From a virus, in the IMG/VR virus record IMGVR_UViG_3300030329_006034, positions 1 through 64,000 of that record: a DNA stretch of 64,000 nucleotides. One strand, 5' to 3'. The translations under genes were made by a program, and so were the position numbers. The notes under the pieces are model-generated. The model did no database searches, had not been told where the DNA came from, and saw nothing but the letters and a program-made list of their open reading frames with translations. Position 1 is the first letter of the stretch. Every line of letters starts with the position of its first letter. This document shows positions 1 to 64,000 of this stretch, one piece after another.

Positions 1-646
1 TAACATACCCAGTTGTAAAACCGGTTCCAATTGGTCTTGAATACATTCCTAAGATAGAAGCACTACACACACAATCCTCTACAATAAAAATCCCCCCAGG
101 TTTAAGTTTATGTAATGAATGTTCTGCAAAGTGAATATTTGCCTCTAATGTATGTAGACCGTCTTCAATAATTAAATCAAATTCTATATTTTTTAATTCC
201 TCAGTACCCCATAAAGAATTAATACTTTTTGGGCATGTTTGATCGCATTGAAACGTTTTAATGTTAGGGTGATCAATTTTAATAGTCCCATCTATATCCG
301 CCCCAAATATATTACCGTGCTTATATGTCTTTTCTTTAATTGTTGGATTTAGGAAATCATTTACAGCAATTAAACTACCACCAGCGGCTCCATTAGGGCT
401 ACCTCCTATAAATTCTTCATTTTTTGAACCTAGCCCTAATTCAAAATAATTTATTACTCGCTTTTCAGCTATAAACCTTCTTAATATTTCAAAATAAAAA
501 TTGGAATAATTGTGATTACTACCTCGAGGTCCGCCAAATTTTTTATCACTGGCATACTTCTTGAATAGAGAGCATAAAGGCGTGTCTGCTATTGCCTCTA
601 TACTACCATCTAACCAACCGGTGCATATGTCCTCCATTTTAATCAT
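1..646 (-). CDS. SAM-dependent methyltransferase, partial (3' end off the left edge)
   Basis: An open frame starts at ATG 646-644 and is open to base 1, about 215 codons without a stop. The start makes an ATGA overlap with the stop of the upstream gene; a second in-frame ATG lies at 637. The protein shows class I methyltransferase features: FELGLGS (about residues 68-74, motif I), an acidic strand end GADID, FDLIIEDGLHT, and LKPGGIFIVED. The opening part, with SNHNYSNFYFEIL, resembles the TylF/cephalosporin-hydroxylase type of small-molecule O-methyltransferase. It lies directly after four glycosyltransferases, so methylation of a sugar is the likely role. The substrate is not identifiable. 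Confidence 0.75.
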   Translation of the reverse strand, partial: MIKMEDICTGWLDGSIEAIADTPLCSLFKKYASDKKFGGPRGSNHNYSNFYFEILRRFIAEKRVINYFELGLGSKNEEFIGGSPNGAAGGSLIAVNDFLNPTIKEKTYKHGNIFGADIDGTIKIDHPNIKTFQCDQTCPKSINSLWGTEELKNIEFDLIIEDGLHTLEANIHFAEHSLHKLKPGGIFIVEDCVCSASILGMYSRPIGTGFTTGYV

Positions 647-1335
647 TTTTGGAGCCGCTCCTTTACTATATCTAAAATTTTATATTTATCATCTTTAGTT
701 CGTGTCCAGTTACCATGATGAATGTAAATGTTCTTCGGAATTGGAAATTTATCGTCTGTATTAACCCAATGACCCTTTAATCCACCTTTACCGTCAGGTT
801 GTCCAGCAATGTGACCAAAGGTAAAATATTCGTTAGGTAACATACTCCATTTAACTTGTATTGCGGGAAAGTTTTGCAGATTTCTTAACAAATAATTGGT
901 GGTTCTTTGTTCTTCTTCAAACTTTTCCAAGTTACCACGTACAGTATTAAAAAAGGCACGTGTCTTTTTATTGTTTTTTACAGCAAAAAAGCCTGTATTA
1001 ACACCACCTGGTCCGTCATTTTGAAAGACCATATCGTTTATTTCCATACGTTTAACAATATCATCATAGAAATCCTTATAAATTACAATATCTGGATCAA
1101 TAAACATAAAAATTTCATCATCACCACACTCTTTTAGCTTCTCGTAAAAGCAATTTGCCTTATAATACATAGTACCGTGCCATCCTTCAGTACCAAACTC
1201 TGCAGTTTCACATAGTTGTGGTCTATGAAGTATAGTAAGCTCTATATTTTCGTTGTATTTAAATGAATCTAGTAAGTATTCATAAAGAAACTTCTTATGT
1301 GACGGGGTAAAGAGTGTATAGGCTTTAATTTTCAT
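643..1335 (-). CDS. Glycosyltransferase, nucleotide-diphospho-sugar transferase type
   Basis: This 230-residue protein looks like a GT-A-fold transferase. FIDPDIVIYKDF (DPD at 80-82) supplies the DXD metal/nucleotide-sugar motif, and GGVNTGFFAVKNN (110-122) matches the acceptor-side motif of GT77-like enzymes. There is no signal peptide or membrane segment, so it should act in the cytoplasm. It is the last of four transferases on this strand. Its start overlaps the end of the gene at 1325-2095 by 11 bases, so the set is probably co-translated. Donor and acceptor sugars are unknown; glycosylation of a virion protein or a host surface glycan are both possible. Confidence 0.7.
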   Translation of the reverse strand: MKIKAYTLFTPSHKKFLYEYLLDSFKYNENIELTILHRPQLCETAEFGTEGWHGTMYYKANCFYEKLKECGDDEIFMFIDPDIVIYKDFYDDIVKRMEINDMVFQNDGPGGVNTGFFAVKNNKKTRAFFNTVRGNLEKFEEEQRTTNYLLRNLQNFPAIQVKWSMLPNEYFTFGHIAGQPDGKGGLKGHWVNTDDKFPIPKNIYIHHGNWTRTKDDKYKILDIVKERLQK

Positions 1336-2095
1336 GTCGGAATAATTGGTTTTCTATTTCAATTTCGTTAGCTAGCGGTGTCCACCACAGTACTTCCCCT
1401 GCAGATGGTCGCTTAAGAAGGACATTTTGTACAAAATGCCACCATTTACCCATTTCTGGTGTAGTACTGGCAATTTTTTCATTATGTGTCTTATATCTAT
1501 CGTTACCTTCCATAGACTCGGAGCTATGTTCTGGGTGAAAAATAACAGGGGGTTGCTTGTTTAGTATTTTAAAATTACTGTTTAAAACACTTTTGATAAA
1601 ATATACTGTATCCCAGTAAGGTTTACCTAGATACATATCTGGAAATAGGTGGTTATTGGTAAGCCACCATGATTTTTTAAAGGCAAACAGGTCAAATCCA
1701 TGTACACTATATGATTGAAGCTTGAGATCTTCATTTAAACTATCTAAACTATGTAAATGTACTCTAGAAGTTGGATATGACTCAACGTCTTTTTCTATTT
1801 GCTTAAAAAAAGAAGCGTTTAATATAATATCGTTGTTTAAAAATACGATAAGTTCATTGTCTGTTTTAGCTAACTCATCAATTATTTTATTTACATATGG
1901 ATATCTACCATCTTGCTGTAACTTTAAAGTCTTAAATCCATCAAAAGCGATATCATCTTGATCGTGTATAACATTATATAAAGTAACGTCAGGATTTTTA
2001 TCTCGACACCTACGTAATGACTCTAAACATAAAGTTTCTCTTTTTTCTAAGTCAGCTTCCTGCTTAAAACTATTGATACCAATTGCAATTTTCAT
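1325..2095 (-). CDS. Glycosyltransferase family 2-like protein
   Basis: The 256-residue protein begins MKIAIGINSFKQEA, like the first strand of GT2 enzymes, and has FLNNDIIL (NND at 87-89) at the place of the DXD motif. The C-terminal half is rich in aromatic residues (WWLTNNHLFPDMY; GKWWHFVQN), as in small phage sugar transferases. It overlaps both neighbours by a few bases in a run of four related genes. The motif is NND and not a strict DXD, so activity is less certain than for its neighbours. Confidence 0.6.
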   Translation of the reverse strand: MKIAIGINSFKQEADLEKRETLCLESLRRCRDKNPDVTLYNVIHDQDDIAFDGFKTLKLQQDGRYPYVNKIIDELAKTDNELIVFLNNDIILNASFFKQIEKDVESYPTSRVHLHSLDSLNEDLKLQSYSVHGFDLFAFKKSWWLTNNHLFPDMYLGKPYWDTVYFIKSVLNSNFKILNKQPPVIFHPEHSSESMEGNDRYKTHNEKIASTTPEMGKWWHFVQNVLLKRPSAGEVLWWTPLANEIEIENQLFRHEN

Positions 2096-2841
2096 TTAAT
2101 CTTTTCTATAACTTGCTGTTTGGTTAAATTAGGTATACCTTGTACAGGTGTTCCGTGTTTATTAATAAACATCTCATACTCTTTACCTAATTTTTTATCT
2201 CTTTCACCTCCCGCGTTAATTCTAGACTCTGTTTCTGGGTGATTCATAATCAATTTATCAGAATCCTTTACATCAGGAAACCACCAAAAGCCTGGAATAT
2301 GACCTGCTTGAGCTATTCTGTGAACATTCTCAACATCGAAAATATATCTAAACTTATTATCATATAACCCAGTGTCTTCAATACACTTTTTTGTTTTAAA
2401 TGTAAATTCATTACACATATGTGGGTATAAATTAACAGTAACGTCTTTTGAGTACTGTAATTCTAGTTTAGGTGTCCTGTTACCCGGTTCTCCTGATTCC
2501 CATGACGTGCTTACAAAGCAAAAATAACCAAACTTACTGAGTTCAGCTGCTTCAATGTATTTATCAAAGATATTTGGATCCTTAATTACCATATCATCCT
2601 CTAATGTGATATAATAATCCATATCCCTCTCCATTAAAAACCTTAAACAATCATTTCTACAAACAGACGGGTAGTAATTTTTACTATGCTGTATCCAATG
2701 TGCATCTTTATACTCGTTTTTATATTCTTTACCTCCATTAACAACAACTAGTTCATCTATACGATCCAACGGCAATGAATCATAGAGATCTTTAAAATAA
2801 TGTTCAGCATTATACGTTGTAATTCCTACACCTATCTTCAT
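2092..2841 (-). CDS. Glycosyltransferase family 2-like protein
   Basis: A 249-residue GT-A protein. MKIGVGITTYNAEHYF is a typical GT2 first strand, followed by the acidic metal motif TLEDDMVI (EDD at 81-83). The end of the gene overlaps the next start by 4 bases (ATGA). The context of four transferases and a methyltransferase points to assembly of a short modified glycan. The specific sugar cannot be told from sequence. Confidence 0.7.
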   Translation of the reverse strand: MKIGVGITTYNAEHYFKDLYDSLPLDRIDELVVVNGGKEYKNEYKDAHWIQHSKNYYPSVCRNDCLRFLMERDMDYYITLEDDMVIKDPNIFDKYIEAAELSKFGYFCFVSTSWESGEPGNRTPKLELQYSKDVTVNLYPHMCNEFTFKTKKCIEDTGLYDNKFRYIFDVENVHRIAQAGHIPGFWWFPDVKDSDKLIMNHPETESRINAGGERDKKLGKEYEMFINKHGTPVQGIPNLTKQQVIEKIK

Positions 2842-3602
2842 AGCGATTTAAAATAACTAATAACCTTATCAATATCATCGTATTCCTGATAAGGGTTTGT
2901 CACATCTATTTTATACTTACTTTTAAATCTTTCTACTCCTTTCCGAAAATTTTCCATCCAATTACCAGTGCGAATTTTTGACTTATCATGATTATAATCC
3001 TGGTCTTCAATATAATCATTACTATTTTCTAAATCAATAAACCATCTAAACGGCGGATGGTAGTTTTTTGTTATTGCATGCATCGTATGATCAACATGTT
3101 CCATTGCGTTAATATACTTTTCATCAAATAACCCAATATCTTCTAATACTGATCTATGGTAATAGGAGCATGCTCCGTATATATTAAAATATAACGATAC
3201 CTTTGTACCTTTAATATCAATAATTTTACGAGGATTTGGTTTATTGTTTATTTTATTATCTTGACCGTGTAAGCAATAATTAAAATGTTTAACTTTTGTT
3301 TTTTTACTAGTATCTATATATGCTTGAAATGCATTTTCTTTAAAAATAACATCATCCTCTACTAAAAAAATATGCTCACATTCGTCATCGAGTAAATGTT
3401 TTAGTGCTCTATTTTTTGCACGACCTACACCCTCTTTACCCGTTGTCTGTATAATAGGTGACCGGGCATCAAAAAGAGGTCCCTTCCCGTCGTTAATAAC
3501 AACCATTCGATCATACCACTCCTCCCTAATAGACTCTCTACACTTTTTAAAAAAGTCAGGTCTATTACATGTAATAATTCCTATACCAACACTTTCTATC
3601 AT
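2838..3602 (-). CDS. Glycosyltransferase family 2-like protein
   Basis: The 254-residue protein has the GT2 first strand VGIGIITCNRPDFF, a nucleotide-binding stretch MVVINDGKG (33-41) and VEDDVIFKEN with EDD at 82-84. The downstream DYIEDQDYNHDKS segment may hold acceptor or metal contacts. It resembles the adjacent gene at 2092-2841 in length and in motif spacing, so the two may be old duplicates. It lies 3 bases downstream of the P-loop kinase gene. Confidence 0.7.
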   Translation of the reverse strand: MIESVGIGIITCNRPDFFKKCRESIREEWYDRMVVINDGKGPLFDARSPIIQTTGKEGVGRAKNRALKHLLDDECEHIFLVEDDVIFKENAFQAYIDTSKKTKVKHFNYCLHGQDNKINNKPNPRKIIDIKGTKVSLYFNIYGACSYYHRSVLEDIGLFDEKYINAMEHVDHTMHAITKNYHPPFRWFIDLENSNDYIEDQDYNHDKSKIRTGNWMENFRKGVERFKSKYKIDVTNPYQEYDDIDKVISYFKSL

Positions 3603-3605
3603 ACA

Positions 3606-4328
3606 CTATAAACCAAACTTACGAAATAGTTCTTTCTCTTTTTCCTCTTGATCTAAAGCCTCTTTTTGCTGGCGAACAAGTCTTTCAAGTTCATCAACAT
3701 CGTTAAAAATAGAAACATCCTCACCATACATTTCCCCTTCTGGAGTAACATATTCACTAATAAGATCAATTCGCTGTTGCCCGTCATGTGGCAACTCTAT
3801 AATGCAAGGAGAATCGCCCTTTGGGAAAAATATATCTGCTTCCGGATTTTCCGTATACTGTCTATACAGAGAATAAAAAATATTATCAACTTCTTTAATG
3901 AAATCAACGTCCGTATCTCTAACTCCATCGTCTTCCACACTTTGCTTTTCATCAAATCTACAAAGGAAAATTATATCTAAGAATCTTAACGACTCTCTCA
4001 TTAAGGATATTTGTGATGTTACAAAATCTTTGTCAAAGTCTTTAATGCCTTTTTCATGACACCATAGAGTGTAAGCAATATTATCTAATGGACAGCGATC
4101 ATATACAACTTTAGCTCCTTTATCGTGTTCTTGAACTTGATCGATAAAAAAGCTTAAGATTTTTTTTTGCGTTGGTGTAGTTGTATTTGAAGAATGAGAT
4201 AAATCTTCTTCAATTAAGATATCTCTATAAGTTTTTTCTGGTGTAATATAATTATCCCACGTGTAGAGAAAACTCTTTACTAAAGTTGATTTACCACTAT
4301 TACCTGTCCCTGAAAACGCAATTCTCAT
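3606..4328 (-). CDS. P-loop kinase, deoxynucleoside/dTMP kinase- or NadR-kinase-like
   Basis: The 240-residue protein starts MRIAFSGTGNSGKSTLVKSF, with a Walker A motif GTGNSGKS at 7-14. KVVYDRCPLDNIAYTLWCHEKG matches the DRx lid segment of nucleoside and thymidylate kinases and of AAA_28/NadR-type kinases. A charged, Glu/Lys-rich C-terminus (about 215-240) follows the fold. A role in nucleotide supply during replication is likely, but a kinase acting on NAD precursors or another small molecule cannot be excluded. The start region reads CAATATATATAGT before ATG, AT-rich without a clear ribosome site. Confidence 0.6.
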   Translation of the reverse strand: MRIAFSGTGNSGKSTLVKSFLYTWDNYITPEKTYRDILIEEDLSHSSNTTTPTQKKILSFFIDQVQEHDKGAKVVYDRCPLDNIAYTLWCHEKGIKDFDKDFVTSQISLMRESLRFLDIIFLCRFDEKQSVEDDGVRDTDVDFIKEVDNIFYSLYRQYTENPEADIFFPKGDSPCIIELPHDGQQRIDLISEYVTPEGEMYGEDVSIFNDVDELERLVRQQKEALDQEEKEKELFRKFGL

Positions 4329-4343
4329 ACTATATATATTGCG

Positions 4344-5099
4344 TTACACCTTTAATGCCATATCCCATAAAAGCAAATGAAGTCTTGGTGAAAAATTAAC
4401 ATTCATACCTTTAGCATATTCTGCAACTGCTGCTGCTTTTTCTACATGTTCCTTTCGACTACCGCAACAAGGCATAAACCATATTCGATTTTTTGGAACT
4501 TGAACTGTATTATCGTCAACATATTTACGCCAAATTTCATCAATGTCTTTATCAGATGAAATTACAAATTTAAATCCAGAGCCAACTTCTTTATGCCATT
4601 TTAAAACTTTAGGCTTATAAGATCTTTCCTCCGGATCTCCATTTGAAGTCAGTTTAGGTGATGTTGTAAAGGTAGCATGAAATTTATCAACCCAATCTTC
4701 ATCTGGCTTAATTGTAGCGTTGGTTTCGAAATCAATTACTGGGTGAAAGTCGTACTTATAAATAAACGCCTTTATAAATTTAAGTAATTGTTTCTGTTGA
4801 ACCATAGGTTCACCTCCTGTAAGCTTAAAAATTGCCCCTTCGCGTAATTTATCTACTAGTTTGTGCTTTTCAAAATATTCGAATATTTCGTTAAACGTCA
4901 TTTTATTTTTAACCGACCATGAAATATAAGAATCACAACCATGTGGTGAGTCCTCTGAAGCAAACCCTTTGCAAGTTAGATTACACATTGACAATCTAAA
5001 AAATACAGAAGGCATACCGACGTATTCCCCTTCCCCTTCAAGTGTATAAAATGCTTTATCGTCCGATACTAGTAAAGTTTCTTTAGTACAATCAATCAT
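4344..5099 (-). CDS. queE: 7-carboxy-7-deazaguanine synthase (QueE), radical SAM
   Basis: QueE turns 6-carboxytetrahydropterin into 7-carboxy-7-deazaguanine, third step to preQ0. The 251-residue protein has the family start TLEGEGEYVGMPSVFFRLS, a Cys cluster at C39, C43 and C55, TGGEP at 94-98 (the radical-SAM GGE motif), and GSGFKFVISSD near the C-terminus. The usual spacing is CX3CX2C; here it is CX3CX11C, with GFASEDSPHG inserted before CDSYISW, which replaces CDTxYSW. Expanded clusters are known in some QueE proteins, so activity is likely. The other three preQ0 genes are in this window. A TATAAT box lies 7 nt upstream of ATG. Confidence 0.88.
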   Translation of the reverse strand: MIDCTKETLLVSDDKAFYTLEGEGEYVGMPSVFFRLSMCNLTCKGFASEDSPHGCDSYISWSVKNKMTFNEIFEYFEKHKLVDKLREGAIFKLTGGEPMVQQKQLLKFIKAFIYKYDFHPVIDFETNATIKPDEDWVDKFHATFTTSPKLTSNGDPEERSYKPKVLKWHKEVGSGFKFVISSDKDIDEIWRKYVDDNTVQVPKNRIWFMPCCGSRKEHVEKAAAVAEYAKGMNVNFSPRLHLLLWDMALKV

Positions 5100-5106
5100 C
5101 CTTTAA

Positions 5107-5112
5107 ATTATA
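5107..5112 (-). promoter_or_regulatory. Early-type -10 box (TATAAT) of queE
   Basis: TATAAT on the minus strand, 7 nt from the ATG at 5099. The spacer TTAAAGG contains an AAGG that could also serve as a short ribosome site. Confidence 0.5.
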
Positions 5113-5150
5113 TGAGTTGCGACGAGGTTTTCAACTAAATAATAATACAT

Positions 5151-5873
5151 ATGAGTGTAAAAACCGCGCGATTACGTCGGGCAAGTACTGAACTTGCGGA
5201 AGCATTTAACAAAAACTACATATTTGATTTTAAAATCAAAAGACCGTTTTATTTAAATCCAAAACATAAAGAATTTTATAATTGTATAAAAAACTCTAAG
5301 ACAAAAATAGGATTTGTCGACGGACCGGCTGGGAGTATGAAAACATACATTGCTGTATATGCCGGTTTGGAACTTTTAAGAGAAGAGGCATTTACAAAAT
5401 TAGTATATATTAGATCAATTGCTGAATCAGCTGAAAAGAGTTTAGGTTCCTTACCAGGTGAAATTGATGATAAATTTTCCCCTTATGCCATACCTTTAGA
5501 TGAGAAGGTAGCTGAAATAGCCGGGGCTGGTGTATGTAGTATGTTAAAGCAAAAAGGATTAATTGAAGCTATACCGGTTAATTTTGTTAGAGGTCTTACT
5601 TTTAACAAGACTTTGGTAATTGTAGATGAAGCCCAAAACTTATCTCGTAAAGAATTAACTACAATACTTACAAGATTTGGTAGACATTCAAAATATATTG
5701 TTATAGGTGATTGTAACCAAGCTGATGTTAATAAATCCGGTTATAAGGAGATATTTAACATGTTTAACACACATCAAAGTACCGAAAATGATATATTTTC
5801 TTTTAAATTTGGTACTGCTGAAATATCTAGAAGTAAGATATTAAAATATATTTGTTCTGTATTAGGTACTTAG
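5151..5873 (+). CDS. phoH: PhoH-like ATPase
   Basis: A 240-residue P-loop ATPase of the PhoH family, common in marine phages. FVDGPAGSMKTYIAV holds Walker A (GPAGSMKT, 58-65) and LVIVDEAQNL (DEAQN, 160-164) holds Walker B; GDCNQADVN follows as sensor. The Walker A reads SMK where TGK is usual, so the glycine before the lysine is replaced by Met. The phage role is unsettled; RNA-related helicase/ATPase activity is suspected for the family and the link to phosphate stress is by name. CTAAATA lies 9 nt before the ATG. The 3' end overlaps queD tail to tail by 4 bases. Confidence 0.85.
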   Translation: MSVKTARLRRASTELAEAFNKNYIFDFKIKRPFYLNPKHKEFYNCIKNSKTKIGFVDGPAGSMKTYIAVYAGLELLREEAFTKLVYIRSIAESAEKSLGSLPGEIDDKFSPYAIPLDEKVAEIAGAGVCSMLKQKGLIEAIPVNFVRGLTFNKTLVIVDEAQNLSRKELTTILTRFGRHSKYIVIGDCNQADVNKSGYKEIFNMFNTHQSTENDIFSFKFGTAEISRSKILKYICSVLGT

Positions 5874-6499
5874 TTACCCCAGCTAGTACCTTCAAACCAA
5901 TTACCTTTACCTTGTGTAACTCGATTACCAACTTGAGCTGCACGTGGGTTATGATCTTGTGGAGCTGGGTCTGGCTCCGGCTTTGGCTCCGGCTTTGGTT
6001 CTTCAGCTGTTTCTTCTTTACCAGCTGTAGTTTCTCCTACCTTTTCATTTGCCTTAATTGTTGATCGATTATACGAAGCAAAATTATCATCATGTTCATA
6101 TACTGTTACACTTTCAACCCATACACGACCGTTTGTAGCTTCATCAACAAAACTATCTGCAGTTTTAAAACACCATTCAGCAAAACGCTCAATACCAACA
6201 CCACCGGTCATAATTCTAAGTTGAGCCAAACCTCTTGCATTTAGTTCTTTAAGTAATTCAATTTCCGGATCGTCGTTAGAAATTACTAAAGTATGATCAA
6301 ACTGCGTTTTATATATATGTTTAAGATCCTTAAGACCGCCAAAATCAAATACCCAGTTGTTATCGTCTAGTTCATTACAAGCAAATGTAACTTCTGCTTT
6401 AAGTTGATAACCATGAATATATCTACAGTGTGATTCTGCTCTTGGTTGACGAAATGCTGTTGAACCGAGCTCAATTAATTTTGATGACGTATGACTCAT
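5870..6499 (-). CDS. queD: 6-carboxytetrahydropterin synthase-like protein (QueD family)
   Basis: The 209-residue protein has the QueD/PTPS fold signature: ESHCRYIHGYQLKAEV (22-37), VFDFGGLKDLKHIY, FDHTLVI and a late VESVTVYEHD. QueD makes 6-carboxytetrahydropterin from dihydroneopterin triphosphate. C25 (catalytic Cys), the FDH Asp/His pair and the late Glu are present. Two of the three usual zinc His are not: the HGH motif reads HGY (Y31) and the early AAH position reads TAF (F16). This may be a non-zinc or altered subfamily. The last 50 residues add a Pro/Glu tail (KPEPKPEPDPAP) not part of the enzyme fold. The upstream box is TATAAAATATATAC directly before ATG. Confidence 0.75.
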   Translation of the reverse strand: MSHTSSKLIELGSTAFRQPRAESHCRYIHGYQLKAEVTFACNELDDNNWVFDFGGLKDLKHIYKTQFDHTLVISNDDPEIELLKELNARGLAQLRIMTGGVGIERFAEWCFKTADSFVDEATNGRVWVESVTVYEHDDNFASYNRSTIKANEKVGETTAGKEETAEEPKPEPKPEPDPAPQDHNPRAAQVGNRVTQGKGNWFEGTSWGN

Positions 6500-6585
6500 G
6501 TATATATTTTATAGGAAACCAGAAAAAAATCAACTAAGCCGCAAGTGTTTATAGGGGTCTCCCTCGTCCAGTCTCGGTTAATTAA

Positions 6586-7176
6586 TTAGTTGGAAAGCAA
6601 AGTCAACTGTCTCAGCAAATTTTTTTGCGAATAACTACTTAATTGTATTTCGGGATCGACTAAGAAATCATTATACTGTGGCTCTGTTGCTGTAGGTCGA
6701 TCCGACCCACGTCCGCGTCGTCGTTTACCATTCCACACGGTTTGATACTCACTATTTTGTGCGCCAATTATTTCCCATTTTTCTTCTTTATCGTCAGTAG
6801 GGCTAAGAATAAAAAATCCTTGCATAGGTATCATAACACCGTTTCGATCATCAAAAACTTCACCTTTAAAAGATACTTCTGCATGATTACTAGCTAATCT
6901 TCTTTCCCGGCCTAATTTTATTTTATTAAAACGTCGACGACCACGAGCTGAATCTAGATAGTTCCTTAATACCATTTTAGGATTTGTACCTGCTATTTTA
7001 TTATATGTAGTGCCGACTGCTGAACCTACGGCTCCTACAGCTTTAGCTGTGTTAGGCATTAACGCCTTACCTACTTGTCCGACACCCTGCGCTCCCACTT
7101 GCACGGCTTTTTTTGCCATATCGAGCATAGTCGAAATTCCTTCTTCGATAAGCTCTTTTTGACTTAATTTACCCAT
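6586..7176 (-). CDS. Hypothetical late protein with basic segments
   Basis: I do not recognise this 196-residue protein. Residues 15-60 are rich in Ala, Gly and Val and could form an amphipathic helix; basic patches (RGRRRFNKIKLGRERR and GKRRRGRGSDR) follow. The C-terminus SQKNLLRQLTLLSN is helical. A TAAATA late-type box lies 5 nt before the ATG. The N-terminus KLSQKELIEEG carries an L-x-E site like T4 prohead protease sites. A DNA-binding or head-internal protein is possible. The 86 bases after its stop (6500-6585) hold no gene I can support. Confidence 0.6.
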   Translation of the reverse strand: MGKLSQKELIEEGISTMLDMAKKAVQVGAQGVGQVGKALMPNTAKAVGAVGSAVGTTYNKIAGTNPKMVLRNYLDSARGRRRFNKIKLGRERRLASNHAEVSFKGEVFDDRNGVMIPMQGFFILSPTDDKEEKWEIIGAQNSEYQTVWNGKRRRGRGSDRPTATEPQYNDFLVDPEIQLSSYSQKNLLRQLTLLSN

Positions 7177-7181
7177 GCTAA

Positions 7182-7187
7182 TATTTA
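7182..7187 (-). promoter_or_regulatory. Late-type box (TAAATA) of the gene at 6586-7176
   Basis: CTAAATA with spacer TTAGC (5 nt) before ATG; it lies in the 49-base divergent gap with folE. Confidence 0.55.
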
Positions 7188-7211
7188 GTCTTGATAATTA
7201 AATTTATAGTA

Positions 7212-7217
7212 TATAAT
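7212..7217 (+). promoter_or_regulatory. Early-type -10 box (TATAAT) of folE
   Basis: TATAAT with spacer TATCACAT (8 nt) before the folE ATG; no purine-rich ribosome site is visible. Confidence 0.5.
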
Positions 7218-7225
7218 TATCACAT

Positions 7226-7873
7226 ATGGATCGTACTATAATTACAAAATTACCAACGGCAAATGGTAACATGCCTTTAACAGAAGAAGAAAAATTACAA
7301 GTAATTGAAGATGCAGCTGCAGCTTATGAGAAATATCTAGATGCATTGCGAATCGATTGGCGAAATGATCCTAATAGTAGTAATACCCCAAAGCGTGTAG
7401 CTAAAGCTTTTGTGAATGACTTAGCTGCTGGTTGTTATAATGATTTACCTAATGTAACTGCCTTCCCGTCTGATGGTTATGACGGAATGGTCTTTCAAGG
7501 CGGTATACCTGTTAAGTCTTTTTGTTCACACCATCACCTTCCCTTTACTGGTAGAGCTCATGTAGCTTATATTCCATCTAAAGAGGGTAAAGTTATTGGA
7601 TTAAGTAAACTTAACCGTATTGTTGAGCATTATGGTAGAAGGCCACAAATTCAAGAAGGTCTTACAATGCAAATTCATAAAGCTATTGACGAAATCTGCG
7701 AAGGTAACAAAGGAGTTGCTGTTATGATCTCTGCTACTCACACTTGCGCTTGTCTTAGAGGTATTAAACATGATGGTTGTGAAATGAAAACAAGTAGATT
7801 GAGTGAAGACTTCTTAGGTGATGTTGCTACAAGAGGTGAATTTTATCAATTCGTAAATGATTGGCAAAAATAG
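7226..7873 (+). CDS. folE: GTP cyclohydrolase I (FolE)
   Basis: FolE opens GTP to 7,8-dihydroneopterin triphosphate, first step for both folate and deazaguanine. The 215-residue protein has the full family pattern: VKSFCSHHHLPFTGRAHVAY (C100 and H103 are zinc ligands), VIGLSKLNRIVEHYGRRPQ, QEGLTMQIHKAI, and ATHTCACLRGI (H172, C174), then MKTSRLSEDF. All zinc and catalytic residues are there, so it should be active. With QueD and QueE nearby and QueC at 26429 the likely use is preQ0 synthesis. It ends 10 bases from the convergent protease-like gene. Confidence 0.95.
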   Translation: MDRTIITKLPTANGNMPLTEEEKLQVIEDAAAAYEKYLDALRIDWRNDPNSSNTPKRVAKAFVNDLAAGCYNDLPNVTAFPSDGYDGMVFQGGIPVKSFCSHHHLPFTGRAHVAYIPSKEGKVIGLSKLNRIVEHYGRRPQIQEGLTMQIHKAIDEICEGNKGVAVMISATHTCACLRGIKHDGCEMKTSRLSEDFLGDVATRGEFYQFVNDWQK

Positions 7874-7883
7874 AGGAACAGTA

Positions 7884-8324
7884 TTAGTAATCTACCTCGT
7901 CTTCGCGACTAGCGATGTTTTCTTGACTAACATCGATAAGAGCATCAAGCTCATTTTCAATAAAATCTTTACTTACTAAGATTTTATATAGGTTAGAAGT
8001 TCTATTACCAATAGAAAATGGTATATCTCTAAACTCCTTGTTACCAATTTTAAGATCAAAATTAACAACTGGTCTTTCCTCTGTATTACCAGCACCTACA
8101 TTAATAATAATGTCGTCTACTTTATCTTTCATTAGACGTTTATTGTTTACTGTCTTAAAATGAACCTTGTTACCTTGTACTTGTATATCTTCACCGTGAA
8201 TAACATTAAATGCACCGTTACCGGAGTCCAGCTTTGATGGAATTTTACCAACACCATCTACATCAAAGAACTCTATGAGCCCTAAGACTTGTTTTTCGAT
8301 AAAAAATTGTTTAAACTTCTTCAT
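7884..8324 (-). CDS. Retropepsin-like aspartic protease (RimK-associated protease-like)
   Basis: The 146-residue protein resembles the small aspartic-protease-fold family often annotated as ATP-dependent zinc protease. KLDSGNGAFNVIHG carries the D-S-G active motif (33-35), and GNRTSNLYKILVSKDFI matches the second conserved block. One copy of the motif implies a homodimer, as in retropepsins. The N-terminus MKKFKQFFIEKQVLGLIE is an amphipathic stretch shared with neighbours and ends in an L-I-E site. No T4 gp21-type prohead protease is in the window, so this could be a maturation protease; that is inference. Confidence 0.6.
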   Translation of the reverse strand: MKKFKQFFIEKQVLGLIEFFDVDGVGKIPSKLDSGNGAFNVIHGEDIQVQGNKVHFKTVNNKRLMKDKVDDIIINVGAGNTEERPVVNFDLKIGNKEFRDIPFSIGNRTSNLYKILVSKDFIENELDALIDVSQENIASREDEVDY

Positions 8325-8348
8325 AGCAACTGCTACTTACGAGTGCGG

Positions 8349-8768
8349 TCATGTGTTTCCTACTTCTTCGTACCCTACGTTAAATTGATCTACGGGTACT
8401 TCTATTTCTTGTATATCAATTACAATGTCTTCCTTTTCATTCGTTTCGTAATCCAAATAATGGAACACAGAAGAGAGATAATCAGCTGCTTTTGTAATTT
8501 TAGAAGCAACCCAACCATCTAACCCTGGGAGTGTTGGTACTATTTCACTTAATTTAGCAGCATAGTCCTGTGCTTTAAGCAACTCCCTACTAGCCATATC
8601 AATTTCTGACTTATCATACTCACCGCAGCTTTCTTCATCAGAAGGAATAGCAATTATAGGTCCTTGAGCTCCAATTGACGCAGTTTGTCCAGCTGGCCCT
8701 ATGTTTTCATTTACTTTTTGGTAAGCTTCTTCCATTAAGGCTCGTTCTCTACGCTTCTGATCTCTCAT
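8349..8768 (-). CDS. Conserved phage protein, probably virion-associated
   Basis: A 139-residue protein whose middle (GWVASKITKAADYLSSVFHYLDYE) resembles a motif seen in several cyanophage virion proteins; I recall the motif, not a function. The first 20 residues are charged (MRDQKRRERALMEEAYQ) with an L-M-E at 11-13. The C-terminus is acidic. It is preceded by CTAAATA at a 5-nt spacing and is the last gene before the 8324 protease-like gene. Confidence 0.6.
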   Translation of the reverse strand: MRDQKRRERALMEEAYQKVNENIGPAGQTASIGAQGPIIAIPSDEESCGEYDKSEIDMASRELLKAQDYAAKLSEIVPTLPGLDGWVASKITKAADYLSSVFHYLDYETNEKEDIVIDIQEIEVPVDQFNVGYEEVGNT

Positions 8769-8772
8769 ACTA

Positions 8773-9393
8773 TTATTTAGTCAAAATATGACTTAAGCCC
8801 TCTGCATCTACATGATCTAAATTAGGTACATACCTCTTAAGCAATTCTATATCTCTAGGATTTTTTCTTATATCTCCTGCGTTTAGCGCCTGATCACCCG
8901 TTGTAGTAACATTAACAGCAGTTTCCTCGGGATCTAATACTTTGACATCTATATTATTTTTTTCCACCCACGCTGGAGCAGATTTAAATTTCGCCCAATC
9001 TGGAACCCCCTTATCATCTGGTTTTTTGCTAGCACCTAACACTGCAACAGTTCCCGGTTCTAAATCTCTTAAAGCCTCAAAAGCTACTCCAACAGGAGAT
9101 GCCTCCGGTGATATATCAATTTCAACATTGTGTAAATGACTTGTATAATACTCAAAAATCTCTTTAGCTACTTGTGGTGTTATTTCCTTACCGTCTGCTG
9201 TATAGCGGATTTTTGCTGGCCCAGGTTTAGAAATTAATACCTTAATCTTACCCTGAGGGTATTGTTTACTATATTTTTCTACCATTTCATAATGACCTCT
9301 ATGTGGAGGTTTAAAGCTACCCGGTACGAATACTACTACATCTTGTGAACCAGCAGTCTCTTCATCTTGAAAATATTCTTTAAATGTTCTCAT
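8773..9393 (-). CDS. Cytidylyltransferase-like nucleotidyltransferase
   Basis: The 206-residue protein has the HXGH signature of the nucleotidylyltransferase superfamily: VFVPGSFKPPHRGHYEMVEK with HRGH at 31-34. These enzymes join a nucleotide to a phosphorylated small molecule. The C-terminal part holds TTTGDQALNAGDIRKNPRD, in the place of the ISST/R motif, and then a long unrelated tail. The N-terminus MRTFKEYFQDEETAG is like the short head-targeting peptides of T4 internal proteins. It overlaps the ligase-like gene by 4 bases (ATGA). Substrate unknown. Confidence 0.7.
   Translation of the reverse strand: MRTFKEYFQDEETAGSQDVVVFVPGSFKPPHRGHYEMVEKYSKQYPQGKIKVLISKPGPAKIRYTADGKEITPQVAKEIFEYYTSHLHNVEIDISPEASPVGVAFEALRDLEPGTVAVLGASKKPDDKGVPDWAKFKSAPAWVEKNNIDVKVLDPEETAVNVTTTGDQALNAGDIRKNPRDIELLKRYVPNLDHVDAEGLSHILTK
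8774..8779 (-). promoter_or_regulatory. Late-type box (TAAATA) of the gene at 8349-8768
   Basis: CTAAATA, spacer ATAGT (5 nt), then ATG. The box lies inside the 3' end of the nucleotidyltransferase gene. Confidence 0.55.
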
Positions 9394-10748
9394 GATCCAG
9401 GTTTTCCTGTTGCAAAGTTAGCTGCACTAAAATCTAACCGGTTTACAAGCTTAATAGGACCTGCATCACCGGCATTACTAACAGCGACGTATCCTTCAGG
9501 GTTTGTTACCTTCAGTACTCCATCTCCCTCATCGAGAAAATGCTTAGTGTTATAAACAGCATTGTCATATTTGTTAATAAAGATCTGTTTTGCCTGCGCT
9601 AAAAGGCTGCTTACTTTAAACAGATTAATAAAATTATCTCTTTGAGATTCAAATTCATTTATTTTAAGCTGTAAATTATCTTCCTTCTGTTGTTGTGCAT
9701 TTGCTTGTGCAGCAGTTTTAATTTCTTCTGGACTTTTCCATTTTTTCTGCTCTCTTTCCTTATACCAATCAATAAAGTCTCTATATGATTTTTCCGGATC
9801 CCTTATAAACTCTGGCGTCGGAACACCGTCTTTCTGACGCCTAAGCTCCGTGTTTAGATAAATTTTAATAAATTCCAACGGGAGGTCATTATAATTCACC
9901 TGTAATGTATCAGCAGTTTTAATTATATCCTTAATTTGTTTTGCTTCATCTTCAGTTAAGGATACCTGCCCTGTTAGTTCCTTAAAATAGGCATCATCAA
10001 CCCATAGACCTGGAACGTCTTTAAACTTTTTAACTATCCCCGTGGCCATCGGTCCCCATTTGTTAGAGTGCTGCTCTTTTTTTCCTAAAACTTTAGGAAA
10101 TTCTTCTGGTTTTCCGTGGAACTGGGTGTGAAACACAATACCAACCCCGTCATCTCTTATTTTGTCAGTTATTTGCCCACCAAGCTCTGAGTTAACCGGG
10201 ACAGCATATTTGATCGTATTCGGTTTAAACGTGTAGTGAGGCTCTCCGTCTATATCCTCAGGCTCCCCAACTAACTCTCGCCAAAACATATAATCACCCC
10301 ACAATACGTTATTACCCATCCCTAATTTTGGAAGTAATCTTAAAGCTTGTTTAAGCTTATCTGGTAGATCCGGCATTTTTTCACCCTCTTCATCGACACC
10401 ATCTTCTTCTTCCCGGGCCGGATGATTATAATCAATATCAGCTTCAGTATAGTTAATTTTAGGTTCCTTATTAAAGATAGACTTTGTTGCAACAAAGAAT
10501 TTACCGTTTACTGGATGTTTACCAGCAAAAATAGCAGGGGCCCCGTCCCATTTTACCGAAGTATTTATTTTTCTCTTACTTTTTCCCTGTAGATGACTGA
10601 GTAAGTTAGCTAAAGCCGTTCTAGCTTGGTCATAACCCTCTTGGCCTCTAAGAAGAACCAATTCTTCGAGGTGATCAATGTGACCAGGCTTACTCGCAGC
10701 CTCGGCAAGTAAGACATAATTTTCGAAATATAGTTTAAAGCTTTTCAT
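9390..10748 (-). CDS. Ligase/nucleotidyltransferase-fold protein of T4-like marine phages
   Basis: A 452-residue protein of a family I know from cyanophages as uncharacterised. It opens MKSFKLYFENYVLLAEA and then HIDHLEELVL. Motifs fit the ATP-dependent DNA/RNA ligase superfamily: SVKWDGAPAIFAG (K66-x-D-G69, motif I with the nucleotidyl lysine), LWGDYMFW (149-156, motif III/IIIa position), DDGVGIVFHT (199-208, motif IV) and GIVKKFK (237-243, motif V). The C-terminal 200 residues are helical with long charged stretches. The role may be nucleic acid end repair or sealing. The adjacent nucleotidyltransferase and nuclease-like genes suggest a joint task. Confidence 0.65.
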   Translation of the reverse strand: MKSFKLYFENYVLLAEAASKPGHIDHLEELVLLRGQEGYDQARTALANLLSHLQGKSKRKINTSVKWDGAPAIFAGKHPVNGKFFVATKSIFNKEPKINYTEADIDYNHPAREEEDGVDEEGEKMPDLPDKLKQALRLLPKLGMGNNVLWGDYMFWRELVGEPEDIDGEPHYTFKPNTIKYAVPVNSELGGQITDKIRDDGVGIVFHTQFHGKPEEFPKVLGKKEQHSNKWGPMATGIVKKFKDVPGLWVDDAYFKELTGQVSLTEDEAKQIKDIIKTADTLQVNYNDLPLEFIKIYLNTELRRQKDGVPTPEFIRDPEKSYRDFIDWYKEREQKKWKSPEEIKTAAQANAQQQKEDNLQLKINEFESQRDNFINLFKVSSLLAQAKQIFINKYDNAVYNTKHFLDEGDGVLKVTNPEGYVAVSNAGDAGPIKLVNRLDFSAANFATGKPGS

Positions 10749-10749
10749 T

Positions 10750-12267
10750 TTAGTAATATTCTATTTCCTCTTCTTCTATTTCGTCTATTTCTTCAGTCTC
10801 TTGTACGGGTTGTTGCACGTTAACTGATGTTGGCGTCATCCCAGCATAGCTACTCCCAAAGCCAATTCTAGGCCTAAGGTTAGATCTCCCAACCTTTTCA
10901 AATTTAACGCCTTGACCTGGGTTGTTAGCTGATGCTAGTAATCCCAGAGCCATCTGAAGAGGATTACCACTAACAAAAACATATCTACCGGTATTATCAC
11001 CCTTGGTACCAAAATCATGCGCCATAAAGTGCCCAAATCCTTCATCTTCAGCATATTCAATAAAATTAAGCAAGCCTATTCCATTTTGTATAGATGCTGG
11101 ATTACTTAAATCAAAAAGTCCTTTAGATTTTAATCGTTGGTAGTATGTATCAGTAGCTGTAAGCTCACCACTCTCTTTTAAGAAGGTTTTAAATATATCT
11201 TCAAACTTTTTTTGCTTTCTTGGGTCCGGACCAATCATCTCGTATGCTTTAGCTATAGCTATGGGCAAATTATTTAGACCGTCAACCCAGTCTTCTTCCG
11301 TTGGTCCAACTTGATACCCGTCTCCTGACTCACGAAACTCAACGTCGGCAACCTCTCCCATTTTGGCTAAACTTGCCGCTGTATGGCCTTTATGTTTATT
11401 ACTAATCTTATCCGGTCTCTCCCCCAAAGTAGCTCCCTCGCCTTTAATCTCAAACTCCACTCCATCTATTTCCAGATCACCCTTAACCTTTTCTTTCTTT
11501 GCGTTAGATAGGGCTACATGTGCTGCATCGAGATCGGTATATTCTGGCTCAGCTCCTGCCTCTTCAGCAGTCTTATTTGCTAATTTTATTCTCTCCTTAA
11601 TACCTCCTATAGTTAATTTATCTTTATGTCCTCTTGGTAGACTTGCGTTTAACTTCTTTTGTTCCTCTTTAGCATCGTTATATGCCTTTTGAGCCGCCGC
11701 CACTCTACCCTTTCTCTGCTGACCTCCTGCACTTACGTCTCCAAATATTAACGCTAGTGCGAGCTCACCCATTCCAACACCACGTCCACCTTCGTCTTGA
11801 CCAGTATGCTTCATAATAGCAGCAACCAAATCACGGTCTAACCCACCTCCTATTACGTCAAATATATTCATTTCCTCAATCTGTGTAGTTGGGAAGTTTA
11901 TTTGTGCTTCTGGTCTATTTAAATATTCTATAAATTGATCCCGTTGTTCTTTAGGTATGTTTACTAGTAACTGTTGGACGTCATTACTAAATTTCTTAAA
12001 TATTAACGGACTATATCCTTTACCGCTTAACGACTTTTTAATATTTTTATATGTAGGGAAATTATAAATCTGGTTGAGTAAATATTGTGCTTCCTTTATA
12101 TCTTCTAGCTTTAATCCGTCAATCGCTTGTTGAATCTCTGCCTTTAAGGCATCTATATCCGGTTCTGCTTGCTCTTCTACATCCTCTCCTAACACGCGAA
12201 GATGTCTACGCGGTGGAACATTACCACGTACCTGCTGACTATAAATTTTTTCTAATGACCACTGCAT
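10750..12267 (-). CDS. Nuclease-like protein, possible PD-(D/E)XK fold
   Basis: A 505-residue protein with GMGELALALIFGD (165-177) and, after a helical Lys-rich insert, GDLEIDGVEFEIKGEG (263-278). The D264...E273-I-K275 arrangement and the earlier Glu in GMGEL fit a PD-(D/E)XK nuclease core, but the call rests on motif spacing only. The last 25 residues are extremely acidic (EEIDEIEEEEIEYY). It lies 1 base from the ligase-like gene and 4 bases after the 12272 gene, in the same late block. A virion-associated nuclease or a structural protein are both possible. Confidence 0.45.
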   Translation of the reverse strand: MQWSLEKIYSQQVRGNVPPRRHLRVLGEDVEEQAEPDIDALKAEIQQAIDGLKLEDIKEAQYLLNQIYNFPTYKNIKKSLSGKGYSPLIFKKFSNDVQQLLVNIPKEQRDQFIEYLNRPEAQINFPTTQIEEMNIFDVIGGGLDRDLVAAIMKHTGQDEGGRGVGMGELALALIFGDVSAGGQQRKGRVAAAQKAYNDAKEEQKKLNASLPRGHKDKLTIGGIKERIKLANKTAEEAGAEPEYTDLDAAHVALSNAKKEKVKGDLEIDGVEFEIKGEGATLGERPDKISNKHKGHTAASLAKMGEVADVEFRESGDGYQVGPTEEDWVDGLNNLPIAIAKAYEMIGPDPRKQKKFEDIFKTFLKESGELTATDTYYQRLKSKGLFDLSNPASIQNGIGLLNFIEYAEDEGFGHFMAHDFGTKGDNTGRYVFVSGNPLQMALGLLASANNPGQGVKFEKVGRSNLRPRIGFGSSYAGMTPTSVNVQQPVQETEEIDEIEEEEIEYY

Positions 12268-12271
12268 AGTA

Positions 12272-12865
12272 TTATTCGGTATCTATTTTTATATCTTGAA
12301 GTTCATCGGCAATACCTTCATCTGAAAATTGTAGCAATCTTTGTACTGTTTCAATTACCTTCATTGGATTTGTTTTAGAATAGTCTTTACTCACAGCATT
12401 AGCAGTTGCTGAGCCTTCAGGTTTCGGCCTATATCTAAATGCATTAGCTAGGACTTGTGCAAAGTATATTTCATCTTCCGGGGTAAGCCCTGCCTTACCT
12501 TTAATACCAGGTCCTCTTGCATATACAGTTCTTAATTGAATAGGTAACCTTGAAATAACGTTTTTAATTACAGATCTAGGGTTAATATCTGGCGTAGCTG
12601 GTGGTTCATTATGTGTACCGACTAATAATAGTTCTATTTCTTCGATTGCATCTTTATCCTTATCTGTCGGGGGGTAAACAAATGCAGCTGCTATTAATTC
12701 AGCCATAGATTGTAACGCCGGGCTCGGTGGTTCCTCTTCCACCTCCACATCAACATTAACATCTGTCTCCTGAACCTTGTCAACTTCACCGATCTCACCC
12801 ATTTCGTCGACATCTTGTTCGACAAACATGTTCATATACTGTTCTATTAATTTTAAAGTCTTCAT
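12272..12865 (-). CDS. Hypothetical acidic late protein
   Basis: I do not recognise this 197-residue protein. The N-terminus MKTLKLIEQYMNMFVEQD is an amphipathic helix with an L-I-E at 6-8, followed by a very acidic linker (about 18-46, DVNVDVEVEEEPPSP). The rest holds two repeated-looking helical blocks, AELIAAAFVYPPTDKDK and AQVLANAFRYRPKPEG, which may be a duplicated small domain. The start codon overlaps the stop of the gene at 12865-13197 by one base (TAATG). Confidence 0.55.
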   Translation of the reverse strand: MKTLKLIEQYMNMFVEQDVDEMGEIGEVDKVQETDVNVDVEVEEEPPSPALQSMAELIAAAFVYPPTDKDKDAIEEIELLLVGTHNEPPATPDINPRSVIKNVISRLPIQLRTVYARGPGIKGKAGLTPEDEIYFAQVLANAFRYRPKPEGSATANAVSKDYSKTNPMKVIETVQRLLQFSDEGIADELQDIKIDTE

Positions 12866-13197
12866 TACATTTTTGCAGCCATTTGTTTTAACATCGCTGT
12901 ATCATTAGCATATGTTTGAAAAATTTCGCCCTCTGTTTCCATTCTATCCTTTACAAGTTCTGCTGCCTCGGGGTTTGTCTGCGCCATAGCTTCAACCGGT
13001 CCCTGGTTATCTTCTACTGGGTGAAATACATCACCTATAGCAGCCCATAAATCCCCAGCAGCGCTGTGACCATCAATCTCTCTTACAAGGGTCTCATTAA
13101 CATCCCCGGTTTCATTCCTCATAGTTAGAGTAAATGTATATCTAGCAGCTGCAGCATCTGGGTTATTGTCTTCTATAAGTCTAAGAAACTTGCGCAT
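12865..13197 (-). CDS. Hypothetical late protein
   Basis: A 110-residue protein of unknown function. It starts MRKFLRLIEDNNPD, with L-I-E at 7-9 as in its neighbours, and then a beta-rich YTFTLTMRNETGD segment. It is the first gene of a run whose members share that amphipathic N-terminus. A late-type box lies 5 nt before the ATG. Confidence 0.55.
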   Translation of the reverse strand: MRKFLRLIEDNNPDAAAARYTFTLTMRNETGDVNETLVREIDGHSAAGDLWAAIGDVFHPVEDNQGPVEAMAQTNPEAAELVKDRMETEGEIFQTYANDTAMLKQMAAKM

Positions 13198-13202
13198 GTA
13201 TA

Positions 13203-13208
13203 TATTTA
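13203..13208 (-). promoter_or_regulatory. Late-type box (TAAATA) of the gene at 12865-13197
   Basis: CATAAATA with spacer TATAC (5 nt) before ATG. It occupies the whole gap between two same-strand genes, so transcription can restart here. Confidence 0.55.
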
Positions 13209-13700
13209 TGGAAGTAGCGAGAGTTTTATATTCATATTTGATAGAAACTCCTCTTCTATTTGCTGTAATTCGTATCTTCGAAGAAAAAGCCTAAACTTAT
13301 AAAAAGAAACCGTAGAGGTATCCTTTTTATTAAAGGACATATAGTCTCTTTCTTCTAAAAACGTATTAAAACTCTCTTTACTATATGTAATATTAGTAGG
13401 GAGCGCATTAAACAATCTCTTAACTAGTGTATGTTCTATAGAACTACCGTCAGTCTTGTAGTAAAACCACTTTTTGGTTTTGTTTTTAGAGCAAACCTTA
13501 ATAAGCTCCTTAACTATGAAGTGAATACCGAGCTTGTTTTTGTCTTTTCTAGTTAATTTAAGCTCGTTTTCAGTTATATACAACAGATATTCATTAAAAG
13601 ACCTTGCTAGACACTTGTTAAGATCAATAAACACAAAACCACGTACTGGATCACTTACGCCTTCCAATTCTGACGTTAATAATTCCGTTGTAGTAGTCAT
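13206..13700 (-). CDS. Hypothetical protein overlapping the GIY-YIG gene
   Basis: A 164-residue, Lys-rich protein I do not recognise. RGFVFIDLNKCLARSFNEYL suggests a Rossmann-like first strand and helix, and the end (KFRLFLRRYELQQIEEEF) is helical. From ATG 13700 it overlaps the upstream gene by 50 bases. A GTG at 13634 would give MFIDLNKC... and remove the overlap. The start is therefore unsure; the body is clearly coding-like. Confidence 0.5.
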   Translation of the reverse strand: MTTTTELLTSELEGVSDPVRGFVFIDLNKCLARSFNEYLLYITENELKLTRKDKNKLGIHFIVKELIKVCSKNKTKKWFYYKTDGSSIEHTLVKRLFNALPTNITYSKESFNTFLEERDYMSFNKKDTSTVSFYKFRLFLRRYELQQIEEEFLSNMNIKLSLLP

Positions 13701-14049
13701 CTCTTAACAATACTTCCTCTTCAAATTGTAGTTTAGTTTCATGATAACTCAACTCCCACTTTGAATCACACCATCTGAGGATTTCAAACTTAAAATTACC
13801 CTTTCCGAGTATTCTTATATGCTCATTAAGCTGGTTTGATGAAGATGTATACGTTTTCCAATCAGTTTCTATTTCTACGCGTCGTTTATTCTTTTTTCCC
13901 TTTAAAGGCGGACGCTTTCTAATAGACTTACACTGTTTCTTACCAATATACTTCTTGTCATTAGTAAGATTAGTTATCTTATAAATGAAACCGTAAGGTA
14001 GGTCTACGCCTTCTTCGAGTATCCCCTCCCAATGTCCTAAATCACTCAC
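13651..14049 (-). CDS. GIY-YIG endonuclease-like protein (SegE type)
   Basis: The 132-residue protein contains YGFIYKITNLTNDKKYIGKK, with GFIY at 20-23 and YIG at 34-36, the GIY-YIG nuclease core. A conserved Glu/Asn tail (LQFEEEVLLRDDYYNG) completes the small domain. It resembles the SegE_GIY-YIG proteins of T4-like phages. Free-standing versions can be mobile homing endonucleases or resident nucleases; its length is close to the bare catalytic domain, without a DNA-binding extension, and no intron or split gene is near it. Confidence 0.7.
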   Translation of the reverse strand: MSDLGHWEGILEEGVDLPYGFIYKITNLTNDKKYIGKKQCKSIRKRPPLKGKKNKRRVEIETDWKTYTSSSNQLNEHIRILGKGNFKFEILRWCDSKWELSYHETKLQFEEEVLLRDDYYNGIINVRIGRRK

Positions 14050-14058
14050 TCTTCTTTT

Positions 14059-14394
14059 CTACTTCCTCTGAGGAACCTCTTCTCCCTCTTCACCAGTTAA
14101 AAACACCCCATCTAAACCATCAGTTTTCTTCTTTTTCTTGTTTTTCTTGCCGCCGGTAGTCTTACCACCTGTAGTCCCTTTACGTGTTTGAACTTTTCCT
14201 AGAGGTTTATAGATCTTAGCATCACCCTGTGCATATGTATCACCAGAGTTAATATTTTGAGCAGCAGCATTAGGACCATAAACTGTATGCATAGTCGGTC
14301 CATCTCCAAACGCGCTACCGGTCCCAGCACCTGAGGTCATACTCTCTCTTAGTGCTTTAAAAAATAACTTCTCAAATCTACCGGTTGATTCCAT
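14059..14394 (-). CDS. Conserved hypothetical late protein with Lys-rich segment
   Basis: A 111-residue protein. MESTGRFEKLFFKALRESM is an amphipathic start with L-R-E at 15-17, followed by a Gly/Ala-rich TSGAGTGSAFGDGP stretch typical of marine T4-like phage proteins, and GGKKNKKKKKTDG near the C-terminus. Basic, flexible and late; a DNA-condensing head protein would fit, but there is no direct evidence. Confidence 0.55.
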   Translation of the reverse strand: MESTGRFEKLFFKALRESMTSGAGTGSAFGDGPTMHTVYGPNAAAQNINSGDTYAQGDAKIYKPLGKVQTRKGTTGGKTTGGKKNKKKKKTDGLDGVFLTGEEGEEVPQRK

Positions 14395-14402
14395 GCTACT
14401 TA

Positions 14403-14412
14403 TATTTATAAT
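14403..14412. promoter_or_regulatory. Overlapping divergent promoter boxes between the 14394 gene and uvsY
   Basis: The 24-base gap holds TAAATA on the minus strand (14403-14408, 8 nt before the late ATG) and TATAAT on the plus strand (14407-14412, 6 nt before the uvsY ATG). The two boxes share two bases, so an early and a late polymerase could not bind at the same time. Confidence 0.5.
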
Positions 14413-14418
14413 ATATAG

Positions 14419-14814
14419 ATGGAATTGCTAAAAAAGTATATTGAAGAGATTACTAAAGATCTTCAATTGGACGACTTTAACATTAAAGAAGCACAAATGA
14501 GACTACCCGCTCGTAAGCATTTCTGGGTAGCGCGATTAATAGAATCAAAAATTAAACGCAATTCGTTGTTTAGAGATAAAAAGCAGCTTAAAAAAGAAGT
14601 AGTAAAGAAGGTTATATCCGATTCTCCGGTAAGAATCAGTCAATCAGCAGCAGAATCAGCAGCAGAACGTCATGAGTCTATTAGCAAGTTGAATGTATCT
14701 ATTTCAGAACAAGACGCTATTATCGAATATCTTGAAAAAGTGGAAAAGATAATGGGTCAAATGCACTGGGAAATAAAAAACATTATCGATATTAATAAAA
14801 TGGAGCAACTTTAA
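14419..14814 (+). CDS. uvsY: UvsY-like recombination mediator
   Basis: A 131-residue, mostly helical and charged protein directly before uvsW. T4 UvsY is 137 residues and its gene is next to uvsW, and it loads UvsX on gp32-coated single strands. The middle is Lys-rich (FRDKKQLKKEVVKKV) and the C-terminal helix pair (DAIIEYLEKVEKIMGQMHWEI) fits the oligomerising part. The call rests on size, fold character and gene order, since the primary sequence is weakly conserved. The stop and the uvsW start share one base. Confidence 0.65.
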   Translation: MELLKKYIEEITKDLQLDDFNIKEAQMRLPARKHFWVARLIESKIKRNSLFRDKKQLKKEVVKKVISDSPVRISQSAAESAAERHESISKLNVSISEQDAIIEYLEKVEKIMGQMHWEIKNIIDINKMEQL

Positions 14815-16250
14815 TGCTTACTTTCGATTATAGCCCCGGAAAGAGAAAGATTCAGTTAAAAACTGACGATACAGACCTATTTGATCGATTAAGGGAGCAT
14901 TTTAGTGTTGAAAATGAAGGTGCTAGGTTTGCTCGATATAGGGGGAGATTTGCGGCTCGTCGTAAATATGCAATAACAGGTACTGGAGCATGTGAAGTAG
15001 GGCTATATTGGGAAATTCGACAGTATCTTATAAGCAATCAGATTAAAATTGATGTCGAAGTTACTGATAAACTACAAAAAGTACTCAAAGTCGGTAGAGA
15101 CATTAATCTTTTTAAAGACTTTACCTTAACTTTACGAGAATACCAAGAGGATGTTATTAAGAGAGCACTAAAACTTGGTAGAGGTACGTGTGTTTTAGGT
15201 ACCGGCGCTGGTAAAACACTTACAACTGCCGCTCTTATTGAGAATTACTTTAGATCCTGCCCAGATAAAGACACTTTTAAGTGTGTCGTGCTGGTTCCTG
15301 ACTTAGGACTAGTAACACAAACGTATGATGAGTTCATGAACAGTGGTACTACCTTTAAACTTACTAAGTGGACAGGCAAGACAAAGCCAGATCTAACAGC
15401 TAACGTTATTATATGTAATATTGGCATAGTTCAAAGTCAGTTTGATGCGAATGATTGGTTAAAGTATGTAGATTTACTTATAGTTGATGAATGTCACAAG
15501 ATAAAAGCGTCAAACAAGATTAGCAAAATAGTATCTAAGATTACAACACACAACAAATATGGGTTTACAGGCACACTTCCGGAGAATAACTTAGATAAAT
15601 GGTCGATTATAGGTAAATTAGGGCCTGTAATATATGAAAAAACGAGTTATGAGTTAAGATTAGAGGATTATTTGGCGAATGTTAATGTAAAGGTGCTAAA
15701 TCTTGAGTATAGCACACCTCCAAGATACCTTTCTGACAATGCATATAGGGAAGAGTTAGATTTTATTTATGAAAGTGATTTTCGTAACACGTTTCTAACT
15801 AAATTATGCGGTAAATTAGAGAATAATACACTTATACTCGTTAATCATATTGCTCATGGGCACCATCTTCAAGATTACCTTACTGATTGTAAAAATAAAC
15901 AAGTATACTTTATTAAAGGTGAGGTTGAAGTAGAAGAGCGTGAAAAAATAAAGAAAATAATGGAAAAAGATGCTAATGTTGTGTGTATCGCTATAAGTGC
16001 TATATTTTCGACAGGTGTTAACATTAAAAATCTTCATAACATTATTTTTGCATCGGGAGGTAAGTCTTTTATACGGACAGTCCAGTCGATTGGTAGAGGT
16101 CTCCGAAAACACGCCTCAAAAAACAAGCTTATTATATTCGATATATGTGATCGATTAAGATACGGCATAAGACACTGCGAGAAACGTAAAGAAATTTACG
16201 AAAGAGAGAAAATAAAGTACACCGACACTAATATCGTTGAAAAATCTTAA
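14814..16250 (+). CDS. uvsW: UvsW-type superfamily 2 DNA/RNA helicase
   Basis: UvsW unwinds branched DNA and R-loops in T4 recombination-dependent replication. The 478-residue protein has LGTGAGKTLTTA (Walker A, GTGAGKT 129-135), LLIVDECHKI (DECH 225-228), FTGTLPE (motif III, 251-257) and QSIGRGLRKH (motif VI, 424-433). The N-terminal 100 residues match the UvsW-specific substrate-binding domain in size. Length is close to the T4 protein (about 500). It is translated from a TAATG junction with uvsY and lies just before the sigma gene. Confidence 0.92.
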   Translation: MLTFDYSPGKRKIQLKTDDTDLFDRLREHFSVENEGARFARYRGRFAARRKYAITGTGACEVGLYWEIRQYLISNQIKIDVEVTDKLQKVLKVGRDINLFKDFTLTLREYQEDVIKRALKLGRGTCVLGTGAGKTLTTAALIENYFRSCPDKDTFKCVVLVPDLGLVTQTYDEFMNSGTTFKLTKWTGKTKPDLTANVIICNIGIVQSQFDANDWLKYVDLLIVDECHKIKASNKISKIVSKITTHNKYGFTGTLPENNLDKWSIIGKLGPVIYEKTSYELRLEDYLANVNVKVLNLEYSTPPRYLSDNAYREELDFIYESDFRNTFLTKLCGKLENNTLILVNHIAHGHHLQDYLTDCKNKQVYFIKGEVEVEEREKIKKIMEKDANVVCIAISAIFSTGVNIKNLHNIIFASGGKSFIRTVQSIGRGLRKHASKNKLIIFDICDRLRYGIRHCEKRKEIYEREKIKYTDTNIVEKS

Positions 16251-16258
16251 ACTTATAC

Positions 16259-16264
16259 TATAAT
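16259..16264 (+). promoter_or_regulatory. Early-type -10 box (TATAAT) of the gp55 gene
   Basis: TATAAT, spacer TTTACAA (7 nt), then ATG; a sigma70-type start would fall at or one base before the A of ATG. Confidence 0.55.
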
Positions 16265-16271
16265 TTTACAA

Positions 16272-16712
16272 ATGGCCGAAAAAAAAGAAAAGAAACCATA
16301 TTATATAGAACCCAAAGTCTTTAAAGCGTCGTTACAAAAGTACTATGACACAGATATTCTTACTGACGACTTAGCAGAAAACATTAAAAAAATTGCTTAT
16401 GGGTTAAGTTACAATGCATCATTTATCAATTATACCTATAAAGACGATATGATTGGTGATGCTCTTATTAAAATGTATTCAGCTTTAAAACATAAGAAGT
16501 TTAACTTCGAAAAAGCAACTAATCCATTTTCATACTTTACAACAATTGCTTATCATGCCTTTATTAATCGTATTAAGAAGGAAAAAAAGCATCATGAAGC
16601 TGTTACAAAGTATAAAGAGCGAGTATACGAAGATTTTATGTCTAACCCTGAAAATACACACGGACACGTGTACGTAAAACCACCTGACGAGGAAAATTCT
16701 TTTGAAGATTAG
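16272..16712 (+). CDS. 55: Late-transcription sigma factor (gp55-like)
   Basis: A 146-residue sigma-like protein. DDMIGDALIKMYSALKHKKF and the following NPFSYFTTIAYHAFINRIKK match sigma region 2 of the gp55 family (core binding and -10 recognition). T4 gp55 has 185 residues and recognises TATAAATA at late promoters. TAAATA boxes before late genes throughout this window give it a ready target. A basic KKEKKHHE segment and an acidic C-terminus close the protein. It lies between uvsW and gp47. Confidence 0.82.
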   Translation: MAEKKEKKPYYIEPKVFKASLQKYYDTDILTDDLAENIKKIAYGLSYNASFINYTYKDDMIGDALIKMYSALKHKKFNFEKATNPFSYFTTIAYHAFINRIKKEKKHHEAVTKYKERVYEDFMSNPENTHGHVYVKPPDEENSFED

Positions 16713-17751
16713 TAAGCCTAGAGTTGCTATTTTTTCAGATCTTCATTTAGGCGTCCATTCGAACAGTTCTGACTGGCATAATTATGCAGTAGAGTGGGCT
16801 CATTGGTTTAAAGAAGAGTGTAAGCGAAAAAATATCAAAGATTTAATCTTCTGTGGTGATTGGCACCATAATAGAAGTGAGATATCTGTTAATACGCTGC
16901 AAATATCTGCAGATATTTTAGATATATTGTCTGAATTTAATATTATCGCCATTACTGGTAATCATGATATATATTACAAGCATAGAACAGACGTTAATTC
17001 CTTATCTGTTTTTAAAAAGCGTAAAAATGTCACTATATTAGACACGTTTGATACGATTGAAGCGTTTGATCGTACTATTACCTTTTGTCCATGGAACACA
17101 AACATAAAAGAAATACCTGAAAGCGATATTCTCTTTGGTCATTTTGAGATAGAAACTTTTAAGATGAATTCTTACAAGGTTTGCGAAGAAGGACTTAAGG
17201 TTAAAGATTTACTTAAAAAGAGTCCCCTAGTAATCTCCGGACATTTCCATACAAGACATGAAAAGAAGTTTGGTAAAGGTACTATTCTATATGTTGGCAA
17301 CCCGTTTCAGATGGATTTTGGTGACACTGGTAACCAAAAAGGGTATTATATATTAGATTTAGACACTCTAGAGTATGACTTTACGCCAAATAACATATCT
17401 CCAAACTATAAAAAGATTTCCCTTAGTGAATTAGTTAGAGAAGGTGAAATAACCAAACAGGTTGTAAATTTATTTGCTGGTAATATTGCCCGCTTAAAGG
17501 TTGATATGAATATATCACAAGCTGATATGGATATATTGCTTAAAAAATTAACCTTACTTAAACCTGAGGTATTGACCGTTGATTATGATATAAATTTCAA
17601 CCGCTTACTTGATGATACAGAAAATAAAGAAGACCTATCCGGGATTGACATACCTCAAGCTATAGAAGAGTTTGTAAATCTCCTTGAAATTAAGAATAAA
17701 AAAGAGATAATAAAATACACTCTTGGTTTATATGAAAAAAGTAAACTTTAA
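16702..17751 (+). CDS. 47: Recombination endonuclease subunit gp47 (Mre11/SbcD family)
   Basis: The 349-residue protein is the nuclease partner of gp46. The metallophosphatase motifs are complete: SDLHLG (D13, H15), CGDWHH (52-56), TGNHD (85-89) and SGHFHTRHE (179-187), with FGHFE between. In T4 the gp46/47 complex resects ends for recombination-dependent replication. The start must be TTG at 16702, inside the last codons of gp55, because no ATG precedes the first motif; this gives an 11-base overlap. The 3' end overlaps gp46 by 20 bases. Confidence 0.92.
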   Translation: MKISKPRVAIFSDLHLGVHSNSSDWHNYAVEWAHWFKEECKRKNIKDLIFCGDWHHNRSEISVNTLQISADILDILSEFNIIAITGNHDIYYKHRTDVNSLSVFKKRKNVTILDTFDTIEAFDRTITFCPWNTNIKEIPESDILFGHFEIETFKMNSYKVCEEGLKVKDLLKKSPLVISGHFHTRHEKKFGKGTILYVGNPFQMDFGDTGNQKGYYILDLDTLEYDFTPNNISPNYKKISLSELVREGEITKQVVNLFAGNIARLKVDMNISQADMDILLKKLTLLKPEVLTVDYDINFNRLLDDTENKEDLSGIDIPQAIEEFVNLLEIKNKKEIIKYTLGLYEKSKL

Positions 17752-19537
17752 GAAGCTTAGTATAGTAAATTTTCTGTCTGTAGGAGAAGAACCCGTTACA
17801 ATAGAATTTAGTAAAGGTCTTCATGTCATTACAGGTAAAAATAAAGATAAGCCTGATAGAAGGAACGCTATTGGTAAAAGTACAATAGCGGACGCTTTAT
17901 ATTTTGCTATATTTGGCGAAACACTACGTGAACTTAAAAAGGATCTCATACCTAATAATCTTACTAACGGTAAGACACATGTGGAATTAGATTTCGAACT
18001 TGATTCGCCCCGTGGGAAGAACAATTATAAGATAATACGTACTTTATCACCTTCGAAGGTTTTTATCTTTAAGGATGGTGTAGATCGGACAAGAGATAGT
18101 ATTAAAAACACTACAGCATACATTAGTCGGGTGTTAAGCGCTTCACCCTCCATCTTTCAAAACTGTGTTATTATGACAGTTAACAATGCTGTACCTTTCA
18201 TGGCTAAAAATAAAATTGAAAAACGAAAGTTTATTGAAGATATTTTTGGCATGGAAATTTTCAGTACCATGTTAACTGCTTTAAGGAATGAGTATAATGA
18301 TATATCGCGTGAGCATGACACACAGTTGACCAAATTAGAAGAGATTCAAAAAGCGTATAACAACTATGAAGACCAAAAACAGCGAATTCTTCAAACTAGA
18401 AAAAATAAAAAAGAAAAATATCTCGGTCGTCAAAAAGATAATACCGAAGAGAAGGAAAAGCTTAAAAAGGAAGTTTATAAAATTGAAGAAGTAGATATTA
18501 GTAAAATTCAAAAGCAAATATCCTCTCTTGAAGAAGCTGTCTCTGATCATGATATTAAAATTGAGACTAACTTAGAAGCTGTTGCTCGTAATAAAGCTTT
18601 AGCTGCCACCAGGAAGGAGAGATACCAAAAGATGGGTACAGATGAAGAAAAGTGCCCAGTATGTCTTCGTAATATGGAGGAGCATGATGCTAAGTTAATA
18701 GCTAAAGAAAAGAAAAAACTTAAAGAAGCGATTCATGAAGCTGTAGAAGACATTAAAAACTATTCTGACGGGTTAAAGGAACTAAAAGTAAGAAAGGATC
18801 GTTTTATAAAGGCCATAAGTCAGTGCCAGAACAAAATATCTGAAGCAAGATTACAAGAGCAAAATAAAAAGAACATTGAACAGCGAATTGAGCAGCTAGA
18901 TAAGTGGCAGGAGGAATTAGAGGGTGATTTAGAGGCTATTGAATCTACTGATACGGATTTTGACACGTTAATTGTTGAAACGAAAAGACGTGTAGATAAA
19001 CTTGAGAAGAAAGTTAAAAAGTTTAGAGGTGAGTTAGCTAAGTTAGATATTGTAAAGTACGTTGTTTCAGAAGAAGGTGTTAAGTCTTACATTGTAAATA
19101 AGCTATTGGAACTTTTAAACAGTAAATTACTTCTCTATCTTAAGCGATTAGACTCTAATTCAATTTGTATTTTTAACGAATATTTTGAAGAAGAAATATT
19201 AAACGAAAAAAATAAAGTATGTTCCTATTTTAACTTTTCTGGAGCAGAGCGCAAGTCAATTGACCTAGCATGCTTGTTTACATTTTCTGATATAAGAAGA
19301 TTACAGGGCGGTGTACAATACAATATTGCAATTTATGATGAGCTTTTTGATTCTTCGTTTGATGAAAAAGGAATCGAACTTATTACACGAATCTTACAAG
19401 ATAGGGTTGAAGAGTTAGACGAGTGTTCTATTGTAATATCACATCGTAAAGAATCGATTAAAGCGGTTACAGGTGATGTAATTTATCTCGAGAAAGAAAA
19501 CGGTATAACTACGAGGGTAGATTATACAGAACGATAA
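17732..19537 (+). CDS. 46: Recombination endonuclease subunit gp46 (Rad50/SbcC family)
   Basis: A 601-residue SMC-like ATPase. NAIGKST (Walker A, about 45-51) follows a TGKNKDKPDRR loop; two long coiled coils flank a CPVC zinc hook at 308-311. The C-terminal half has SGAERKSIDLACLF (signature) and IAIYDELFDSSFDEKG (Walker B/D-loop), then IVISHRKE (H-loop). I chose ATG 17732 over a TTG at 17723 because MKKVNFKKLSIVNF is the usual Rad50 start. The complex with gp47 processes DNA ends. Length is near the T4 protein (560). Confidence 0.92.
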   Translation: MKKVNFKKLSIVNFLSVGEEPVTIEFSKGLHVITGKNKDKPDRRNAIGKSTIADALYFAIFGETLRELKKDLIPNNLTNGKTHVELDFELDSPRGKNNYKIIRTLSPSKVFIFKDGVDRTRDSIKNTTAYISRVLSASPSIFQNCVIMTVNNAVPFMAKNKIEKRKFIEDIFGMEIFSTMLTALRNEYNDISREHDTQLTKLEEIQKAYNNYEDQKQRILQTRKNKKEKYLGRQKDNTEEKEKLKKEVYKIEEVDISKIQKQISSLEEAVSDHDIKIETNLEAVARNKALAATRKERYQKMGTDEEKCPVCLRNMEEHDAKLIAKEKKKLKEAIHEAVEDIKNYSDGLKELKVRKDRFIKAISQCQNKISEARLQEQNKKNIEQRIEQLDKWQEELEGDLEAIESTDTDFDTLIVETKRRVDKLEKKVKKFRGELAKLDIVKYVVSEEGVKSYIVNKLLELLNSKLLLYLKRLDSNSICIFNEYFEEEILNEKNKVCSYFNFSGAERKSIDLACLFTFSDIRRLQGGVQYNIAIYDELFDSSFDEKGIELITRILQDRVEELDECSIVISHRKESIKAVTGDVIYLEKENGITTRVDYTER

Positions 19538-19547
19538 ACTATATATA

Positions 19548-20777
19548 ATGATGCTAGGCGCTAATCCTTTTCCACAACCGTTTACTGCACCGGTAGTAGG
19601 GCTCCCCGGAGTACCTAAACAACTACCACAGGCACCACCAACTGATGATGTTAAACCTAAAGAAGCATCATTACCGAGATATGTAAATTACTTAGCAGAT
19701 TATTCTGGGTGTGGTCATTGGCGTATTTTGTGGCCTGAATCAGTTATTAATGCTAGAGGTGATGGAATGTCGCAATCAACTACAGCAATGGTAGTTGATC
19801 CAAGATGGTATACAGGTGTTAAAACAGTAAAGGTACAGCGCCAAGCCTCGTCACAGCAAAAAGAATTTATTAAGTTCCTTAAACAAGTACAACAAGATCA
19901 CGGGTTTAAAATTATTTACGAAGTCGATGATGTGGTGTTTAAGGAAGTAATACCTGATTATAATAAATTTAAATTTGCCTTCGATACAGAAGAAGTTCGT
20001 CAAAACTGCGTTGATATTATTAATATGGTTGATGAAGTCACAGTAACCTGTGAATTCATGAAAAGATTATACACCGAAAAAACAGGTCAAAAAAATATTA
20101 CGGTGATTCCTAATTTTGTTCCTAATTTCTGGCTCGGTCATTTATACGATCCGCGTAAAGTAGAACGGGCATTTAAAAAACATAAACAGCGACCTAGAAT
20201 TTTATACACTGGCTCCGGAGCTCATTACGATGTTGATAATAAGGTTAGTGGCCAGGATGATATGTCTCATGTAAGAGACTTTATTAGAAAAACCGTTAAA
20301 AAATATCAGTGGATATTTGTTGGGGCGTTTCCACCTCAATTAGTAGACTTGGTACAGCAAAGAGAAATTGAATTTTACCCATGGGAAACTTTAATTAGAT
20401 ACCCATACCTTATTGCAAGCCTAGATGCACAGCTTATGGTAGCGCCTCTTCAAGTAAACGATTTTAATAAATCAAAATCTGATATTAAATTTATTGAAGC
20501 GTGTACCTTAGGCATACCGTGTTTATGTCAAGATATGGAGACATATAATTCAGCTCCAAGCACCTTAAAGTTTACAACAGTAGAAGAGTTTGAACACAAA
20601 ATTAATAGTATACTGGCATTTAAAAATAAAGGTAGCTATTATAGTAATATCCGCAAACTAAGAGGAATTGCAGAGAAGCGAATATTAGAAAAAGACGAAA
20701 ATGTACGCGCTTATTTAGAAAGTCTCAACACACCGTGGGGCAGCGATGAAAGAGTGCATTTAAAGAGATGGAATTAG
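19548..20777 (+). CDS. GT-B-fold glycosyltransferase (GT4-like)
   Basis: The 409-residue protein has YSGCGHWRI (52-60), EVDDVVF (125-131), ITVIPNFVPNF (184-194), a sugar-nucleotide segment RILYTGSGAHYD (217-228), and FNKSKSDIKFIEACTLGIP (306-324), which carries the family Glu/Pro donor-site block. The first 45 residues are Pro-rich and probably disordered. It lies between gp46 and the DNA polymerase, a place where glycosyltransferases of T4-like marine phages also occur. Target may be DNA or protein. Two adjacent ATGs at 19548 and 19551 are both usable starts. Confidence 0.72.
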   Translation: MMLGANPFPQPFTAPVVGLPGVPKQLPQAPPTDDVKPKEASLPRYVNYLADYSGCGHWRILWPESVINARGDGMSQSTTAMVVDPRWYTGVKTVKVQRQASSQQKEFIKFLKQVQQDHGFKIIYEVDDVVFKEVIPDYNKFKFAFDTEEVRQNCVDIINMVDEVTVTCEFMKRLYTEKTGQKNITVIPNFVPNFWLGHLYDPRKVERAFKKHKQRPRILYTGSGAHYDVDNKVSGQDDMSHVRDFIRKTVKKYQWIFVGAFPPQLVDLVQQREIEFYPWETLIRYPYLIASLDAQLMVAPLQVNDFNKSKSDIKFIEACTLGIPCLCQDMETYNSAPSTLKFTTVEEFEHKINSILAFKNKGSYYSNIRKLRGIAEKRILEKDENVRAYLESLNTPWGSDERVHLKRWN

Positions 20778-20791
20778 GAACTACTATATAC

Positions 20792-20797
20792 TATAAT
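20792..20797 (+). promoter_or_regulatory. Early-type -10 box (TATAAT) of the DNA polymerase gene
   Basis: CTATAATATAGTAG then ATG: TATAAT and a 7-nt spacer. The flanking CTACTATATACTATAATATAGTAG is also an imperfect inverted repeat, which could be an operator. Confidence 0.55.
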
Positions 20798-20804
20798 ATA
20801 GTAG

Positions 20805-23378
20805 ATGTCATATAGGAATGTTGTTTATAACGGTAGAAACCGTTGCGTTAATTTGTTTACCTGGGATAAAGACGGTAAACGTGTAATGCATGAATGTTCC
20901 TTTGAACCGTATCTCTATCTTGAAAGTGGAGCAGGGGATAAGACATCGATTTACGGTACTAAGGTTAAAAAACGTAAATTTAATACAAGCTACGACCGGT
21001 CGAGATTTGTAAGGGAGTCAAATGTTAAGCGTGTGTTTGAAAATATGCCGCCGGCGCAGCAGTTTTTACTCGACTTATATTGGGAGCAAAATGAAGAGCC
21101 CGAATTTAGTACGCAACCACTTAAAACGTGCCTGTTAGATATTGAGACATATTCTCCGGACTCTTTTCCAAATCCAGAAGACCCGACACACGTGGTTAAC
21201 GTTATAACATGTTATGATAACTTTACAAAAAAGTTTCATACCTTTGGCATTAAACCTTATACAGGTCACGGTCGGTCAGATTTAAATTATGTTCATTGCA
21301 AAGATGAACGGGAAATGTTTATTAGATTTATCGAGTATCTAGAACGCGATTATCCGGATATTTTAAGCGGTTGGAACTCAGAATTTTTTGATATACCTTA
21401 TATTATTAACAGAATCGAACGAATACTCGGTCAAGATTATGTTGATAGGCTGTCACCGCTTGGACGTGTACATTTTAGAGCGGTTAAGGGTAAGTTTGGA
21501 CGTGACTTAAAAAGATATTATATAGATGGTATTGCGTGTTTAGATTATCTAGATGTTTATAAGCGCTTTTGTTTAAAACTCCGAGAGTCATATAAACTAG
21601 ATGCTATTGGCGAAGTTGAGCTTGGACAACGAAAGATTGATTACGGTGATACAAACCTTGCGACCTTATCAGATGAAGATTGGAACACCTTTATTGATTA
21701 TAACATCCAAGACGTTAATTTGTTAGTTAGGCTAGAACAAAAACTTCAATATGTTCCTTTGTTGCGTAAGTTATCTTATGTTGGTTTAACAACTTTAGAA
21801 GGCGCTATGGGCACCATTCAAGTTATTAATGGTGCTCTTTGTATTAGAGCTAGAAAAAGAGGCGAGGTTATTGCAACATTTTTACGGAATGCCGATACAG
21901 GTAAAAATCCTGGTGCTTATGTAGCTGAACCAAAAAACGGATTTAAAAATCATATTGTTTCTTTTGACGCGAACTCACTATATCCTAATGTGATGATATC
22001 TCTCAATACATCACCGGAAACAAAAGTAGGTAAAGTAGAAAGAACGACTGATCAAAAGGTAACTATACAACATGTCAGTGGAAGAGTCTTTGAACTCGAT
22101 AAACCGGCGTTTGCAAAGTTTATTAAAGAGGAAGAGTGTGCTTTGTCGAAAGCCGGTTTCTTGTTTACGCAAAAGAAGAAGGGCATTATACCTGAATTTT
22201 TAGAATATTACTATAACCAACGAGTAAAGATTAAAAAAGAGCTCTTTAAGGCTAAAACTAAGCTCAAAAAACTTAAAAAGAACTCTCCGGAATTTATTGA
22301 TGCAAAGTACGAAGTTGAACGACTTAACACTTCGCAGATGGTAATAAAAATTCTTATTAACTCATGTTATGGGTATATGGGCAATAAGAACGCTCCAATT
22401 GGGGATGATGATATTGCATCTTCAGTCACGCTAACCGGGCAAGCGGTTATTAAATATTCAAATGAACTTATCAAGGAATTTATCAAAAAAGAGATACCCG
22501 ATATCTCTGATAAAGAACTTGAAGAATGTATTGTTTACAATGATACGGATTCGTCATATGTTTCTATTACTCCTCTTGTTAGCAAGGGCTTAAACTTTTT
22601 AGACGGGGATGATGTGCATCAAGATACGCATGATAAAATTCAAGAGATTGAAGACTATTTAAACAAAGGGGTATATGAATGGGCAAAAAAATCTCTCTTA
22701 TCGAAAGATAGTCGATTTGTATTTAAACGTGAGTGTATAGCTGATGTAGGTGTCTTCTTGCAGAAGAAAAGATACGTAATGCATATATTGGATGATGAGG
22801 GCATTAAGGAAAATAAGTTTAAGTACACGGGGGTTGAGGTAGTACGTACAACTATGCCTAATGCTATCAAACCGTATGCAAAGAAGATTATTGAGACAAT
22901 GTTAAGTACGCAGTCTTTAACAGAGACAAATAAAGTACTTAATAAAACATATGACATCTTTAAGGAACTTAAGCCTGAAGAACTTGCATTTGTAATGGGT
23001 GTTAAAGGCTATGAAAAGTACGCGGACGCCTGTAATGAATTTACAACGGTTAAAAGTATGCCTATTCATGTTAAGTCAGCATATTTTTATAATTTGATTT
23101 TAGATAAATTGGGCACAGGTAACAAATATGAGTCGCTTGGATCGGGAGATAAGGTACGGTACATGTACGTGGAGCGACCCAATAAGTATGGACTAGATAG
23201 TATCGGTTTTAAGTATGATTACCCCAAAGAGTTTAAAGATACATTTAAGATTGATTATGACAAAATGTTTGAAAAGATTTTGTTTCAAGGTATTGAAAGA
23301 TTTTACGATTGTGTAGGTTGGAATATTCGTAAACCTGCTGAAAATGTACAAGTTGAATTATTCGACCTGTTTACATAA
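20805..23378 (+). CDS. 43: Family B DNA polymerase (gp43)
   Basis: The 857-residue replicative polymerase. Proofreading exonuclease motifs: LDIETYSPD (D112, E114), NSEFFDIPYI and NIQDVNLL. Polymerase motifs: SFDANSLYPNVM (motif A, about 386-397), INSCYGYMGN (motif B) and YNDTDSSYV (motif C, DTDS about 580). All catalytic acids are present. The length is slightly short of T4 gp43 (898). The gene is unbroken by introns or inteins. Accessory partners in this window are gp45, gp41, gp61 and gp32; the clamp loader is not. Confidence 0.96.
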   Translation: MSYRNVVYNGRNRCVNLFTWDKDGKRVMHECSFEPYLYLESGAGDKTSIYGTKVKKRKFNTSYDRSRFVRESNVKRVFENMPPAQQFLLDLYWEQNEEPEFSTQPLKTCLLDIETYSPDSFPNPEDPTHVVNVITCYDNFTKKFHTFGIKPYTGHGRSDLNYVHCKDEREMFIRFIEYLERDYPDILSGWNSEFFDIPYIINRIERILGQDYVDRLSPLGRVHFRAVKGKFGRDLKRYYIDGIACLDYLDVYKRFCLKLRESYKLDAIGEVELGQRKIDYGDTNLATLSDEDWNTFIDYNIQDVNLLVRLEQKLQYVPLLRKLSYVGLTTLEGAMGTIQVINGALCIRARKRGEVIATFLRNADTGKNPGAYVAEPKNGFKNHIVSFDANSLYPNVMISLNTSPETKVGKVERTTDQKVTIQHVSGRVFELDKPAFAKFIKEEECALSKAGFLFTQKKKGIIPEFLEYYYNQRVKIKKELFKAKTKLKKLKKNSPEFIDAKYEVERLNTSQMVIKILINSCYGYMGNKNAPIGDDDIASSVTLTGQAVIKYSNELIKEFIKKEIPDISDKELEECIVYNDTDSSYVSITPLVSKGLNFLDGDDVHQDTHDKIQEIEDYLNKGVYEWAKKSLLSKDSRFVFKRECIADVGVFLQKKRYVMHILDDEGIKENKFKYTGVEVVRTTMPNAIKPYAKKIIETMLSTQSLTETNKVLNKTYDIFKELKPEELAFVMGVKGYEKYADACNEFTTVKSMPIHVKSAYFYNLILDKLGTGNKYESLGSGDKVRYMYVERPNKYGLDSIGFKYDYPKEFKDTFKIDYDKMFEKILFQGIERFYDCVGWNIRKPAENVQVELFDLFT

Positions 23379-23381
23379 ATA
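23376..23381 (+). promoter_or_regulatory. Late-type box (TAAATA) of the gene at 23387-23698
   Basis: CATAAATA starts on the polymerase stop codon; the spacer is GACTC (5 nt) before ATG. Confidence 0.5.
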
Positions 23382-23386
23382 GACTC

Positions 23387-23698
23387 ATGGCATTACAACC
23401 CGGCGGATACACAGACAGACCTGAAGACGATAACACCAAGCAGGCCCATCCTGCTTTTAATAGAGGTAAAGCTCGGGGTATTTTGGAGACCCTAGCTATT
23501 CTTAAAAAGGTAATTACAGGAGAAGATAATGGCACTGGAACTATTAATTCTCCGGAAATTGAAAAGATTCGAAGATCAATTTTTGTTATGAGAGAAGCTT
23601 TAGATCATGCTTCAGACAAATCTACTTATCTTTCTAAACCAGCTAAAGAGGCTCTCAACGAAGCTTATGAAATAGCAAATTCTTTAAGATTTCAGTAG
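23387..23698 (+). CDS. Hypothetical protein
   Basis: A 103-residue protein without a domain I recognise. It opens with a charged, Pro/Gly-containing stretch (about 1-30) and continues as helices (GILETLAILKKVITG; FVMREALDHASDKSTYL; AKEALNEAYEIANSLRF). It sits just downstream of the polymerase but is preceded by a late-type box, so it may be expressed late. Confidence 0.5.
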   Translation: MALQPGGYTDRPEDDNTKQAHPAFNRGKARGILETLAILKKVITGEDNGTGTINSPEIEKIRRSIFVMREALDHASDKSTYLSKPAKEALNEAYEIANSLRFQ

Positions 23699-23731
23699 TT
23701 GCAATTTAAAATTTTTAACTAAAATAATAAT

Positions 23732-24124
23732 ATGGCAGACAAAAAAATTAAGACTATCGTCGATCACATTGGCCGAACTGTTGTAGGTAAGGTGACAGCA
23801 GAGACTAAAAACTCTCTCACACTTTTTAACCCTGTAATTATTCATGTTCAACCTGATCAACAGACCGGGCAACTTCAGGTACAATCTTTTCCGTATATCT
23901 TTATGGAGTTCCTAAAAGACAAGGACAAAAATAATTGGATTTTCGATAAGAGCTCAATTAGTGTTTCGGATGTAGAGCTTGATGAGCGTATTATTTCCCA
24001 ATATAATAATATTAACAACCCCAACCCACCAATTCAGGAACCCCAGCAAGGGACTGGTGAAGAGCCCGAAGTAATTAAGCTCTTTGATGATGAGGAGGAG
24101 CCAGAGTTGGCGACCAGCAAGTAA
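23732..24124 (+). CDS. Conserved hypothetical protein of T4-like marine phages
   Basis: A 130-residue protein with a beta-rich first 90 residues (TIVDHIGRTVVGKVTAETKN; NPVIIHVQPDQQTGQLQVQ), resembling a small Sm-like barrel, and an acidic Pro/Glu tail (EEPEVIKLFDDEEEPEL). I recall similar sequences from cyanophages but no known role. An AAAATA box with a 5-nt ATAAT spacer precedes the ATG. Confidence 0.55.
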   Translation: MADKKIKTIVDHIGRTVVGKVTAETKNSLTLFNPVIIHVQPDQQTGQLQVQSFPYIFMEFLKDKDKNNWIFDKSSISVSDVELDERIISQYNNINNPNPPIQEPQQGTGEEPEVIKLFDDEEEPELATSK

Positions 24125-24128
24125 CAAT

Positions 24129-24311
24129 ATGTTTTTCTTCCGTAAAAAGGACGTGGTTAAGTACGTAAAAAATACTAACCCAAAATTTAAGACAGAGAGC
24201 GCAGAGTATCTCTTAGTAAAAGGATATAAGCAAGATCCTCTACTCTTTACTCTTTCCGAAGTTGACAGAGCGAAGAAAAGGGCTGCGAAAAATCCTGAGG
24301 ATACTCAGTAG
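24129..24311 (+). CDS. Small hypothetical protein
   Basis: A 60-residue basic protein (MFFFRKKDVVKYVKN...). The frame is open further upstream to an ATG at 24084, but that would overlap the acidic tail of the previous gene by 41 bases. The ATG at 24129, 4 bases after that gene's stop, gives a natural hydrophobic-basic N-terminus. Function unknown. Confidence 0.5.
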   Translation: MFFFRKKDVVKYVKNTNPKFKTESAEYLLVKGYKQDPLLFTLSEVDRAKKRAAKNPEDTQ

Positions 24312-24329
24312 ATTCTATAATCAGTGTTA

Positions 24330-24335
24330 TAAATA
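24330..24335 (+). promoter_or_regulatory. Late-type box (TATAAATA) of hsp20
   Basis: TATAAATA at 24328-24335 is a full match to the T4 late octamer; the spacer to ATG is 8 nt. A TATAAT at 24316-24321 just upstream could give early expression too. Confidence 0.5.
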
Positions 24336-24343
24336 ATTTTACT

Positions 24344-24754
24344 ATGAAACTAACTAAATACACACACAACCCAATCGCAGAAATCGAAAGAGCCTTTGAT
24401 GGTTTTTTCAATCTGACGCCAGTCTTCCACCAGTTGGAAGAAGTATATAAAACAGGAGATCAAGTTCGATTTTCATCGGATGAAAACGCACTAGGCGTAC
24501 AAATTGATCTACCTGGAGTCACGAAAGATAATTTAGATCTTTCCACAGACACCGATCAACGCGAAGTCTATATCAAGGCAAAGCGTAAAATTATAGCCCA
24601 CGACGGGCAAAAGGAACAAACCTACAATAGGTCGTTCTCAGTTGGAAGGGAGTTTGATCTTAACAAAATTAAATTTCTATATGTCAATGGAGTCCTTGAG
24701 GTAGAGGTACCTCGTAGGAAAAAAGAAGAATATATTAAAACATATAAAGTCTAA
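24344..24754 (+). CDS. hsp20: Small heat-shock protein (Hsp20, alpha-crystallin domain)
   Basis: A 136-residue chaperone. The alpha-crystallin domain runs from about residue 40 to 130, with GVQIDLPGVTKDNLDL, REVYIKAKRK and the closing VNGVLEVEVPRRKK motif. A short C-terminal IKTYKV tail could play the part of the usual IXI anchor. Hsp20 genes are common in T4-like cyanophages and probably help protein folding or virion assembly. It is directly followed by the structured RNA at 24760-24986. Confidence 0.9.
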   Translation: MKLTKYTHNPIAEIERAFDGFFNLTPVFHQLEEVYKTGDQVRFSSDENALGVQIDLPGVTKDNLDLSTDTDQREVYIKAKRKIIAHDGQKEQTYNRSFSVGREFDLNKIKFLYVNGVLEVEVPRRKKEEYIKTYKV

Positions 24755-24759
24755 CAATT

Positions 24760-24986
24760 TAAATGGGCCTAGCTAGCCCAACCCGGGTGTGCCTGAATAA
24801 ACATTTTAAGCAAGAGTGTTAAAGGGACTGCTGACGTGCATGGAGGGTCAACTGACTATTAAGTGTATAATGCGGGGCACAAGTAGGTTTAAAAGATGAA
24901 ACTGCATCTTGCCTAACTGAAAGTTGGAGGTAACCAGAAAATCCTCTCACCCACCCTTTTAAAAAGCCCCGAAAGGGGCTTTTTTT
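24760..24986 (+). ncRNA. Structured non-coding RNA of unknown class
   Basis: This stretch between hsp20 and the gene at 25001 has no coding frame of note but folds well by eye: hairpin GGGC/GCCC (24765-24779), outer helix GGGTG/CACCC (24785-24789 with 24948-24952), inner helix TGCC/GGCA (24790-24793 with 24876-24879), stems AACATT/AGTGTT (24800-24820), AAGATG/CATCTT (24893-24910), AACT/AGTT (24915-24925) and GAGG/CCTC (24927-24946). It ends in a strong terminator. The form is a closed multi-branch RNA. It does not show RNase P, tmRNA or riboswitch landmarks I know. It may be cut from the hsp20 transcript or have its own start. Confidence 0.65.
24961..24986 (+). terminator. Rho-independent terminator
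   Basis: Stem AAAAAGCCCC/GGGGCTTTTT with a GAAA tetraloop, followed by further Ts to 24986. It is the clearest intrinsic terminator seen in the window. Confidence 0.88.
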
Positions 24987-24989
24987 ATG

Positions 24990-24995
24990 TAAATA
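24990..24995 (+). promoter_or_regulatory. Late-type box (TAAATA) of the gene at 25001-25318
   Basis: GTAAATA with spacer ATTAT (5 nt) before a GTG start, right after the terminator. Confidence 0.45.
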
Positions 24996-25000
24996 ATTAT

Positions 25001-25318
25001 GTGAACCTAATTGTTATAGCTGATTTAACCACAAACGAAGGGCTATACTTTAGGTATTTAACAATGATGGCAGAATCTAATGTTGTTGTTGAAACTACAA
25101 AGCCATTAATTGATTATCATTACAAAAATCTTAAGAGGCAAGGGTTATATGACTATGTAGATGATATGGTTACACCAGAGTGTGATGTGCAGGGTATAAG
25201 AATTGATACAGAACTCAACTACCCCATGACTATACAAACAGATACTATTCGCGGAACCAACGTTTTACACCTTTTGGAACAAATTAGGCAGTTGAAAAAC
25301 ATATATACTAAAATATAA
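25001..25318 (+). CDS. Hypothetical protein
   Basis: A 105-residue protein from a GTG start (an ATG at 24998 runs straight into TGA). LIVIADLTTNEGLYFRYLT and VVVETTKPLIDYHYKNL suggest an alpha/beta fold with a first-strand Asp, distantly like HAD or receiver proteins. I cannot assign a family. It is followed after 8 bases by uvsX. Confidence 0.5.
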   Translation: MNLIVIADLTTNEGLYFRYLTMMAESNVVVETTKPLIDYHYKNLKRQGLYDYVDDMVTPECDVQGIRIDTELNYPMTIQTDTIRGTNVLHLLEQIRQLKNIYTKI

Positions 25319-25319
25319 T
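25314..25319 (+). promoter_or_regulatory. Early-type -10 box (TATAAT) of uvsX
   Basis: TATAAT spans the stop codon of the previous gene; the spacer CTTATAT is 7 nt to ATG. Confidence 0.55.
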
Positions 25320-25326
25320 CTTATAT

Positions 25327-26454
25327 ATGGATAAAGATATTACTAGCGCGTTAGATGCTATTGATAAAGTAAACCCTTTTGCAACTTACCTCGATAACAA
25401 CACACTTAGCCATGTTGGTGAGTGGATTGATACTGGTTCATATGTGCTTAACGCTATTATTTCCGGTTCTATTCATGGTGGTATTCCAAAAGGAAGAGTA
25501 ACAATGTTGGCTGGTGAATCAATGACCGGTAAGTCATTGTTTGTGCAGAAGATTTTAGCTAAAGCTCAAGATGAAGGACTTACTCCTGTTATTTTTGATA
25601 CAGAGAATGCTATTGACCCTGAAGGAGCTGAAAGACTTGGTTTAGATATTAGTAAAGTTAAATACGTTCCTTGTACTAGCATTGAACAAGCACGTAACTC
25701 TTTGTATAAGTTCCTCATGGCTGTAAGAGAAAAGGGTCTTGAGGGTAAGTTCATTGTAGCTATTGACTCATTAGCTAACCTTCAATCTGAATTGGAACTT
25801 TCACGTATGAGTAAAGATAGTACTTCGTCAGATATGGGTACAAAAGCACGTGCGATGAAAACATTAATGCAAACTTGTACTAATTTAGGGTCAGTAACTC
25901 AAACTACTATTCTTTGTACTAACCATGTTTATGATGACCCCACTGCTTTGTTTCCTTCTATCGAGAAGAACATGCCAGGTGGTAAGTCGTGCGTTTATCT
26001 CCCATCAGTAACAGTTCAGTTAGCGCGTAAACCAATGAAATCAGATGGTGGTAAGACTGTTGATGGAGAACTTGCTGTAGGTCAGAAAAAATATTCTGGA
26101 ATTATTATTCGAGCTCTAACTCGAAAGAATCGATTCATTAAACAATACCTTGAAGGGGAAATCTACTTGTCTTTCTCTTCTGGTCTTGATCGTTACTATG
26201 GTTTAGTTGATTTGGCCGTGGGTGTTGGTGCTGTTGTACAAACTGGTGCGACTTATCAGCTTGAAGATGGTACTAAGCTAGGTTATTATAAGAATTGGAG
26301 AAAGGATGAAAAGCTTTGGGAAGAGACTATTCTTCCAAAACTTGAAGAACGAATTAAAGATGAGTGGTCATACAGCAATAAAGAAGAAGAGGCTCCGGAT
26401 GAAATTAATTCGTTAGATGATTTAATTAATGAAAAAGTTAGTACTAACGCTTAG
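25327..26454 (+). CDS. uvsX: UvsX RecA-like recombinase
   Basis: The 375-residue recombinase forms filaments on single-stranded DNA for strand invasion. Walker A is AGESMTGKSLFVQ (GESMTGKS 63-70) and Walker B FIVAIDSLANL (D147). The DNA-binding loop region around 160-200 holds the expected SSDMGTKARAMK segment. Length is near T4 UvsX (391). Helper proteins UvsY and gp32 are encoded at 14419 and 34170. The 3' end overlaps queC by 26 bases, so the two are probably translated from one message. Confidence 0.95.
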   Translation: MDKDITSALDAIDKVNPFATYLDNNTLSHVGEWIDTGSYVLNAIISGSIHGGIPKGRVTMLAGESMTGKSLFVQKILAKAQDEGLTPVIFDTENAIDPEGAERLGLDISKVKYVPCTSIEQARNSLYKFLMAVREKGLEGKFIVAIDSLANLQSELELSRMSKDSTSSDMGTKARAMKTLMQTCTNLGSVTQTTILCTNHVYDDPTALFPSIEKNMPGGKSCVYLPSVTVQLARKPMKSDGGKTVDGELAVGQKKYSGIIIRALTRKNRFIKQYLEGEIYLSFSSGLDRYYGLVDLAVGVGAVVQTGATYQLEDGTKLGYYKNWRKDEKLWEETILPKLEERIKDEWSYSNKEEEAPDEINSLDDLINEKVSTNA

Positions 26455-27184
26455 TGGTGGCATGGACTCATCTGTGCTATTGTATATGGCACAAGATCAA
26501 GGCTATGAAGAAATACATACAGTAACCTTTGACTATGGACAGAGGCATAAACGAGAACTAGCGTGTGTTAAAAAACAAATTGATAATTTTAACAAGCTGT
26601 TTAGTGGTTGGTTTAATTTAACTGTAACTAATAAAATCTTAGATGTTAAATACATTAAGGATATTGCTCCGACGTCGTCTCTAACTAATACAGATATCGA
26701 TAATCCTAATATTAGCGAAATGGCCGGTGATGCACAACCCGTATCATATGTACCGTTTCGAAACTTAATGTTTTTATCTATTTGTTCTTCGTATGCTGAG
26801 AGTGTTGGTGCTGATACTGTTTGGTATGGCGCCGCACAAGTAGATTCTTTAGCTGGCTATTGGGACGGCAGTGAAGAGTTTGTAGATGTAGTTAATAACG
26901 TTACTGATCTTAATAGAGAGAATAGAATCTTTATTGAAGCTCCGTTACTTGAAATGTCTAAAGCTGAAATTATTAAAGAGGGTGCTAGGCTAGGGGTCCA
27001 GTTTAAAGATACTTGGACTTGTTATTCAGATAGAAAAGATAAACTAGCAGATGCTACTACACCGTCGAGTAGTATGAGAGTCAAGGGGTTTGTAGATGCT
27101 GGTTTAAAAGACCCTATCACTTATATCCAACAAGACAAGTTGGATAAGCTATACGAAGAAAATAATTGCAAAGAGTGCGCTTAA
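26429..27184 (+). CDS. queC: 7-cyano-7-deazaguanine synthase (QueC)
   Basis: QueC converts 7-carboxy-7-deazaguanine to preQ0 with ATP and ammonia. The 251-residue protein has the PP-loop LSGGMDSSVLL (SGGMDSS 9-15), TFDYGQRHKREL, VSYVPFRNLMFLSI, and the TWTCY strand. The zinc site that follows in other QueC proteins (CGxCxxC) is replaced by DATTPSSSMRVKGF, leaving only the first Cys. A CKEC pair occurs at the extreme C-terminus (NNCKECA) and could be a substitute. It overlaps uvsX and is the last gene before the convergent 652-residue gene. Confidence 0.85.
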   Translation: MKKLVLTLSGGMDSSVLLYMAQDQGYEEIHTVTFDYGQRHKRELACVKKQIDNFNKLFSGWFNLTVTNKILDVKYIKDIAPTSSLTNTDIDNPNISEMAGDAQPVSYVPFRNLMFLSICSSYAESVGADTVWYGAAQVDSLAGYWDGSEEFVDVVNNVTDLNRENRIFIEAPLLEMSKAEIIKEGARLGVQFKDTWTCYSDRKDKLADATTPSSSMRVKGFVDAGLKDPITYIQQDKLDKLYEENNCKECA

Positions 27185-29139
27185 AGACCGTAACGTCTAA
27201 GCTCTTGTAACTGCCAGTGTGTCTTAGGCTTGTATTTTTCCTTAAAGGATTGAGGTTTAACCTCTGTCTTCTTATTACGTTTGTCTAAAGCAGCTTGCTC
27301 AGTGAGATAACCTGCAGTACTTGTCTTATAAGAGTCGAGCATTGGGCTATAACTAAACTCTTCTTCATTCTCAAAACCAGTTTCAAATGGACCTTCTGTT
27401 TTATCTTCCATATATTCTGTATATATGTCAAGTAAATTATTCCAATGTGAAGGATCTATTTTATTACTAATCATTGATTCTTTAAAAGTCATACCATTAT
27501 AAATATCTTGTTCTATTTTATCAACATATTTATAAAATACATCAGTAATACGTTCTTCCTCATCTATTTCCCACTCTGGAACATACGGAGGATTATCTAC
27601 ATCACTAAAAATACCTTCTTCTCCAGTTATTTCAAATTCATCTAAACCGGCATGCCGAGCTCTTTGTTTTAAATAACCTATAACTTGCGCTTTTACATCA
27701 TCATCTAATACTTTAGCAGCAACAATTTCATCTACAATATCTTTAAGATCGTGTAAGGATGCATCTGTTCCATCCGGGTTATTCATGTCAATAAGATAAT
27801 CCTCAAAATCTGTAATAGCTTGATTCAGTCCCGGGTGTAAATTATTAAAGTCTAAGTCCCACTTCTCGCCCCAGCGATCTCCGGAGATATCGTCTATCTC
27901 TTCCCGGGCTTGCTCATGTTCGTAGCCTTCAAGTTCTTCTGGTGTTCGTTTGATATAATCGTGCAAATCATCTTCTTCTTCTTCTGCTTTTCTTTCCCTT
28001 CCCATTTTCTTAAATGTTCTAGCTAAAGCTTTTCGTCTTGGCGTGCAAGTTTTCTTAGACATAGGCGTACAATATCCCTCATGATCCGGATCAACTGCTT
28101 TTTGAATCCAGTCCTCATTGTCTTCAGGTGTAGTTAGACCACCACCCTCTTCGCCCTGCGCGTAAGAACTAGGAGCACCACCCGGGTTATTAGCCATTGA
28201 TGGTCCTTCATATTCTTCGTCATCTATTTGCTCGTAATCTTCTTCAGCTCCAGGAAGATCTTTAAAACGTAAATAAGTCTCAGCTTGATCTATTACTTTT
28301 TGCGGAAGATGTAAAATAACTATGTTGTCAGTAACTCTACTAATATCGCCTTGCAACTCACTCTCAATTTTTTGCTCCAGTCCCTTTAAAGCTAGATTTT
28401 TTGCTGCTATAGCGAGCGGCATATCCGGGTCAATACTAAATTGAACACCATCGTTAGTAATCTCAACACCGTCTTCATTAGCATATCGCGAAACCATTTT
28501 ACTAACATCTTCAGCTCGATCCATGTCTTGAATTTTAATTTCAATAAATGTTGTCGGGTCGGCAGATACTATTTTGTCTATTTCTTTTTTAAAGTCACCG
28601 CTAATTGTATCAGCAGCATTTTCTATATCATCAACTGCATCCCCAACCGCGTCATCTAAATCCTCAGGGTCTACATCTTTTATAAATTCTCTATTTTTTG
28701 GTGTAAAGTTTTTTATAATATACTGTACTAATCTTGGTCGGTTTTCCGGATTGTTGACATACTCTGCTACTTCAACGCTTTTAGGATTTTCATCATTAAA
28801 GAGTTCCTCAAACACTTCAGGTGCTAGCTGAAGCAACACTTTTGGAAGATTCGTAGTAGATGTCGATGCTCTGGCCAATGCGTTGGCTACTTCACCACTA
28901 ATCATATCTAAATGTGCTTCACCTAATGCAGTTATATATAGCAGATTTGCTAACCTAGATAGCCCACCCGGAGGTGCCATCTTACCTGTCTTTGGATCTT
29001 CAGCTTTATATTTCGCAAACTCAGGTCGGAGTTTAGCAGACCCTACCATTGTTTTCCAGTCTTTTTCTTGTAAAATCTCTATCCGGTTGAATAAATCATT
29101 AAAGCCGCAAAAATTGTCGGTATAATCGAAGGAACTCAT
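27181..29139 (-). CDS. Large acidic late protein with a Cys/Arg-rich CTP motif
   Basis: A 652-residue, strongly acidic protein. The first half is helical, with a DDAVGDAVDDIENAAD stretch. In the middle GYCTPMSKKTCTPRRKALAR, followed by FKKMGRERK, matches a short motif found in many cyanophage proteins of unknown role. The second half is again acidic (DDLHDYIKRTPEELEGYEHE). No catalytic motif is visible. Late-type TATAAATA lies 6 nt before the ATG, so a virion or scaffold-like role is likely. It is convergent with queC, overlapping by 4 bases. Confidence 0.6.
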   Translation of the reverse strand: MSSFDYTDNFCGFNDLFNRIEILQEKDWKTMVGSAKLRPEFAKYKAEDPKTGKMAPPGGLSRLANLLYITALGEAHLDMISGEVANALARASTSTTNLPKVLLQLAPEVFEELFNDENPKSVEVAEYVNNPENRPRLVQYIIKNFTPKNREFIKDVDPEDLDDAVGDAVDDIENAADTISGDFKKEIDKIVSADPTTFIEIKIQDMDRAEDVSKMVSRYANEDGVEITNDGVQFSIDPDMPLAIAAKNLALKGLEQKIESELQGDISRVTDNIVILHLPQKVIDQAETYLRFKDLPGAEEDYEQIDDEEYEGPSMANNPGGAPSSYAQGEEGGGLTTPEDNEDWIQKAVDPDHEGYCTPMSKKTCTPRRKALARTFKKMGRERKAEEEEDDLHDYIKRTPEELEGYEHEQAREEIDDISGDRWGEKWDLDFNNLHPGLNQAITDFEDYLIDMNNPDGTDASLHDLKDIVDEIVAAKVLDDDVKAQVIGYLKQRARHAGLDEFEITGEEGIFSDVDNPPYVPEWEIDEEERITDVFYKYVDKIEQDIYNGMTFKESMISNKIDPSHWNNLLDIYTEYMEDKTEGPFETGFENEEEFSYSPMLDSYKTSTAGYLTEQAALDKRNKKTEVKPQSFKEKYKPKTHWQLQELRRYGL

Positions 29140-29145
29140 ATAATA

Positions 29146-29151
29146 TATTTA
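29146..29151 (-). promoter_or_regulatory. Late-type box (TATAAATA) of the 652-residue gene
   Basis: TATAAATA with spacer TATTAT (6 nt). It sits in a 17-base gap between two divergent ATGs; TATAAT on the plus strand (29139-29144) overlaps the same gap. Confidence 0.55.
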
Positions 29152-29156
29152 TACCT

Positions 29157-29609
29157 ATGAAGCTAAATTATAAGGATTTTAACAAATTGACAGAGAAAGA
29201 GCTGTGTAAACTGCCTGGTGTAGGGAGGACAACAGCTAAACGTGTTTTAGGGTTTAGGCCTTTTAGAAATAATGAAGATCTATTTAAAGTAAAAGGACTA
29301 GGTAAAAAGACGCTTAAAAATTTAGGAATCGAAAAACCAAAAAAGAAAAAGAAAAAGTGGTTTACTATTGATGGTGTTGATTACCCAGATTATAGCTTAG
29401 CTAAAGACAGTAAGTTTGGTAATATTGATTTGTTTTGGAGGATTCCAGAAGAGCGTAGAAAGTCTGTAGCTGAACCTAGCCCGCATATACTAAGAATGCG
29501 AAAAATCTGTGAACGTATTAGAGAAGAAGGACCGGATGGTCCCTCGAGTCGGTATGTTGATAACTCATATATGTGGGAACCCGGCTTTAAGTTTGATTGG
29601 GAAGATTGA
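29157..29609 (+). CDS. Helix-hairpin-helix DNA-binding protein
   Basis: The 150-residue protein opens with two helix-hairpin-helix repeats: LCKLPGVGRTTAKRVLGF (about 17-34) and LFKVKGLGKKTLKNLG (42-57), as in ComEA-type domains that bind DNA without sequence preference. A Lys run (KPKKKKKKW) follows, then an acidic/aromatic C-terminal part with MWEPGFKFDWED. The role may be structure-specific DNA binding during replication. I do not recognise the C-terminal domain. Confidence 0.65.
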   Translation: MKLNYKDFNKLTEKELCKLPGVGRTTAKRVLGFRPFRNNEDLFKVKGLGKKTLKNLGIEKPKKKKKKWFTIDGVDYPDYSLAKDSKFGNIDLFWRIPEERRKSVAEPSPHILRMRKICERIREEGPDGPSSRYVDNSYMWEPGFKFDWED

Positions 29610-29638
29610 ATAATAGCTATCATATACTAATATAATAT

Positions 29639-30316
29639 ATGTGCGCTATTTTTGGATCTTTTGATACTTCTATGTTTGAAGTATTGTACGAAGCAAACAA
29701 ACAGAGGGGTAATTTTGCTAGTAGCATTGTAAGTCTATCAGATGACGATCAATTTATACGTAAAAAGAAAGGTGATATAAACTTCGACAAATATACATAC
29801 GAACCAGATGCTAGCTATTTCTTAGGACATGTTCAAGCTCCAACTTCAGCCAAAAGAACATGGGAGTATGATACTTCACATCCTTTTGAATCTCTTTCAT
29901 GGATGGTTTCCCATAACGGTGTTTTAACTAACCATAAAAAACTTAAAAAAGAATACTGCAGTTTTATACAAAATAATGTAGACACGGCAGTAATTGTTAA
30001 TATACTAGAACACTTTACACAAAAAGAACACAGCAAGGGGCTTGTGGCGGTGAATCCTGTTCCTATTATTAAAAAGACGTTGCAATTATTATCCGGGACC
30101 TATGCTTTAAGTATTGTGTTTTGCGATACAAATGAAGTTTTCCTTGCAAGATCCGGATCTATTCTCCACTGTAATACAAAAGGTGACTATTCAACCATGC
30201 TAGGTACAGGGTTTAAAGAAATTCCAGAAGGTGTTATAGTAAAATTGAATAACAAAACACGTAGATGGAACAAGGTAGGTAAATTTAAACACGATTCACC
30301 GTTCTCGTTTATATAA
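29639..30316 (+). CDS. Class II glutamine amidotransferase (Ntn hydrolase)
   Basis: A 225-residue stand-alone glutaminase domain. MCAIFGSFD puts the nucleophile Cys at position 2, as in GlmS, PurF and AsnB. FLGHVQAPTS (62-71) and SHNGVLTNHKKL (91-102) carry the glutamine-binding Arg/Asn/Gly elements, though the usual RG in the first block reads GH. No synthase domain follows. It could supply ammonia to another phage enzyme, for example the QueC pathway, where Gat-QueC fusions exist. TATAAT lies only 2 nt before the ATG, with TATACT 10 nt before it. Confidence 0.75.
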   Translation: MCAIFGSFDTSMFEVLYEANKQRGNFASSIVSLSDDDQFIRKKKGDINFDKYTYEPDASYFLGHVQAPTSAKRTWEYDTSHPFESLSWMVSHNGVLTNHKKLKKEYCSFIQNNVDTAVIVNILEHFTQKEHSKGLVAVNPVPIIKKTLQLLSGTYALSIVFCDTNEVFLARSGSILHCNTKGDYSTMLGTGFKEIPEGVIVKLNNKTRRWNKVGKFKHDSPFSFI

Positions 30317-30966
30317 TGGATACAATGATATTCTCAGCAACAGCAGGTAAAGAAAAAGATACCTTATTATGGAAAACAACAGAAAAAGATACTGTCGTTT
30401 TTAAAGAAAATAATAAAGACTCCTTGCAAAAGGTGTACAATAAAGCTATTGATTTTGCAATTCAAGAAAATGTACAAAAGTTGGTATTAGTACATGATGA
30501 TGTTATTTTGGAAAACTACTCTGATAGTAAATTAGATAGTCTATTCGAAAGGTTTGATGTTATAGGGTGCGCCGGAACTACAGAGGTTAAACTAAAGCCA
30601 CCAGCGTTATGGCATCTAATGGGTGGTGGTTTTGGATCCGGTAATTTATATGGTGCAGTTGCTCACGGTGATAAAAATAATAAACATATGACAGCTTTTG
30701 GTAAATATCCAAAGCGAGTTGTGTTACTAGATGGCGTCTTTTTAGCAATCCACCGTCGTGTGTTTGAAAAGGTTCGTTTTGATGAAAATTGTCCATCTAA
30801 ATGGCATTTTTATGATTTAGATTATTCTATGCAATGCCATAAAGAGGGATTTAAATTAGGCGTAGGTGATATTTTAATAACACATAACTCTCCTGGTCTT
30901 ACTTCCTTTACTAAGGAATTTAACGAAGGCCAGCAGTGGTTTTTAGACAAGTGGAAAACGAAATAA
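30316..30966 (+). CDS. Glycosyltransferase (Glyco_tranf_2_5/StrF-like)
   Basis: A 216-residue GT-A-like protein. LVLVHDDVILENY (HDD 60-62) gives the metal motif; VVLLDGVFLAIHRRVFEK and WHFYDLDYSMQCHKEGFKLG match the acceptor and last-strand blocks of the StrF-like family. It starts on the stop codon of the amidotransferase gene (TAATG), so the two are coupled. A hexosamine-linked pathway joining them is possible but unproven. Confidence 0.65.
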   Translation: MDTMIFSATAGKEKDTLLWKTTEKDTVVFKENNKDSLQKVYNKAIDFAIQENVQKLVLVHDDVILENYSDSKLDSLFERFDVIGCAGTTEVKLKPPALWHLMGGGFGSGNLYGAVAHGDKNNKHMTAFGKYPKRVVLLDGVFLAIHRRVFEKVRFDENCPSKWHFYDLDYSMQCHKEGFKLGVGDILITHNSPGLTSFTKEFNEGQQWFLDKWKTK

Positions 30967-30985
30967 CCTATAATACTATTATATT

Positions 30986-32293
30986 GTGAGTAAACTGGAC
31001 TTAGATTATTTTGAAAATGTCCTTATGTATAAGTCTCTTACTGATGGGACTTATCTTGCTTCTATTGCTGACTTCGTTCAACCAGATTACTTTAAGAACA
31101 AAGCAATTGCGAGTATTTTTAGTATTATTAAAGACTTTTCCGAAAATCGAAACAAGCTTCCTACTGTTACCGAAATTAAATCATATTTAGTATCTGATGA
31201 ACAAAAGAGTTCGTTTAAAGAACTAGTACAATCGTTTAATGATATCGATAAGAACTTAGATCGTGATGAATTATATGATAATACGGAACAGTTCCTAAAA
31301 GAAAAAGCTGTCTATCATACAATGCTTAACGTAGCAGAAGATGTATCTAGTGGTAAGGTAGATACATCTGATGTTTTAGATAAATTTGAAAAATCATGTA
31401 ACATTAGTCTTGTAACCGACTTGGGATTAGACCTATACTCTAATATCGATACTTTAATAGATGATATTAACTCCGTTGAACGACATATTCCAAGTAAGTG
31501 GGAATGGTTAGATAATAACCTCGGGGGTGGATTTTTAGAAGCTGGGAAATCGTTGTATGTTTTTGCTGGTGAAACAAATATCGGTAAATCTATCTTTTTA
31601 GGCAACATTGCACACAACATTGCACAAGAAGGTAAGAATGTGTTGCTTGTAACGCTAGAGATGTCAGAGCTTCTTTACGCTAGACGTATTTGTACTAATG
31701 TAACAAAGGTACCTATGAAGGAGTTAGTTGGTAATACTCCAGCTATTAAACAAGCCATAAGCGAAGAAAAAGGTAAAATTTTTATTAAGGAGTTTCCACC
31801 ATCAACCATTACTCCAAATCAGTTAAAAGGCTTTATTAAGAAGTTTCAAGAACAGGGTATTGAGCTAGATGCAATTGTACTTGACTATCTTAACCTTATG
31901 CACTCTACAATGGGTAATAACTCATATGAGCGAATTAAGCACGTCACCGAACAAGTGCGTGCTATGAGTTATTTGTTTAATTGTCCTATTATCTCTGCAA
32001 CGCAGTTAAATCGAGCAGGATTTGATACTGATAATCCTGATCTAGCTACTATTTCTGAATCTATTGGTCTTGCAGCAACTGCAGACGTAATATGCTCTAT
32101 CTTTCAAAATGAAGAAGATAGAGAATTAGGAATTATTAGGTTGGGGATGATGAAAAATCGCTATGGTCCAAGAGGTACATCACAAGCTATGCGTATTAAC
32201 TATTCAACTCTTTCTATTGAGGAAGCTGATGACGTAGAATTTGAGGACGAAAGCATGGAAACTCTTAATGCGTTAGCGGGACTTGCATCGTAA
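30986..32293 (+). CDS. 41: Replicative DNA helicase gp41 (DnaB family)
   Basis: A 435-residue hexameric helicase with GTG start. The N-terminal 150 residues are helical, as in DnaB. The RecA-like motor has FAGETNIGKSIFLGN (GETNIGKS 195-202), LLVTLEMSELLYARR (motif 1a), IVLDYLNLM (D300, Walker B) and ISATQLNRAG (sensor). It unwinds the fork with primase gp61 at 37922. TATAAT lies 11 nt before the start. Length is near T4 gp41 (475). Confidence 0.93.
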   Translation: MSKLDLDYFENVLMYKSLTDGTYLASIADFVQPDYFKNKAIASIFSIIKDFSENRNKLPTVTEIKSYLVSDEQKSSFKELVQSFNDIDKNLDRDELYDNTEQFLKEKAVYHTMLNVAEDVSSGKVDTSDVLDKFEKSCNISLVTDLGLDLYSNIDTLIDDINSVERHIPSKWEWLDNNLGGGFLEAGKSLYVFAGETNIGKSIFLGNIAHNIAQEGKNVLLVTLEMSELLYARRICTNVTKVPMKELVGNTPAIKQAISEEKGKIFIKEFPPSTITPNQLKGFIKKFQEQGIELDAIVLDYLNLMHSTMGNNSYERIKHVTEQVRAMSYLFNCPIISATQLNRAGFDTDNPDLATISESIGLAATADVICSIFQNEEDRELGIIRLGMMKNRYGPRGTSQAMRINYSTLSIEEADDVEFEDESMETLNALAGLAS

Positions 32294-32304
32294 GGAACTC
32301 TTTG

Positions 32305-32310
32305 TAAATA
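32305..32310 (+). promoter_or_regulatory. Late-type box (TAAATA) of the DHH gene
   Basis: GTAAATA with a 6-nt spacer (GTAATA) before a GTG start. Confidence 0.4.
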
Positions 32311-32316
32311 GTAATA

Positions 32317-33189
32317 GTGAATATCCAAGTATGGACAGATACTGACTTACACGGAGCTGGGTCTGCTCTCGTTTTAAAGTGGTTATATAAAGATGCTAAA
32401 ACATTTAGTGTCAATGACGTCTCTGAGTATACTTTTACTGGTAGATTCAAAGGCGCAGAGCAAACATTAGATCATTATGATAGGGTCTATATTGTTGAGT
32501 TAAATTTAACTCCGGAACAAATTAAGTTAGCTGATCGTCATAATGTTGTTGTTATTGACACGCATAAAAATCACATTAACAATAAATCACTTTATAAAAA
32601 AGCAAAAGTTATTTTAGAAGACAGCCCATCAACACCTGATTTAATTTATAATAAGTTTGGTGACCATTTGCTCCATCTAACTGATAAACAGTTATTAATG
32701 ATTGAGTATATTAGTACATATGATTGGTATAATACAAGGTATAAAGAATCTCTTAAATTAAATGCAATATATTATAATTTAAATTCTCCAAAAACAGAAA
32801 ACTTTATTTCAGCATTTTGTGACGGGTTTAGAGATTTTACAGTTCATGAAAAAAATGCTATTAAGCTCTACTTTAAAAAATTTAAGGACCAAATCGAAAA
32901 CAACGGCGTTTTTAAAGGCAAAATTAAAGAATACAATATTGTCGCGACATTTGGAAATTATGCAGTCGGTGAGCTAGCTCATTTTTTAATTAAAAAATAC
33001 AACGCGGATATAGGTATAGTAGTTAACTCACAAGCTAAAGCAGTCTCGTTTAGAAGATCAAAATTAAGCGATGTGGATGTTAGTATCCTAGCTAAGAACT
33101 TGTGTCAAGGCGGTGGTCATGCTTCAGCAGCTGGAGGTAAGTTAACAGAACAGTTTGCAACTTTAACCAAAAAATTTACCCCATGTTAA
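32317..33189 (+). CDS. DHH/DHHA1 phosphoesterase, divergent active site
   Basis: The 290-residue protein has the two-domain build of NrnA/RecJ-type enzymes. Domain 1: WTDTDLHGAGSALV (D8, D10), IVELNLT (E61 where Asp is usual) and VVVIDTHKNH (81-86, DTH in place of DHH). Domain 2: GGGHASAAGG (265-274), the DHHA1 substrate motif, complete. Enzymes of this kind cleave short oligonucleotides or cyclic dinucleotides. The changed metal ligands make the activity uncertain. It lies between helicase gp41 and the gp33/59/32 group, so a nucleic acid role is likely. Confidence 0.72.
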   Translation: MNIQVWTDTDLHGAGSALVLKWLYKDAKTFSVNDVSEYTFTGRFKGAEQTLDHYDRVYIVELNLTPEQIKLADRHNVVVIDTHKNHINNKSLYKKAKVILEDSPSTPDLIYNKFGDHLLHLTDKQLLMIEYISTYDWYNTRYKESLKLNAIYYNLNSPKTENFISAFCDGFRDFTVHEKNAIKLYFKKFKDQIENNGVFKGKIKEYNIVATFGNYAVGELAHFLIKKYNADIGIVVNSQAKAVSFRRSKLSDVDVSILAKNLCQGGGHASAAGGKLTEQFATLTKKFTPC

Positions 33190-33479
33190 TTACTAATGCC
33201 CCGAAATCACCGTCCTCAACTTTGATCAAAGATGAAACTGATCACCTGTTAATGTGTTTTTGTACATTTTGTTCCTTATTAAAGGGTAAAAAGTTATCGT
33301 TGCAGAACGTGTTTATACTAGTATTACAAGAAGAAAGACTCCGAAATATTCTTAAAGACCTTTTAACCATTGAAACTAACTTTGATGTAGTTAAACTATT
33401 TATAGACTTTGAACCTTCGATTACAAAATCGAAATATATTACAAAGTTCCTTAATGCTAATTCAAACATCAAGTTATGA
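33183..33479 (+). CDS. Small protein in the gp33 position
   Basis: A 98-residue helical protein starting 7 bases inside the end of the DHH gene. Its place, directly before a 228-residue helical protein and gp32, is that of T4 gene 33 (112 residues), the co-activator of late transcription. With a gp55-like sigma in the genome such a factor is expected. Sequence likeness to gp33 is not evident to me, so the call is by gene order only. Confidence 0.4.
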   Translation: MLITNAPKSPSSTLIKDETDHLLMCFCTFCSLLKGKKLSLQNVFILVLQEERLRNILKDLLTIETNFDVVKLFIDFEPSITKSKYITKFLNANSNIKL

Positions 33480-34162
33480 TTAATGAAAAGGAAAAATCTA
33501 TATATAACAGTTTTTTATACGCGTCTCGAAAAGCAAAGAACAAACCAGTTCGGTTAAGGCAAAATTTTGACAATATAGCTAGTAAAGATGAAGTAGCTCT
33601 TAAAAAGCTTAATAACCTTTTATCAAAATACTCGCATATTAATTATAGTGATTTTTTTATAGCGCCATATGAAGTATATGGCCCGGATGAGTACTTTGAT
33701 TTGTCGTTCTTTAATACGAGAAGAGCTATAAAGTGCTATTCGTTATATTGTAAAGATAAAGAAACACGAGACCCGGATAGTGAAGATACTATTAGCACAT
33801 TAAAGGAATGTTTAAAGTTTATCTATAAATACTGTTCCGAAGAAAAAATAACACTCCAGGAATATAAAACATATATACCGGGAGTAGCTTCGGATCTTTT
33901 ACCGGGTAGTGCAATACCAGAAGTATTTTATCATTTAAAAAACCACCATATCAATTTCTATACACTACACGCGCTTTATATGGATACAGCAGTAAAAGAT
34001 ATAGATACAGAAATATTCAATTGGTTTATACCTGATTTTATAGATTTATATTCCAAGACACGTATTAAATTTTTAAGTTCCAAATCACTTAAGGAAAAGG
34101 CAAAAAAGGGTCTGAAAATAATAGAACAAAAACTGTTGAAGTTCAGCGCGCAGTCGTTATAA
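33476..34162 (+). CDS. gp59-like helicase loader candidate
   Basis: A 228-residue all-helical basic protein immediately before gp32. T4 gene order here is 33-59-32, and T4 gp59 is 217 residues, all helical. IPEVFYHLKNHHINFYTLHAL, a helix-turn-helix pattern in the C-terminal half, resembles the gp59 C-domain block. gp59 loads gp41 on forks covered with gp32; all three partners are within 3.2 kb. The assignment depends on synteny and size. It overlaps the previous gene by 4 bases. Confidence 0.5.
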   Translation: MINEKEKSIYNSFLYASRKAKNKPVRLRQNFDNIASKDEVALKKLNNLLSKYSHINYSDFFIAPYEVYGPDEYFDLSFFNTRRAIKCYSLYCKDKETRDPDSEDTISTLKECLKFIYKYCSEEKITLQEYKTYIPGVASDLLPGSAIPEVFYHLKNHHINFYTLHALYMDTAVKDIDTEIFNWFIPDFIDLYSKTRIKFLSSKSLKEKAKKGLKIIEQKLLKFSAQSL

Positions 34163-34163
34163 T
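34158..34163 (+). promoter_or_regulatory. Early-type -10 box (TATAAT) of gene 32
   Basis: TATAAT overlaps the stop codon region of the previous gene; 6-nt spacer TATGGC before ATG. Confidence 0.55.
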
Positions 34164-34169
34164 TATGGC

Positions 34170-35000
34170 ATGAGTACTTTTAATACTTCAATGTTTCAAT
34201 CAATTAAAGACGCGTTAGCAAGCTCTGATAGTAAGGGCTCTGCTACATTCAACGAAATTATGCAGACTAAGGTCGGTAATACGTTTACGGTTAGACTTTT
34301 GCCTTTTGCAAAAGATCCTAGTAAGACATTTTTTCATTATTACAATCACGGGTGGAATTCCTTTGCTACTGGACAGTATGTGCAGACGTTAAGTCCGCAG
34401 ACGTTTGGTGAGCGTGATCCTATCGCTGAAGAACGTTTCAAGGTTCTTCGTACTGGTAGTGAAGAAGATAAAGAAAAGATGAGTGCTGTTCGTCGTTTGG
34501 AAAAATGGCTTGTAAATGTTTATGTTATTGACGACCCTGTCAATCCAGACAACAACGGTAAGGTAAAAATTCTGCGGTATGGTAAGCAGCTTCAAAAAAT
34601 TATTACTGAAGCTATTGAAGGCGAAGATGCTGAAGAGTTTGGTCCACGTATTTTCGATCTTGGTTCTGAAGGTGTAAACTTTAAGATCAAGGTTGAGCAG
34701 CAAGGTGATTTTCCGACATACGTTTCTTCGAGATTTACCGCTGCTGGTAAAGTTGATCTTTCGGAAGACCAGCAAAAGGATATTTATGATGGTGTGTTTG
34801 ATCTCACCGAGGTGTTTACTCTTAAGTCTTATGATGATCTTAAGGAAATGTTCAACGAGCATTACTACTGCAAGACTGAAGATACTACCCCGGAGACAAC
34901 AGCGCCAGTTCCGGAAGCAACTCCAGCAGAGCCAGAGCCGGTAGCTGTTGCTAATGACACGGTAGAAGAAGATATTGACGACTTGTTAAAGGATCTTTAA
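34170..35000 (+). CDS. 32: Single-stranded DNA-binding protein (gp32)
   Basis: A 276-residue gp32 relative. VGNTFTVRLLPFAKDP and YYNHGWNS match the core OB-fold start, LVNVYVIDDPVNPDNNGKVK the basic core block, and a very acidic tail (EEDIDDLLKDL) ends the protein, as gp32 needs for partner binding. T4 gp32 binds zinc with one His and three Cys; here the segment QTLSPQTFGERDPIAEERFK has no Cys, so this core is zinc-free. Partners UvsX, gp43, gp59 candidate and primase are in the window. Confidence 0.9.
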   Translation: MSTFNTSMFQSIKDALASSDSKGSATFNEIMQTKVGNTFTVRLLPFAKDPSKTFFHYYNHGWNSFATGQYVQTLSPQTFGERDPIAEERFKVLRTGSEEDKEKMSAVRRLEKWLVNVYVIDDPVNPDNNGKVKILRYGKQLQKIITEAIEGEDAEEFGPRIFDLGSEGVNFKIKVEQQGDFPTYVSSRFTAAGKVDLSEDQQKDIYDGVFDLTEVFTLKSYDDLKEMFNEHYYCKTEDTTPETTAPVPEATPAEPEPVAVANDTVEEDIDDLLKDL

Positions 35001-35001
35001 T

Positions 35002-35487
35002 ATGCAAGAACCACCAATGACGCCAGAGGCTAAAGCAGCCCTAATGCAATTTGTTGGCCAGACATATGGTCAAATGAATAAGCAAGATCAAATGATTGTA
35101 GGTCAATCGGGTAATTTACAGCCCAAGTCTGATCAATTAAGACAAACATTTGAATCGGTAGCAAAAATGCCTACAGCGCAAAGACCTCAGCAAGCACCAC
35201 CGCCTCAGCAAGCACCACCAGCGGAAGAGCCACCTCAGCAAGTTGCTCCTGTTACACCGGAGCAAGCGGCGAAGGAGTTACAGCAACAAGCTACGCCACC
35301 ATCACCTGTAGGGCCTCAAGGACAACCAGGTATACCAGGACAACTAGATTTAGATTTTAGCGAACCAAGTAAAGCAGATAAGCTTATTAGTATTCTGGAG
35401 AAGCAAAATTTGATTCTTAAAGAAATAAGCTTAAAATTAGATAATGGAAAACCTCTTAAAGCTAACAAACAAAAGCGAATTTCTTAA
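35002..35487 (+). CDS. Pro/Gln-rich hypothetical protein
   Basis: A 161-residue low-complexity protein one base after gp32. Residues about 55-115 are Pro/Gln/Ala-rich (PQQAPPPQQAPPAEEPPQQV) with a short collagen-like GPQGQPGIPG, followed by a helix (SKADKLISILEKQNLILKEI). It may be a flexible adaptor. Its last 44 bases overlap the start of gp45. Confidence 0.5.
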   Translation: MQEPPMTPEAKAALMQFVGQTYGQMNKQDQMIVGQSGNLQPKSDQLRQTFESVAKMPTAQRPQQAPPPQQAPPAEEPPQQVAPVTPEQAAKELQQQATPPSPVGPQGQPGIPGQLDLDFSEPSKADKLISILEKQNLILKEISLKLDNGKPLKANKQKRIS

Positions 35488-36166
35488 GTTTCTAGACGCT
35501 ATATCTAAAATTAACGATCAAGGTGTAATTTTAGATATTAAAGATCAAAAAGTATCAGCTCTTGTTTCGAGTCTAGATAACACGTTGATACTTCATACCG
35601 AGCTAACAGGTACTGATGGGGCAGACAATACTTTAAATATACCAGATGTTAAAAAGTTTAAGCATGTTCTGGATACTATAGAAGGTGAGAGTGTAGATCT
35701 TATCATTAATCAAAATAATATTGAATACAAGGGCAACGATATCAAATTTAAATATCATCTCTACGAAGAAGGTTTTATAACTCGCCCTAGTATTAATTTA
35801 GATAAAATTAATAAATTTACGTACGATGTAGAGTTTAAATTAGATAAAAACACCCTACAGCGTATTTTTAAAGGCTGTGGATTTGCTCATGAAACTAATA
35901 AAATCTATTTTTATACAGATAATAATAGATTGATGGCTGAGCTTACAGATAGAGCCCGACATAATACTGATAACTTTACATTATCTGTCTGTGATGCGGA
36001 CTTTACGTTAGATCCCATACCGGTAAATTTAGATAATATAAGACTTTTATCTGTTATTGATGATGGGTTTAATGTGAGAGTTAATACTGAATACGGTGTC
36101 GTTGTATTTGATATTCAGAGCAATGATATTAAATTAAAGTATATAATCTCAGCCTTAACTCAATGA
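35444..36166 (+). CDS. 45: Sliding clamp (gp45-like)
   Basis: A 240-residue protein with the two-domain clamp pattern: MENLLKLTNKSEFLKFLDAI, GVILDIKDQKVSALVSSLDN, PDVKKFKHVLDTIEG, then a second copy-like half from FTYDVEFKLDKNTLQRIFKG. T4 gp45 (228 residues) forms a trimeric ring that tethers gp43 and is also needed for late transcription with gp33 and gp55. The call rests on pattern and context, since clamps vary in sequence. No clamp-loader gene is in the window. ATG 35444 lies within the previous gene. Confidence 0.72.
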   Translation: MENLLKLTNKSEFLKFLDAISKINDQGVILDIKDQKVSALVSSLDNTLILHTELTGTDGADNTLNIPDVKKFKHVLDTIEGESVDLIINQNNIEYKGNDIKFKYHLYEEGFITRPSINLDKINKFTYDVEFKLDKNTLQRIFKGCGFAHETNKIYFYTDNNRLMAELTDRARHNTDNFTLSVCDADFTLDPIPVNLDNIRLLSVIDDGFNVRVNTEYGVVVFDIQSNDIKLKYIISALTQ

Positions 36167-36501
36167 TCGTGAACCAAAAGAAAAATAAACTAAAGACGCC
36201 GGGCTACTTTATTAAACGTCTTAAAGATAACGATTTTGTTACTTTACGAATTTTTACTAAATACAGTGAATCTGATCCACGTAAATGGACAGTTTTAGTT
36301 GACCCGGGAGGAGCGTCCGTTTTTATTACTTGTTTTGAAAACACCCCGTTTAGAGGAGAGTATCTGTTTTCCTTTAATGATGGTAATCAAAACTTTAATA
36401 ATAATTTTAGCCTAAAGACCGATTCTATTGAAGTCGTTGTTCAAAAGCTCTTAAAGAGTGGTGTTCGCCAGAAGGATGAAAGTGATTTTTTAAATAAATA
36501 A
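36163..36501 (+). CDS. Conserved hypothetical protein of T4-like marine phages
   Basis: A 112-residue protein overlapping gp45 by 4 bases (ATGA). GYFIKRLKDNDFVTLRIFTK and KWTVLVDPGGASVFITCFEN are conserved blocks I recall from cyanophage replication clusters, without known function. The fold looks alpha/beta with several beta strands. Being inside the gp45-primase run it probably serves replication or late-transcription control. Confidence 0.6.
   Translation: MIVNQKKNKLKTPGYFIKRLKDNDFVTLRIFTKYSESDPRKWTVLVDPGGASVFITCFENTPFRGEYLFSFNDGNQNFNNNFSLKTDSIEVVVQKLLKSGVRQKDESDFLNK
36495..36500 (+). promoter_or_regulatory. Late-type box (TAAATA) of the gene at 36506-36832
   Basis: Tandem TAAATAAATA with a 5-nt ATAAT spacer before ATG. 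Confidence 0.5.
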
Positions 36502-36505
36502 TAAT

Positions 36506-36832
36506 ATGGGTGATAGAGATCAAGATCAAAGCTTCGATAATGATGAAGAGCTAAGAGAAATGGTTGAACGAGCTCTCAAGGAAAGTATTAAAGAGAAAAA
36601 AACGTTTAAACGCCGTAAAGATTTAGCGTATAGAATATCCTCTATAATTAGCGAATATTTAGATTGCTATATCTTATTGGGGTATGACTTCAATGGCAGG
36701 CACTTAGACATAAAAGCGGCAAATACCCCGCAACAAGCAGAAGCTCTTAATTCCTTTTTACTCAAATATTTTGCATCTGAAGCGCATTCAATAAAAGGTT
36801 TAAATCCCCCAGGGCCTGATGAGCTATTGTAA
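36506..36832 (+). CDS. Conserved hypothetical protein
   Basis: A 108-residue protein: acidic first 20 residues, a Lys-rich helix (KESIKEKKTFKRRKDLAYR), then a beta-helical part with YILLGYDFNGRHLDIKAANT. I recall a similar small protein in cyanophage replication regions. No catalytic motif is visible. It overlaps the following gene by 14 bases. Confidence 0.5.
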   Translation: MGDRDQDQSFDNDEELREMVERALKESIKEKKTFKRRKDLAYRISSIISEYLDCYILLGYDFNGRHLDIKAANTPQQAEALNSFLLKYFASEAHSIKGLNPPGPDELL

Positions 36833-37160
36833 GAGAGACATATATGCGGTTGAGACAGGTGACTACATAGGGCAAATGTTCGCTATAGTCGATCTTAAAG
36901 AAGATACTATCGGGTGCCTTATTCTCCCGTCCATGGAAAATATTAATGTTCCACGAAAATCGTTTGATAACGGAAGGAACAATGATATAATTAAATTTGT
37001 AGAAAAGCTTCCTAAAGACGTTTATTCAGTTGTTGAGGCGCAATATAGAAAAAATGAAAACCCTGATAATAGACGGAAACAACTTAATACACCGAACGTT
37101 TTATACAGCAAAGACACAGTCGAAGAAGACAAACAACCACTCGGATTACCAGGTAAGTAA
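36819..37160 (+). CDS. Hypothetical protein with long overlap into the exonuclease gene
   Basis: A 113-residue protein; the first 80 residues (MSYCKRDIYAVETGDYIGQM... EKLPKDVYSVVEAQY) resemble a conserved cyanophage family. The last 35 codons share 107 bases with the exonuclease gene in another frame, so the C-terminus is constrained by both. The role is unknown. Confidence 0.5.
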   Translation: MSYCKRDIYAVETGDYIGQMFAIVDLKEDTIGCLILPSMENINVPRKSFDNGRNNDIIKFVEKLPKDVYSVVEAQYRKNENPDNRRKQLNTPNVLYSKDTVEEDKQPLGLPGK

Positions 37161-37938
37161 CTTCCACATATACTTTACGCTTAATGCTGTTAGCTCCTAC
37201 GTCAAGCAGTTTGTTCCCGATAATACAATATTTGTATGGGATGAAAAGAAAGAGTATAAACCCAATATACGCAAGAGTATCCTTAAAGAATATAAAGGTA
37301 ATAGATCAAAAGATTTAACGCCGCATCAAAATAATGAGGTAATTAAATCTATTCTCTATTCTATGGGAATTAACTCTATTTTTCCCCGTGAGTTGGAAGC
37401 CGATGATATTGTCGCGTATATTTGCAGAGAACACGAAGGTACGAAGGTTATAGTTTCTGTAGATAGAGATTTTCTGCAACTGGTCAGTGCAGAGTGCACT
37501 TTATATGATCCCATCCGGAAAAAGTTCTTTGAAGAAGGAAATTTTGAAGAAGAGACAGGATATAGTGATGTATCGCAATGGTTTACAGCAAAATGTTTAA
37601 CAGGTGATAAGTCGGATAATGTACCAGGTATACCTCGTTTTGGTAAAGCATCAGTTAAAAGGTATTTTGAGGATCCTAGCTATATGCTAGACGAAAAACA
37701 GCGAGAAATATTCAAACGAAATTTAGATATATTTTGTTTAGATAAGTATGAGTCGCTTCCAGATGAAAAGCAGTACTATAAGGAACAATTAGAAGTTAAA
37801 ATAGACCCCTGTTATAAGACGTTCCTTGAGCATTGTGAAGAACACTCGTTTAAGCGTATTCTTGATAAAAAAGAAGACTGGCATAATTTGTTTTTTATGA
37901 AAAGTCTGTATAATAAGTTAAATGATATCGCTTCCTGA
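37054..37938 (+). CDS. rnh: 5'-3' exonuclease / RNase H (FEN family)
   Basis: The 294-residue FEN-type nuclease removes RNA primers in T4. Metal ligands are complete: IIDGNNLIHR (D7), RELEADDIVAYI (E113/E115, D117, D118), SVDRDFLQLV (D137, D139) and TGDKSDNVPGIPRFGKAS (183-200, with the H3TH part). I start at ATG 37054, since an earlier TTG at 37030 only adds LRRNIEK before the conserved first strand. It ends 17 bases into the primase gene. Confidence 0.9.
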   Translation: MKTLIIDGNNLIHRTFYTAKTQSKKTNNHSDYQVSNFHIYFTLNAVSSYVKQFVPDNTIFVWDEKKEYKPNIRKSILKEYKGNRSKDLTPHQNNEVIKSILYSMGINSIFPRELEADDIVAYICREHEGTKVIVSVDRDFLQLVSAECTLYDPIRKKFFEEGNFEEETGYSDVSQWFTAKCLTGDKSDNVPGIPRFGKASVKRYFEDPSYMLDEKQREIFKRNLDIFCLDKYESLPDEKQYYKEQLEVKIDPCYKTFLEHCEEHSFKRILDKKEDWHNLFFMKSLYNKLNDIAS

Positions 37939-38983
37939 AGACTTTGTTATACTTAAGTTTTTTGAACTAGGCTTTTATCCAAAGTATAATAAATTTAATA
38001 ACGTTTATCAATGCAGCTGTCCTATCTGCAGAGAAGGTAAATCGTTAGGCAAGAAAAGACGGTGTTATTATATTCCGAAAAACGAAAATATATTTTGTCA
38101 TAACTGCGGCTGGTCTGGCAAGCCATTAAGATGGATAAAGGAAGTTTCAGGTACTACAGATAAAGACATAATTAAAGAATTAAAAGACCATGTTCCAGAT
38201 GCTAAAGATATTATCGATAGAGATCAAGATACTAAACCAGACTTTAAAGTCACTACCTTACCTAAGGACTGTATTAATTTGTCTGACGAGCTTCAGCTTG
38301 ACTTTTATAGTAACAGCAACGTTGTTACGGCTGTTCGGCATTTAATTAAGGAAAGGCGGTTAGATACTGCCGTAAATAAACCTTCAGCGTTATATGTATC
38401 ATTAACTGACATGGTTCATAAGAATAGACTCGTTATACCGTTTTTTAATGAGAGTGATGAGATTGAGTTTTATCAAACTAGGACAGTCCTAAACAAAGAC
38501 AAAAAAGTTAAACCAAAATACCTAGGAAAGGTAAACGCGGAAAAAACTTTGTTTAATATTGATCGAGTAAGCAGTGATCATGATTGTGTTTATATATTTG
38601 AGGGACCTATTAACGCATTCTTTACAAAAAATTCTGTTGCTGTGGCAGGAATTACTGAACGAGGTAAATCATTTACTCAACGACAGGAAGAGCAGTTAAA
38701 TACAACGCTTAAATGGTATGATAAGACGTGGATACTTGATTCACAATGGGTTGATCAAGCATCCTTAGTAAAGTCTGAAGTATTACTAAAACAAGGGGAG
38801 AGAGTGTTTATTTGGCCAGAAAAATTTGGGAGGAAATTTAAAGACTTTAACGATATTGCAATTGCTTGTAAGATAGATGAGATTAAGTGGAAATTTATAG
38901 AAAAAAATACCTTCGACGGAATCGAAGGTATTGTAAGGTTATCCGAAATTAAAAAATATCGAAATCAGACGTATTTAAACTGA
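37922..38983 (+). CDS. 61: DNA primase (gp61-like)
   Basis: A 353-residue DnaG-type primase. The zinc-binding domain has CPIC (33-36) and CHNC (59-62) pairs. The TOPRIM core shows YIFEGPINAFFTKN (E227) and later LDSQWVDQASLVK and KDFNDIAIA, where DxD-type acids are expected. T4 gp61 has 342 residues. It works with gp41, encoded at 30986. The 3' end converges with the gene at 38965, overlapping by 19 bases. Confidence 0.88.
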   Translation: MISLPEDFVILKFFELGFYPKYNKFNNVYQCSCPICREGKSLGKKRRCYYIPKNENIFCHNCGWSGKPLRWIKEVSGTTDKDIIKELKDHVPDAKDIIDRDQDTKPDFKVTTLPKDCINLSDELQLDFYSNSNVVTAVRHLIKERRLDTAVNKPSALYVSLTDMVHKNRLVIPFFNESDEIEFYQTRTVLNKDKKVKPKYLGKVNAEKTLFNIDRVSSDHDCVYIFEGPINAFFTKNSVAVAGITERGKSFTQRQEEQLNTTLKWYDKTWILDSQWVDQASLVKSEVLLKQGERVFIWPEKFGRKFKDFNDIAIACKIDEIKWKFIEKNTFDGIEGIVRLSEIKKYRNQTYLN

Positions 38984-39402
38984 GCGTTACCAGTTTGTGC
39001 AAGGTAACCTTTAAACGACTCGTTTAGTGCTGCGAGCTCTGTAGCAACTCTAGCAATTTTACGCTGTTCAGAGGCTTTCATTCGATCAAAGATGGTATCA
39101 GGCTCTGCATTAGCTAAAAGAGTTTGAATAGAGTTGGGTGACGACCCATTTAAGTACTCTAAGAAGGTTTCAATTTCACCAACCCATCCTTCGAGGGTAG
39201 CTCTCATAGCTGCATTACGCTCGCTTACAGCTTGCGCAGCTTTTACATTAGGATCTTCTTCTACGGCAGTCTCATCAACATCAATATTAACATCAAAGTC
39301 TTCTGCACTTGTACCATCCTCTAATTCTGCCTCAAAAGCTTCTCGCTCTTCTACTGCTTGTTCAGTGAGAGATTTAAAAAAACGTCTTTCGAATTTAGTC
39401 AT
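38965..39402 (-). CDS. Hypothetical late protein with head-targeting-like N-terminus
   Basis: A 145-residue, acidic, helical protein. MTKFERRFFKSLTEQAVEE is an amphipathic start with L-T-E at 12-14, then an acidic linker and helices (EGWVGEIETFLEYLNG; KIARVATELAALNESFKGYL). The late-type box is at a 5-nt distance. It may be packaged in the head; that is inference from the N-terminus. Confidence 0.55.
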   Translation of the reverse strand: MTKFERRFFKSLTEQAVEEREAFEAELEDGTSAEDFDVNIDVDETAVEEDPNVKAAQAVSERNAAMRATLEGWVGEIETFLEYLNGSSPNSIQTLLANAEPDTIFDRMKASEQRKIARVATELAALNESFKGYLAQTGNAQFKYV

Positions 39403-39407
39403 AAAAT

Positions 39408-39413
39408 TATTTA
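39408..39413 (-). promoter_or_regulatory. Late-type box (TAAATA) of the gene at 38965-39402
   Basis: CTAAATA, spacer ATTTT (5 nt), ATG. It is back to back with the plus-strand box at 39424 in a 32-base gap. Confidence 0.55.
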
Positions 39414-39423
39414 GTCTCTAGCA

Positions 39424-39429
39424 TAAATA
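39424..39429 (+). promoter_or_regulatory. Late-type box (TAAATA) of the gene at 39435-39806
   Basis: CATAAATA, spacer ATTAC (5 nt), ATG; no ribosome site is present between box and start. Confidence 0.55.
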
Positions 39430-39434
39430 ATTAC

Positions 39435-39806
39435 ATGGATGGAGCGGAATTTCCTTATAGTGTAGGCCCAGAAGATAAGCCTATTAATTTTCATATGAAT
39501 GTACAGGATCAAATATCTATGTACAAAGATAATGAAAAAGATCAAAAGGCGCCGCCTATTTTACCGTTTGATCTTGAACCCATGAATCAAGAGCTGTGTG
39601 AAGTTTTCTCTAGACTAGCAAATATACGTAATATGTTAGCTCGCGCAGTTAATCAACCAGTACAGGGTGATCCTACAGAACTACCATATGATCAAGCAGC
39701 TGGAAAAATTAATAAGGGTGCGGTACAAAACATAACCAATAAAATTGATCAGATTAATGACTTGATACTTGATATTCCGGGTGACTTGGCTAAAATAGCT
39801 ATATGA
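39435..39806 (+). CDS. Hypothetical late protein
   Basis: A 123-residue protein without a known domain. The N-terminal 50 residues are polar with Pro; the rest is helical (ELCEVFSRLANIRNMLARAV; VQNITNKIDQINDLILDI). It overlaps the membrane protein gene by 4 bases (ATGA). Confidence 0.5.
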   Translation: MDGAEFPYSVGPEDKPINFHMNVQDQISMYKDNEKDQKAPPILPFDLEPMNQELCEVFSRLANIRNMLARAVNQPVQGDPTELPYDQAAGKINKGAVQNITNKIDQINDLILDIPGDLAKIAI

Positions 39807-40261
39807 CTATTTTAAGGTCGCTTCTTATTACCATATTAGTATCAGCTGCTATTGGTTTTGGATTGCGTAATGTATTTGGATTCTGGGAAACAGCAGTTCT
39901 CGCTTTTGTTGTACAATTTTTAGCAGCGTTTATTGTCTCCTCTTTAAAAATAAACAGAGTAGATAATTTAACTGCGGAATTTGAAAACGAACTACAGCAA
40001 CTACTTGACTTAAGTGAAGTATCTATATCTTGCCCTTGCGGGAATTACTCCTTTACTGAGAATGTATTCATGAATATGGAAAGCGCATACACTTGTGAAA
40101 AATGTAATAATGAATTTAGACTCGAAATTAATGTAACACCAACTCTTCTTACTCAGCCTATTAGTATTAACCAAACCTTTGCTGATCTTACAAAAGAAGA
40201 ACTTCCAGAAGATGACGAAATTAAAATCACCTCTGAGTACAAGCAAGGAACGGAACTATAA
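39803..40261 (+). CDS. Membrane protein with zinc-ribbon-like domain
   Basis: A 152-residue protein with two hydrophobic segments near the start (about 5-20 and 31-47, LAFVVQFLAAFIVSS) and then a soluble part with CPCG (77-80) and CEKC (98-101), a zinc-ribbon spacing. It should sit in the inner membrane with the ribbon in the cytoplasm. Zinc-ribbon membrane proteins in phages may act in lysis timing or in superinfection exclusion; nothing here decides. Confidence 0.6.
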   Translation: MTILRSLLITILVSAAIGFGLRNVFGFWETAVLAFVVQFLAAFIVSSLKINRVDNLTAEFENELQQLLDLSEVSISCPCGNYSFTENVFMNMESAYTCEKCNNEFRLEINVTPTLLTQPISINQTFADLTKEELPEDDEIKITSEYKQGTEL

Positions 40262-40330
40262 TATAGTTGTATAGAATATGAACATTGATAGGTTTATCTT
40301 AAAAGATAGTAGTCCCAATACAATGGAATT
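40248..40330 (+). repeat. Copy 1 of a duplicated promoter plus N-terminal coding segment
   Basis: A 35-base block (40248-40282), with TATAAT at 40257-40262 and the ATG, matches copy 2 at 40847-40881 in 33 of 35 bases. A second block (40299-40330) matches 40898-40929 in 29 of 32. Confidence 0.8.
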
Positions 40331-40844
40331 ACAATTTAACTCTCAAATACAACAAGATAAGTGGATTTGTCAAGTGCTTGAAAATCTAAAAAACGGAACA
40401 TGGGTCGATATAGGTTGTGGAGCTCCAATATATATCAATAATACTTACGTACTAGAAAATCAGCTAGGATGGAAAGGAATATCATTAGATCTCGATAAGA
40501 GTTCAACTGATCAATGGAGAGAAGTAGGTAGAGATACTAAAATGGTCTTTAATCAAGATGCTTTAACTACTGATTATAAAAAATTATTTGAAGAATGTAA
40601 TATGCCTAAAGTTATAGATTATCTTTCTCTAGATCTTGAACCTCCGCAGTTAACATTACAGGCGTTATATAAAATACCTTTTGATGATTATAAGTTTAAG
40701 TGTGTAACTTATGAAACTGATGTTTATCGAACTCTAGAAACAGTTGAGCCTTCAAGAAAGCTTTTTGCAGAAAAAGGCTACATTTTAGTTCAAGAGATGG
40801 GTAGTCAAGATGACTTTTATATACATCCTGATTGCGTTAATTAG
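40278..40844 (+). CDS. FkbM-like methyltransferase
   Basis: A 188-residue protein. WVDIGCGAPIYINN (42-55) is the SAM-binding motif, GISLDLDK carries the acidic strand end, and DYLSLDLEPPQLTLQAL (114-130) matches the FkbM motif 4 region. FkbM enzymes O-methylate sugars or polyketides. The N-terminus FILKDSSPNTMEL is shared with the next gene, as if both grew from one copied 5' end. It lies near the sugar cluster at 41112-45494. Confidence 0.68.
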   Translation: MNIDRFILKDSSPNTMELQFNSQIQQDKWICQVLENLKNGTWVDIGCGAPIYINNTYVLENQLGWKGISLDLDKSSTDQWREVGRDTKMVFNQDALTTDYKKLFEECNMPKVIDYLSLDLEPPQLTLQALYKIPFDDYKFKCVTYETDVYRTLETVEPSRKLFAEKGYILVQEMGSQDDFYIHPDCVN

Positions 40845-40846
40845 TA

Positions 40847-40929
40847 GAACGGAACTATAATATAATTATATAGAATATGAAAAATTTTAAATTTAATTTA
40901 AAAGATGGTAGTACCAAAACAATGGAATT
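40847..40929 (+). repeat. Copy 2 of a duplicated promoter plus N-terminal coding segment
   Basis: Counterpart of 40248-40330. It has two overlapping TATAAT boxes (40856-40861 and 40861-40866), the latter 10 nt before the ATG. Confidence 0.8.
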
Positions 40930-41110
40930 TGATGAACTAGTTCGTTGGGCGTGTTTAATTGAAGCTCTTGAAGTAGTTGGCGGTCAAGAAGACGTAGATG
41001 TAGATAGTGATAAATGGATTAAACCCTTAGCTTTCCAAAAGTATATCGACGAAAGATATCACTCTATGAGACATGACCTTAAGGTTGAGGCTTCTTTAGG
41101 TAATTTGTAA
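40877..41110 (+). CDS. Small hypothetical protein sharing its N-terminus with the methyltransferase
   Basis: A 77-residue protein. Its start FNLKDGSTKTMEF matches FILKDSSPNTMEL of the upstream gene; the remainder (DELVRWACLIEALEVVGGQ, a helix; then KPLAFQKYIDERYHSMRHDL) is unrelated. The fused N-terminal peptide could be a sorting or interaction tag. It ends one base before the convergent 769-residue gene. Confidence 0.55.
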   Translation: MKNFKFNLKDGSTKTMEFDELVRWACLIEALEVVGGQEDVDVDSDKWIKPLAFQKYIDERYHSMRHDLKVEASLGNL

Positions 41111-41111
41111 G

Positions 41112-43421
41112 CTAAGACTGTATAATTGTTATTTCGTTTCCGTTTTCGAGGTTAAAAGTCTCTCGTAGTGGGAGTTGTGAAATTAGTTCTATAAAGTCCG
41201 GTTTATATCTTTTCATATTTTTTTCCCAACGAATTGCCCAACATGAAATAATTGTGTTGTTAATTTCTGCGAAAAGTGGGTATAATCTACACGGAGCCGG
41301 TTCCCAGTCCGGAGCATCGTTTATTTCCGCACTAATGTAATATTTTTCCCAATTAAAATTTTTATTTAACTTAATATTTAATGTCCCTGGGTAAGGTAAT
41401 TCTTCAGTGTATGTAGCTATATCTATTATTCGCGAATTATCATTTCTAACAAACGCTTTAGACGCGCCGCCTGCACCGCTTCTAACTGTCCCGGTATAAA
41501 TTACCTTGGGCTGCTCTAATATAAAATATTCTGATTTTTCTTTTAAAACAGAATATCTTTTTAAGAGATTTTTCCACTTCGGGACATTTTTATGATGTCT
41601 AGTAGGTTGATCATAGCACTTTAAAGCGTTCATTTTCTGTTCATAAACTTCATCTGTTAATTTAAACTCTGTACCGGAGCCATAACCAAAAAATAACTTT
41701 GGCACGTTTGGGATATTTGCTACGACCCACTTATGAATAAATTTATGATGTTTATGACCATATTCACCTGCTTCAGAATGCGTTACAATTAAGTCGTATT
41801 TTGATATCATATCAATTAACATATCTGGCATCTCCAAGGTAGTAGATTTTTTAACTTCGACGAATGGCAGTGACATTGCATTTGTAATACCTAAGGTGTT
41901 TGCAGCTCTAATATAACAAACAGACCGGACTTTATCTTCAATATCAGCAGGAACAGAGCAAGTTAAGCTATCCCACGTTTTATCTGGGTTCGACGCAATT
42001 AAACCACCGGCCCAACATGTTTCATCATCTGGATGAGCTCCTATAACTAGTATTCGCTCCGCAGCATTAATAATATTATTAATTTTTGGTTTTTGAATTT
42101 TGGTGTATACGGTTAACGATTCATAATCATGAGATCTTTTAAACAGCCCTGAGTCGTCTACCAGTTGATGTGCAATTTTACCTTTATTTGATTTTTTAAA
42201 CATTATCATTTTACCGTCATCTTTTAGCATTGTATATAATGTTTCAATTAATTTAATATCTGTCGTTTGCCCGTAGTCCTCAATATCTTTACCTCTTTTA
42301 CTACAATATTTTTTGCTATATTCACAAAGGTGAAAATTCGTAATAATATCAAAATTATTTAAAAAAGGTGCTGTATTTAAGGTATACATGTCCCCATAAA
42401 ATGCTTTATACTTGAGACATAATTCCGGATCTGTCTGTAACATATTCATATATTCCTGATATTCTTTAATCGACGCAGTAATACCTAATATATTGTGATT
42501 TCTAAGATTATCGCCTACCATATGGTGACCACCGGTGCCGATATGAAATATAGATAGATCGCTAGTGTTTAAGGACGCCACGTAATCAATAAAATGCTTA
42601 TCACATGGGCATCTTTTATAATCAAATTTACACGATTTATTATATGTGTTAAATTTTTTAATAGGAGGCGGTATCTCTACATTTTTTTTATTTTTTACCG
42701 TATTTAATACATGAAGCACATCCTTTGTGTGCTTGTCATCAAAAGTCCAATTTTCTTTAATGAATCTTTTGTCTCTTAATTCGTGTTGTTTAGGGTTACC
42801 ATGAAAGTAGACATATCGAGCTGCTGGTGGAATTCCTGCGTCGAAGTCACCTTCGTTACAGTGCTTTTTATAGCTTACTAGTTGACCCGGTGTTACGTCA
42901 TCCCATAGAGCATCTGGTTTTACGTAATCATTAAGCCAGAACATTTCTGAAAACTGACCCTTTAAAAAATATTTTCTGTTATGAATGTCGTCGTTTTTGT
43001 TCTTTAACCACGTATTCCAGACGTAGTCAGCTTTATCTGAATTTAAAGAGACGAAACCATTGCAAAGCTTACATAAACGCCCGGGATTACGAGGGACAAT
43101 GTAAGATTCTTGCCGGTGTTCTATGTCTTCTGGTGACTTAATAAATAACCCATCGAGATCCATTATTATAGCACGTTCTTTAACGATTTCAGGTCTATAC
43201 ATTTCTAACTTGCAACACCAACCTCTTTCTGAGTTTATAAAAGGATATGTTTGAATTTCCGGAAGAAAGCCACTTTCAAAATCAGTAACTACACTTAAGG
43301 TGGAGTCTGGAGACCATTTTTTAATGTTTGAGTAGAGAGAATTTACCCACTGCGGGTTATATCCCGCTCCGAAATCTCGAAACTTAGAGGGTCTTTTAAA
43401 TAATGTGGTTACGTAATTCAT
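41112..43421 (-). CDS. Four-domain sugar-modifying protein: glycosyltransferase + methyltransferase-like + PIG-L deacetylase + riboflavin-kinase-like domain
   Basis: A 769-residue fusion. Domain 1 (about 1-230): GT-A type, IIMDLDGLF (DLD 88-90), closing VYFHGNPKQHEL. Domain 2 (about 270-440): Rossmann, methyltransferase-like, LSIFHIGTGGHHMVGD and FDIITNFHLCEYS. Domain 3 (about 452-630): PIG-L/LmbE deacetylase, VIGAHPDDETCWAGG (AHPDDE 462-467) and HSEAGEYGHKHH (548-559), zinc ligands present. Domain 4 (640-769): like archaeal CTP-dependent riboflavin kinase (DUF120), TGTVRSGAGGASKAF, PYPGTLNIKL and LPLRETFNLENGNEITI. PIG-L enzymes remove N-acetyl groups from GlcNAc. The set suggests stepwise processing of one glycan or lipid-linked sugar. 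The final domain's substrate is open. Confidence 0.72.
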   Translation of the reverse strand: MNYVTTLFKRPSKFRDFGAGYNPQWVNSLYSNIKKWSPDSTLSVVTDFESGFLPEIQTYPFINSERGWCCKLEMYRPEIVKERAIIMDLDGLFIKSPEDIEHRQESYIVPRNPGRLCKLCNGFVSLNSDKADYVWNTWLKNKNDDIHNRKYFLKGQFSEMFWLNDYVKPDALWDDVTPGQLVSYKKHCNEGDFDAGIPPAARYVYFHGNPKQHELRDKRFIKENWTFDDKHTKDVLHVLNTVKNKKNVEIPPPIKKFNTYNKSCKFDYKRCPCDKHFIDYVASLNTSDLSIFHIGTGGHHMVGDNLRNHNILGITASIKEYQEYMNMLQTDPELCLKYKAFYGDMYTLNTAPFLNNFDIITNFHLCEYSKKYCSKRGKDIEDYGQTTDIKLIETLYTMLKDDGKMIMFKKSNKGKIAHQLVDDSGLFKRSHDYESLTVYTKIQKPKINNIINAAERILVIGAHPDDETCWAGGLIASNPDKTWDSLTCSVPADIEDKVRSVCYIRAANTLGITNAMSLPFVEVKKSTTLEMPDMLIDMISKYDLIVTHSEAGEYGHKHHKFIHKWVVANIPNVPKLFFGYGSGTEFKLTDEVYEQKMNALKCYDQPTRHHKNVPKWKNLLKRYSVLKEKSEYFILEQPKVIYTGTVRSGAGGASKAFVRNDNSRIIDIATYTEELPYPGTLNIKLNKNFNWEKYYISAEINDAPDWEPAPCRLYPLFAEINNTIISCWAIRWEKNMKRYKPDFIELISQLPLRETFNLENGNEITIIQS

Positions 43422-43987
43422 TCGTATTTTACAATTGTTATTTTATTTCTTATTGATTGTAGCCAAGTTTGTTCGAGCTCCGGTCTATGGAACCGGCTAT
43501 TTTTTTTGCCTCCAGGTCTGCAGGGCCAGGTTCTCGACTTAAGTCCATCAAATCCAAATACTGTAGATGATGCTGGGTGAAAAATAGTCATAAGCGCATG
43601 CACCGTTGTAGCCCCTGTTGTAGGTTCCTTATAAATTAGATTTTTACACTCTTTTACTGCCTTAACCGGTAAGTGATATTCTACGTGTTTTGAACGACGC
43701 GTCGACATTATAAGTGACTTATAATGTCGCCGTTGTATGCTGTTCCAAAGCCACTGCATTTTATATGTTTTTCTTAGTAATGACATCGCACAAATCATAA
43801 TATCTGTGCGGTTTCCGAGACTCTCTGATAGCTCTGGTATAGGAAATTGAAAATTAAATCTAATAACAACGTCGTGTTCATCAATCCACGATCCATCCTT
43901 TTTTTCTATAATTTTTTCACAATTTCCAACAACAGCAACACTTTTCCCATCAATTAAATGAGATGCATATGTTAAATCCTTACTCAT
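43418..43987 (-). CDS. Sialyltransferase-like protein (GT29 type)
   Basis: A 189-residue protein with the L-sialyl-motif pattern: SVAVVGNCEKIIEKKDG (VVGN 19-22), then IDEHDVVIRFNFQFP (35-49) and SLGNRTDIMI. A later block, PTTGATTVHALMTIF with VFGFDGL, matches the S-motif region, and FHRPELEQTWL the last one. GT29 enzymes move sialic acid from CMP-sialic acid to a glycan; they are rare outside eukaryotes. A related nonulosonic acid is a likely donor. It overlaps both neighbours by 1-4 bases. Confidence 0.62.
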   Translation of the reverse strand: MSKDLTYASHLIDGKSVAVVGNCEKIIEKKDGSWIDEHDVVIRFNFQFPIPELSESLGNRTDIMICAMSLLRKTYKMQWLWNSIQRRHYKSLIMSTRRSKHVEYHLPVKAVKECKNLIYKEPTTGATTVHALMTIFHPASSTVFGFDGLKSRTWPCRPGGKKNSRFHRPELEQTWLQSIRNKITIVKYE

Positions 43988-44667
43988 TAATACGGGGCTA
44001 ATGAATCTATAGGCTCTTTTCTAGCTATGTTAATTTCTGATTCAACAGGAGAAAAGTTAACCAGGTCAATATTGAGTTTTTCGCAGCTTTCTAAAGCTAA
44101 TTTAAATTTGTCCTTTAAGCGTGTAGCTCCAAGACGGAGAGGATCCGGGGTACTGTACGAACCGTAGAAAGAATCTGCTTCTAAATTTTTGAAGAAGTTC
44201 TCACCCCACTCTTGTATACTTGACTCTGTTTTATTGCAAAATTGATTCTGTAAATTGGGTCTCTTTGCTTGGTTCCACTTTTCAACCTTAGCTGGGTTGT
44301 AGTCGTGATCAAATCCTAAGAGACAAATCTTTTCTGGACGTAGCGACATCATTATCCAGTATAACCCCATAAAAAATATAGTGTACCCGCAATGATGCTG
44401 CGGTGACTTAATATCCCAATTAAAATAATTTTTTGCGTCTTCAGCTGTTTTAGCGTATTCGTGAAATCCTACTTCTGTTCCAAATTTAAATTCACCTGGC
44501 TTAGGCTTTTGTTCTGATGGAAAATCTCCAGAACGTATCCAAGCATCGACTGGGTGATTTCTAAATAACCTCCATGCATTATTTACACAACATACTGCAT
44601 AATCATCAAGACTTACCGCGTCAACGAGTTTGGCTGAATTACCGCTTCCTACATATAATACTTTCAT
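43987..44667 (-). CDS. MptE/DUF115-like protein, sugar-cluster member
   Basis: A 226-residue Rossmann-like protein: MKVLYVGSGNSAKLVDA, AVCCVNNAWRLF with AWIRSGDFP, and ICLLGFDHDY. This pattern resembles the DUF115/MptE-like group, whose members include motility-associated glycosylation proteins related to sialyltransferases. It is placed between a GT29-like and a GT2-like gene, consistent with a role in adding or supplying an acidic sugar. Exact reaction unknown. Confidence 0.5.
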   Translation of the reverse strand: MKVLYVGSGNSAKLVDAVSLDDYAVCCVNNAWRLFRNHPVDAWIRSGDFPSEQKPKPGEFKFGTEVGFHEYAKTAEDAKNYFNWDIKSPQHHCGYTIFFMGLYWIMMSLRPEKICLLGFDHDYNPAKVEKWNQAKRPNLQNQFCNKTESSIQEWGENFFKNLEADSFYGSYSTPDPLRLGATRLKDKFKLALESCEKLNIDLVNFSPVESEINIARKEPIDSLAPY

Positions 44668-45494
44668 AACTTTAACTCTCTTTTAACTTCTTTAATAAAA
44701 TCTTCCGGTATTACATCTTTAAACTGCTCAATAACAAGATTAGTATCTAATCCCACTTCTTGATGACCGATCATATAGTTTCTGAATCGATCTTTAAGAT
44801 CGTTTCGATATGGCACCCCGTCAGGTCTATCAAATCTATGGTTCCATCTTAAGAAAGGCAAGCACATTACTTTCTTACCATGTTTTCTGTATTTTTCATG
44901 AATATACCCCTCTTCACCACCAAACCCTCTAAAGTTAGAATTAAAGCCTAGCCAACTATCTTTACGACATGTAAACAATCCTAATCCTTGCGCTTCTATT
45001 TCAAATGGGTCACTATTAGCATATTCACCTCTTGTATCCACGCCCCATTCACCCCACATATGTGCACCCCACTTACTTAAATTGAAGTGTGTACTATAAC
45101 TTTTTAAGTCATCGTAGAGCAAAGGACCATGTAGTAAATTTCCATCATCTTTCCCACTATCGTAATAATCTAAAAGTTTCTTTAACGCGCCGTTTTCAAT
45201 TAACACGTGACAATCCATTACTAACACGTATTCTGTGTTTGCTAAATCAAATATCTTTGATCGCAATGCTGTGGATTGAAAGTTATCGTATTCAATATAT
45301 GTTGTGGGCTCTTTAATCCAGTTTTTAAAATTATAAAGCGCTTTACCCTGATTAGAGTTAGGGTTGTTATTAATAATAACGAACTCTAGCCTGTCTAGTA
45401 TATCCCTGTTATGTAATCTTGCTGATTGTAAGGTAAAATATGCCCCGTCGTAGTCATCGTATACACATATACCAATAGTAAGTTTGCCTGTCAT
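44664..45494 (-). CDS. Glycosyltransferase family 2 (GalNAc-transferase-like)
   Basis: A 276-residue GT-A enzyme. LTIGICVYDDYDGAYFTLQS is the first strand; LVMDCHVLIEN gives a DxH metal motif (D94, H96), as in polypeptide GalNAc-transferases; NFRGFGGEEGYIHEKYRKHG, about residues 187-206, is the acceptor/metal block of that class. Of the cluster genes it is the one closest to a protein O-glycosylase pattern. The 2058-residue Thr/Ser-rich gene ends 13 bases upstream. Confidence 0.68.
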   Translation of the reverse strand: MTGKLTIGICVYDDYDGAYFTLQSARLHNRDILDRLEFVIINNNPNSNQGKALYNFKNWIKEPTTYIEYDNFQSTALRSKIFDLANTEYVLVMDCHVLIENGALKKLLDYYDSGKDDGNLLHGPLLYDDLKSYSTHFNLSKWGAHMWGEWGVDTRGEYANSDPFEIEAQGLGLFTCRKDSWLGFNSNFRGFGGEEGYIHEKYRKHGKKVMCLPFLRWNHRFDRPDGVPYRNDLKDRFRNYMIGHQEVGLDTNLVIEQFKDVIPEDFIKEVKRELKL

Positions 45495-45507
45495 ACGACA
45501 TTACTTA

Positions 45508-48500
45508 CTAAAACTTTAGAACATTGCAACGAGGTCCTCCTCTAGATTCCGGTGGACATATTGTTGTCGGGGGCGGTGGTGTAGTTACCGTTGTCGTTGT
45601 CACCGTCGGTGTTGTAGTCGGGGTTGTAGTCCGCCGGCGACGACGCGTCGTTGAAGGAATCGGTGGAAAGACCGGATCTCCACCACCGACAACAATTATT
45701 GGGGGCCTTGTAACTGGTGGGTTTGGCGGCCCAATGGGTTGTCCTCCAGGGGTGTCATCCGTTGGTGGGCATGGGCAACATTCGCACATTTCCCAACCTA
45801 AACCTTTATCTTTTGGCTCGAGATCTTTGGTACGAAGCTTTGCTGGCTTCTTTTTATTTTGCGGATTCATTGCAGGATCATTAACATGCATTAAAACGTC
45901 AATTGCTGGATTAAGCATAGGATTAGCATTAACAAAATCTGCATTAATAATTTTAAAACAAATCGGTCGGCATGCTTCTCTACAATCTTCATCAAAATTT
46001 TTCGCAACGTCTTCCAGGCCTCCCTCCCAGTTTTCTTCTTCCTCTTCAGAAATTACACCGTCGTTGTTTGCGTCCTTCTTTCTGTTTGGATCAAATACAA
46101 CTTCACCGTCTTCATTTTTAAACTGCTTTAACCGGTCGCCATCCTTTATATCGCCTATAGTAAGCTCGTTGCCTGGTTTAACAGCATTCCAATTTTCATC
46201 GTTTTCTATTAAACGCTCTCTAGCCAATGCGTCGTTTATATCTTGGCGCGCTCTTTCTGGATCTGCTAATAGGTTATCAAACCTATTTAACGCCCAATCT
46301 GGTCGCTCGAGATCTTCAGGCGGCACGCCACCGTGAATTTCTTGCAACCTTCTCTCTTGCGATAATAAGGTTCGCAATTGATCTTCTTGTTGAGGAGCTA
46401 ACCAGTCCTCGTTTTCAACAATTTGTTGTATAAGACCACCCACATTACCTTTAGCAATATTGTAATCTATTCGTGCCTGATTTAATCTCCCTTGTGCTTC
46501 ATCTAGTTTTTCCTGTGCTGCTTCTGCCCCTGCAGACCCGGCTGGTTCTTCAGCAAGCGCCTCTTCTGCTTTTTTTACCGCTGCCAAGGCATCTCTTCCT
46601 TCTTGTAGTGCGTCTTCAATAACGTCATCAACAAATCCCTCAGCACCAAACGGTGGATCAGTGCAGCAGTATTTTATTACAGTACCTTCTTCCACCTCAA
46701 CCGGAAACTTGTCATTATCAGGAATGCCATCTTCATCTTTATCCTCCAGATCACGTACTATCTTTATACGCTGTATAGTCCACCTACCCGGCTCTACCTT
46801 TATAATTCTTATACCTCTAATCTTCCTATCAGGGTTATTCGGATCAGTAACCTTTACGCTTTCGAGTTGTCTTCTTATTTCTGCTCTTCGAGCTACTGCA
46901 GCGTCAGAATCACCACGTGGAACACTAATATTTTCAGGATCCGACCATTCCCCTTTGAAAGCCGGTTCAAATTTAACAAAGCCGAGATCAACAAAGACGT
47001 TATTGTTTCTTGCTTTCCAATACCAGCATAGATTACAGTTTGTTGGCGGGCAACACGGGCAACATTCACACTCTCTCCATCCGAGTCCTCTATCAACTTC
47101 TCCATCGCCGTCTGTATCGTCATCTGGTAATTCGCCATTTTCTCTAATATCTTCTGACGGTCTAGTATCCTTATTTTGATTTACCCACTCTGCATCATGA
47201 ATTTTAAAACACCTTCTCTTGTCCTCATCAAGGTATTCCGCTTTCCATTGTTCGAGACGTGCCCATAGGTCATTTGCTTGTTCTGGTGTTATATAACCTT
47301 GATTAACAGTGAACTGAACCATCGATCGCGCTTTAAACAGATCATTTTCTAACAACGCACCAGCGACGTCAAACTCACTACGATCCGGATCTTCATCCAT
47401 TCCTTCATGACGAAGTTGGTTTGGAAAAACCCCAGGTGCGAGTCCTTCCGCGTAAGTTTTTGCTTCAAATTCGGGCCCTTCCCAAAACACTAGTCCGTTT
47501 TCTGCTGTCCCGTCAAACGGTCTTAAGTAGTTGTCCCGAGCATTATCCCAAAACCACATTGCTAGTCTTTCTGCTGGAGGCGCGCATTCCGGAACACAGC
47601 ACGGTGTTGTGGTACTTGTAGAAGTTGATGTTGATGTACTCGTACTAGTAGATGTAGATGTACTAGTTGAAGTAGAAGTTGAAGTAGAAGTTGATGTTGT
47701 AGTAGTTACATCATCCTTATCTGGGCAACATTCGCAATATTCCCATCCCCCAGCTGCATGACCGGCTTCGACAGGATTTTCTAGACCATTATATCCAATT
47801 GGTATTTCATTATCCCAGTGTCCTTTACCAAAGCGATCTTCTACTGATTGCTCGTTATCAAATTGATAAGCTGCAGCAACTAGCTCTGCTGGTGATCTAT
47901 CTAAATTTTGTCGTACAAGATCTTCATTAACAATCTTGTAACACTGCCCGTCACTATCATCTAAACACTTTTCCCATTCTATGCCAGCGCTATTATTATC
48001 CTTTACTACAAGTACAGCTGTTGGAGTAGCAGCCCACTCCCCGTTAAAGTCATCCTCTGTTGCCTGCTTTTTATCCGCCCCCGTAGCAGCGAGCTCAATA
48101 TATATATTTTTATAATTGCCTTGTTTTACCTCTTCTTTGGTAGCTGTTTCTTTTTCAAAGTACCATTCACCTTTCGGCGGGCAACACTTAGGACACGGTG
48201 TAGTAGTTGACGTGGTCGTAGGTGGACTCGTAGTAGATGTACTAGTTGATGTTGTGGTTGTAATGTCTGGTTTTCCCGGTGGTTTTTTCTTGCAGCAACG
48301 ACATTCTTTCCACACTGCAGAACTTAAACTCGGATCAATACACGCTGGGTCTTCCTGTTTAGGGTTATAAGATTCAGCAGAACCATCACTATTAGATTGA
48401 CTACTTTCTCGGGAATTATACAGAGCTTCCCAATTAATTAGCCGATAGCACTTTCCATTATGTTTTATAACTATTCCCTTCTTAGCAGCTTTTTCAAGCT

Positions 48501-51500
48501 CTTCCTTATTAATAGTACCATCTTCATTCATGACACCGGGAAAAGCATCCAGAAAATTTCCTTCTGTTGGTGGGTCGCCTTCACCGTCCCATCCTTCATT
48601 TTCGTCCCGGATCTGCCGAACTTCTCCATCAACTTCTGGTCCTGTTCCCACCGGTGCACCTACGTTAACCGGTTCAGTTCTCTCAACTTCACCTGGCTCG
48701 TTAGGATCCGGATCAGCCGGCGCCTCAGGATCCGGATCATCTGGCTCAATAGGCTTGCTCTTCTGCCTTTCGTCATTAATACCGGGTACTGGATCTTGTC
48801 CCGGCACAACGACATCATCTCCCTCGCCCGGCTGGCTCGCCGGTTCGAACCACCTCTCAATCGCCCCGAGTGCGATTCCTATTCGCGCACCATCTTCTGG
48901 AACGTCACGGAATAAACCGCCACTCTCCCAACCATCATTAGGTCTATGAAAAACAAGATAAGGGTCACGATCATCGGCGAATAAACGAGCGTCTAATGAT
49001 GCATTCTTGGCATTTGAAAGTTCTACAGTGATACCCAAGTTATTATCAAAGACAACATCTATAATATTGCCTTTATTGTCCCGAGTAATAGTCATAGGAA
49101 TTCCACGTTCATCGGGCCCGGGAAGGAGAGCCCCTCCAAGAGCGTCAAAACTTCGATGTCTCCATTGGCTCACCCCGAGACCGGGTAACCCTTCTCGGTT
49201 AATCCTCTCAACCTCGGCACCACTTCTTCCAACCAAATGTTGTTGTTCTGGATGTCTAAATAAAACTCTTTCTTGTCGCGATTGTCCTTGGTTACGCACA
49301 TTGCGTTTAGCTTTAGGATTTTGTAACGCACCTGGTCCTCTAACACTAACGGTTACAGGACTTCTTTGTTGTGTGCCAGTTGGTTGCTGTCGTGAAGTTG
49401 CAACTAGTGTATAAGTGTTATCGGCATTTAGTTGAGCGTGTAATTCCTGCGTAACAACTACATTTTGCCCACCTCCACCTTCAAACAGGCCTTGAAAGTT
49501 AGATGCGTTTTGTTGCTGTACCTTATTATAGGCGGTGTAGTTATTAGGTGGTGACGTTCCATAAGTATTAGGCGGAAAAGTCGTACCTGCCTCCTCCGGT
49601 GGCATCGTCGTACTATCCTCATCCGGTGGCATCGTCGTACTATCTGTGCTATAATTTGGTGCAGTATTTGTATTGAGATCTTCTAAAGGATCTCCTGTTG
49701 GTGGGTTATGTGTCCACCCTAACTGCTCGAGCTCTAAATGCTGCTTAAAAGTAGTAGTATATATTCCGTACCCCTCAGCATCATACATGTAATGCGGTGT
49801 AAAGGTCACTTGTGTGTAGACAGGATCATTTGCTGAACTTTGTGACTTTGATGGAGCAGGAGTTGATGGTGCCGGAGCCCGAGGAAACGGCGTTGCCTCT
49901 ACATTTGGATTTGGTGTAGTTGTCCGCGTTGTGGGTCGCGGTGGCATTGTTGGCATAGGCCCGGGCTCAAATGGATCCGGTGTTGTAGGTGCAATCGGTC
50001 TTCTTGTTGTAGTTGTAGTAGTAATAGGCTCCGGAGCTGAAGTAGTAGTAGTAACATCATCGGGCTCGGTCACCGTAGGTGAAACACTTGGCTTACCTGT
50101 TGAGATATCAACTGTGCGCAGTTTATGCACCTTACTATCTGTCTGTACGCTAAGGCTCTCCATAGCCTCATTGATCTTACTCTGTGTTTCAGAATTACCG
50201 TAAAATGGACCCTCTAAATTTGTGGTATGTGTTTCAATTAAAATGGGCGTGTCTTCAGTATATATAAATGCTGGTCCACTACTATCACCCTTTCCTAACC
50301 CTTCCCTTAGATTACCGTCGTACTCATCAGCGTATTCATCTGGAAGAGAGGTATATAAGACCACTTTTTCTCCTGCTTTTCCCAGCCTATTCGCGGCTTG
50401 AAAGCTTACTACTTTTGGAAGTGTTTTTCTCTCTTGATCGATTACAACAACATATGCGCCTGTTAACTCTTTATTGTATCCACCTACCGGCCGTGGTTCT
50501 GGTACAGGGTAGATTTCAGTATTTTCGACCGGTGCATTAAGAATACCGACGCTAATATCTGCACCTTGTAGCGGCTCGACCGCTACGATAGTACGTGTAA
50601 CTCGCTCGCCGCTATTGTTAATAAAGTTAACAGTGTTACCAGGCATACGTAAATCCCAGTGCTTCGACATTACAAAGTGAGTAGGTGAAACTAAAGTTAC
50701 AGCTTTTTTGTACCCGGGCGTTGGATATGAGGGAGCTTTTTCACTAACTCCAGAGAGATTTACCTTGCTATTAAGATCTGGTAAGATTGATAGGAGTAAT
50801 GTGTTTATTTCTTTTGATACTGTATCGTCGGCTGTTGGTTTTTGAAGCCGGGGATCCACCGTGGTTTTATCGGTATCAAAACTATCAACATCTGAAGTGG
50901 TATTGTACGTAGTCGATCCGGATCCGGATCCAGTATAAATACTAGTATCGACAGTAGAATTGCGTACTATTAACTCCTCAAAGGTTATAGACCAGTCTTC
51001 TGATGTATCTACTATAAAGCTATCTATACTATCCGGGTAATAATATGTCGTCCCAGCTGCAGTATCAACCCTAACTCTATTTGGATTCTTCGAGTCGTAG
51101 CTTTCGTAATCTACATCATATGATTCACCTTCATAACCTTTAAAAAAAGCCGACCCTAGCATCGCGAAGTATTTTTTTAAATTCGGGCCTTTATTTAGTG
51201 TTGTGTCTTTGCCAGACTTAGGATTATTCCAGTACCAGGGACCTGTAGGCCAACAGCATGTTGTTGTACTAGTTGAAGTTGAAGTTGACGTTGATGTACT
51301 TGTACTTGTACTAGTTGATGTAGATGTACTAGTTGAAGTTGAGGTTGTAGTAGTTACATCATCACATTCACAGCAAATCTCTATACAGCATCCGCAGCTT
51401 TCTATTAGTAAATATAAGTCTGATCCTGGATCGCTAGGATTTATTCGGGCTGGAATCGCATCATTAATTCCTTGCCTGTCCTTTAGGATGACTGAAAGGA

Positions 51501-51684
51501 AAGGTGTAGTTGCGTTTTTTTTGTATATCTTATATAACGGCCCGCCTCCGGATACTGATGTTATTTTGATCGTTCCCTCTTTACAATTACACTCGTATTT
51601 TACCGTTACTGTGTCATTAGAACATTGTCCGGGATTGCTGTTACAATCACTACTCGAGTTACTAGCTGAACTATCATTAGCCAT
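45508..51684 (-). CDS. Giant Thr/Ser- and Cys-rich virion protein with chymotrypsin-like domain
   Basis: A 2058-residue protein, the largest gene here, in the tail region. Residues about 320-500 look like a chymotrypsin-fold protease: LVSPTHFVMSKHW (H334), GADISVGILN (D374) and GKGDSSGPAFI (S466). Four Cys modules share a C(F/Y)KI...GW.xCxCC plan and are joined by Thr/Ser runs (TSTSTSTS) and Pro/Thr linkers (TTPDPFEPGPMPTMPP). A helical stretch lies near residues 1695-1850. The modular form suggests a long extended adhesin or fibre with host-surface digestion, possibly O-glycosylated by the adjacent transferases. The protein has no signal peptide. Family unknown. Confidence 0.65.
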   Translation of the reverse strand: MANDSSASNSSSDCNSNPGQCSNDTVTVKYECNCKEGTIKITSVSGGGPLYKIYKKNATTPFLSVILKDRQGINDAIPARINPSDPGSDLYLLIESCGCCIEICCECDDVTTTTSTSTSTSTSTSTSTSTSTSTSTSTSTTTCCWPTGPWYWNNPKSGKDTTLNKGPNLKKYFAMLGSAFFKGYEGESYDVDYESYDSKNPNRVRVDTAAGTTYYYPDSIDSFIVDTSEDWSITFEELIVRNSTVDTSIYTGSGSGSTTYNTTSDVDSFDTDKTTVDPRLQKPTADDTVSKEINTLLLSILPDLNSKVNLSGVSEKAPSYPTPGYKKAVTLVSPTHFVMSKHWDLRMPGNTVNFINNSGERVTRTIVAVEPLQGADISVGILNAPVENTEIYPVPEPRPVGGYNKELTGAYVVVIDQERKTLPKVVSFQAANRLGKAGEKVVLYTSLPDEYADEYDGNLREGLGKGDSSGPAFIYTEDTPILIETHTTNLEGPFYGNSETQSKINEAMESLSVQTDSKVHKLRTVDISTGKPSVSPTVTEPDDVTTTTSAPEPITTTTTTRRPIAPTTPDPFEPGPMPTMPPRPTTRTTTPNPNVEATPFPRAPAPSTPAPSKSQSSANDPVYTQVTFTPHYMYDAEGYGIYTTTFKQHLELEQLGWTHNPPTGDPLEDLNTNTAPNYSTDSTTMPPDEDSTTMPPEEAGTTFPPNTYGTSPPNNYTAYNKVQQQNASNFQGLFEGGGGQNVVVTQELHAQLNADNTYTLVATSRQQPTGTQQRSPVTVSVRGPGALQNPKAKRNVRNQGQSRQERVLFRHPEQQHLVGRSGAEVERINREGLPGLGVSQWRHRSFDALGGALLPGPDERGIPMTITRDNKGNIIDVVFDNNLGITVELSNAKNASLDARLFADDRDPYLVFHRPNDGWESGGLFRDVPEDGARIGIALGAIERWFEPASQPGEGDDVVVPGQDPVPGINDERQKSKPIEPDDPDPEAPADPDPNEPGEVERTEPVNVGAPVGTGPEVDGEVRQIRDENEGWDGEGDPPTEGNFLDAFPGVMNEDGTINKEELEKAAKKGIVIKHNGKCYRLINWEALYNSRESSQSNSDGSAESYNPKQEDPACIDPSLSSAVWKECRCCKKKPPGKPDITTTTSTSTSTTSPPTTTSTTTPCPKCCPPKGEWYFEKETATKEEVKQGNYKNIYIELAATGADKKQATEDDFNGEWAATPTAVLVVKDNNSAGIEWEKCLDDSDGQCYKIVNEDLVRQNLDRSPAELVAAAYQFDNEQSVEDRFGKGHWDNEIPIGYNGLENPVEAGHAAGGWEYCECCPDKDDVTTTTSTSTSTSTSTSTSTSTSTSTSTSTSTSTTTPCCVPECAPPAERLAMWFWDNARDNYLRPFDGTAENGLVFWEGPEFEAKTYAEGLAPGVFPNQLRHEGMDEDPDRSEFDVAGALLENDLFKARSMVQFTVNQGYITPEQANDLWARLEQWKAEYLDEDKRRCFKIHDAEWVNQNKDTRPSEDIRENGELPDDDTDGDGEVDRGLGWRECECCPCCPPTNCNLCWYWKARNNNVFVDLGFVKFEPAFKGEWSDPENISVPRGDSDAAVARRAEIRRQLESVKVTDPNNPDRKIRGIRIIKVEPGRWTIQRIKIVRDLEDKDEDGIPDNDKFPVEVEEGTVIKYCCTDPPFGAEGFVDDVIEDALQEGRDALAAVKKAEEALAEEPAGSAGAEAAQEKLDEAQGRLNQARIDYNIAKGNVGGLIQQIVENEDWLAPQQEDQLRTLLSQERRLQEIHGGVPPEDLERPDWALNRFDNLLADPERARQDINDALARERLIENDENWNAVKPGNELTIGDIKDGDRLKQFKNEDGEVVFDPNRKKDANNDGVISEEEEENWEGGLEDVAKNFDEDCREACRPICFKIINADFVNANPMLNPAIDVLMHVNDPAMNPQNKKKPAKLRTKDLEPKDKGLGWEMCECCPCPPTDDTPGGQPIGPPNPPVTRPPIIVVGGGDPVFPPIPSTTRRRRRTTTPTTTPTVTTTTVTTPPPPTTICPPESRGGPRCNVLKF
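45570..45655 (-). repeat. Thr/Pro-rich and Arg run near the C-terminus of the giant protein
   Basis: Codons for STTRRRRRTTTPTTTPTV and following Thr/Pro give a low-complexity stretch near the 3' end of the gene. Confidence 0.6.
47605..47706 (-). repeat. Thr/Ser low-complexity linker repeat
   Basis: Repeating ACT/AGT-type codons encode an alternating Ser-Thr run of about 30 residues between a CECC module and a CCVPEC segment. Very similar to 51265-51354. Confidence 0.75.
48195..48265 (-). repeat. Thr/Ser/Pro linker repeat
   Basis: Encodes TTTTSTSTSTTSPPTTTSTT between CRCC and CPKCC, a shorter relative of the other linkers. Confidence 0.65.
51265..51354 (-). repeat. Thr/Ser low-complexity linker repeat
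   Basis: Encodes about 30 alternating Thr/Ser residues (residues 111-140) after CCECDDV and before CCWPTGPWYW. Confidence 0.75.
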
Positions 51685-51686
51685 AA

Positions 51687-52580
51687 TTATACAGATCTAG
51701 CTGTTATATCACTAACAGTAGAAATAACAGTATTTTCATTAACTGGTATTTCTGCACTAGTAATTGTTTCGGTTAATACAGAATAACCTACATATCCCTC
51801 TGTATGAAAGTTCTTTAAAAAGAATTCTTTGGCACTTAGGTTAACAGCAGTAGCAGATACAGGCGTTGTAAATGAAAACCCGCAATATATATCATCTAGA
51901 TTACTATAGTTTTCTAATCTAAACCCTAAATCAACGGTCGTTAATGGAGAGTAGGTTGTAGTGTCTGAGTCGTGGTAGTCTATAAATAATTTTTGTCCTA
52001 AGTTTACATATCTAAATCTTAGCGTTCTAAATGTATCCGTTGAAAGAGTACTAAACGATGTAGATATAGCAGAAAGGTGCTCGTTAAGAATAACGTTATG
52101 GTTATAATCTCTCAAGATAAGAGATTCCTTTTTCTTATAATCATACCCGACGCCCGGTCGACTATCACGGCCATCTACGGCGTATAGTCCCGTTGTATCA
52201 AATGCTATTTTTAATAAAACACCGCTTAATGCGTTTTCTTCAACTTCTATAAATTCACCGGCTTCTGTAAGTAAAGAAGCACCTGCTTCTGTAGTGAGCT
52301 TGCCTCCAGATAAAATCCACGCAGGGTCTGAGTCTCCTATATATTGACCCGGTAATGCTGAAATTGGAGAAGATAGAGTAGTTAGAAATGTAGCAAATGC
52401 TAGTTGGTAGTCTTCAGGATCTTCGATGTTAAGTACTTCGCTATTTGTAATAGTAGTTTGTGGTAATTTATACTGAAAAGACCATACTATATCATAATTA
52501 GAATTATATTTTCTTTTTGTTTCTATAAAAGAATAATATCTTGCGTCAGTTGGCAAAGTAATGTCACTAGGGAAAGCCAT
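51687..52580 (-). CDS. L-type-lectin-like virion protein
   Basis: A 297-residue protein, probably beta-rich. TLRFRYVNLGQKLFIDYHD and DIYCGFSFTTPVSATAVN match the closing strands of concanavalin/L-type lectin domains, which bind sugars. The first 140 residues are a different domain with paired TTEAGASLLTEAGEF repeats. It is preceded by TAAATA at 7 nt and followed after 2 bases by the giant protein. A receptor-binding or decorating role is likely. Confidence 0.55.
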   Translation of the reverse strand: MAFPSDITLPTDARYYSFIETKRKYNSNYDIVWSFQYKLPQTTITNSEVLNIEDPEDYQLAFATFLTTLSSPISALPGQYIGDSDPAWILSGGKLTTEAGASLLTEAGEFIEVEENALSGVLLKIAFDTTGLYAVDGRDSRPGVGYDYKKKESLILRDYNHNVILNEHLSAISTSFSTLSTDTFRTLRFRYVNLGQKLFIDYHDSDTTTYSPLTTVDLGFRLENYSNLDDIYCGFSFTTPVSATAVNLSAKEFFLKNFHTEGYVGYSVLTETITSAEIPVNENTVISTVSDITARSV

Positions 52581-52598
52581 GTACTTATATTTAATTAC

Positions 52599-52811
52599 TC
52601 AACCTTTTATAAAAGTACAGGTCAAAGAATTAGTTGCGCGTAATCTAGTTTTAAAAACTAAAGCATATCCAAGTTTACCCAATTCTCTAAATACTGTACC
52701 AAAGTAATCTTCATGAACGTTAACTAGTATACTATCAAATATTTCATCATATAAGACAAAATCAGAGAACTCTTCACAGAGCGCGCTGCCTCTCTGATAA
52801 CTTGCCTTCAT
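52599..52811 (-). CDS. Small hypothetical late protein
   Basis: A 70-residue protein (MKASYQRGSALCEEFSDFV...). Alternating strands and helices (ILVNVHEDYFGTVFRELGKL) suggest a compact alpha/beta fold. The 5-nt late box supports it as a real gene. Function unknown. Confidence 0.5.
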   Translation of the reverse strand: MKASYQRGSALCEEFSDFVLYDEIFDSILVNVHEDYFGTVFRELGKLGYALVFKTRLRATNSLTCTFIKG

Positions 52812-52816
52812 ACTAG

Positions 52817-52822
52817 TATTTA
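52817..52822 (-). promoter_or_regulatory. Late-type box (TAAATA) of the gene at 52599-52811
   Basis: GAATAAATA with spacer CTAGT (5 nt), overlapping the end of the next upstream gene. Confidence 0.5.
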
Positions 52823-52987
52823 TTCATTAAATACCTGTATTATTTCTTCAATCTTATCTAAAAGAATATTTGTTTTTTCGATTTCAGCAGTTTCATCTAT
52901 AGAAAAAGATGTATGAGATTTTAGAATATTCTTAAGAACTACAAAATCTTGATAATCTAATCCTTCTACTATTACTTCATCAGCCAT
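52820..52987 (-). CDS. Small hypothetical late protein
   Basis: A 55-residue acidic helical protein (MADEVIVEGLDYQDFVVLKN...). The frame is open to an ATG at 53020, but the TAAATT box 5 nt before ATG 52987 favours this start. Function unknown; helix EKTNILLDKIEEIIQVFNE could be a coiled coil. Confidence 0.45.
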   Translation of the reverse strand: MADEVIVEGLDYQDFVVLKNILKSHTSFSIDETAEIEKTNILLDKIEEIIQVFNE

Positions 52988-52992
52988 ATACA

Positions 52993-52998
52993 AATTTA
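52993..52998 (-). promoter_or_regulatory. Late-type box variant (TAAATT) of the gene at 52820-52987
   Basis: CATAAATT with spacer TGTAT (5 nt) before ATG; the last base differs from the common form. Confidence 0.4.
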
Positions 52999-53020
52999 TG
53001 TATATCCGGGTGTTTATCAA

Positions 53021-54640
53021 CTAGGACCATTCAAACTTAACCATCCCAGGTCCAACGCAATATACTGGCGGGCCGCATCCGTTTTGCCCTCCTCCTCCAG
53101 CACCTGGCGCCGGCGCTGATCCCCAGTAAGAGGAAGCACCAGCACTATGGAGACATTCCCCAACACTAAGAATTCCACCATAACCACCTGTTAATACGTG
53201 GCCTGTAGCTACATATTCGTTACCGGTATTAATAGTGCCTTCTCCATGAAGTGGTATACTTCCGGTCGACGTGCGTCCACCATTAGAAATAGCAAGGTTA
53301 CCGCCGCCTTTACTTATTAGACTTTGGTTACCGTTAGTATTAATTCCTGTGGGATTAGTTCCCACTGTCACACTAAAAGTAGTTCCTGCTGGAGCTGATA
53401 TATAACCAGTCACAGTAGATGCAGCACCACCTGGTTTATTACCACCTGTAGCACCGGATCCTGTAACATAAAATTTAACAAACTCGATACCAGCCGGCAT
53501 TTGGAAACCATTGGCAAACGTACCAGGTGTTGTAAGTACACAAGTACCTGGTGTAGGTCGTTCAATCTTTACACTACCGCTTAGAGGGTTAAATGCTACT
53601 CCGGTTATATCGTCAGCATTTATACGCGCAGATAAGTTTTTACTAATAGTAAATGTTGGACTAGTTACACCACCAACCGCTTTAATTATAAACATTGTAC
53701 CGGTAGCGGATAATGTTGAAGCAGTTGTGGTACTGTTGACCTGGAACAATGTACTGTTAAACGGGTCATCAGACCCATATAGTGCTTTACTGGTAAAGTC
53801 AGGCACTTTAAAGCTAGAAGGCGTCCCGCCGTATTGTGTTGTTATAATTGCTGAGAGATCTGGGTAATCTGCGTTTAATACTTCCCTACCATCGCAAGGC
53901 AACCAACCATTCGGGAAATGAGGATTACCAGCAGTAGATACATATGGTACTATGGTACCTGCAGGAATCAAAGCTGCGGTAGTTGGTGCTACCCCTGTTG
54001 TTATAATATTAGGATTACCCCACCCTAGTGCGCCAGAAGCATCGGCTCGTAAATATTGATCCTTTTCAGGCGCGCCTAAAGGGAATGTATAATCGATTGC
54101 ATTAATTTTTAGCTTAGATGGTAAAGTAAAATAATCATCAGCATTAGTAGACGCTTGATTAATCCGATCGGTTACTATAGTACTGCTAAGAGTTACACGC
54201 CCTGAACTATCTAGAGTTTGACCTTCACCGAGAGCATCTGCAGAGAAATTATTTGCTGATAAAGTACCTACTGTAATTTCTTCAGCTGCATTTATTGTTA
54301 TAGTTTGATTTCCAGCTGTATTATTAGTAGCTACTTTATACCAATTTTCAGCTAAGCTTCCAACACCGGATACACAAACAAAAAATGAATTGTTGTCGGT
54401 GTCGTATGCATAATCGCCAATATCAACAGGTGCCAGTGTCGTTAAATTTGCAGCTCTACCCTTATACTTGTTGCCTACTAAATTACCGCCTACTGTTGTA
54501 CCATCACCTATCCACAGTCTTTTTGTATCTGTCGTATACCCCAACTCTCCGCTATCTAAAGTAATTTGCTGCCGATCATAATCAGTCCCTCTCCTTACTA
54601 GGAGCTTTAATAACGTGTTTTCTAAAATTTCAATACCCAT
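53021..54640 (-). CDS. Tail fibre/collar protein with Gly-rich tip
   Basis: A 539-residue adsorption protein. The start carries the fibre signature LLVRRGTDYDRQQITLDSGE, LGYTTDTKRLWIGDGT (about 12-48). A phage-tail-collar domain follows near 225-290 (GTIVPYVSTAGNPHFPNGWL, PCDGREV, YGGTPSSFKVPDF). The last 150 residues are Gly/Ala/Thr-rich with GAGGGGQNGCG, like adhesin tips of polyglycine type. It is a paralogue of the next gene at 54657. TAAATA is 9 nt before ATG. Confidence 0.8.
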   Translation of the reverse strand: MGIEILENTLLKLLVRRGTDYDRQQITLDSGELGYTTDTKRLWIGDGTTVGGNLVGNKYKGRAANLTTLAPVDIGDYAYDTDNNSFFVCVSGVGSLAENWYKVATNNTAGNQTITINAAEEITVGTLSANNFSADALGEGQTLDSSGRVTLSSTIVTDRINQASTNADDYFTLPSKLKINAIDYTFPLGAPEKDQYLRADASGALGWGNPNIITTGVAPTTAALIPAGTIVPYVSTAGNPHFPNGWLPCDGREVLNADYPDLSAIITTQYGGTPSSFKVPDFTSKALYGSDDPFNSTLFQVNSTTTASTLSATGTMFIIKAVGGVTSPTFTISKNLSARINADDITGVAFNPLSGSVKIERPTPGTCVLTTPGTFANGFQMPAGIEFVKFYVTGSGATGGNKPGGAASTVTGYISAPAGTTFSVTVGTNPTGINTNGNQSLISKGGGNLAISNGGRTSTGSIPLHGEGTINTGNEYVATGHVLTGGYGGILSVGECLHSAGASSYWGSAPAPGAGGGGQNGCGPPVYCVGPGMVKFEWS

Positions 54641-54656
54641 TGTCTTATATATTTAT

Positions 54657-56168
54657 TTACCAGTTAAATACAGGAATTGCAAATCTATCAAAAGGTTCTG
54701 TACATCCAGGTCTTCTACCACTGCCAGATAATGCGAATCTTATAAATCCTGCTGAGCTTAGTCTCGTGGTAACCCCTTGACAATCTAAAGCCTCATATAC
54801 TTTTTGATTATACATACCTTGATATCCTCTAGACACCTGGTTCGGAGCTCCGTTAAATAATTCATTGTTACCATCTGCCGCAGAGTATCTAATAATAAAG
54901 TTAAATCCTTGCGCGCTTAGGGTTCCTGCGTCATTAAAACCACCGCCTGGGTCAGTGGCACCACTTATATAGTAAGTTGTTGAATCTGGTGCACCAGCAT
55001 CAGAACCATATAGTAAAACATCACCACCGGTTAGAGCAGGTACTCTAAAGAAATTACCTGGAGGGGATGGTAACCCGTTTGTGTTGTCATATCTATTTCC
55101 GATAACGTTATACAAATCTCTGTAATTCGAATCAACAGTAGATGAATATATATTACCATCACAAAGTAAGTATCCATCAGGTATTACACTAAAGGCACGT
55201 GCGTGAGGTAATATAGTTCCTATTGGAACATCATCACCTGAAGCGCCACCTGATAACCCAGTAGCTGTTACAACATCATAAATAGAACTTGCCATTCCAT
55301 TTATAATTCCATTAGATATATTAAAAAGAGCAAATTCACTAGCAGAAGTATCAGATGAGTTAGTAGAAAAGCCATTAGCTATACCAATAACACCGTCACT
55401 ACCTCTAGTTAAAGAGCTATCAACACCTGTAAATGTACCTTCTAACTTTTGTGTGCTAGCATTTAACGCTAATCCATTTCCGATAGAGTTTGGATCGAAG
55501 CTAGAGTACTTAGTAGTGTGTGTTCCGAGATTAGCTAAATAGAGGCGGTCATTAACGTCAAATTCGAATTGCGCTGGGTCAACATTAACCCTAATGGTGG
55601 CCCCATTACCACCCGAAATACCAGCACCTAAAGCAGTGGTAGATATTTCTCTTGCACCAATGGAATTTTGCTTAATACTAATCTTCCCGGCAGATATTTC
55701 ATTAAAAACAGTACTATAGGCTACCGCCATCCTGTCGCCTACTTTTACGAGACCATCACCAAAAATATCGTTAGTAAATTCACTAGTATTTACTGAGCTT
55801 TTAGCTACTATTATACTATTATTTGCTCCATAATCTAAGGTTAATCCAGGAACAGGTCCAATATATGCATGCCCGGAGAGAGGGTCGTCACCACCATAAT
55901 CTACACTGGTTAGCATGTACAGCTTACTGTTAGCATATGCGATATCACCAACTTCGGCTCCTTCTATAGTTCCTAAACTAGATTCGAGATTAAATGGTCC
56001 GTAGTTTATATTAGAGACCGCTCGACCACCTACCGAAGCACCATCACCGACATATAACCTTCTAGTATCTAAAGTGTATCCCAATTCACCCTGATCGAGT
56101 ATAATAGACCTTCGTTGCTGGTTAGTACCGCGCCTTACTTTTAATTTTACTATACTTACGTCTGCCAT
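54657..56168 (-). CDS. Tail fibre/collar protein, paralogue
   Basis: A 503-residue relative of the 53021 gene: KVRRGTNQQRRSIILDQGEL then GYTLDTRRLYVGDGASVGG at the N-terminus, and a collar domain with GTILPHARAFSVIPDGYLLC and FFRVPALTGGDVLLYGS. The middle has varied beta-rich repeats (SIGNGLALNASTQKLEGTF). The two copies probably supply alternative tips or sit at different tail positions. Confidence 0.78.
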   Translation of the reverse strand: MADVSIVKLKVRRGTNQQRRSIILDQGELGYTLDTRRLYVGDGASVGGRAVSNINYGPFNLESSLGTIEGAEVGDIAYANSKLYMLTSVDYGGDDPLSGHAYIGPVPGLTLDYGANNSIIVAKSSVNTSEFTNDIFGDGLVKVGDRMAVAYSTVFNEISAGKISIKQNSIGAREISTTALGAGISGGNGATIRVNVDPAQFEFDVNDRLYLANLGTHTTKYSSFDPNSIGNGLALNASTQKLEGTFTGVDSSLTRGSDGVIGIANGFSTNSSDTSASEFALFNISNGIINGMASSIYDVVTATGLSGGASGDDVPIGTILPHARAFSVIPDGYLLCDGNIYSSTVDSNYRDLYNVIGNRYDNTNGLPSPPGNFFRVPALTGGDVLLYGSDAGAPDSTTYYISGATDPGGGFNDAGTLSAQGFNFIIRYSAADGNNELFNGAPNQVSRGYQGMYNQKVYEALDCQGVTTRLSSAGFIRFALSGSGRRPGCTEPFDRFAIPVFNW

Positions 56169-56176
56169 TTTTTAAA

Positions 56177-56938
56177 TTATTGTGTTCTTTTCCATATATA
56201 AGCCCCATAACTTATAGGCGATATACTAAATGCCGTTGCAGCCCCACCATCGGTGCCACCTGTATCTGAAAGTCTTTGTGCTATTGGCTGTATCCCAGGA
56301 AATGCATAGATTGGCTCTGAAGATTGGTCGCCAGTATTTGGAACCAATTGGTTTATGGGTCCTGCAAATTCATCTTCTGCGGTTCCATCCGGAGGCGAAC
56401 CTGGTGTCGACGGCCAAGACAAAATATTTTTATACCCTCCATCTTGGCCACTAGGAACGTGTGTGTGTTTGGGCATTTGCTCTTTAATTAAAGAAACAAC
56501 AGAAGTTTGACCATCGTGTGACGGTCCCATACCTCCATTGTTATTTCCAGATACATATCCGGTATAATCTGTACTTGGATTTTGACCACCCACTCCAACT
56601 AAAAATCTTCCTTCTGCAACTCGCTCCCATACAGTACCTGGTATTCTTTCACCTGGATCCGCACCGTCTACGGTAGTTATCTGAATTGATCCAACTGGAA
56701 AAAACATATCAACTAAACTAGTAATTTCGTTGTTGCCAGCCTCCTCAGACCGAACATGCTGCTCAGGAAGCTCAACGTTGTTAGCTATTACCTTTGTACC
56801 GCTAAGGGCAATCCCAGTGACGTTGCCGTCGCCGTCATATATATCCCTCTTTGGGGTCTTATTCAAATTTCCACCACTCAAGTGTAATAACGATGAATAG
56901 GTTTCTGATATGAATTCGTTCCGTAGACTTGCTGACAT
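56177..56938 (-). CDS. Short-tail-fibre/baseplate-tip-like protein
   Basis: A 253-residue protein with FFPVGSIQITTVDGADPGER, PGTVWERVAEGRFLVGVGG and QMPKHTHVPSG, as in the receptor-binding tip domains related to T4 gp12 and gp37-type ends; HTH is the metal-binding motif. The closing part YGAYIWKRTQ is the common last strand. Late-type box at 5 nt. Likely a receptor-contact protein. Confidence 0.75.
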   Translation of the reverse strand: MSASLRNEFISETYSSLLHLSGGNLNKTPKRDIYDGDGNVTGIALSGTKVIANNVELPEQHVRSEEAGNNEITSLVDMFFPVGSIQITTVDGADPGERIPGTVWERVAEGRFLVGVGGQNPSTDYTGYVSGNNNGGMGPSHDGQTSVVSLIKEQMPKHTHVPSGQDGGYKNILSWPSTPGSPPDGTAEDEFAGPINQLVPNTGDQSSEPIYAFPGIQPIAQRLSDTGGTDGGAATAFSISPISYGAYIWKRTQ

Positions 56939-56943
56939 AATAT

Positions 56944-56949
56944 TATTTA
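56944..56949 (-). promoter_or_regulatory. Late-type box (TAAATA) of the gene at 56177-56938
   Basis: GAATAAATA with spacer ATATT (5 nt) before ATG, in the 13-base gap after the 646-residue gene. Confidence 0.55.
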
Positions 56950-56951
56950 TT

Positions 56952-58892
56952 CTAGTTATTCAAAATACTATCTAGTACATTCCGTTGAAGGTTATAAAGG
57001 CTATCAAAAACTCGCGATACAACGTTGTAGTTTATTTCTTCATTTTCATGAAATTCAAAATCTCTGAAATCAACGTCAATATTAGGGTATGAAGTATATC
57101 TAGCAAGAACCGGAACACCCTCAATAGTTGTACCGGTAATTACTAAAGCTAAATTTACATAAATTTTTAAAGTGTCCTTTAATATTGATTCAATTTCACT
57201 ATTAAGAGAAATACCTAAACTAGATTCACATCCTAACTCTCTATCATATGTATTTGCTAAATCTAGAGGTAAAACATTATCATAAATTAATTTAGTAGTT
57301 CTTGTCAAATATATACGGCCTGTGTTTTGAAAAAGAGAAAAGATATTTCCATTATTTTCCTCCATTATAAAGTTAATAAAGTTCGGCCGGTTAGACGGTA
57401 GATTGTTACTATTCCATGCTAATCTACTATTCCAAAATTTTTCTAGTGTAGATACCCAGTACGAATTTGGTAAAAATTGTAAGTTACTTGCACTAAAAAA
57501 CCCTGCAGGGTATTGTGGGTTACTTATAAATCTTGTAGTAGCGGTATTTAAATCCCTAAGTATAAACATGTTAGAGTCGTCTTTAGAAAATGTAATTAAA
57601 TTAGTAGACGAAGTATCTATTCTTGTTGTTGCCTGTCTCAGAGCTCGTGATTGATATCTTGTAACTCTATTCGGCTGTTGATTTAACCCGAGTCTATAAT
57701 CTTCAACCAAGTCCGCATCTACATGATATACATTGTAATAAGTATTCATATCACGCGCCGGAACTGGTCCAGGGTCAGTAATCACTAAGATAGAATCATC
57801 AGTATCTCTTATGTCAAAATCTAATATAATTTCGCTAGGGTCTTGAGTGGTAATAGTTCCAAAAAATTTATTTGAATATTTATTTGTAAGCTCAACAGCT
57901 AATTTATTTTCAGCTCCAAAAGACCTTACAACTAGAGCGCCTTTAAGATTATTACCTATTTTAAAGTTCCCGTTTATAACTTCCTTCGGTTGTACGACAC
58001 CTGTTCTTGGATTAATTTCACGGAAAGTAAATATATCCTTAACCTTCCACTCACCACATGTATTATAAAAACTAAAATCGTACCCTATTAACCTATCATA
58101 CACTTTGTTATCATCCGGATTTACCCATTTACCTAAATTAAATAAAGTATCGGTATTGTTATCATACGTTAAAGTAGTATTACCGGCGATAGTATCTGTT
58201 TCGTCACCTCTTAAAGTAAATAAACTATTTCTAAGAAAGCTCCCTGAAAAAGACTTCGTTGCAGTATCAGTGATTATAAAATAGTTAAATGTTTGGTTTT
58301 TGTTAACTATTAAAGTGGTGCTAATTGCATCATCTAAACTTTCTATACCATCTAGAACATCTGGGATATCGTTCACCTCCACCCTAACGCCGTCTGAATT
58401 AACCCTAATGGTATTAAAAGGCAGAGCGTTAAAAGACTCGGCATTAGATTTAGCTAAGCTTACATTTGGATTTTTAGATTCAGCTAAACTGGACAATGCT
58501 AGAACATAAGAAGCTGCATCTTCACTGGTAGACTGGAAGTTAAATATTTCGGGGTTAGACAATATATTAAGATCATACAAGTTTAAATTATTGTCGTTTA
58601 AAATATCTAAATTCTTATTAAGAAACGACTGGTCAATAATATCCTTTGGCGATATATGCGGCTTTGTAAGCACCTTATCTGCTTGTACTAAACTAAATGT
58701 ACGATCAAATTCTTTTTTCGCTAGAAATGAATTAGCTATAAAAGTACCTTTAGTACTTAGCGGTTGTGATAGAGAAGTAAGAGACTTTCCAGTAAAAGCC
58801 CGTCCATCGTCTGTAACGTTAAAAAGACCTTTGTAGTCTGTACCGCTTAAAGTAAACGACTCTCCCGAAGTATATTTAAAATATGATATCAT
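56952..58892 (-). CDS. Virion structural protein (baseplate/tail region)
   Basis: A 646-residue protein. The opening YTSGESFTLSGTDYKGLFNV, followed by TDDGRAFTGKS, is a block I recall from marine myovirus tail proteins; the rest is Asn/Asp-rich with mixed strands. No enzymatic motif was found. It starts 4 bases inside the end of the 795-residue gene, so the two are coupled. Part of the tail or baseplate assembly is the best guess. Confidence 0.6.
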   Translation of the reverse strand: MISYFKYTSGESFTLSGTDYKGLFNVTDDGRAFTGKSLTSLSQPLSTKGTFIANSFLAKKEFDRTFSLVQADKVLTKPHISPKDIIDQSFLNKNLDILNDNNLNLYDLNILSNPEIFNFQSTSEDAASYVLALSSLAESKNPNVSLAKSNAESFNALPFNTIRVNSDGVRVEVNDIPDVLDGIESLDDAISTTLIVNKNQTFNYFIITDTATKSFSGSFLRNSLFTLRGDETDTIAGNTTLTYDNNTDTLFNLGKWVNPDDNKVYDRLIGYDFSFYNTCGEWKVKDIFTFREINPRTGVVQPKEVINGNFKIGNNLKGALVVRSFGAENKLAVELTNKYSNKFFGTITTQDPSEIILDFDIRDTDDSILVITDPGPVPARDMNTYYNVYHVDADLVEDYRLGLNQQPNRVTRYQSRALRQATTRIDTSSTNLITFSKDDSNMFILRDLNTATTRFISNPQYPAGFFSASNLQFLPNSYWVSTLEKFWNSRLAWNSNNLPSNRPNFINFIMEENNGNIFSLFQNTGRIYLTRTTKLIYDNVLPLDLANTYDRELGCESSLGISLNSEIESILKDTLKIYVNLALVITGTTIEGVPVLARYTSYPNIDVDFRDFEFHENEEINYNVVSRVFDSLYNLQRNVLDSILNN

Positions 58893-61276
58893 TTATAGTT
58901 TATAAAGTTAACGTCGTTAATAGTTGTGGTTTCAGGTAGTGATGAAGTAATGTTATTTAAAAGCAAGGTTCTCACTTCCTCTGTAATACCACTATCCTGA
59001 ATATTTAAATTCTTTACATTAATATCCACTACATTACTCCTATGCTTTAAATTAGTTCCTATTGAATTAACTGTTGCAATAGTATCTGTTAAATTACGCT
59101 GACCGCAAGGCAGGGATATAGTAATATCCTGTATTTCGTTTAAATTCTGTGTGAATACGCCAGATATTTCTTCTTCTTCACTTAGCGGTGATAATGTGAG
59201 ATATATATCATCAATATATAAATTAGGATCTGGGTTCGGGTTAAGCAATCTTTCTGCAACACCGTCGGAGCCTACTATTTCGATTATGCCAAATAAAATC
59301 ATTTTATTTAACATCTGGTAAGCCTTTACATTAAAAGAAAACACAACCTCAGAATTTACATATAATGTACATTCTCCTCGGATACCATCAAATGATAAAA
59401 ATACTGTATTATTAACAAATTGATTTAACGGTATATTTTTACTAAAGGATACTAGAACCGGTGGTTCGGGTGAATTATCAAAAATATTAAATGAAAAGCT
59501 TAAATCACCGTTACTCTTCTTAATAAGTTGAAATCCTCCGTTAATATCATTTCTTTTCGATCTTATAGTAAATGCGCTTGAATTGCTTTTTATATTAAAC
59601 CCTAAAGCAAATCCGCCATTATCATTTATTACTCTAAAGTAATTGTTGACGCGATCTGTTAATTCAGCGCCTTCACAAAAGTTAACTGGTCTCCTTTTTT
59701 CTAATTCATCCTTATCTAATCGCTCGTACCGATATCGTGTATTTGGCTCAAACACCAAATCGCTTTTCTTATCAAATATGTATTTTTTTTCTACTGAAGT
59801 TTTTAAGGTACTATTATTTTGGATAAGTTCCTCTACCAATAAATCGTACGTAATATTAAATGAACCGTTAGTTGACAGAGCTTCTTCTTTTGATGTTAGG
59901 TCAGGGTAAAAATACCTATCAACCCAAACCCCTCGTTCGCCTAATCCACCGGAGAGCCATGTGCACAGATACGTAGCGTCTAGATCTTTAACCCCGTCTT
60001 CATCGTCCAGGTGATAAACTCTGTCAGATAAAAAGGGTTGCGTAAAGCAAAACGCTCCCGAATCCACAAACTTAGTATCATTAATATTAATTTGTGTAAA
60101 CGGATTTAAGGACGACGGGGTTTGGAAAATTGTACTACCCGGTTTTATTTTTACATTAAAGTTGTTGTAGACGTAATTTAATGCCAATACTTCATTTTTT
60201 TCACTATCTATATCAGAAAAGATACTAGTGTATTTTCTTAAACCTTCAACGTATAACGGGTTAGTGTCACTAGAAGATAATAAATTATTAGACGAAACAT
60301 ACTCATCGTAATTATTGGCAATATTTTTTAAATTAAGTATATCGAATTTTGGCTTTGTTGAATTTGACGAAGAGTGTAATAGGTAGTTGGATGGTAGATT
60401 AAAGTTGCTCTTATCCGTATCTACCTTATTACCGGCTTTGTTATAAGTAACAAAAGAGGTATTATAGGGTGAAGGTATAGTAAGATCAATTTCCCCTCCA
60501 AGTTTAATAGCTTTACCTGGAAGCCAAAGGGCGTCTACTTTTTCGGTCGGAGCGATTCTTTCAGCTATTAACGTCTGCCCGTCGCTTACAAGTATGTATT
60601 TGCCCGATTCTGAATCTTTGTCCTCCGGAAATAGGAACTTTTGTGAAAATAGACATATAAAATCTGATGTAGTATCTACCCCGCTTTTAATAATTGAGTA
60701 TTCTAAATTTGCGGCGGATAATGGAATTTTGTTTTCCCCTGCAAAAATAACTTTTTTCTGCAGATCCACTCGTCGCCCTTGGCCTATATTTTCGTCACTA
60801 ACTATAAGATAGTAGCGAAAGTTATTAACAAGAAATGCAACTCTACATGTAAAAGTATCTATTAGTTGTATCTCTATGTTATCAGCGTCAGCAATATTGG
60901 TTGTAATACCTGGATACCCGTAATAGCCGGCCTCATATGTATTTCCAACCTCTCTAAAATTAGACGCATCAGCTATATTGAAGTTTAGATACCCCGGCGC
61001 ATCTGCTGCAAAGTTTAGTGTAGAAAATATTTTTTCCGGAATTACACGGCCACCTGTAAATGTTGTTACGTTATCAAGCTTATATTCATTTGAGAGATAA
61101 AAATTTGTAAAATTTAAATTTTTAAAGCTTTGCGTCCCGGATAGAGCTGTAATAAAATTAAATCTATATCCACCTGGATATGTCCTATAAAATTGATCTA
61201 AATCCAGATCTACAGGACATATTTCTGCTGTTTCTGATTTTAAAGCGCTTAAGCCAGCTTGTACCAATGCTCCCAT
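58889..61276 (-). CDS. Virion protein with LamG/concanavalin-like domain
   Basis: A 795-residue protein. Residues about 545-690 look like a laminin-G/concanavalin sandwich: GGFALGFNIKSNSSAFTI, NGDLSFSFNIFDNSP, NNTVFLSFDGIRGECTLYVN. Such domains bind glycans or peptides. The N-terminal half is strand-rich, with DLDQFYRTYPGGYRFNFI. The C-terminal 100 residues may anchor it to the tail. TATAAATA lies 6 nt before the ATG. Confidence 0.62.
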   Translation of the reverse strand: MGALVQAGLSALKSETAEICPVDLDLDQFYRTYPGGYRFNFITALSGTQSFKNLNFTNFYLSNEYKLDNVTTFTGGRVIPEKIFSTLNFAADAPGYLNFNIADASNFREVGNTYEAGYYGYPGITTNIADADNIEIQLIDTFTCRVAFLVNNFRYYLIVSDENIGQGRRVDLQKKVIFAGENKIPLSAANLEYSIIKSGVDTTSDFICLFSQKFLFPEDKDSESGKYILVSDGQTLIAERIAPTEKVDALWLPGKAIKLGGEIDLTIPSPYNTSFVTYNKAGNKVDTDKSNFNLPSNYLLHSSSNSTKPKFDILNLKNIANNYDEYVSSNNLLSSSDTNPLYVEGLRKYTSIFSDIDSEKNEVLALNYVYNNFNVKIKPGSTIFQTPSSLNPFTQININDTKFVDSGAFCFTQPFLSDRVYHLDDEDGVKDLDATYLCTWLSGGLGERGVWVDRYFYPDLTSKEEALSTNGSFNITYDLLVEELIQNNSTLKTSVEKKYIFDKKSDLVFEPNTRYRYERLDKDELEKRRPVNFCEGAELTDRVNNYFRVINDNGGFALGFNIKSNSSAFTIRSKRNDINGGFQLIKKSNGDLSFSFNIFDNSPEPPVLVSFSKNIPLNQFVNNTVFLSFDGIRGECTLYVNSEVVFSFNVKAYQMLNKMILFGIIEIVGSDGVAERLLNPNPDPNLYIDDIYLTLSPLSEEEEISGVFTQNLNEIQDITISLPCGQRNLTDTIATVNSIGTNLKHRSNVVDINVKNLNIQDSGITEEVRTLLLNNITSSLPETTTINDVNFINYK

Positions 61277-61282
61277 TGTATA

Positions 61283-61288
61283 TATTTA
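61283..61288 (-). promoter_or_regulatory. Late-type box (TATAAATA) of the 795-residue gene
   Basis: TATAAATA, spacer TATACA (6 nt), ATG; it lies between the 493-residue gene and this one. Confidence 0.55.
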
Positions 61289-61296
61289 TACTGCAG

Positions 61297-62778
61297 TTAG
61301 CTTAAGCGAACTGTTGATAGTTTATATCCCCATGTATTTCCTACCGCTTCCATTCCTGCACTTATGTCTGCCTGTATATCAGAGTTCCCGAAATTTCTTG
61401 CTTTGCCAACATAACCATTACTTGAACTCCTCTGTAATATACCTAAAAGTAACAATTCTTCAAAATATGTTATAAAAATCGGACCACCGCTGTCGCCGCT
61501 ACTTACCCCGGATAAGCTTAAATTATAAGTCGACAGCGCCGGTGAAACATTAGTTAGTTTAAAATCTGGTAGACCTGGGGGCCCTATATTTAATGTAATA
61601 ATAGAGTTGTAACTATTAATTATTGTGTTATCACTATTCCTAGATAAGGATAATCGATTAATAAAGTCTGTTGAACCATACCCTGCAAAATGATCACTAT
61701 CAAACATTTTACTTCCACCGTTATACACTACAGGGTAGTTGTCAGCCGGTACCTCGTTTGCAAAATGCGGAACCTTGTATAATTTAATATTAGCAGCTGA
61801 TCCTGTAGATGCAGTAGCAGTGACTAAATCACGATTAAAACTGACAACTCTTAAATCATTTCCTATGTTAGCTGCCGCGGAAATAGTAGCAGATACAGAA
61901 TTACCGGTAGTGTGGTCATAAAAATACGCTGTATCACCAGCCTTTGGATCGTCGTTAAAATGGTCTACACTTATTCCGTGTCTAGGTGTAATTAAAGTTA
62001 TATTATTGTTATCTCCAAATCCTGTTGCTTTGTAGCTTGTTCCGGAAAAATCATAAACAGATCTATTAGCATATCCCCAAAAACTAGATTTCCATGTCGC
62101 GGATTCGTCAGTTATACTCTCTATAAACTTAAATTTATCTTCCGCTCCAGCAGGGTCAGCAACAGCAGATAAAAGTGATTGTGTTTCGTTTATACTCTGG
62201 TTGGATGTGTCGCTGTATGAAGACAAGGTATTAATTGAACCTATTGTATCGTATTGTATAGTATCATTGCTGTGATTCTGGATTACAAAATTATCTTGCT
62301 TGGTTAAAAATGTAAAAATAGACTTATTGTCCTTATTGTTTAATAAACTTACATTTAATAATTCAATATCGTTTATATTTTCATAATAACCTTCTGTCCG
62401 AACGTTTAGAGGAATAATAAACTTATACGTTTCACCTGTAATGTAGCCTACGTTTACTCTCATTGTTAGTGCCTTTTTAAGAGCAGTGTCAGAGGGGTAA
62501 AATATATGAGGGTATTGGTTGTTTAAAAATACAGGGGAAGCCCCATCTCTAACTTCAGGGTATATAGAGTCTGTTTTGTAATTTCTATATATTGTAATGT
62601 CTGGTTCTTCGATCCCGCTATCATCACCCCAGTTAATAGCTAAGTAGTTTGGAAATACGCCAGAATAAACTTGTGATAAATCTAAAGATAATTTAGTTAA
62701 ATCGAACAGTTCAACGGTTGGCAGTTCCTGAGTACCAGTTACAGAAGTTGAAGTAAGATATACGGTATAAGTGTTCAT
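61297..62778 (-). CDS. Virion protein with chymotrypsin-like protease domain
   Basis: A 493-residue protein. Residues about 255-460 have a serine-protease triad in order: ITLITPRHGISVDHF (H267), GNDLRVVSFNRDL (D308) and SSGDSGGPIFI (S430), the last an exact GDSGGP motif. The N-terminal 130 residues are a separate beta-rich module (TVYLTSTSVTGTQELPTVEL). The His block parallels the giant protein's LVSPTHFVMSKHW. It starts 4 bases inside the partial gene at 62775 and is likely a tail-associated protein. Whether it cuts host surface protein or other virion proteins is unknown. Confidence 0.72.
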   Translation of the reverse strand: MNTYTVYLTSTSVTGTQELPTVELFDLTKLSLDLSQVYSGVFPNYLAINWGDDSGIEEPDITIYRNYKTDSIYPEVRDGASPVFLNNQYPHIFYPSDTALKKALTMRVNVGYITGETYKFIIPLNVRTEGYYENINDIELLNVSLLNNKDNKSIFTFLTKQDNFVIQNHSNDTIQYDTIGSINTLSSYSDTSNQSINETQSLLSAVADPAGAEDKFKFIESITDESATWKSSFWGYANRSVYDFSGTSYKATGFGDNNNITLITPRHGISVDHFNDDPKAGDTAYFYDHTTGNSVSATISAAANIGNDLRVVSFNRDLVTATASTGSAANIKLYKVPHFANEVPADNYPVVYNGGSKMFDSDHFAGYGSTDFINRLSLSRNSDNTIINSYNSIITLNIGPPGLPDFKLTNVSPALSTYNLSLSGVSSGDSGGPIFITYFEELLLLGILQRSSSNGYVGKARNFGNSDIQADISAGMEAVGNTWGYKLSTVRLS

Positions 62779-64000
62779 AGTATTATAGAAGCAGCAGATG
62801 GTGGAAAAGAAATGGATAAGGTTGGTATACCAGAACTTAGTGCAAATTCCAAAAAGCTAAGATCCATTTCCGGGGTACCCCACCCAGATGTTTTAATAAA
62901 GTTAAAGGTTTGAGATGTATCGTTAGCGATATAATATTCAGTATTTATAAATTTAACTTTGTTCTTATATTCAAAAATATAAGAATATAATCTCGGGGCT
63001 TTGTTTTGATCTTTAAGTATAAAACTTAAATTAAACAGTTCGTTATCACTACTGTATGTTAATACCGGTTTGCTTGATTCTAATATAACAACATCATTTT
63101 TCATGCTATTAAAATACAGAGCGTCATAAGCTACAGGCGTTTCAGCAGTTGGATAAATTTGTTCTACTTTTTTTGTCGTATAGTTAAATTTATAAATTTC
63201 TGGGTATACGCTAAAATCTTTAAACACTGTGTTTGCATTTATGACCCCTGTATGAACTAGCTTAGCATAATAAACATCCTCACCTACCTTAAATCTATTA
63301 CTAATTTTATCAAAATTATTAGTATTGGTAGATAACACGTTTGAAATTGACCCATAGTTGTCAAATTCATAAGTTTTAATATTATAATCTATGTTTTCAA
63401 CCACTAAGAATGAACTAGTCTCAATAAACAAGGTGTTGTAAAATAAATCAAAATTCTTTACACATGTCGATAGCTCGTGTTTAATGGTCGATGAATACTT
63501 TGTATCTAAGTATGTTAGTGTCTCGGTAAGTTCCTTTACATTAGGCCAATTAGAAGGTTTGTTTATATTTTTAACGTATATTTTACCACAATTAACTTGC
63601 TTGGAAAAGAAGCTTTCTGCTGCAGATACGACATCTGTTACTACTGTTTGTCTTAAAGTTTCATCGACATAATCTGTCGACTCAAAGCCACGTGGTCTGT
63701 AATCAAAAGTAAGATCATCAAAAAATAACCCAGCTTCCATGTTAGTAACATTGTTATCACCTGAAGCCACCACATTATAAGTAAAATCACCGGTTGCTGT
63801 TGGGTGTAGCGTATCGCAAAGAGCTCTCACAATAGTCGACTTATCATCATAATAGGATATACCTGCTTCTAATAAGTCAGAAAAGAAAAACTCTCCGGTC
63901 GAGGTAGAATACGAACTTAAATTAGTACTTACAGCGTCATCAAGTATTTGTTCGTCAGAGAATTTAAAAAAGGCACCTTCCTTTACATTAGCGTCAATAG
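62775..64000 (-). CDS. Virion protein, partial (5' end off the right edge)
   Basis: The frame is open from the stop at 62775 to the last base, about 408 codons; a GTG at 63830 is internal, since coding sequence (SDEQILDDAVSTNLSSYSTS) continues before it. The protein is Asn/Asp/Tyr-rich with many strands, like the neighbouring tail proteins. No enzymatic motif was seen. It ends 4 bases inside the protease-domain gene. Confidence 0.6.
   Translation of the reverse strand, partial: IDANVKEGAFFKFSDEQILDDAVSTNLSSYSTSTGEFFFSDLLEAGISYYDDKSTIVRALCDTLHPTATGDFTYNVVASGDNNVTNMEAGLFFDDLTFDYRPRGFESTDYVDETLRQTVVTDVVSAAESFFSKQVNCGKIYVKNINKPSNWPNVKELTETLTYLDTKYSSTIKHELSTCVKNFDLFYNTLFIETSSFLVVENIDYNIKTYEFDNYGSISNVLSTNTNNFDKISNRFKVGEDVYYAKLVHTGVINANTVFKDFSVYPEIYKFNYTTKKVEQIYPTAETPVAYDALYFNSMKNDVVILESSKPVLTYSSDNELFNLSFILKDQNKAPRLYSYIFEYKNKVKFINTEYYIANDTSQTFNFIKTSGWGTPEMDLSFLEFALSSGIPTLSISFPPSAASIIL

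Follow-up and report, generated by a model that had tools for sequence, protein, structure and literature searches.

In bacteria, structured RNAs that lie past a stop codon and ahead of an intrinsic terminator are familiar as 3'-UTR-derived small RNAs. Among phage RNAs, the closest described counterpart of the element analysed here is the manA RNA (Rfam RF01745), rated a probable riboswitch by Weinberg et al. (2010; PMC2864571), who also marked it 'pseudoknot?'; no later functional study of manA was found in the literature searched. Its 5'-UTR position comes from the Rfam type (Cis-reg) and from the annotation of Weinberg et al., and is not a structural definition. Another phage RNA, wcaG (RF01761), adjoins manA in phage S-CREM1 (PMC9964418).

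The stretch of viral DNA considered here, hereafter the window, is 64,000 nucleotides long (positions 1 to 64,000 of IMG/VR record IMGVR_UViG_3300030329_006034); all features discussed lie on its + strand. A gene encoding an IbpA-like small heat-shock protein (hsp20, 24344..24754; Pfam HSP20, E 5.4e-12) is separated from the next gene (25001..25318; 105 aa, unknown) by 246 bases, the largest gap that a simple ORF caller leaves in the window, where the median is 4 and the runners-up are 197 and 86 bases. The 197-base gap (36833-37029) may be due to a missed start codon. The gap after hsp20 is occupied by a 195-nt structured RNA (24763..24957) and a strong intrinsic terminator (24961..24986; AAAAAGCCCC GAAA GGGGCTTTTTTT, -15.3 kcal/mol). 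The initial annotation, made from the letters of the window, had proposed a structured non-coding RNA ending in a strong GAAA-looped terminator in a gap without a coding frame, and this is borne out by conservation, homology to RF01745 and compensatory changes. Stops break all three + frames, and a protein-coding reading of the gap is ruled out by single-base indels among relatives together with the stops in every frame. Folding energy alone argues only weakly for an RNA: the region including the terminator folds at -71.2 kcal/mol (z = -2.08), but the core without the terminator folds no better than shuffled sequences (z = -0.70). It is the comparative data, namely conservation, family homology and compensatory changes, that argue strongly for an RNA; the window-type sequence is 95% conserved over 22 distinct relatives, outside any reading frame.

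A covariance-model search of Rfam with an E-value threshold matched the element to manA over its full length (model positions 1-192 of 192; 46.2 bits, E 8.6e-11), the matches ranking after manA being due to chance. The gathering cut-off of RF01745 is 55.2 bits, a database threshold and not a biological feature; as the score falls below it, a default Rfam scan misses the window RNA, and no match to the element was obtained at gathering cut-offs. For the reverse test, 22 close relatives of the window RNA served as the sole input of a covariance model (R1), with which 60 sources were then scanned; the model recovered 30 of the 46 known manA-bearing loci at the exact manA position and over the full length (E 1.9e-8 to 0.013), as well as the loci of a third variant, and nothing else in 466 kb. 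This variant 3, found after hsp20 in four loci (L268, L269, L299, L312), scores 47.4 bits, and a fourth variant, in G017, scores 35.4 bits. Given the full-length Rfam match and the reciprocal search, the RNA of the window lineage almost certainly represents a divergent subfamily of manA, one that escapes default annotation. Its divergent sequence and different middle domain appear to be new for manA. The match to RF01745 thus refutes the earlier placement of the element outside known classes; the Rfam search that had been proposed as a check overturns the claim of a new class and leaves the RNA itself standing. The exclusion of RNase P, tmRNA and 6S was correct, as no such Rfam family matched, and ARAGORN found no tRNA in the element. 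Rfam gave no match to wcaG in it either, and blastn against isolate phages returned only terminators and chance pieces. Seed-pattern matches in bacterial genomes were discarded, nearly all of them being chance after a check for the 3' motif.

The predicted fold starts with a 5' hairpin of the TGGGCC..GGCCCA type (24764..24780), supported by alignment and folding. The arms of the closing helix, GGGTG (24785..24789) and CACCC (24948..24952), are present as first described and covary across variants. Between them lie an invariant core, CTGAATAA (24793..24800), common to the manA consensus; a core hairpin, AACATTTT/AGAGTGTT (24800..24820), whose first pair is A-U, U-A or C-G among variants; a clade-invariant hairpin with an ACTG loop (24893..24910), in which CUG (24902-24904) would form one side of a pseudoknot whose counterpart covaries in classic manA; and a 3' hairpin, GGAGG/CCTCT (24926..24947), with a conserved GGTA..CAG..AATCC and double changes in three of its five pairs, which carries the CAG (24935-24937) predicted to pair with CUG. 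The closing helix and the helices at 24800-24807/24813-24820, 24893-24910 and 24926-24947 are supported, though some of those drawn by eye in the initial annotation may differ.

Covariation was assessed in 46 aligned copies, of which 4 are window-type, 1 is variant 3 and 41 are classic. Pairing is 98.4% over the closing helix, an AC/GU pair, the core helix and the 3' hairpin, with double changes at 7 pairs; the 41 double-change cells compare with 5.5 in shuffled data (none of 500 shuffles reached this number), and a shift of the partners by a single column is enough to make the support collapse. The closing helix occurs as GGGAG/CUCCC, GGGUG/CACCC and GUGAG/CUCAC, and as AGAUAUAU/GUAUAUCU, read from the sequence, in G017. 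The compensatory changes sought among relatives were thus found between variants; inside the window clade, whose members are 95% identical and for that reason uninformative, there are no double changes. For the pseudoknot that joins the CUGU loop to ACAG in the loop of the 3' hairpin, pairing reaches 97% over the 41 classic copies and three of four pairs show compensatory changes; the 'pseudoknot?' of Weinberg et al. (PMC2864571) gains support from this. The window clade retains only CUG/CAG of this pseudoknot, invariant in the clade. As the classic copies were gathered by the exact motif GGGNGTGNCTGAATAA, their invariance at its letters is by construction.

Classic manA copies have a characteristic layout. 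A TTGACA-TATAAT promoter close to consensus (at least 10 of 12 positions matching) stands directly before the 5' hairpin in 84 of 86 distinct copies, compared with 26 of 600 random positions, and often overlaps the terminator of the upstream gene. Upstream neighbours of the RNA in isolates are gp23, pstS, regA and ferredoxin genes, and downstream ones are purL, talC, gp32 and hypothetical genes; in P-TIM68 the downstream gene is on the other strand. A next feature is present for 92 classic copies: a same-strand ORF, mostly close by, for 82 of them, tRNA genes for 6 and ORFs on the opposite strand for 4. The genes that follow fall into 28 clusters, the largest of which (21 downstream ORFs, single-linkage) wrongly merges talC with Sm-like genes and is not one family; with neighbours so diverse, a fixed regulated gene next to manA was rejected. 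A downstream terminator was detected in only 9 of the 86 copies. Promoter and diverse neighbours together fit an RNA that starts at a site of its own and regulates no fixed gene, although most classic copies head a transcript and may therefore act in cis. As a separate observation, an element GACCTAAGATGCAACTC..GAGTCGGGCAGATGGTC, often with a T run after it, recurs just downstream of classic manA in 13 loci (L048, L049, L051, L059, L063, L115, L123, L132, L137, L138, L142, L143 and L144); it had no Rfam match in the loci searched, and its appearance suggests a conserved small RNA or structured terminator.

The window lineage is organized differently. A T4-type late promoter motif, TATAAATA (PMC3037559), lies upstream of hsp20 (24328..24335) and is conserved there in relatives; in the window it occurs near ORF starts more often than expected (8 of 19, compared with 2.5%). 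Since this motif shortly precedes the hsp20 start, the simplest transcript would comprise hsp20, the RNA and the terminator. No sigma70 promoter of their own was found above background in window-type copies (scores 8-9 of 12). Flanking DNA is present for 54 copies of the window type and variant 3, every one of which is located 30-48 nt past the hsp20 stop; in all 19 distinct copies of these types the terminator is kept 5-11 nt 3' of the RNA, so that in the window type it separates the RNA from the next gene. The RNA therefore sits after hsp20 and before a terminator, not in a regulated gene's 5' UTR, and such a 3'-UTR layout is new, not having been described for manA in the literature searched. 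Downstream, a late-promoter-like TGTAAATAATT (24988..24998), replaced by ATAAATAATT at the same place in relatives, precedes the gene at 25001, and a sigma70-like promoter (25292-25319; 11 of 12 in a promoter scan) precedes a uvsX/RecA-like gene (25327..26454; Pfam RecA, 8e-19).

The RNA is independent of its neighbours. Among 47 informative close relatives, 31 carry the window-type RNA and 4 carry variant 3, while 12 have no RNA and still keep hsp20 with its terminator. The gene at 25001 is lost in several relatives in which the RNA stays (e.g., L003 and L270). In G017, a distant relative, hsp20 has no RNA after it; the RNA directly follows the Sm-like gene, and a terminator, an ORF and uvsX come next. 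There is one RNA per genome. Its presence or absence among relatives and its placement in G017 make it a sporadic cassette of this slot.

Several further features of related contigs deserve mention. In the 17-kb contig G005:C1 (L281 and L357), hsp20 lies near one end with no RNA; the opposite end carries a window-type RNA and, after it, the downstream region again in a diverged (83%) second copy, the result of either duplication or chimeric assembly. In distant hsp20 relatives (L318, L319, L321-L327, L329, L331), another short conserved element follows the hsp20 stop: a late-promoter-like TAAATA, then the G-quadruplex-like AGGYCGGAGCATAAC..AAACAGGGGATGGATGGTGGG, and sometimes a terminator; four of these loci were searched and gave no Rfam gathering match to this element. 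Related or manA-bearing phage contigs also encode a glutamine riboswitch (glnA; L329:2139-2222, - strand) and a PhotoRC-II RNA (L142:13522-13621, - strand).

Taken together, the manA relatives resemble a gene for a stand-alone RNA more than the gene-control switch as which the family is filed. For the window RNA, the sequence data give about an even chance to the reading that a stand-alone phage RNA is set free at the 3' end of the late hsp20 transcript and acts in trans. It would be transcribed late, from the TATAAATA promoter, as the 3' end of the hsp20 mRNA; processing, which a free window-type RNA needs since it has no promoter of its own, would most likely release a discrete RNA of ~200 nt from the hsp20 3' UTR. 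The released RNA would fold as a closed multi-helix core with a loop-loop pseudoknot, would be protected by this closed fold and the terminator, and would act in trans on its own, not as a switch for the next gene. We base this reading on the promoters of classic copies, their diverse downstream genes and their tRNA and opposite-strand neighbours; and, in the window lineage, on the terminator that cuts the RNA off in every copy, the dispensability of the next gene, the sporadic occurrence of the RNA and its placement in G017. Against it stand the need for such processing and the fact that most classic copies precede a same-strand ORF, which accords with the published cis-regulatory view.

The location of all 54 copies shortly after the hsp20 stop and the missing promoter would suit a cis-acting element of the hsp20 3' UTR without a separate life, in which RNA and terminator protect the hsp20 mRNA or tune its translation or decay; some classic copies, too, directly follow hsp20 (L035, L055, L091, L096). 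We consider this unlikely, as relatives lacking the RNA retain both hsp20 and the terminator, most classic copies lie away from hsp20, and in G017 the RNA follows another gene. A ligand-sensing attenuator, in which the manA fold controls the adjacent terminator and hence read-through into the gene at 25001 and uvsX, is quite improbable. In its favour are the layout, an aptamer followed by a terminator, the rating of manA as a probable riboswitch (PMC2864571), and GGGGC (24874-24878), which could pair with GCCCC of the terminator; but GGGGC is changed to GGAGT in relatives with an unchanged terminator (L003), and this antiterminator pairing was rejected as not conserved. A conserved antiterminator, sought by eye, was not supported. 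Moreover, the terminator is retained where the RNA is absent, the next gene and uvsX each have promoter-like sites of their own, and detected terminators are rare behind classic copies. Finally, the shuffle-level folding of the core would be expected of an ordinary spacer that folds by chance, where the terminator alone matters; this is refuted by the 95% identity over 22 distinct non-coding sequences, the two-way full-length family match and the compensatory changes.

A candidate RNA-binding partner of the stand-alone RNA is encoded nearby. The ORF at 23732..24124, two genes before hsp20, has no Pfam match; its AlphaFold2 model (mean pLDDT 74) gave 3by7 as the best Foldseek hit (E 3.5e-4, probability 1.00), a structure described as 'structurally similar to Sm/LSm-like RNA-binding proteins'. 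The top five hits are all 3by7 chains, followed mostly by spliceosomal Sm/LSm proteins, so the modelled protein appears to have an Sm fold. It belongs to phrog_527, a family shared with a cyanophage Sm-like protein that also matches the Sm-like proteins encoded beside some classic manA copies. The Sm-like gene of the window clade shortly precedes the hsp20-RNA pair, that of G017 has the RNA as its 3' UTR, and in about nine classic loci an Sm-like gene follows the RNA. In three further loci (L396, L397 and L398) a tRNA gene cluster, with three genes visible in L396 and L397, is located between the Sm-like gene and hsp20. Near classic manA, Sm-like genes are about 2.5-fold enriched (19 near, 18 elsewhere), a comparison of small numbers that partly reflects hsp20 synteny, and the association is for these reasons a lead only; relatives without the RNA keep the Sm-like gene. 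Hfq is missing from most Prochlorococcus strains (PMC2518516), which makes a role of the phage Sm-like protein as an RNA chaperone plausible. That manA is the RNA part of a phage ribonucleoprotein bound by the phages' own Sm/LSm-like protein is a tentative and rather doubtful proposal; if true, T4-like marine phages would have a private Hfq-like small-RNA system in hosts often devoid of Hfq. The recurring nearby gene does offer a concrete candidate partner for manA.

The manA RNA, a probable riboswitch with an unknown ligand since 2010, is thus extended to a phage lineage that Rfam misses. The pseudoknot of the family is firmer, nearly all classic copies have a dedicated promoter just ahead of their first helix, and window-type copies cannot be 5' leaders; together these points argue for re-filing manA as an RNA gene. 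With described manA (PMC2864571), the window RNA shares the 5' hairpin, the closing helix, the GUGxCUGAAUAA core, a hairpin followed by UAA(A)GG, the ACUG loop, the GGUA..CAG..AAUCC 3' hairpin, a putative loop-loop pseudoknot and the length, as well as the occurrence in T4-like marine phages and the hsp20/ibpA neighbourhood. It differs in its score below the gathering cut-off, in the replacement of the middle domain with the ACAGGUGGUGCU loop, and in its position 3' of hsp20 with a terminator and no promoter of its own, whereas classic manA heads a transcript. Like wcaG, it is a structured RNA of cyanophage or marine origin with unknown function. Like phage tRNA genes, a cluster of which occupies the Sm-like/hsp20 slot of L396-L398, it occurs sporadically in a short intergenic slot of T4-like phages, but it is not a tRNA. 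Like bacterial 3'-UTR-derived small RNAs, it follows a stop codon and precedes an intrinsic terminator; what sets it apart from them is a family whose classic members have promoters of their own, and its processing is something we infer.
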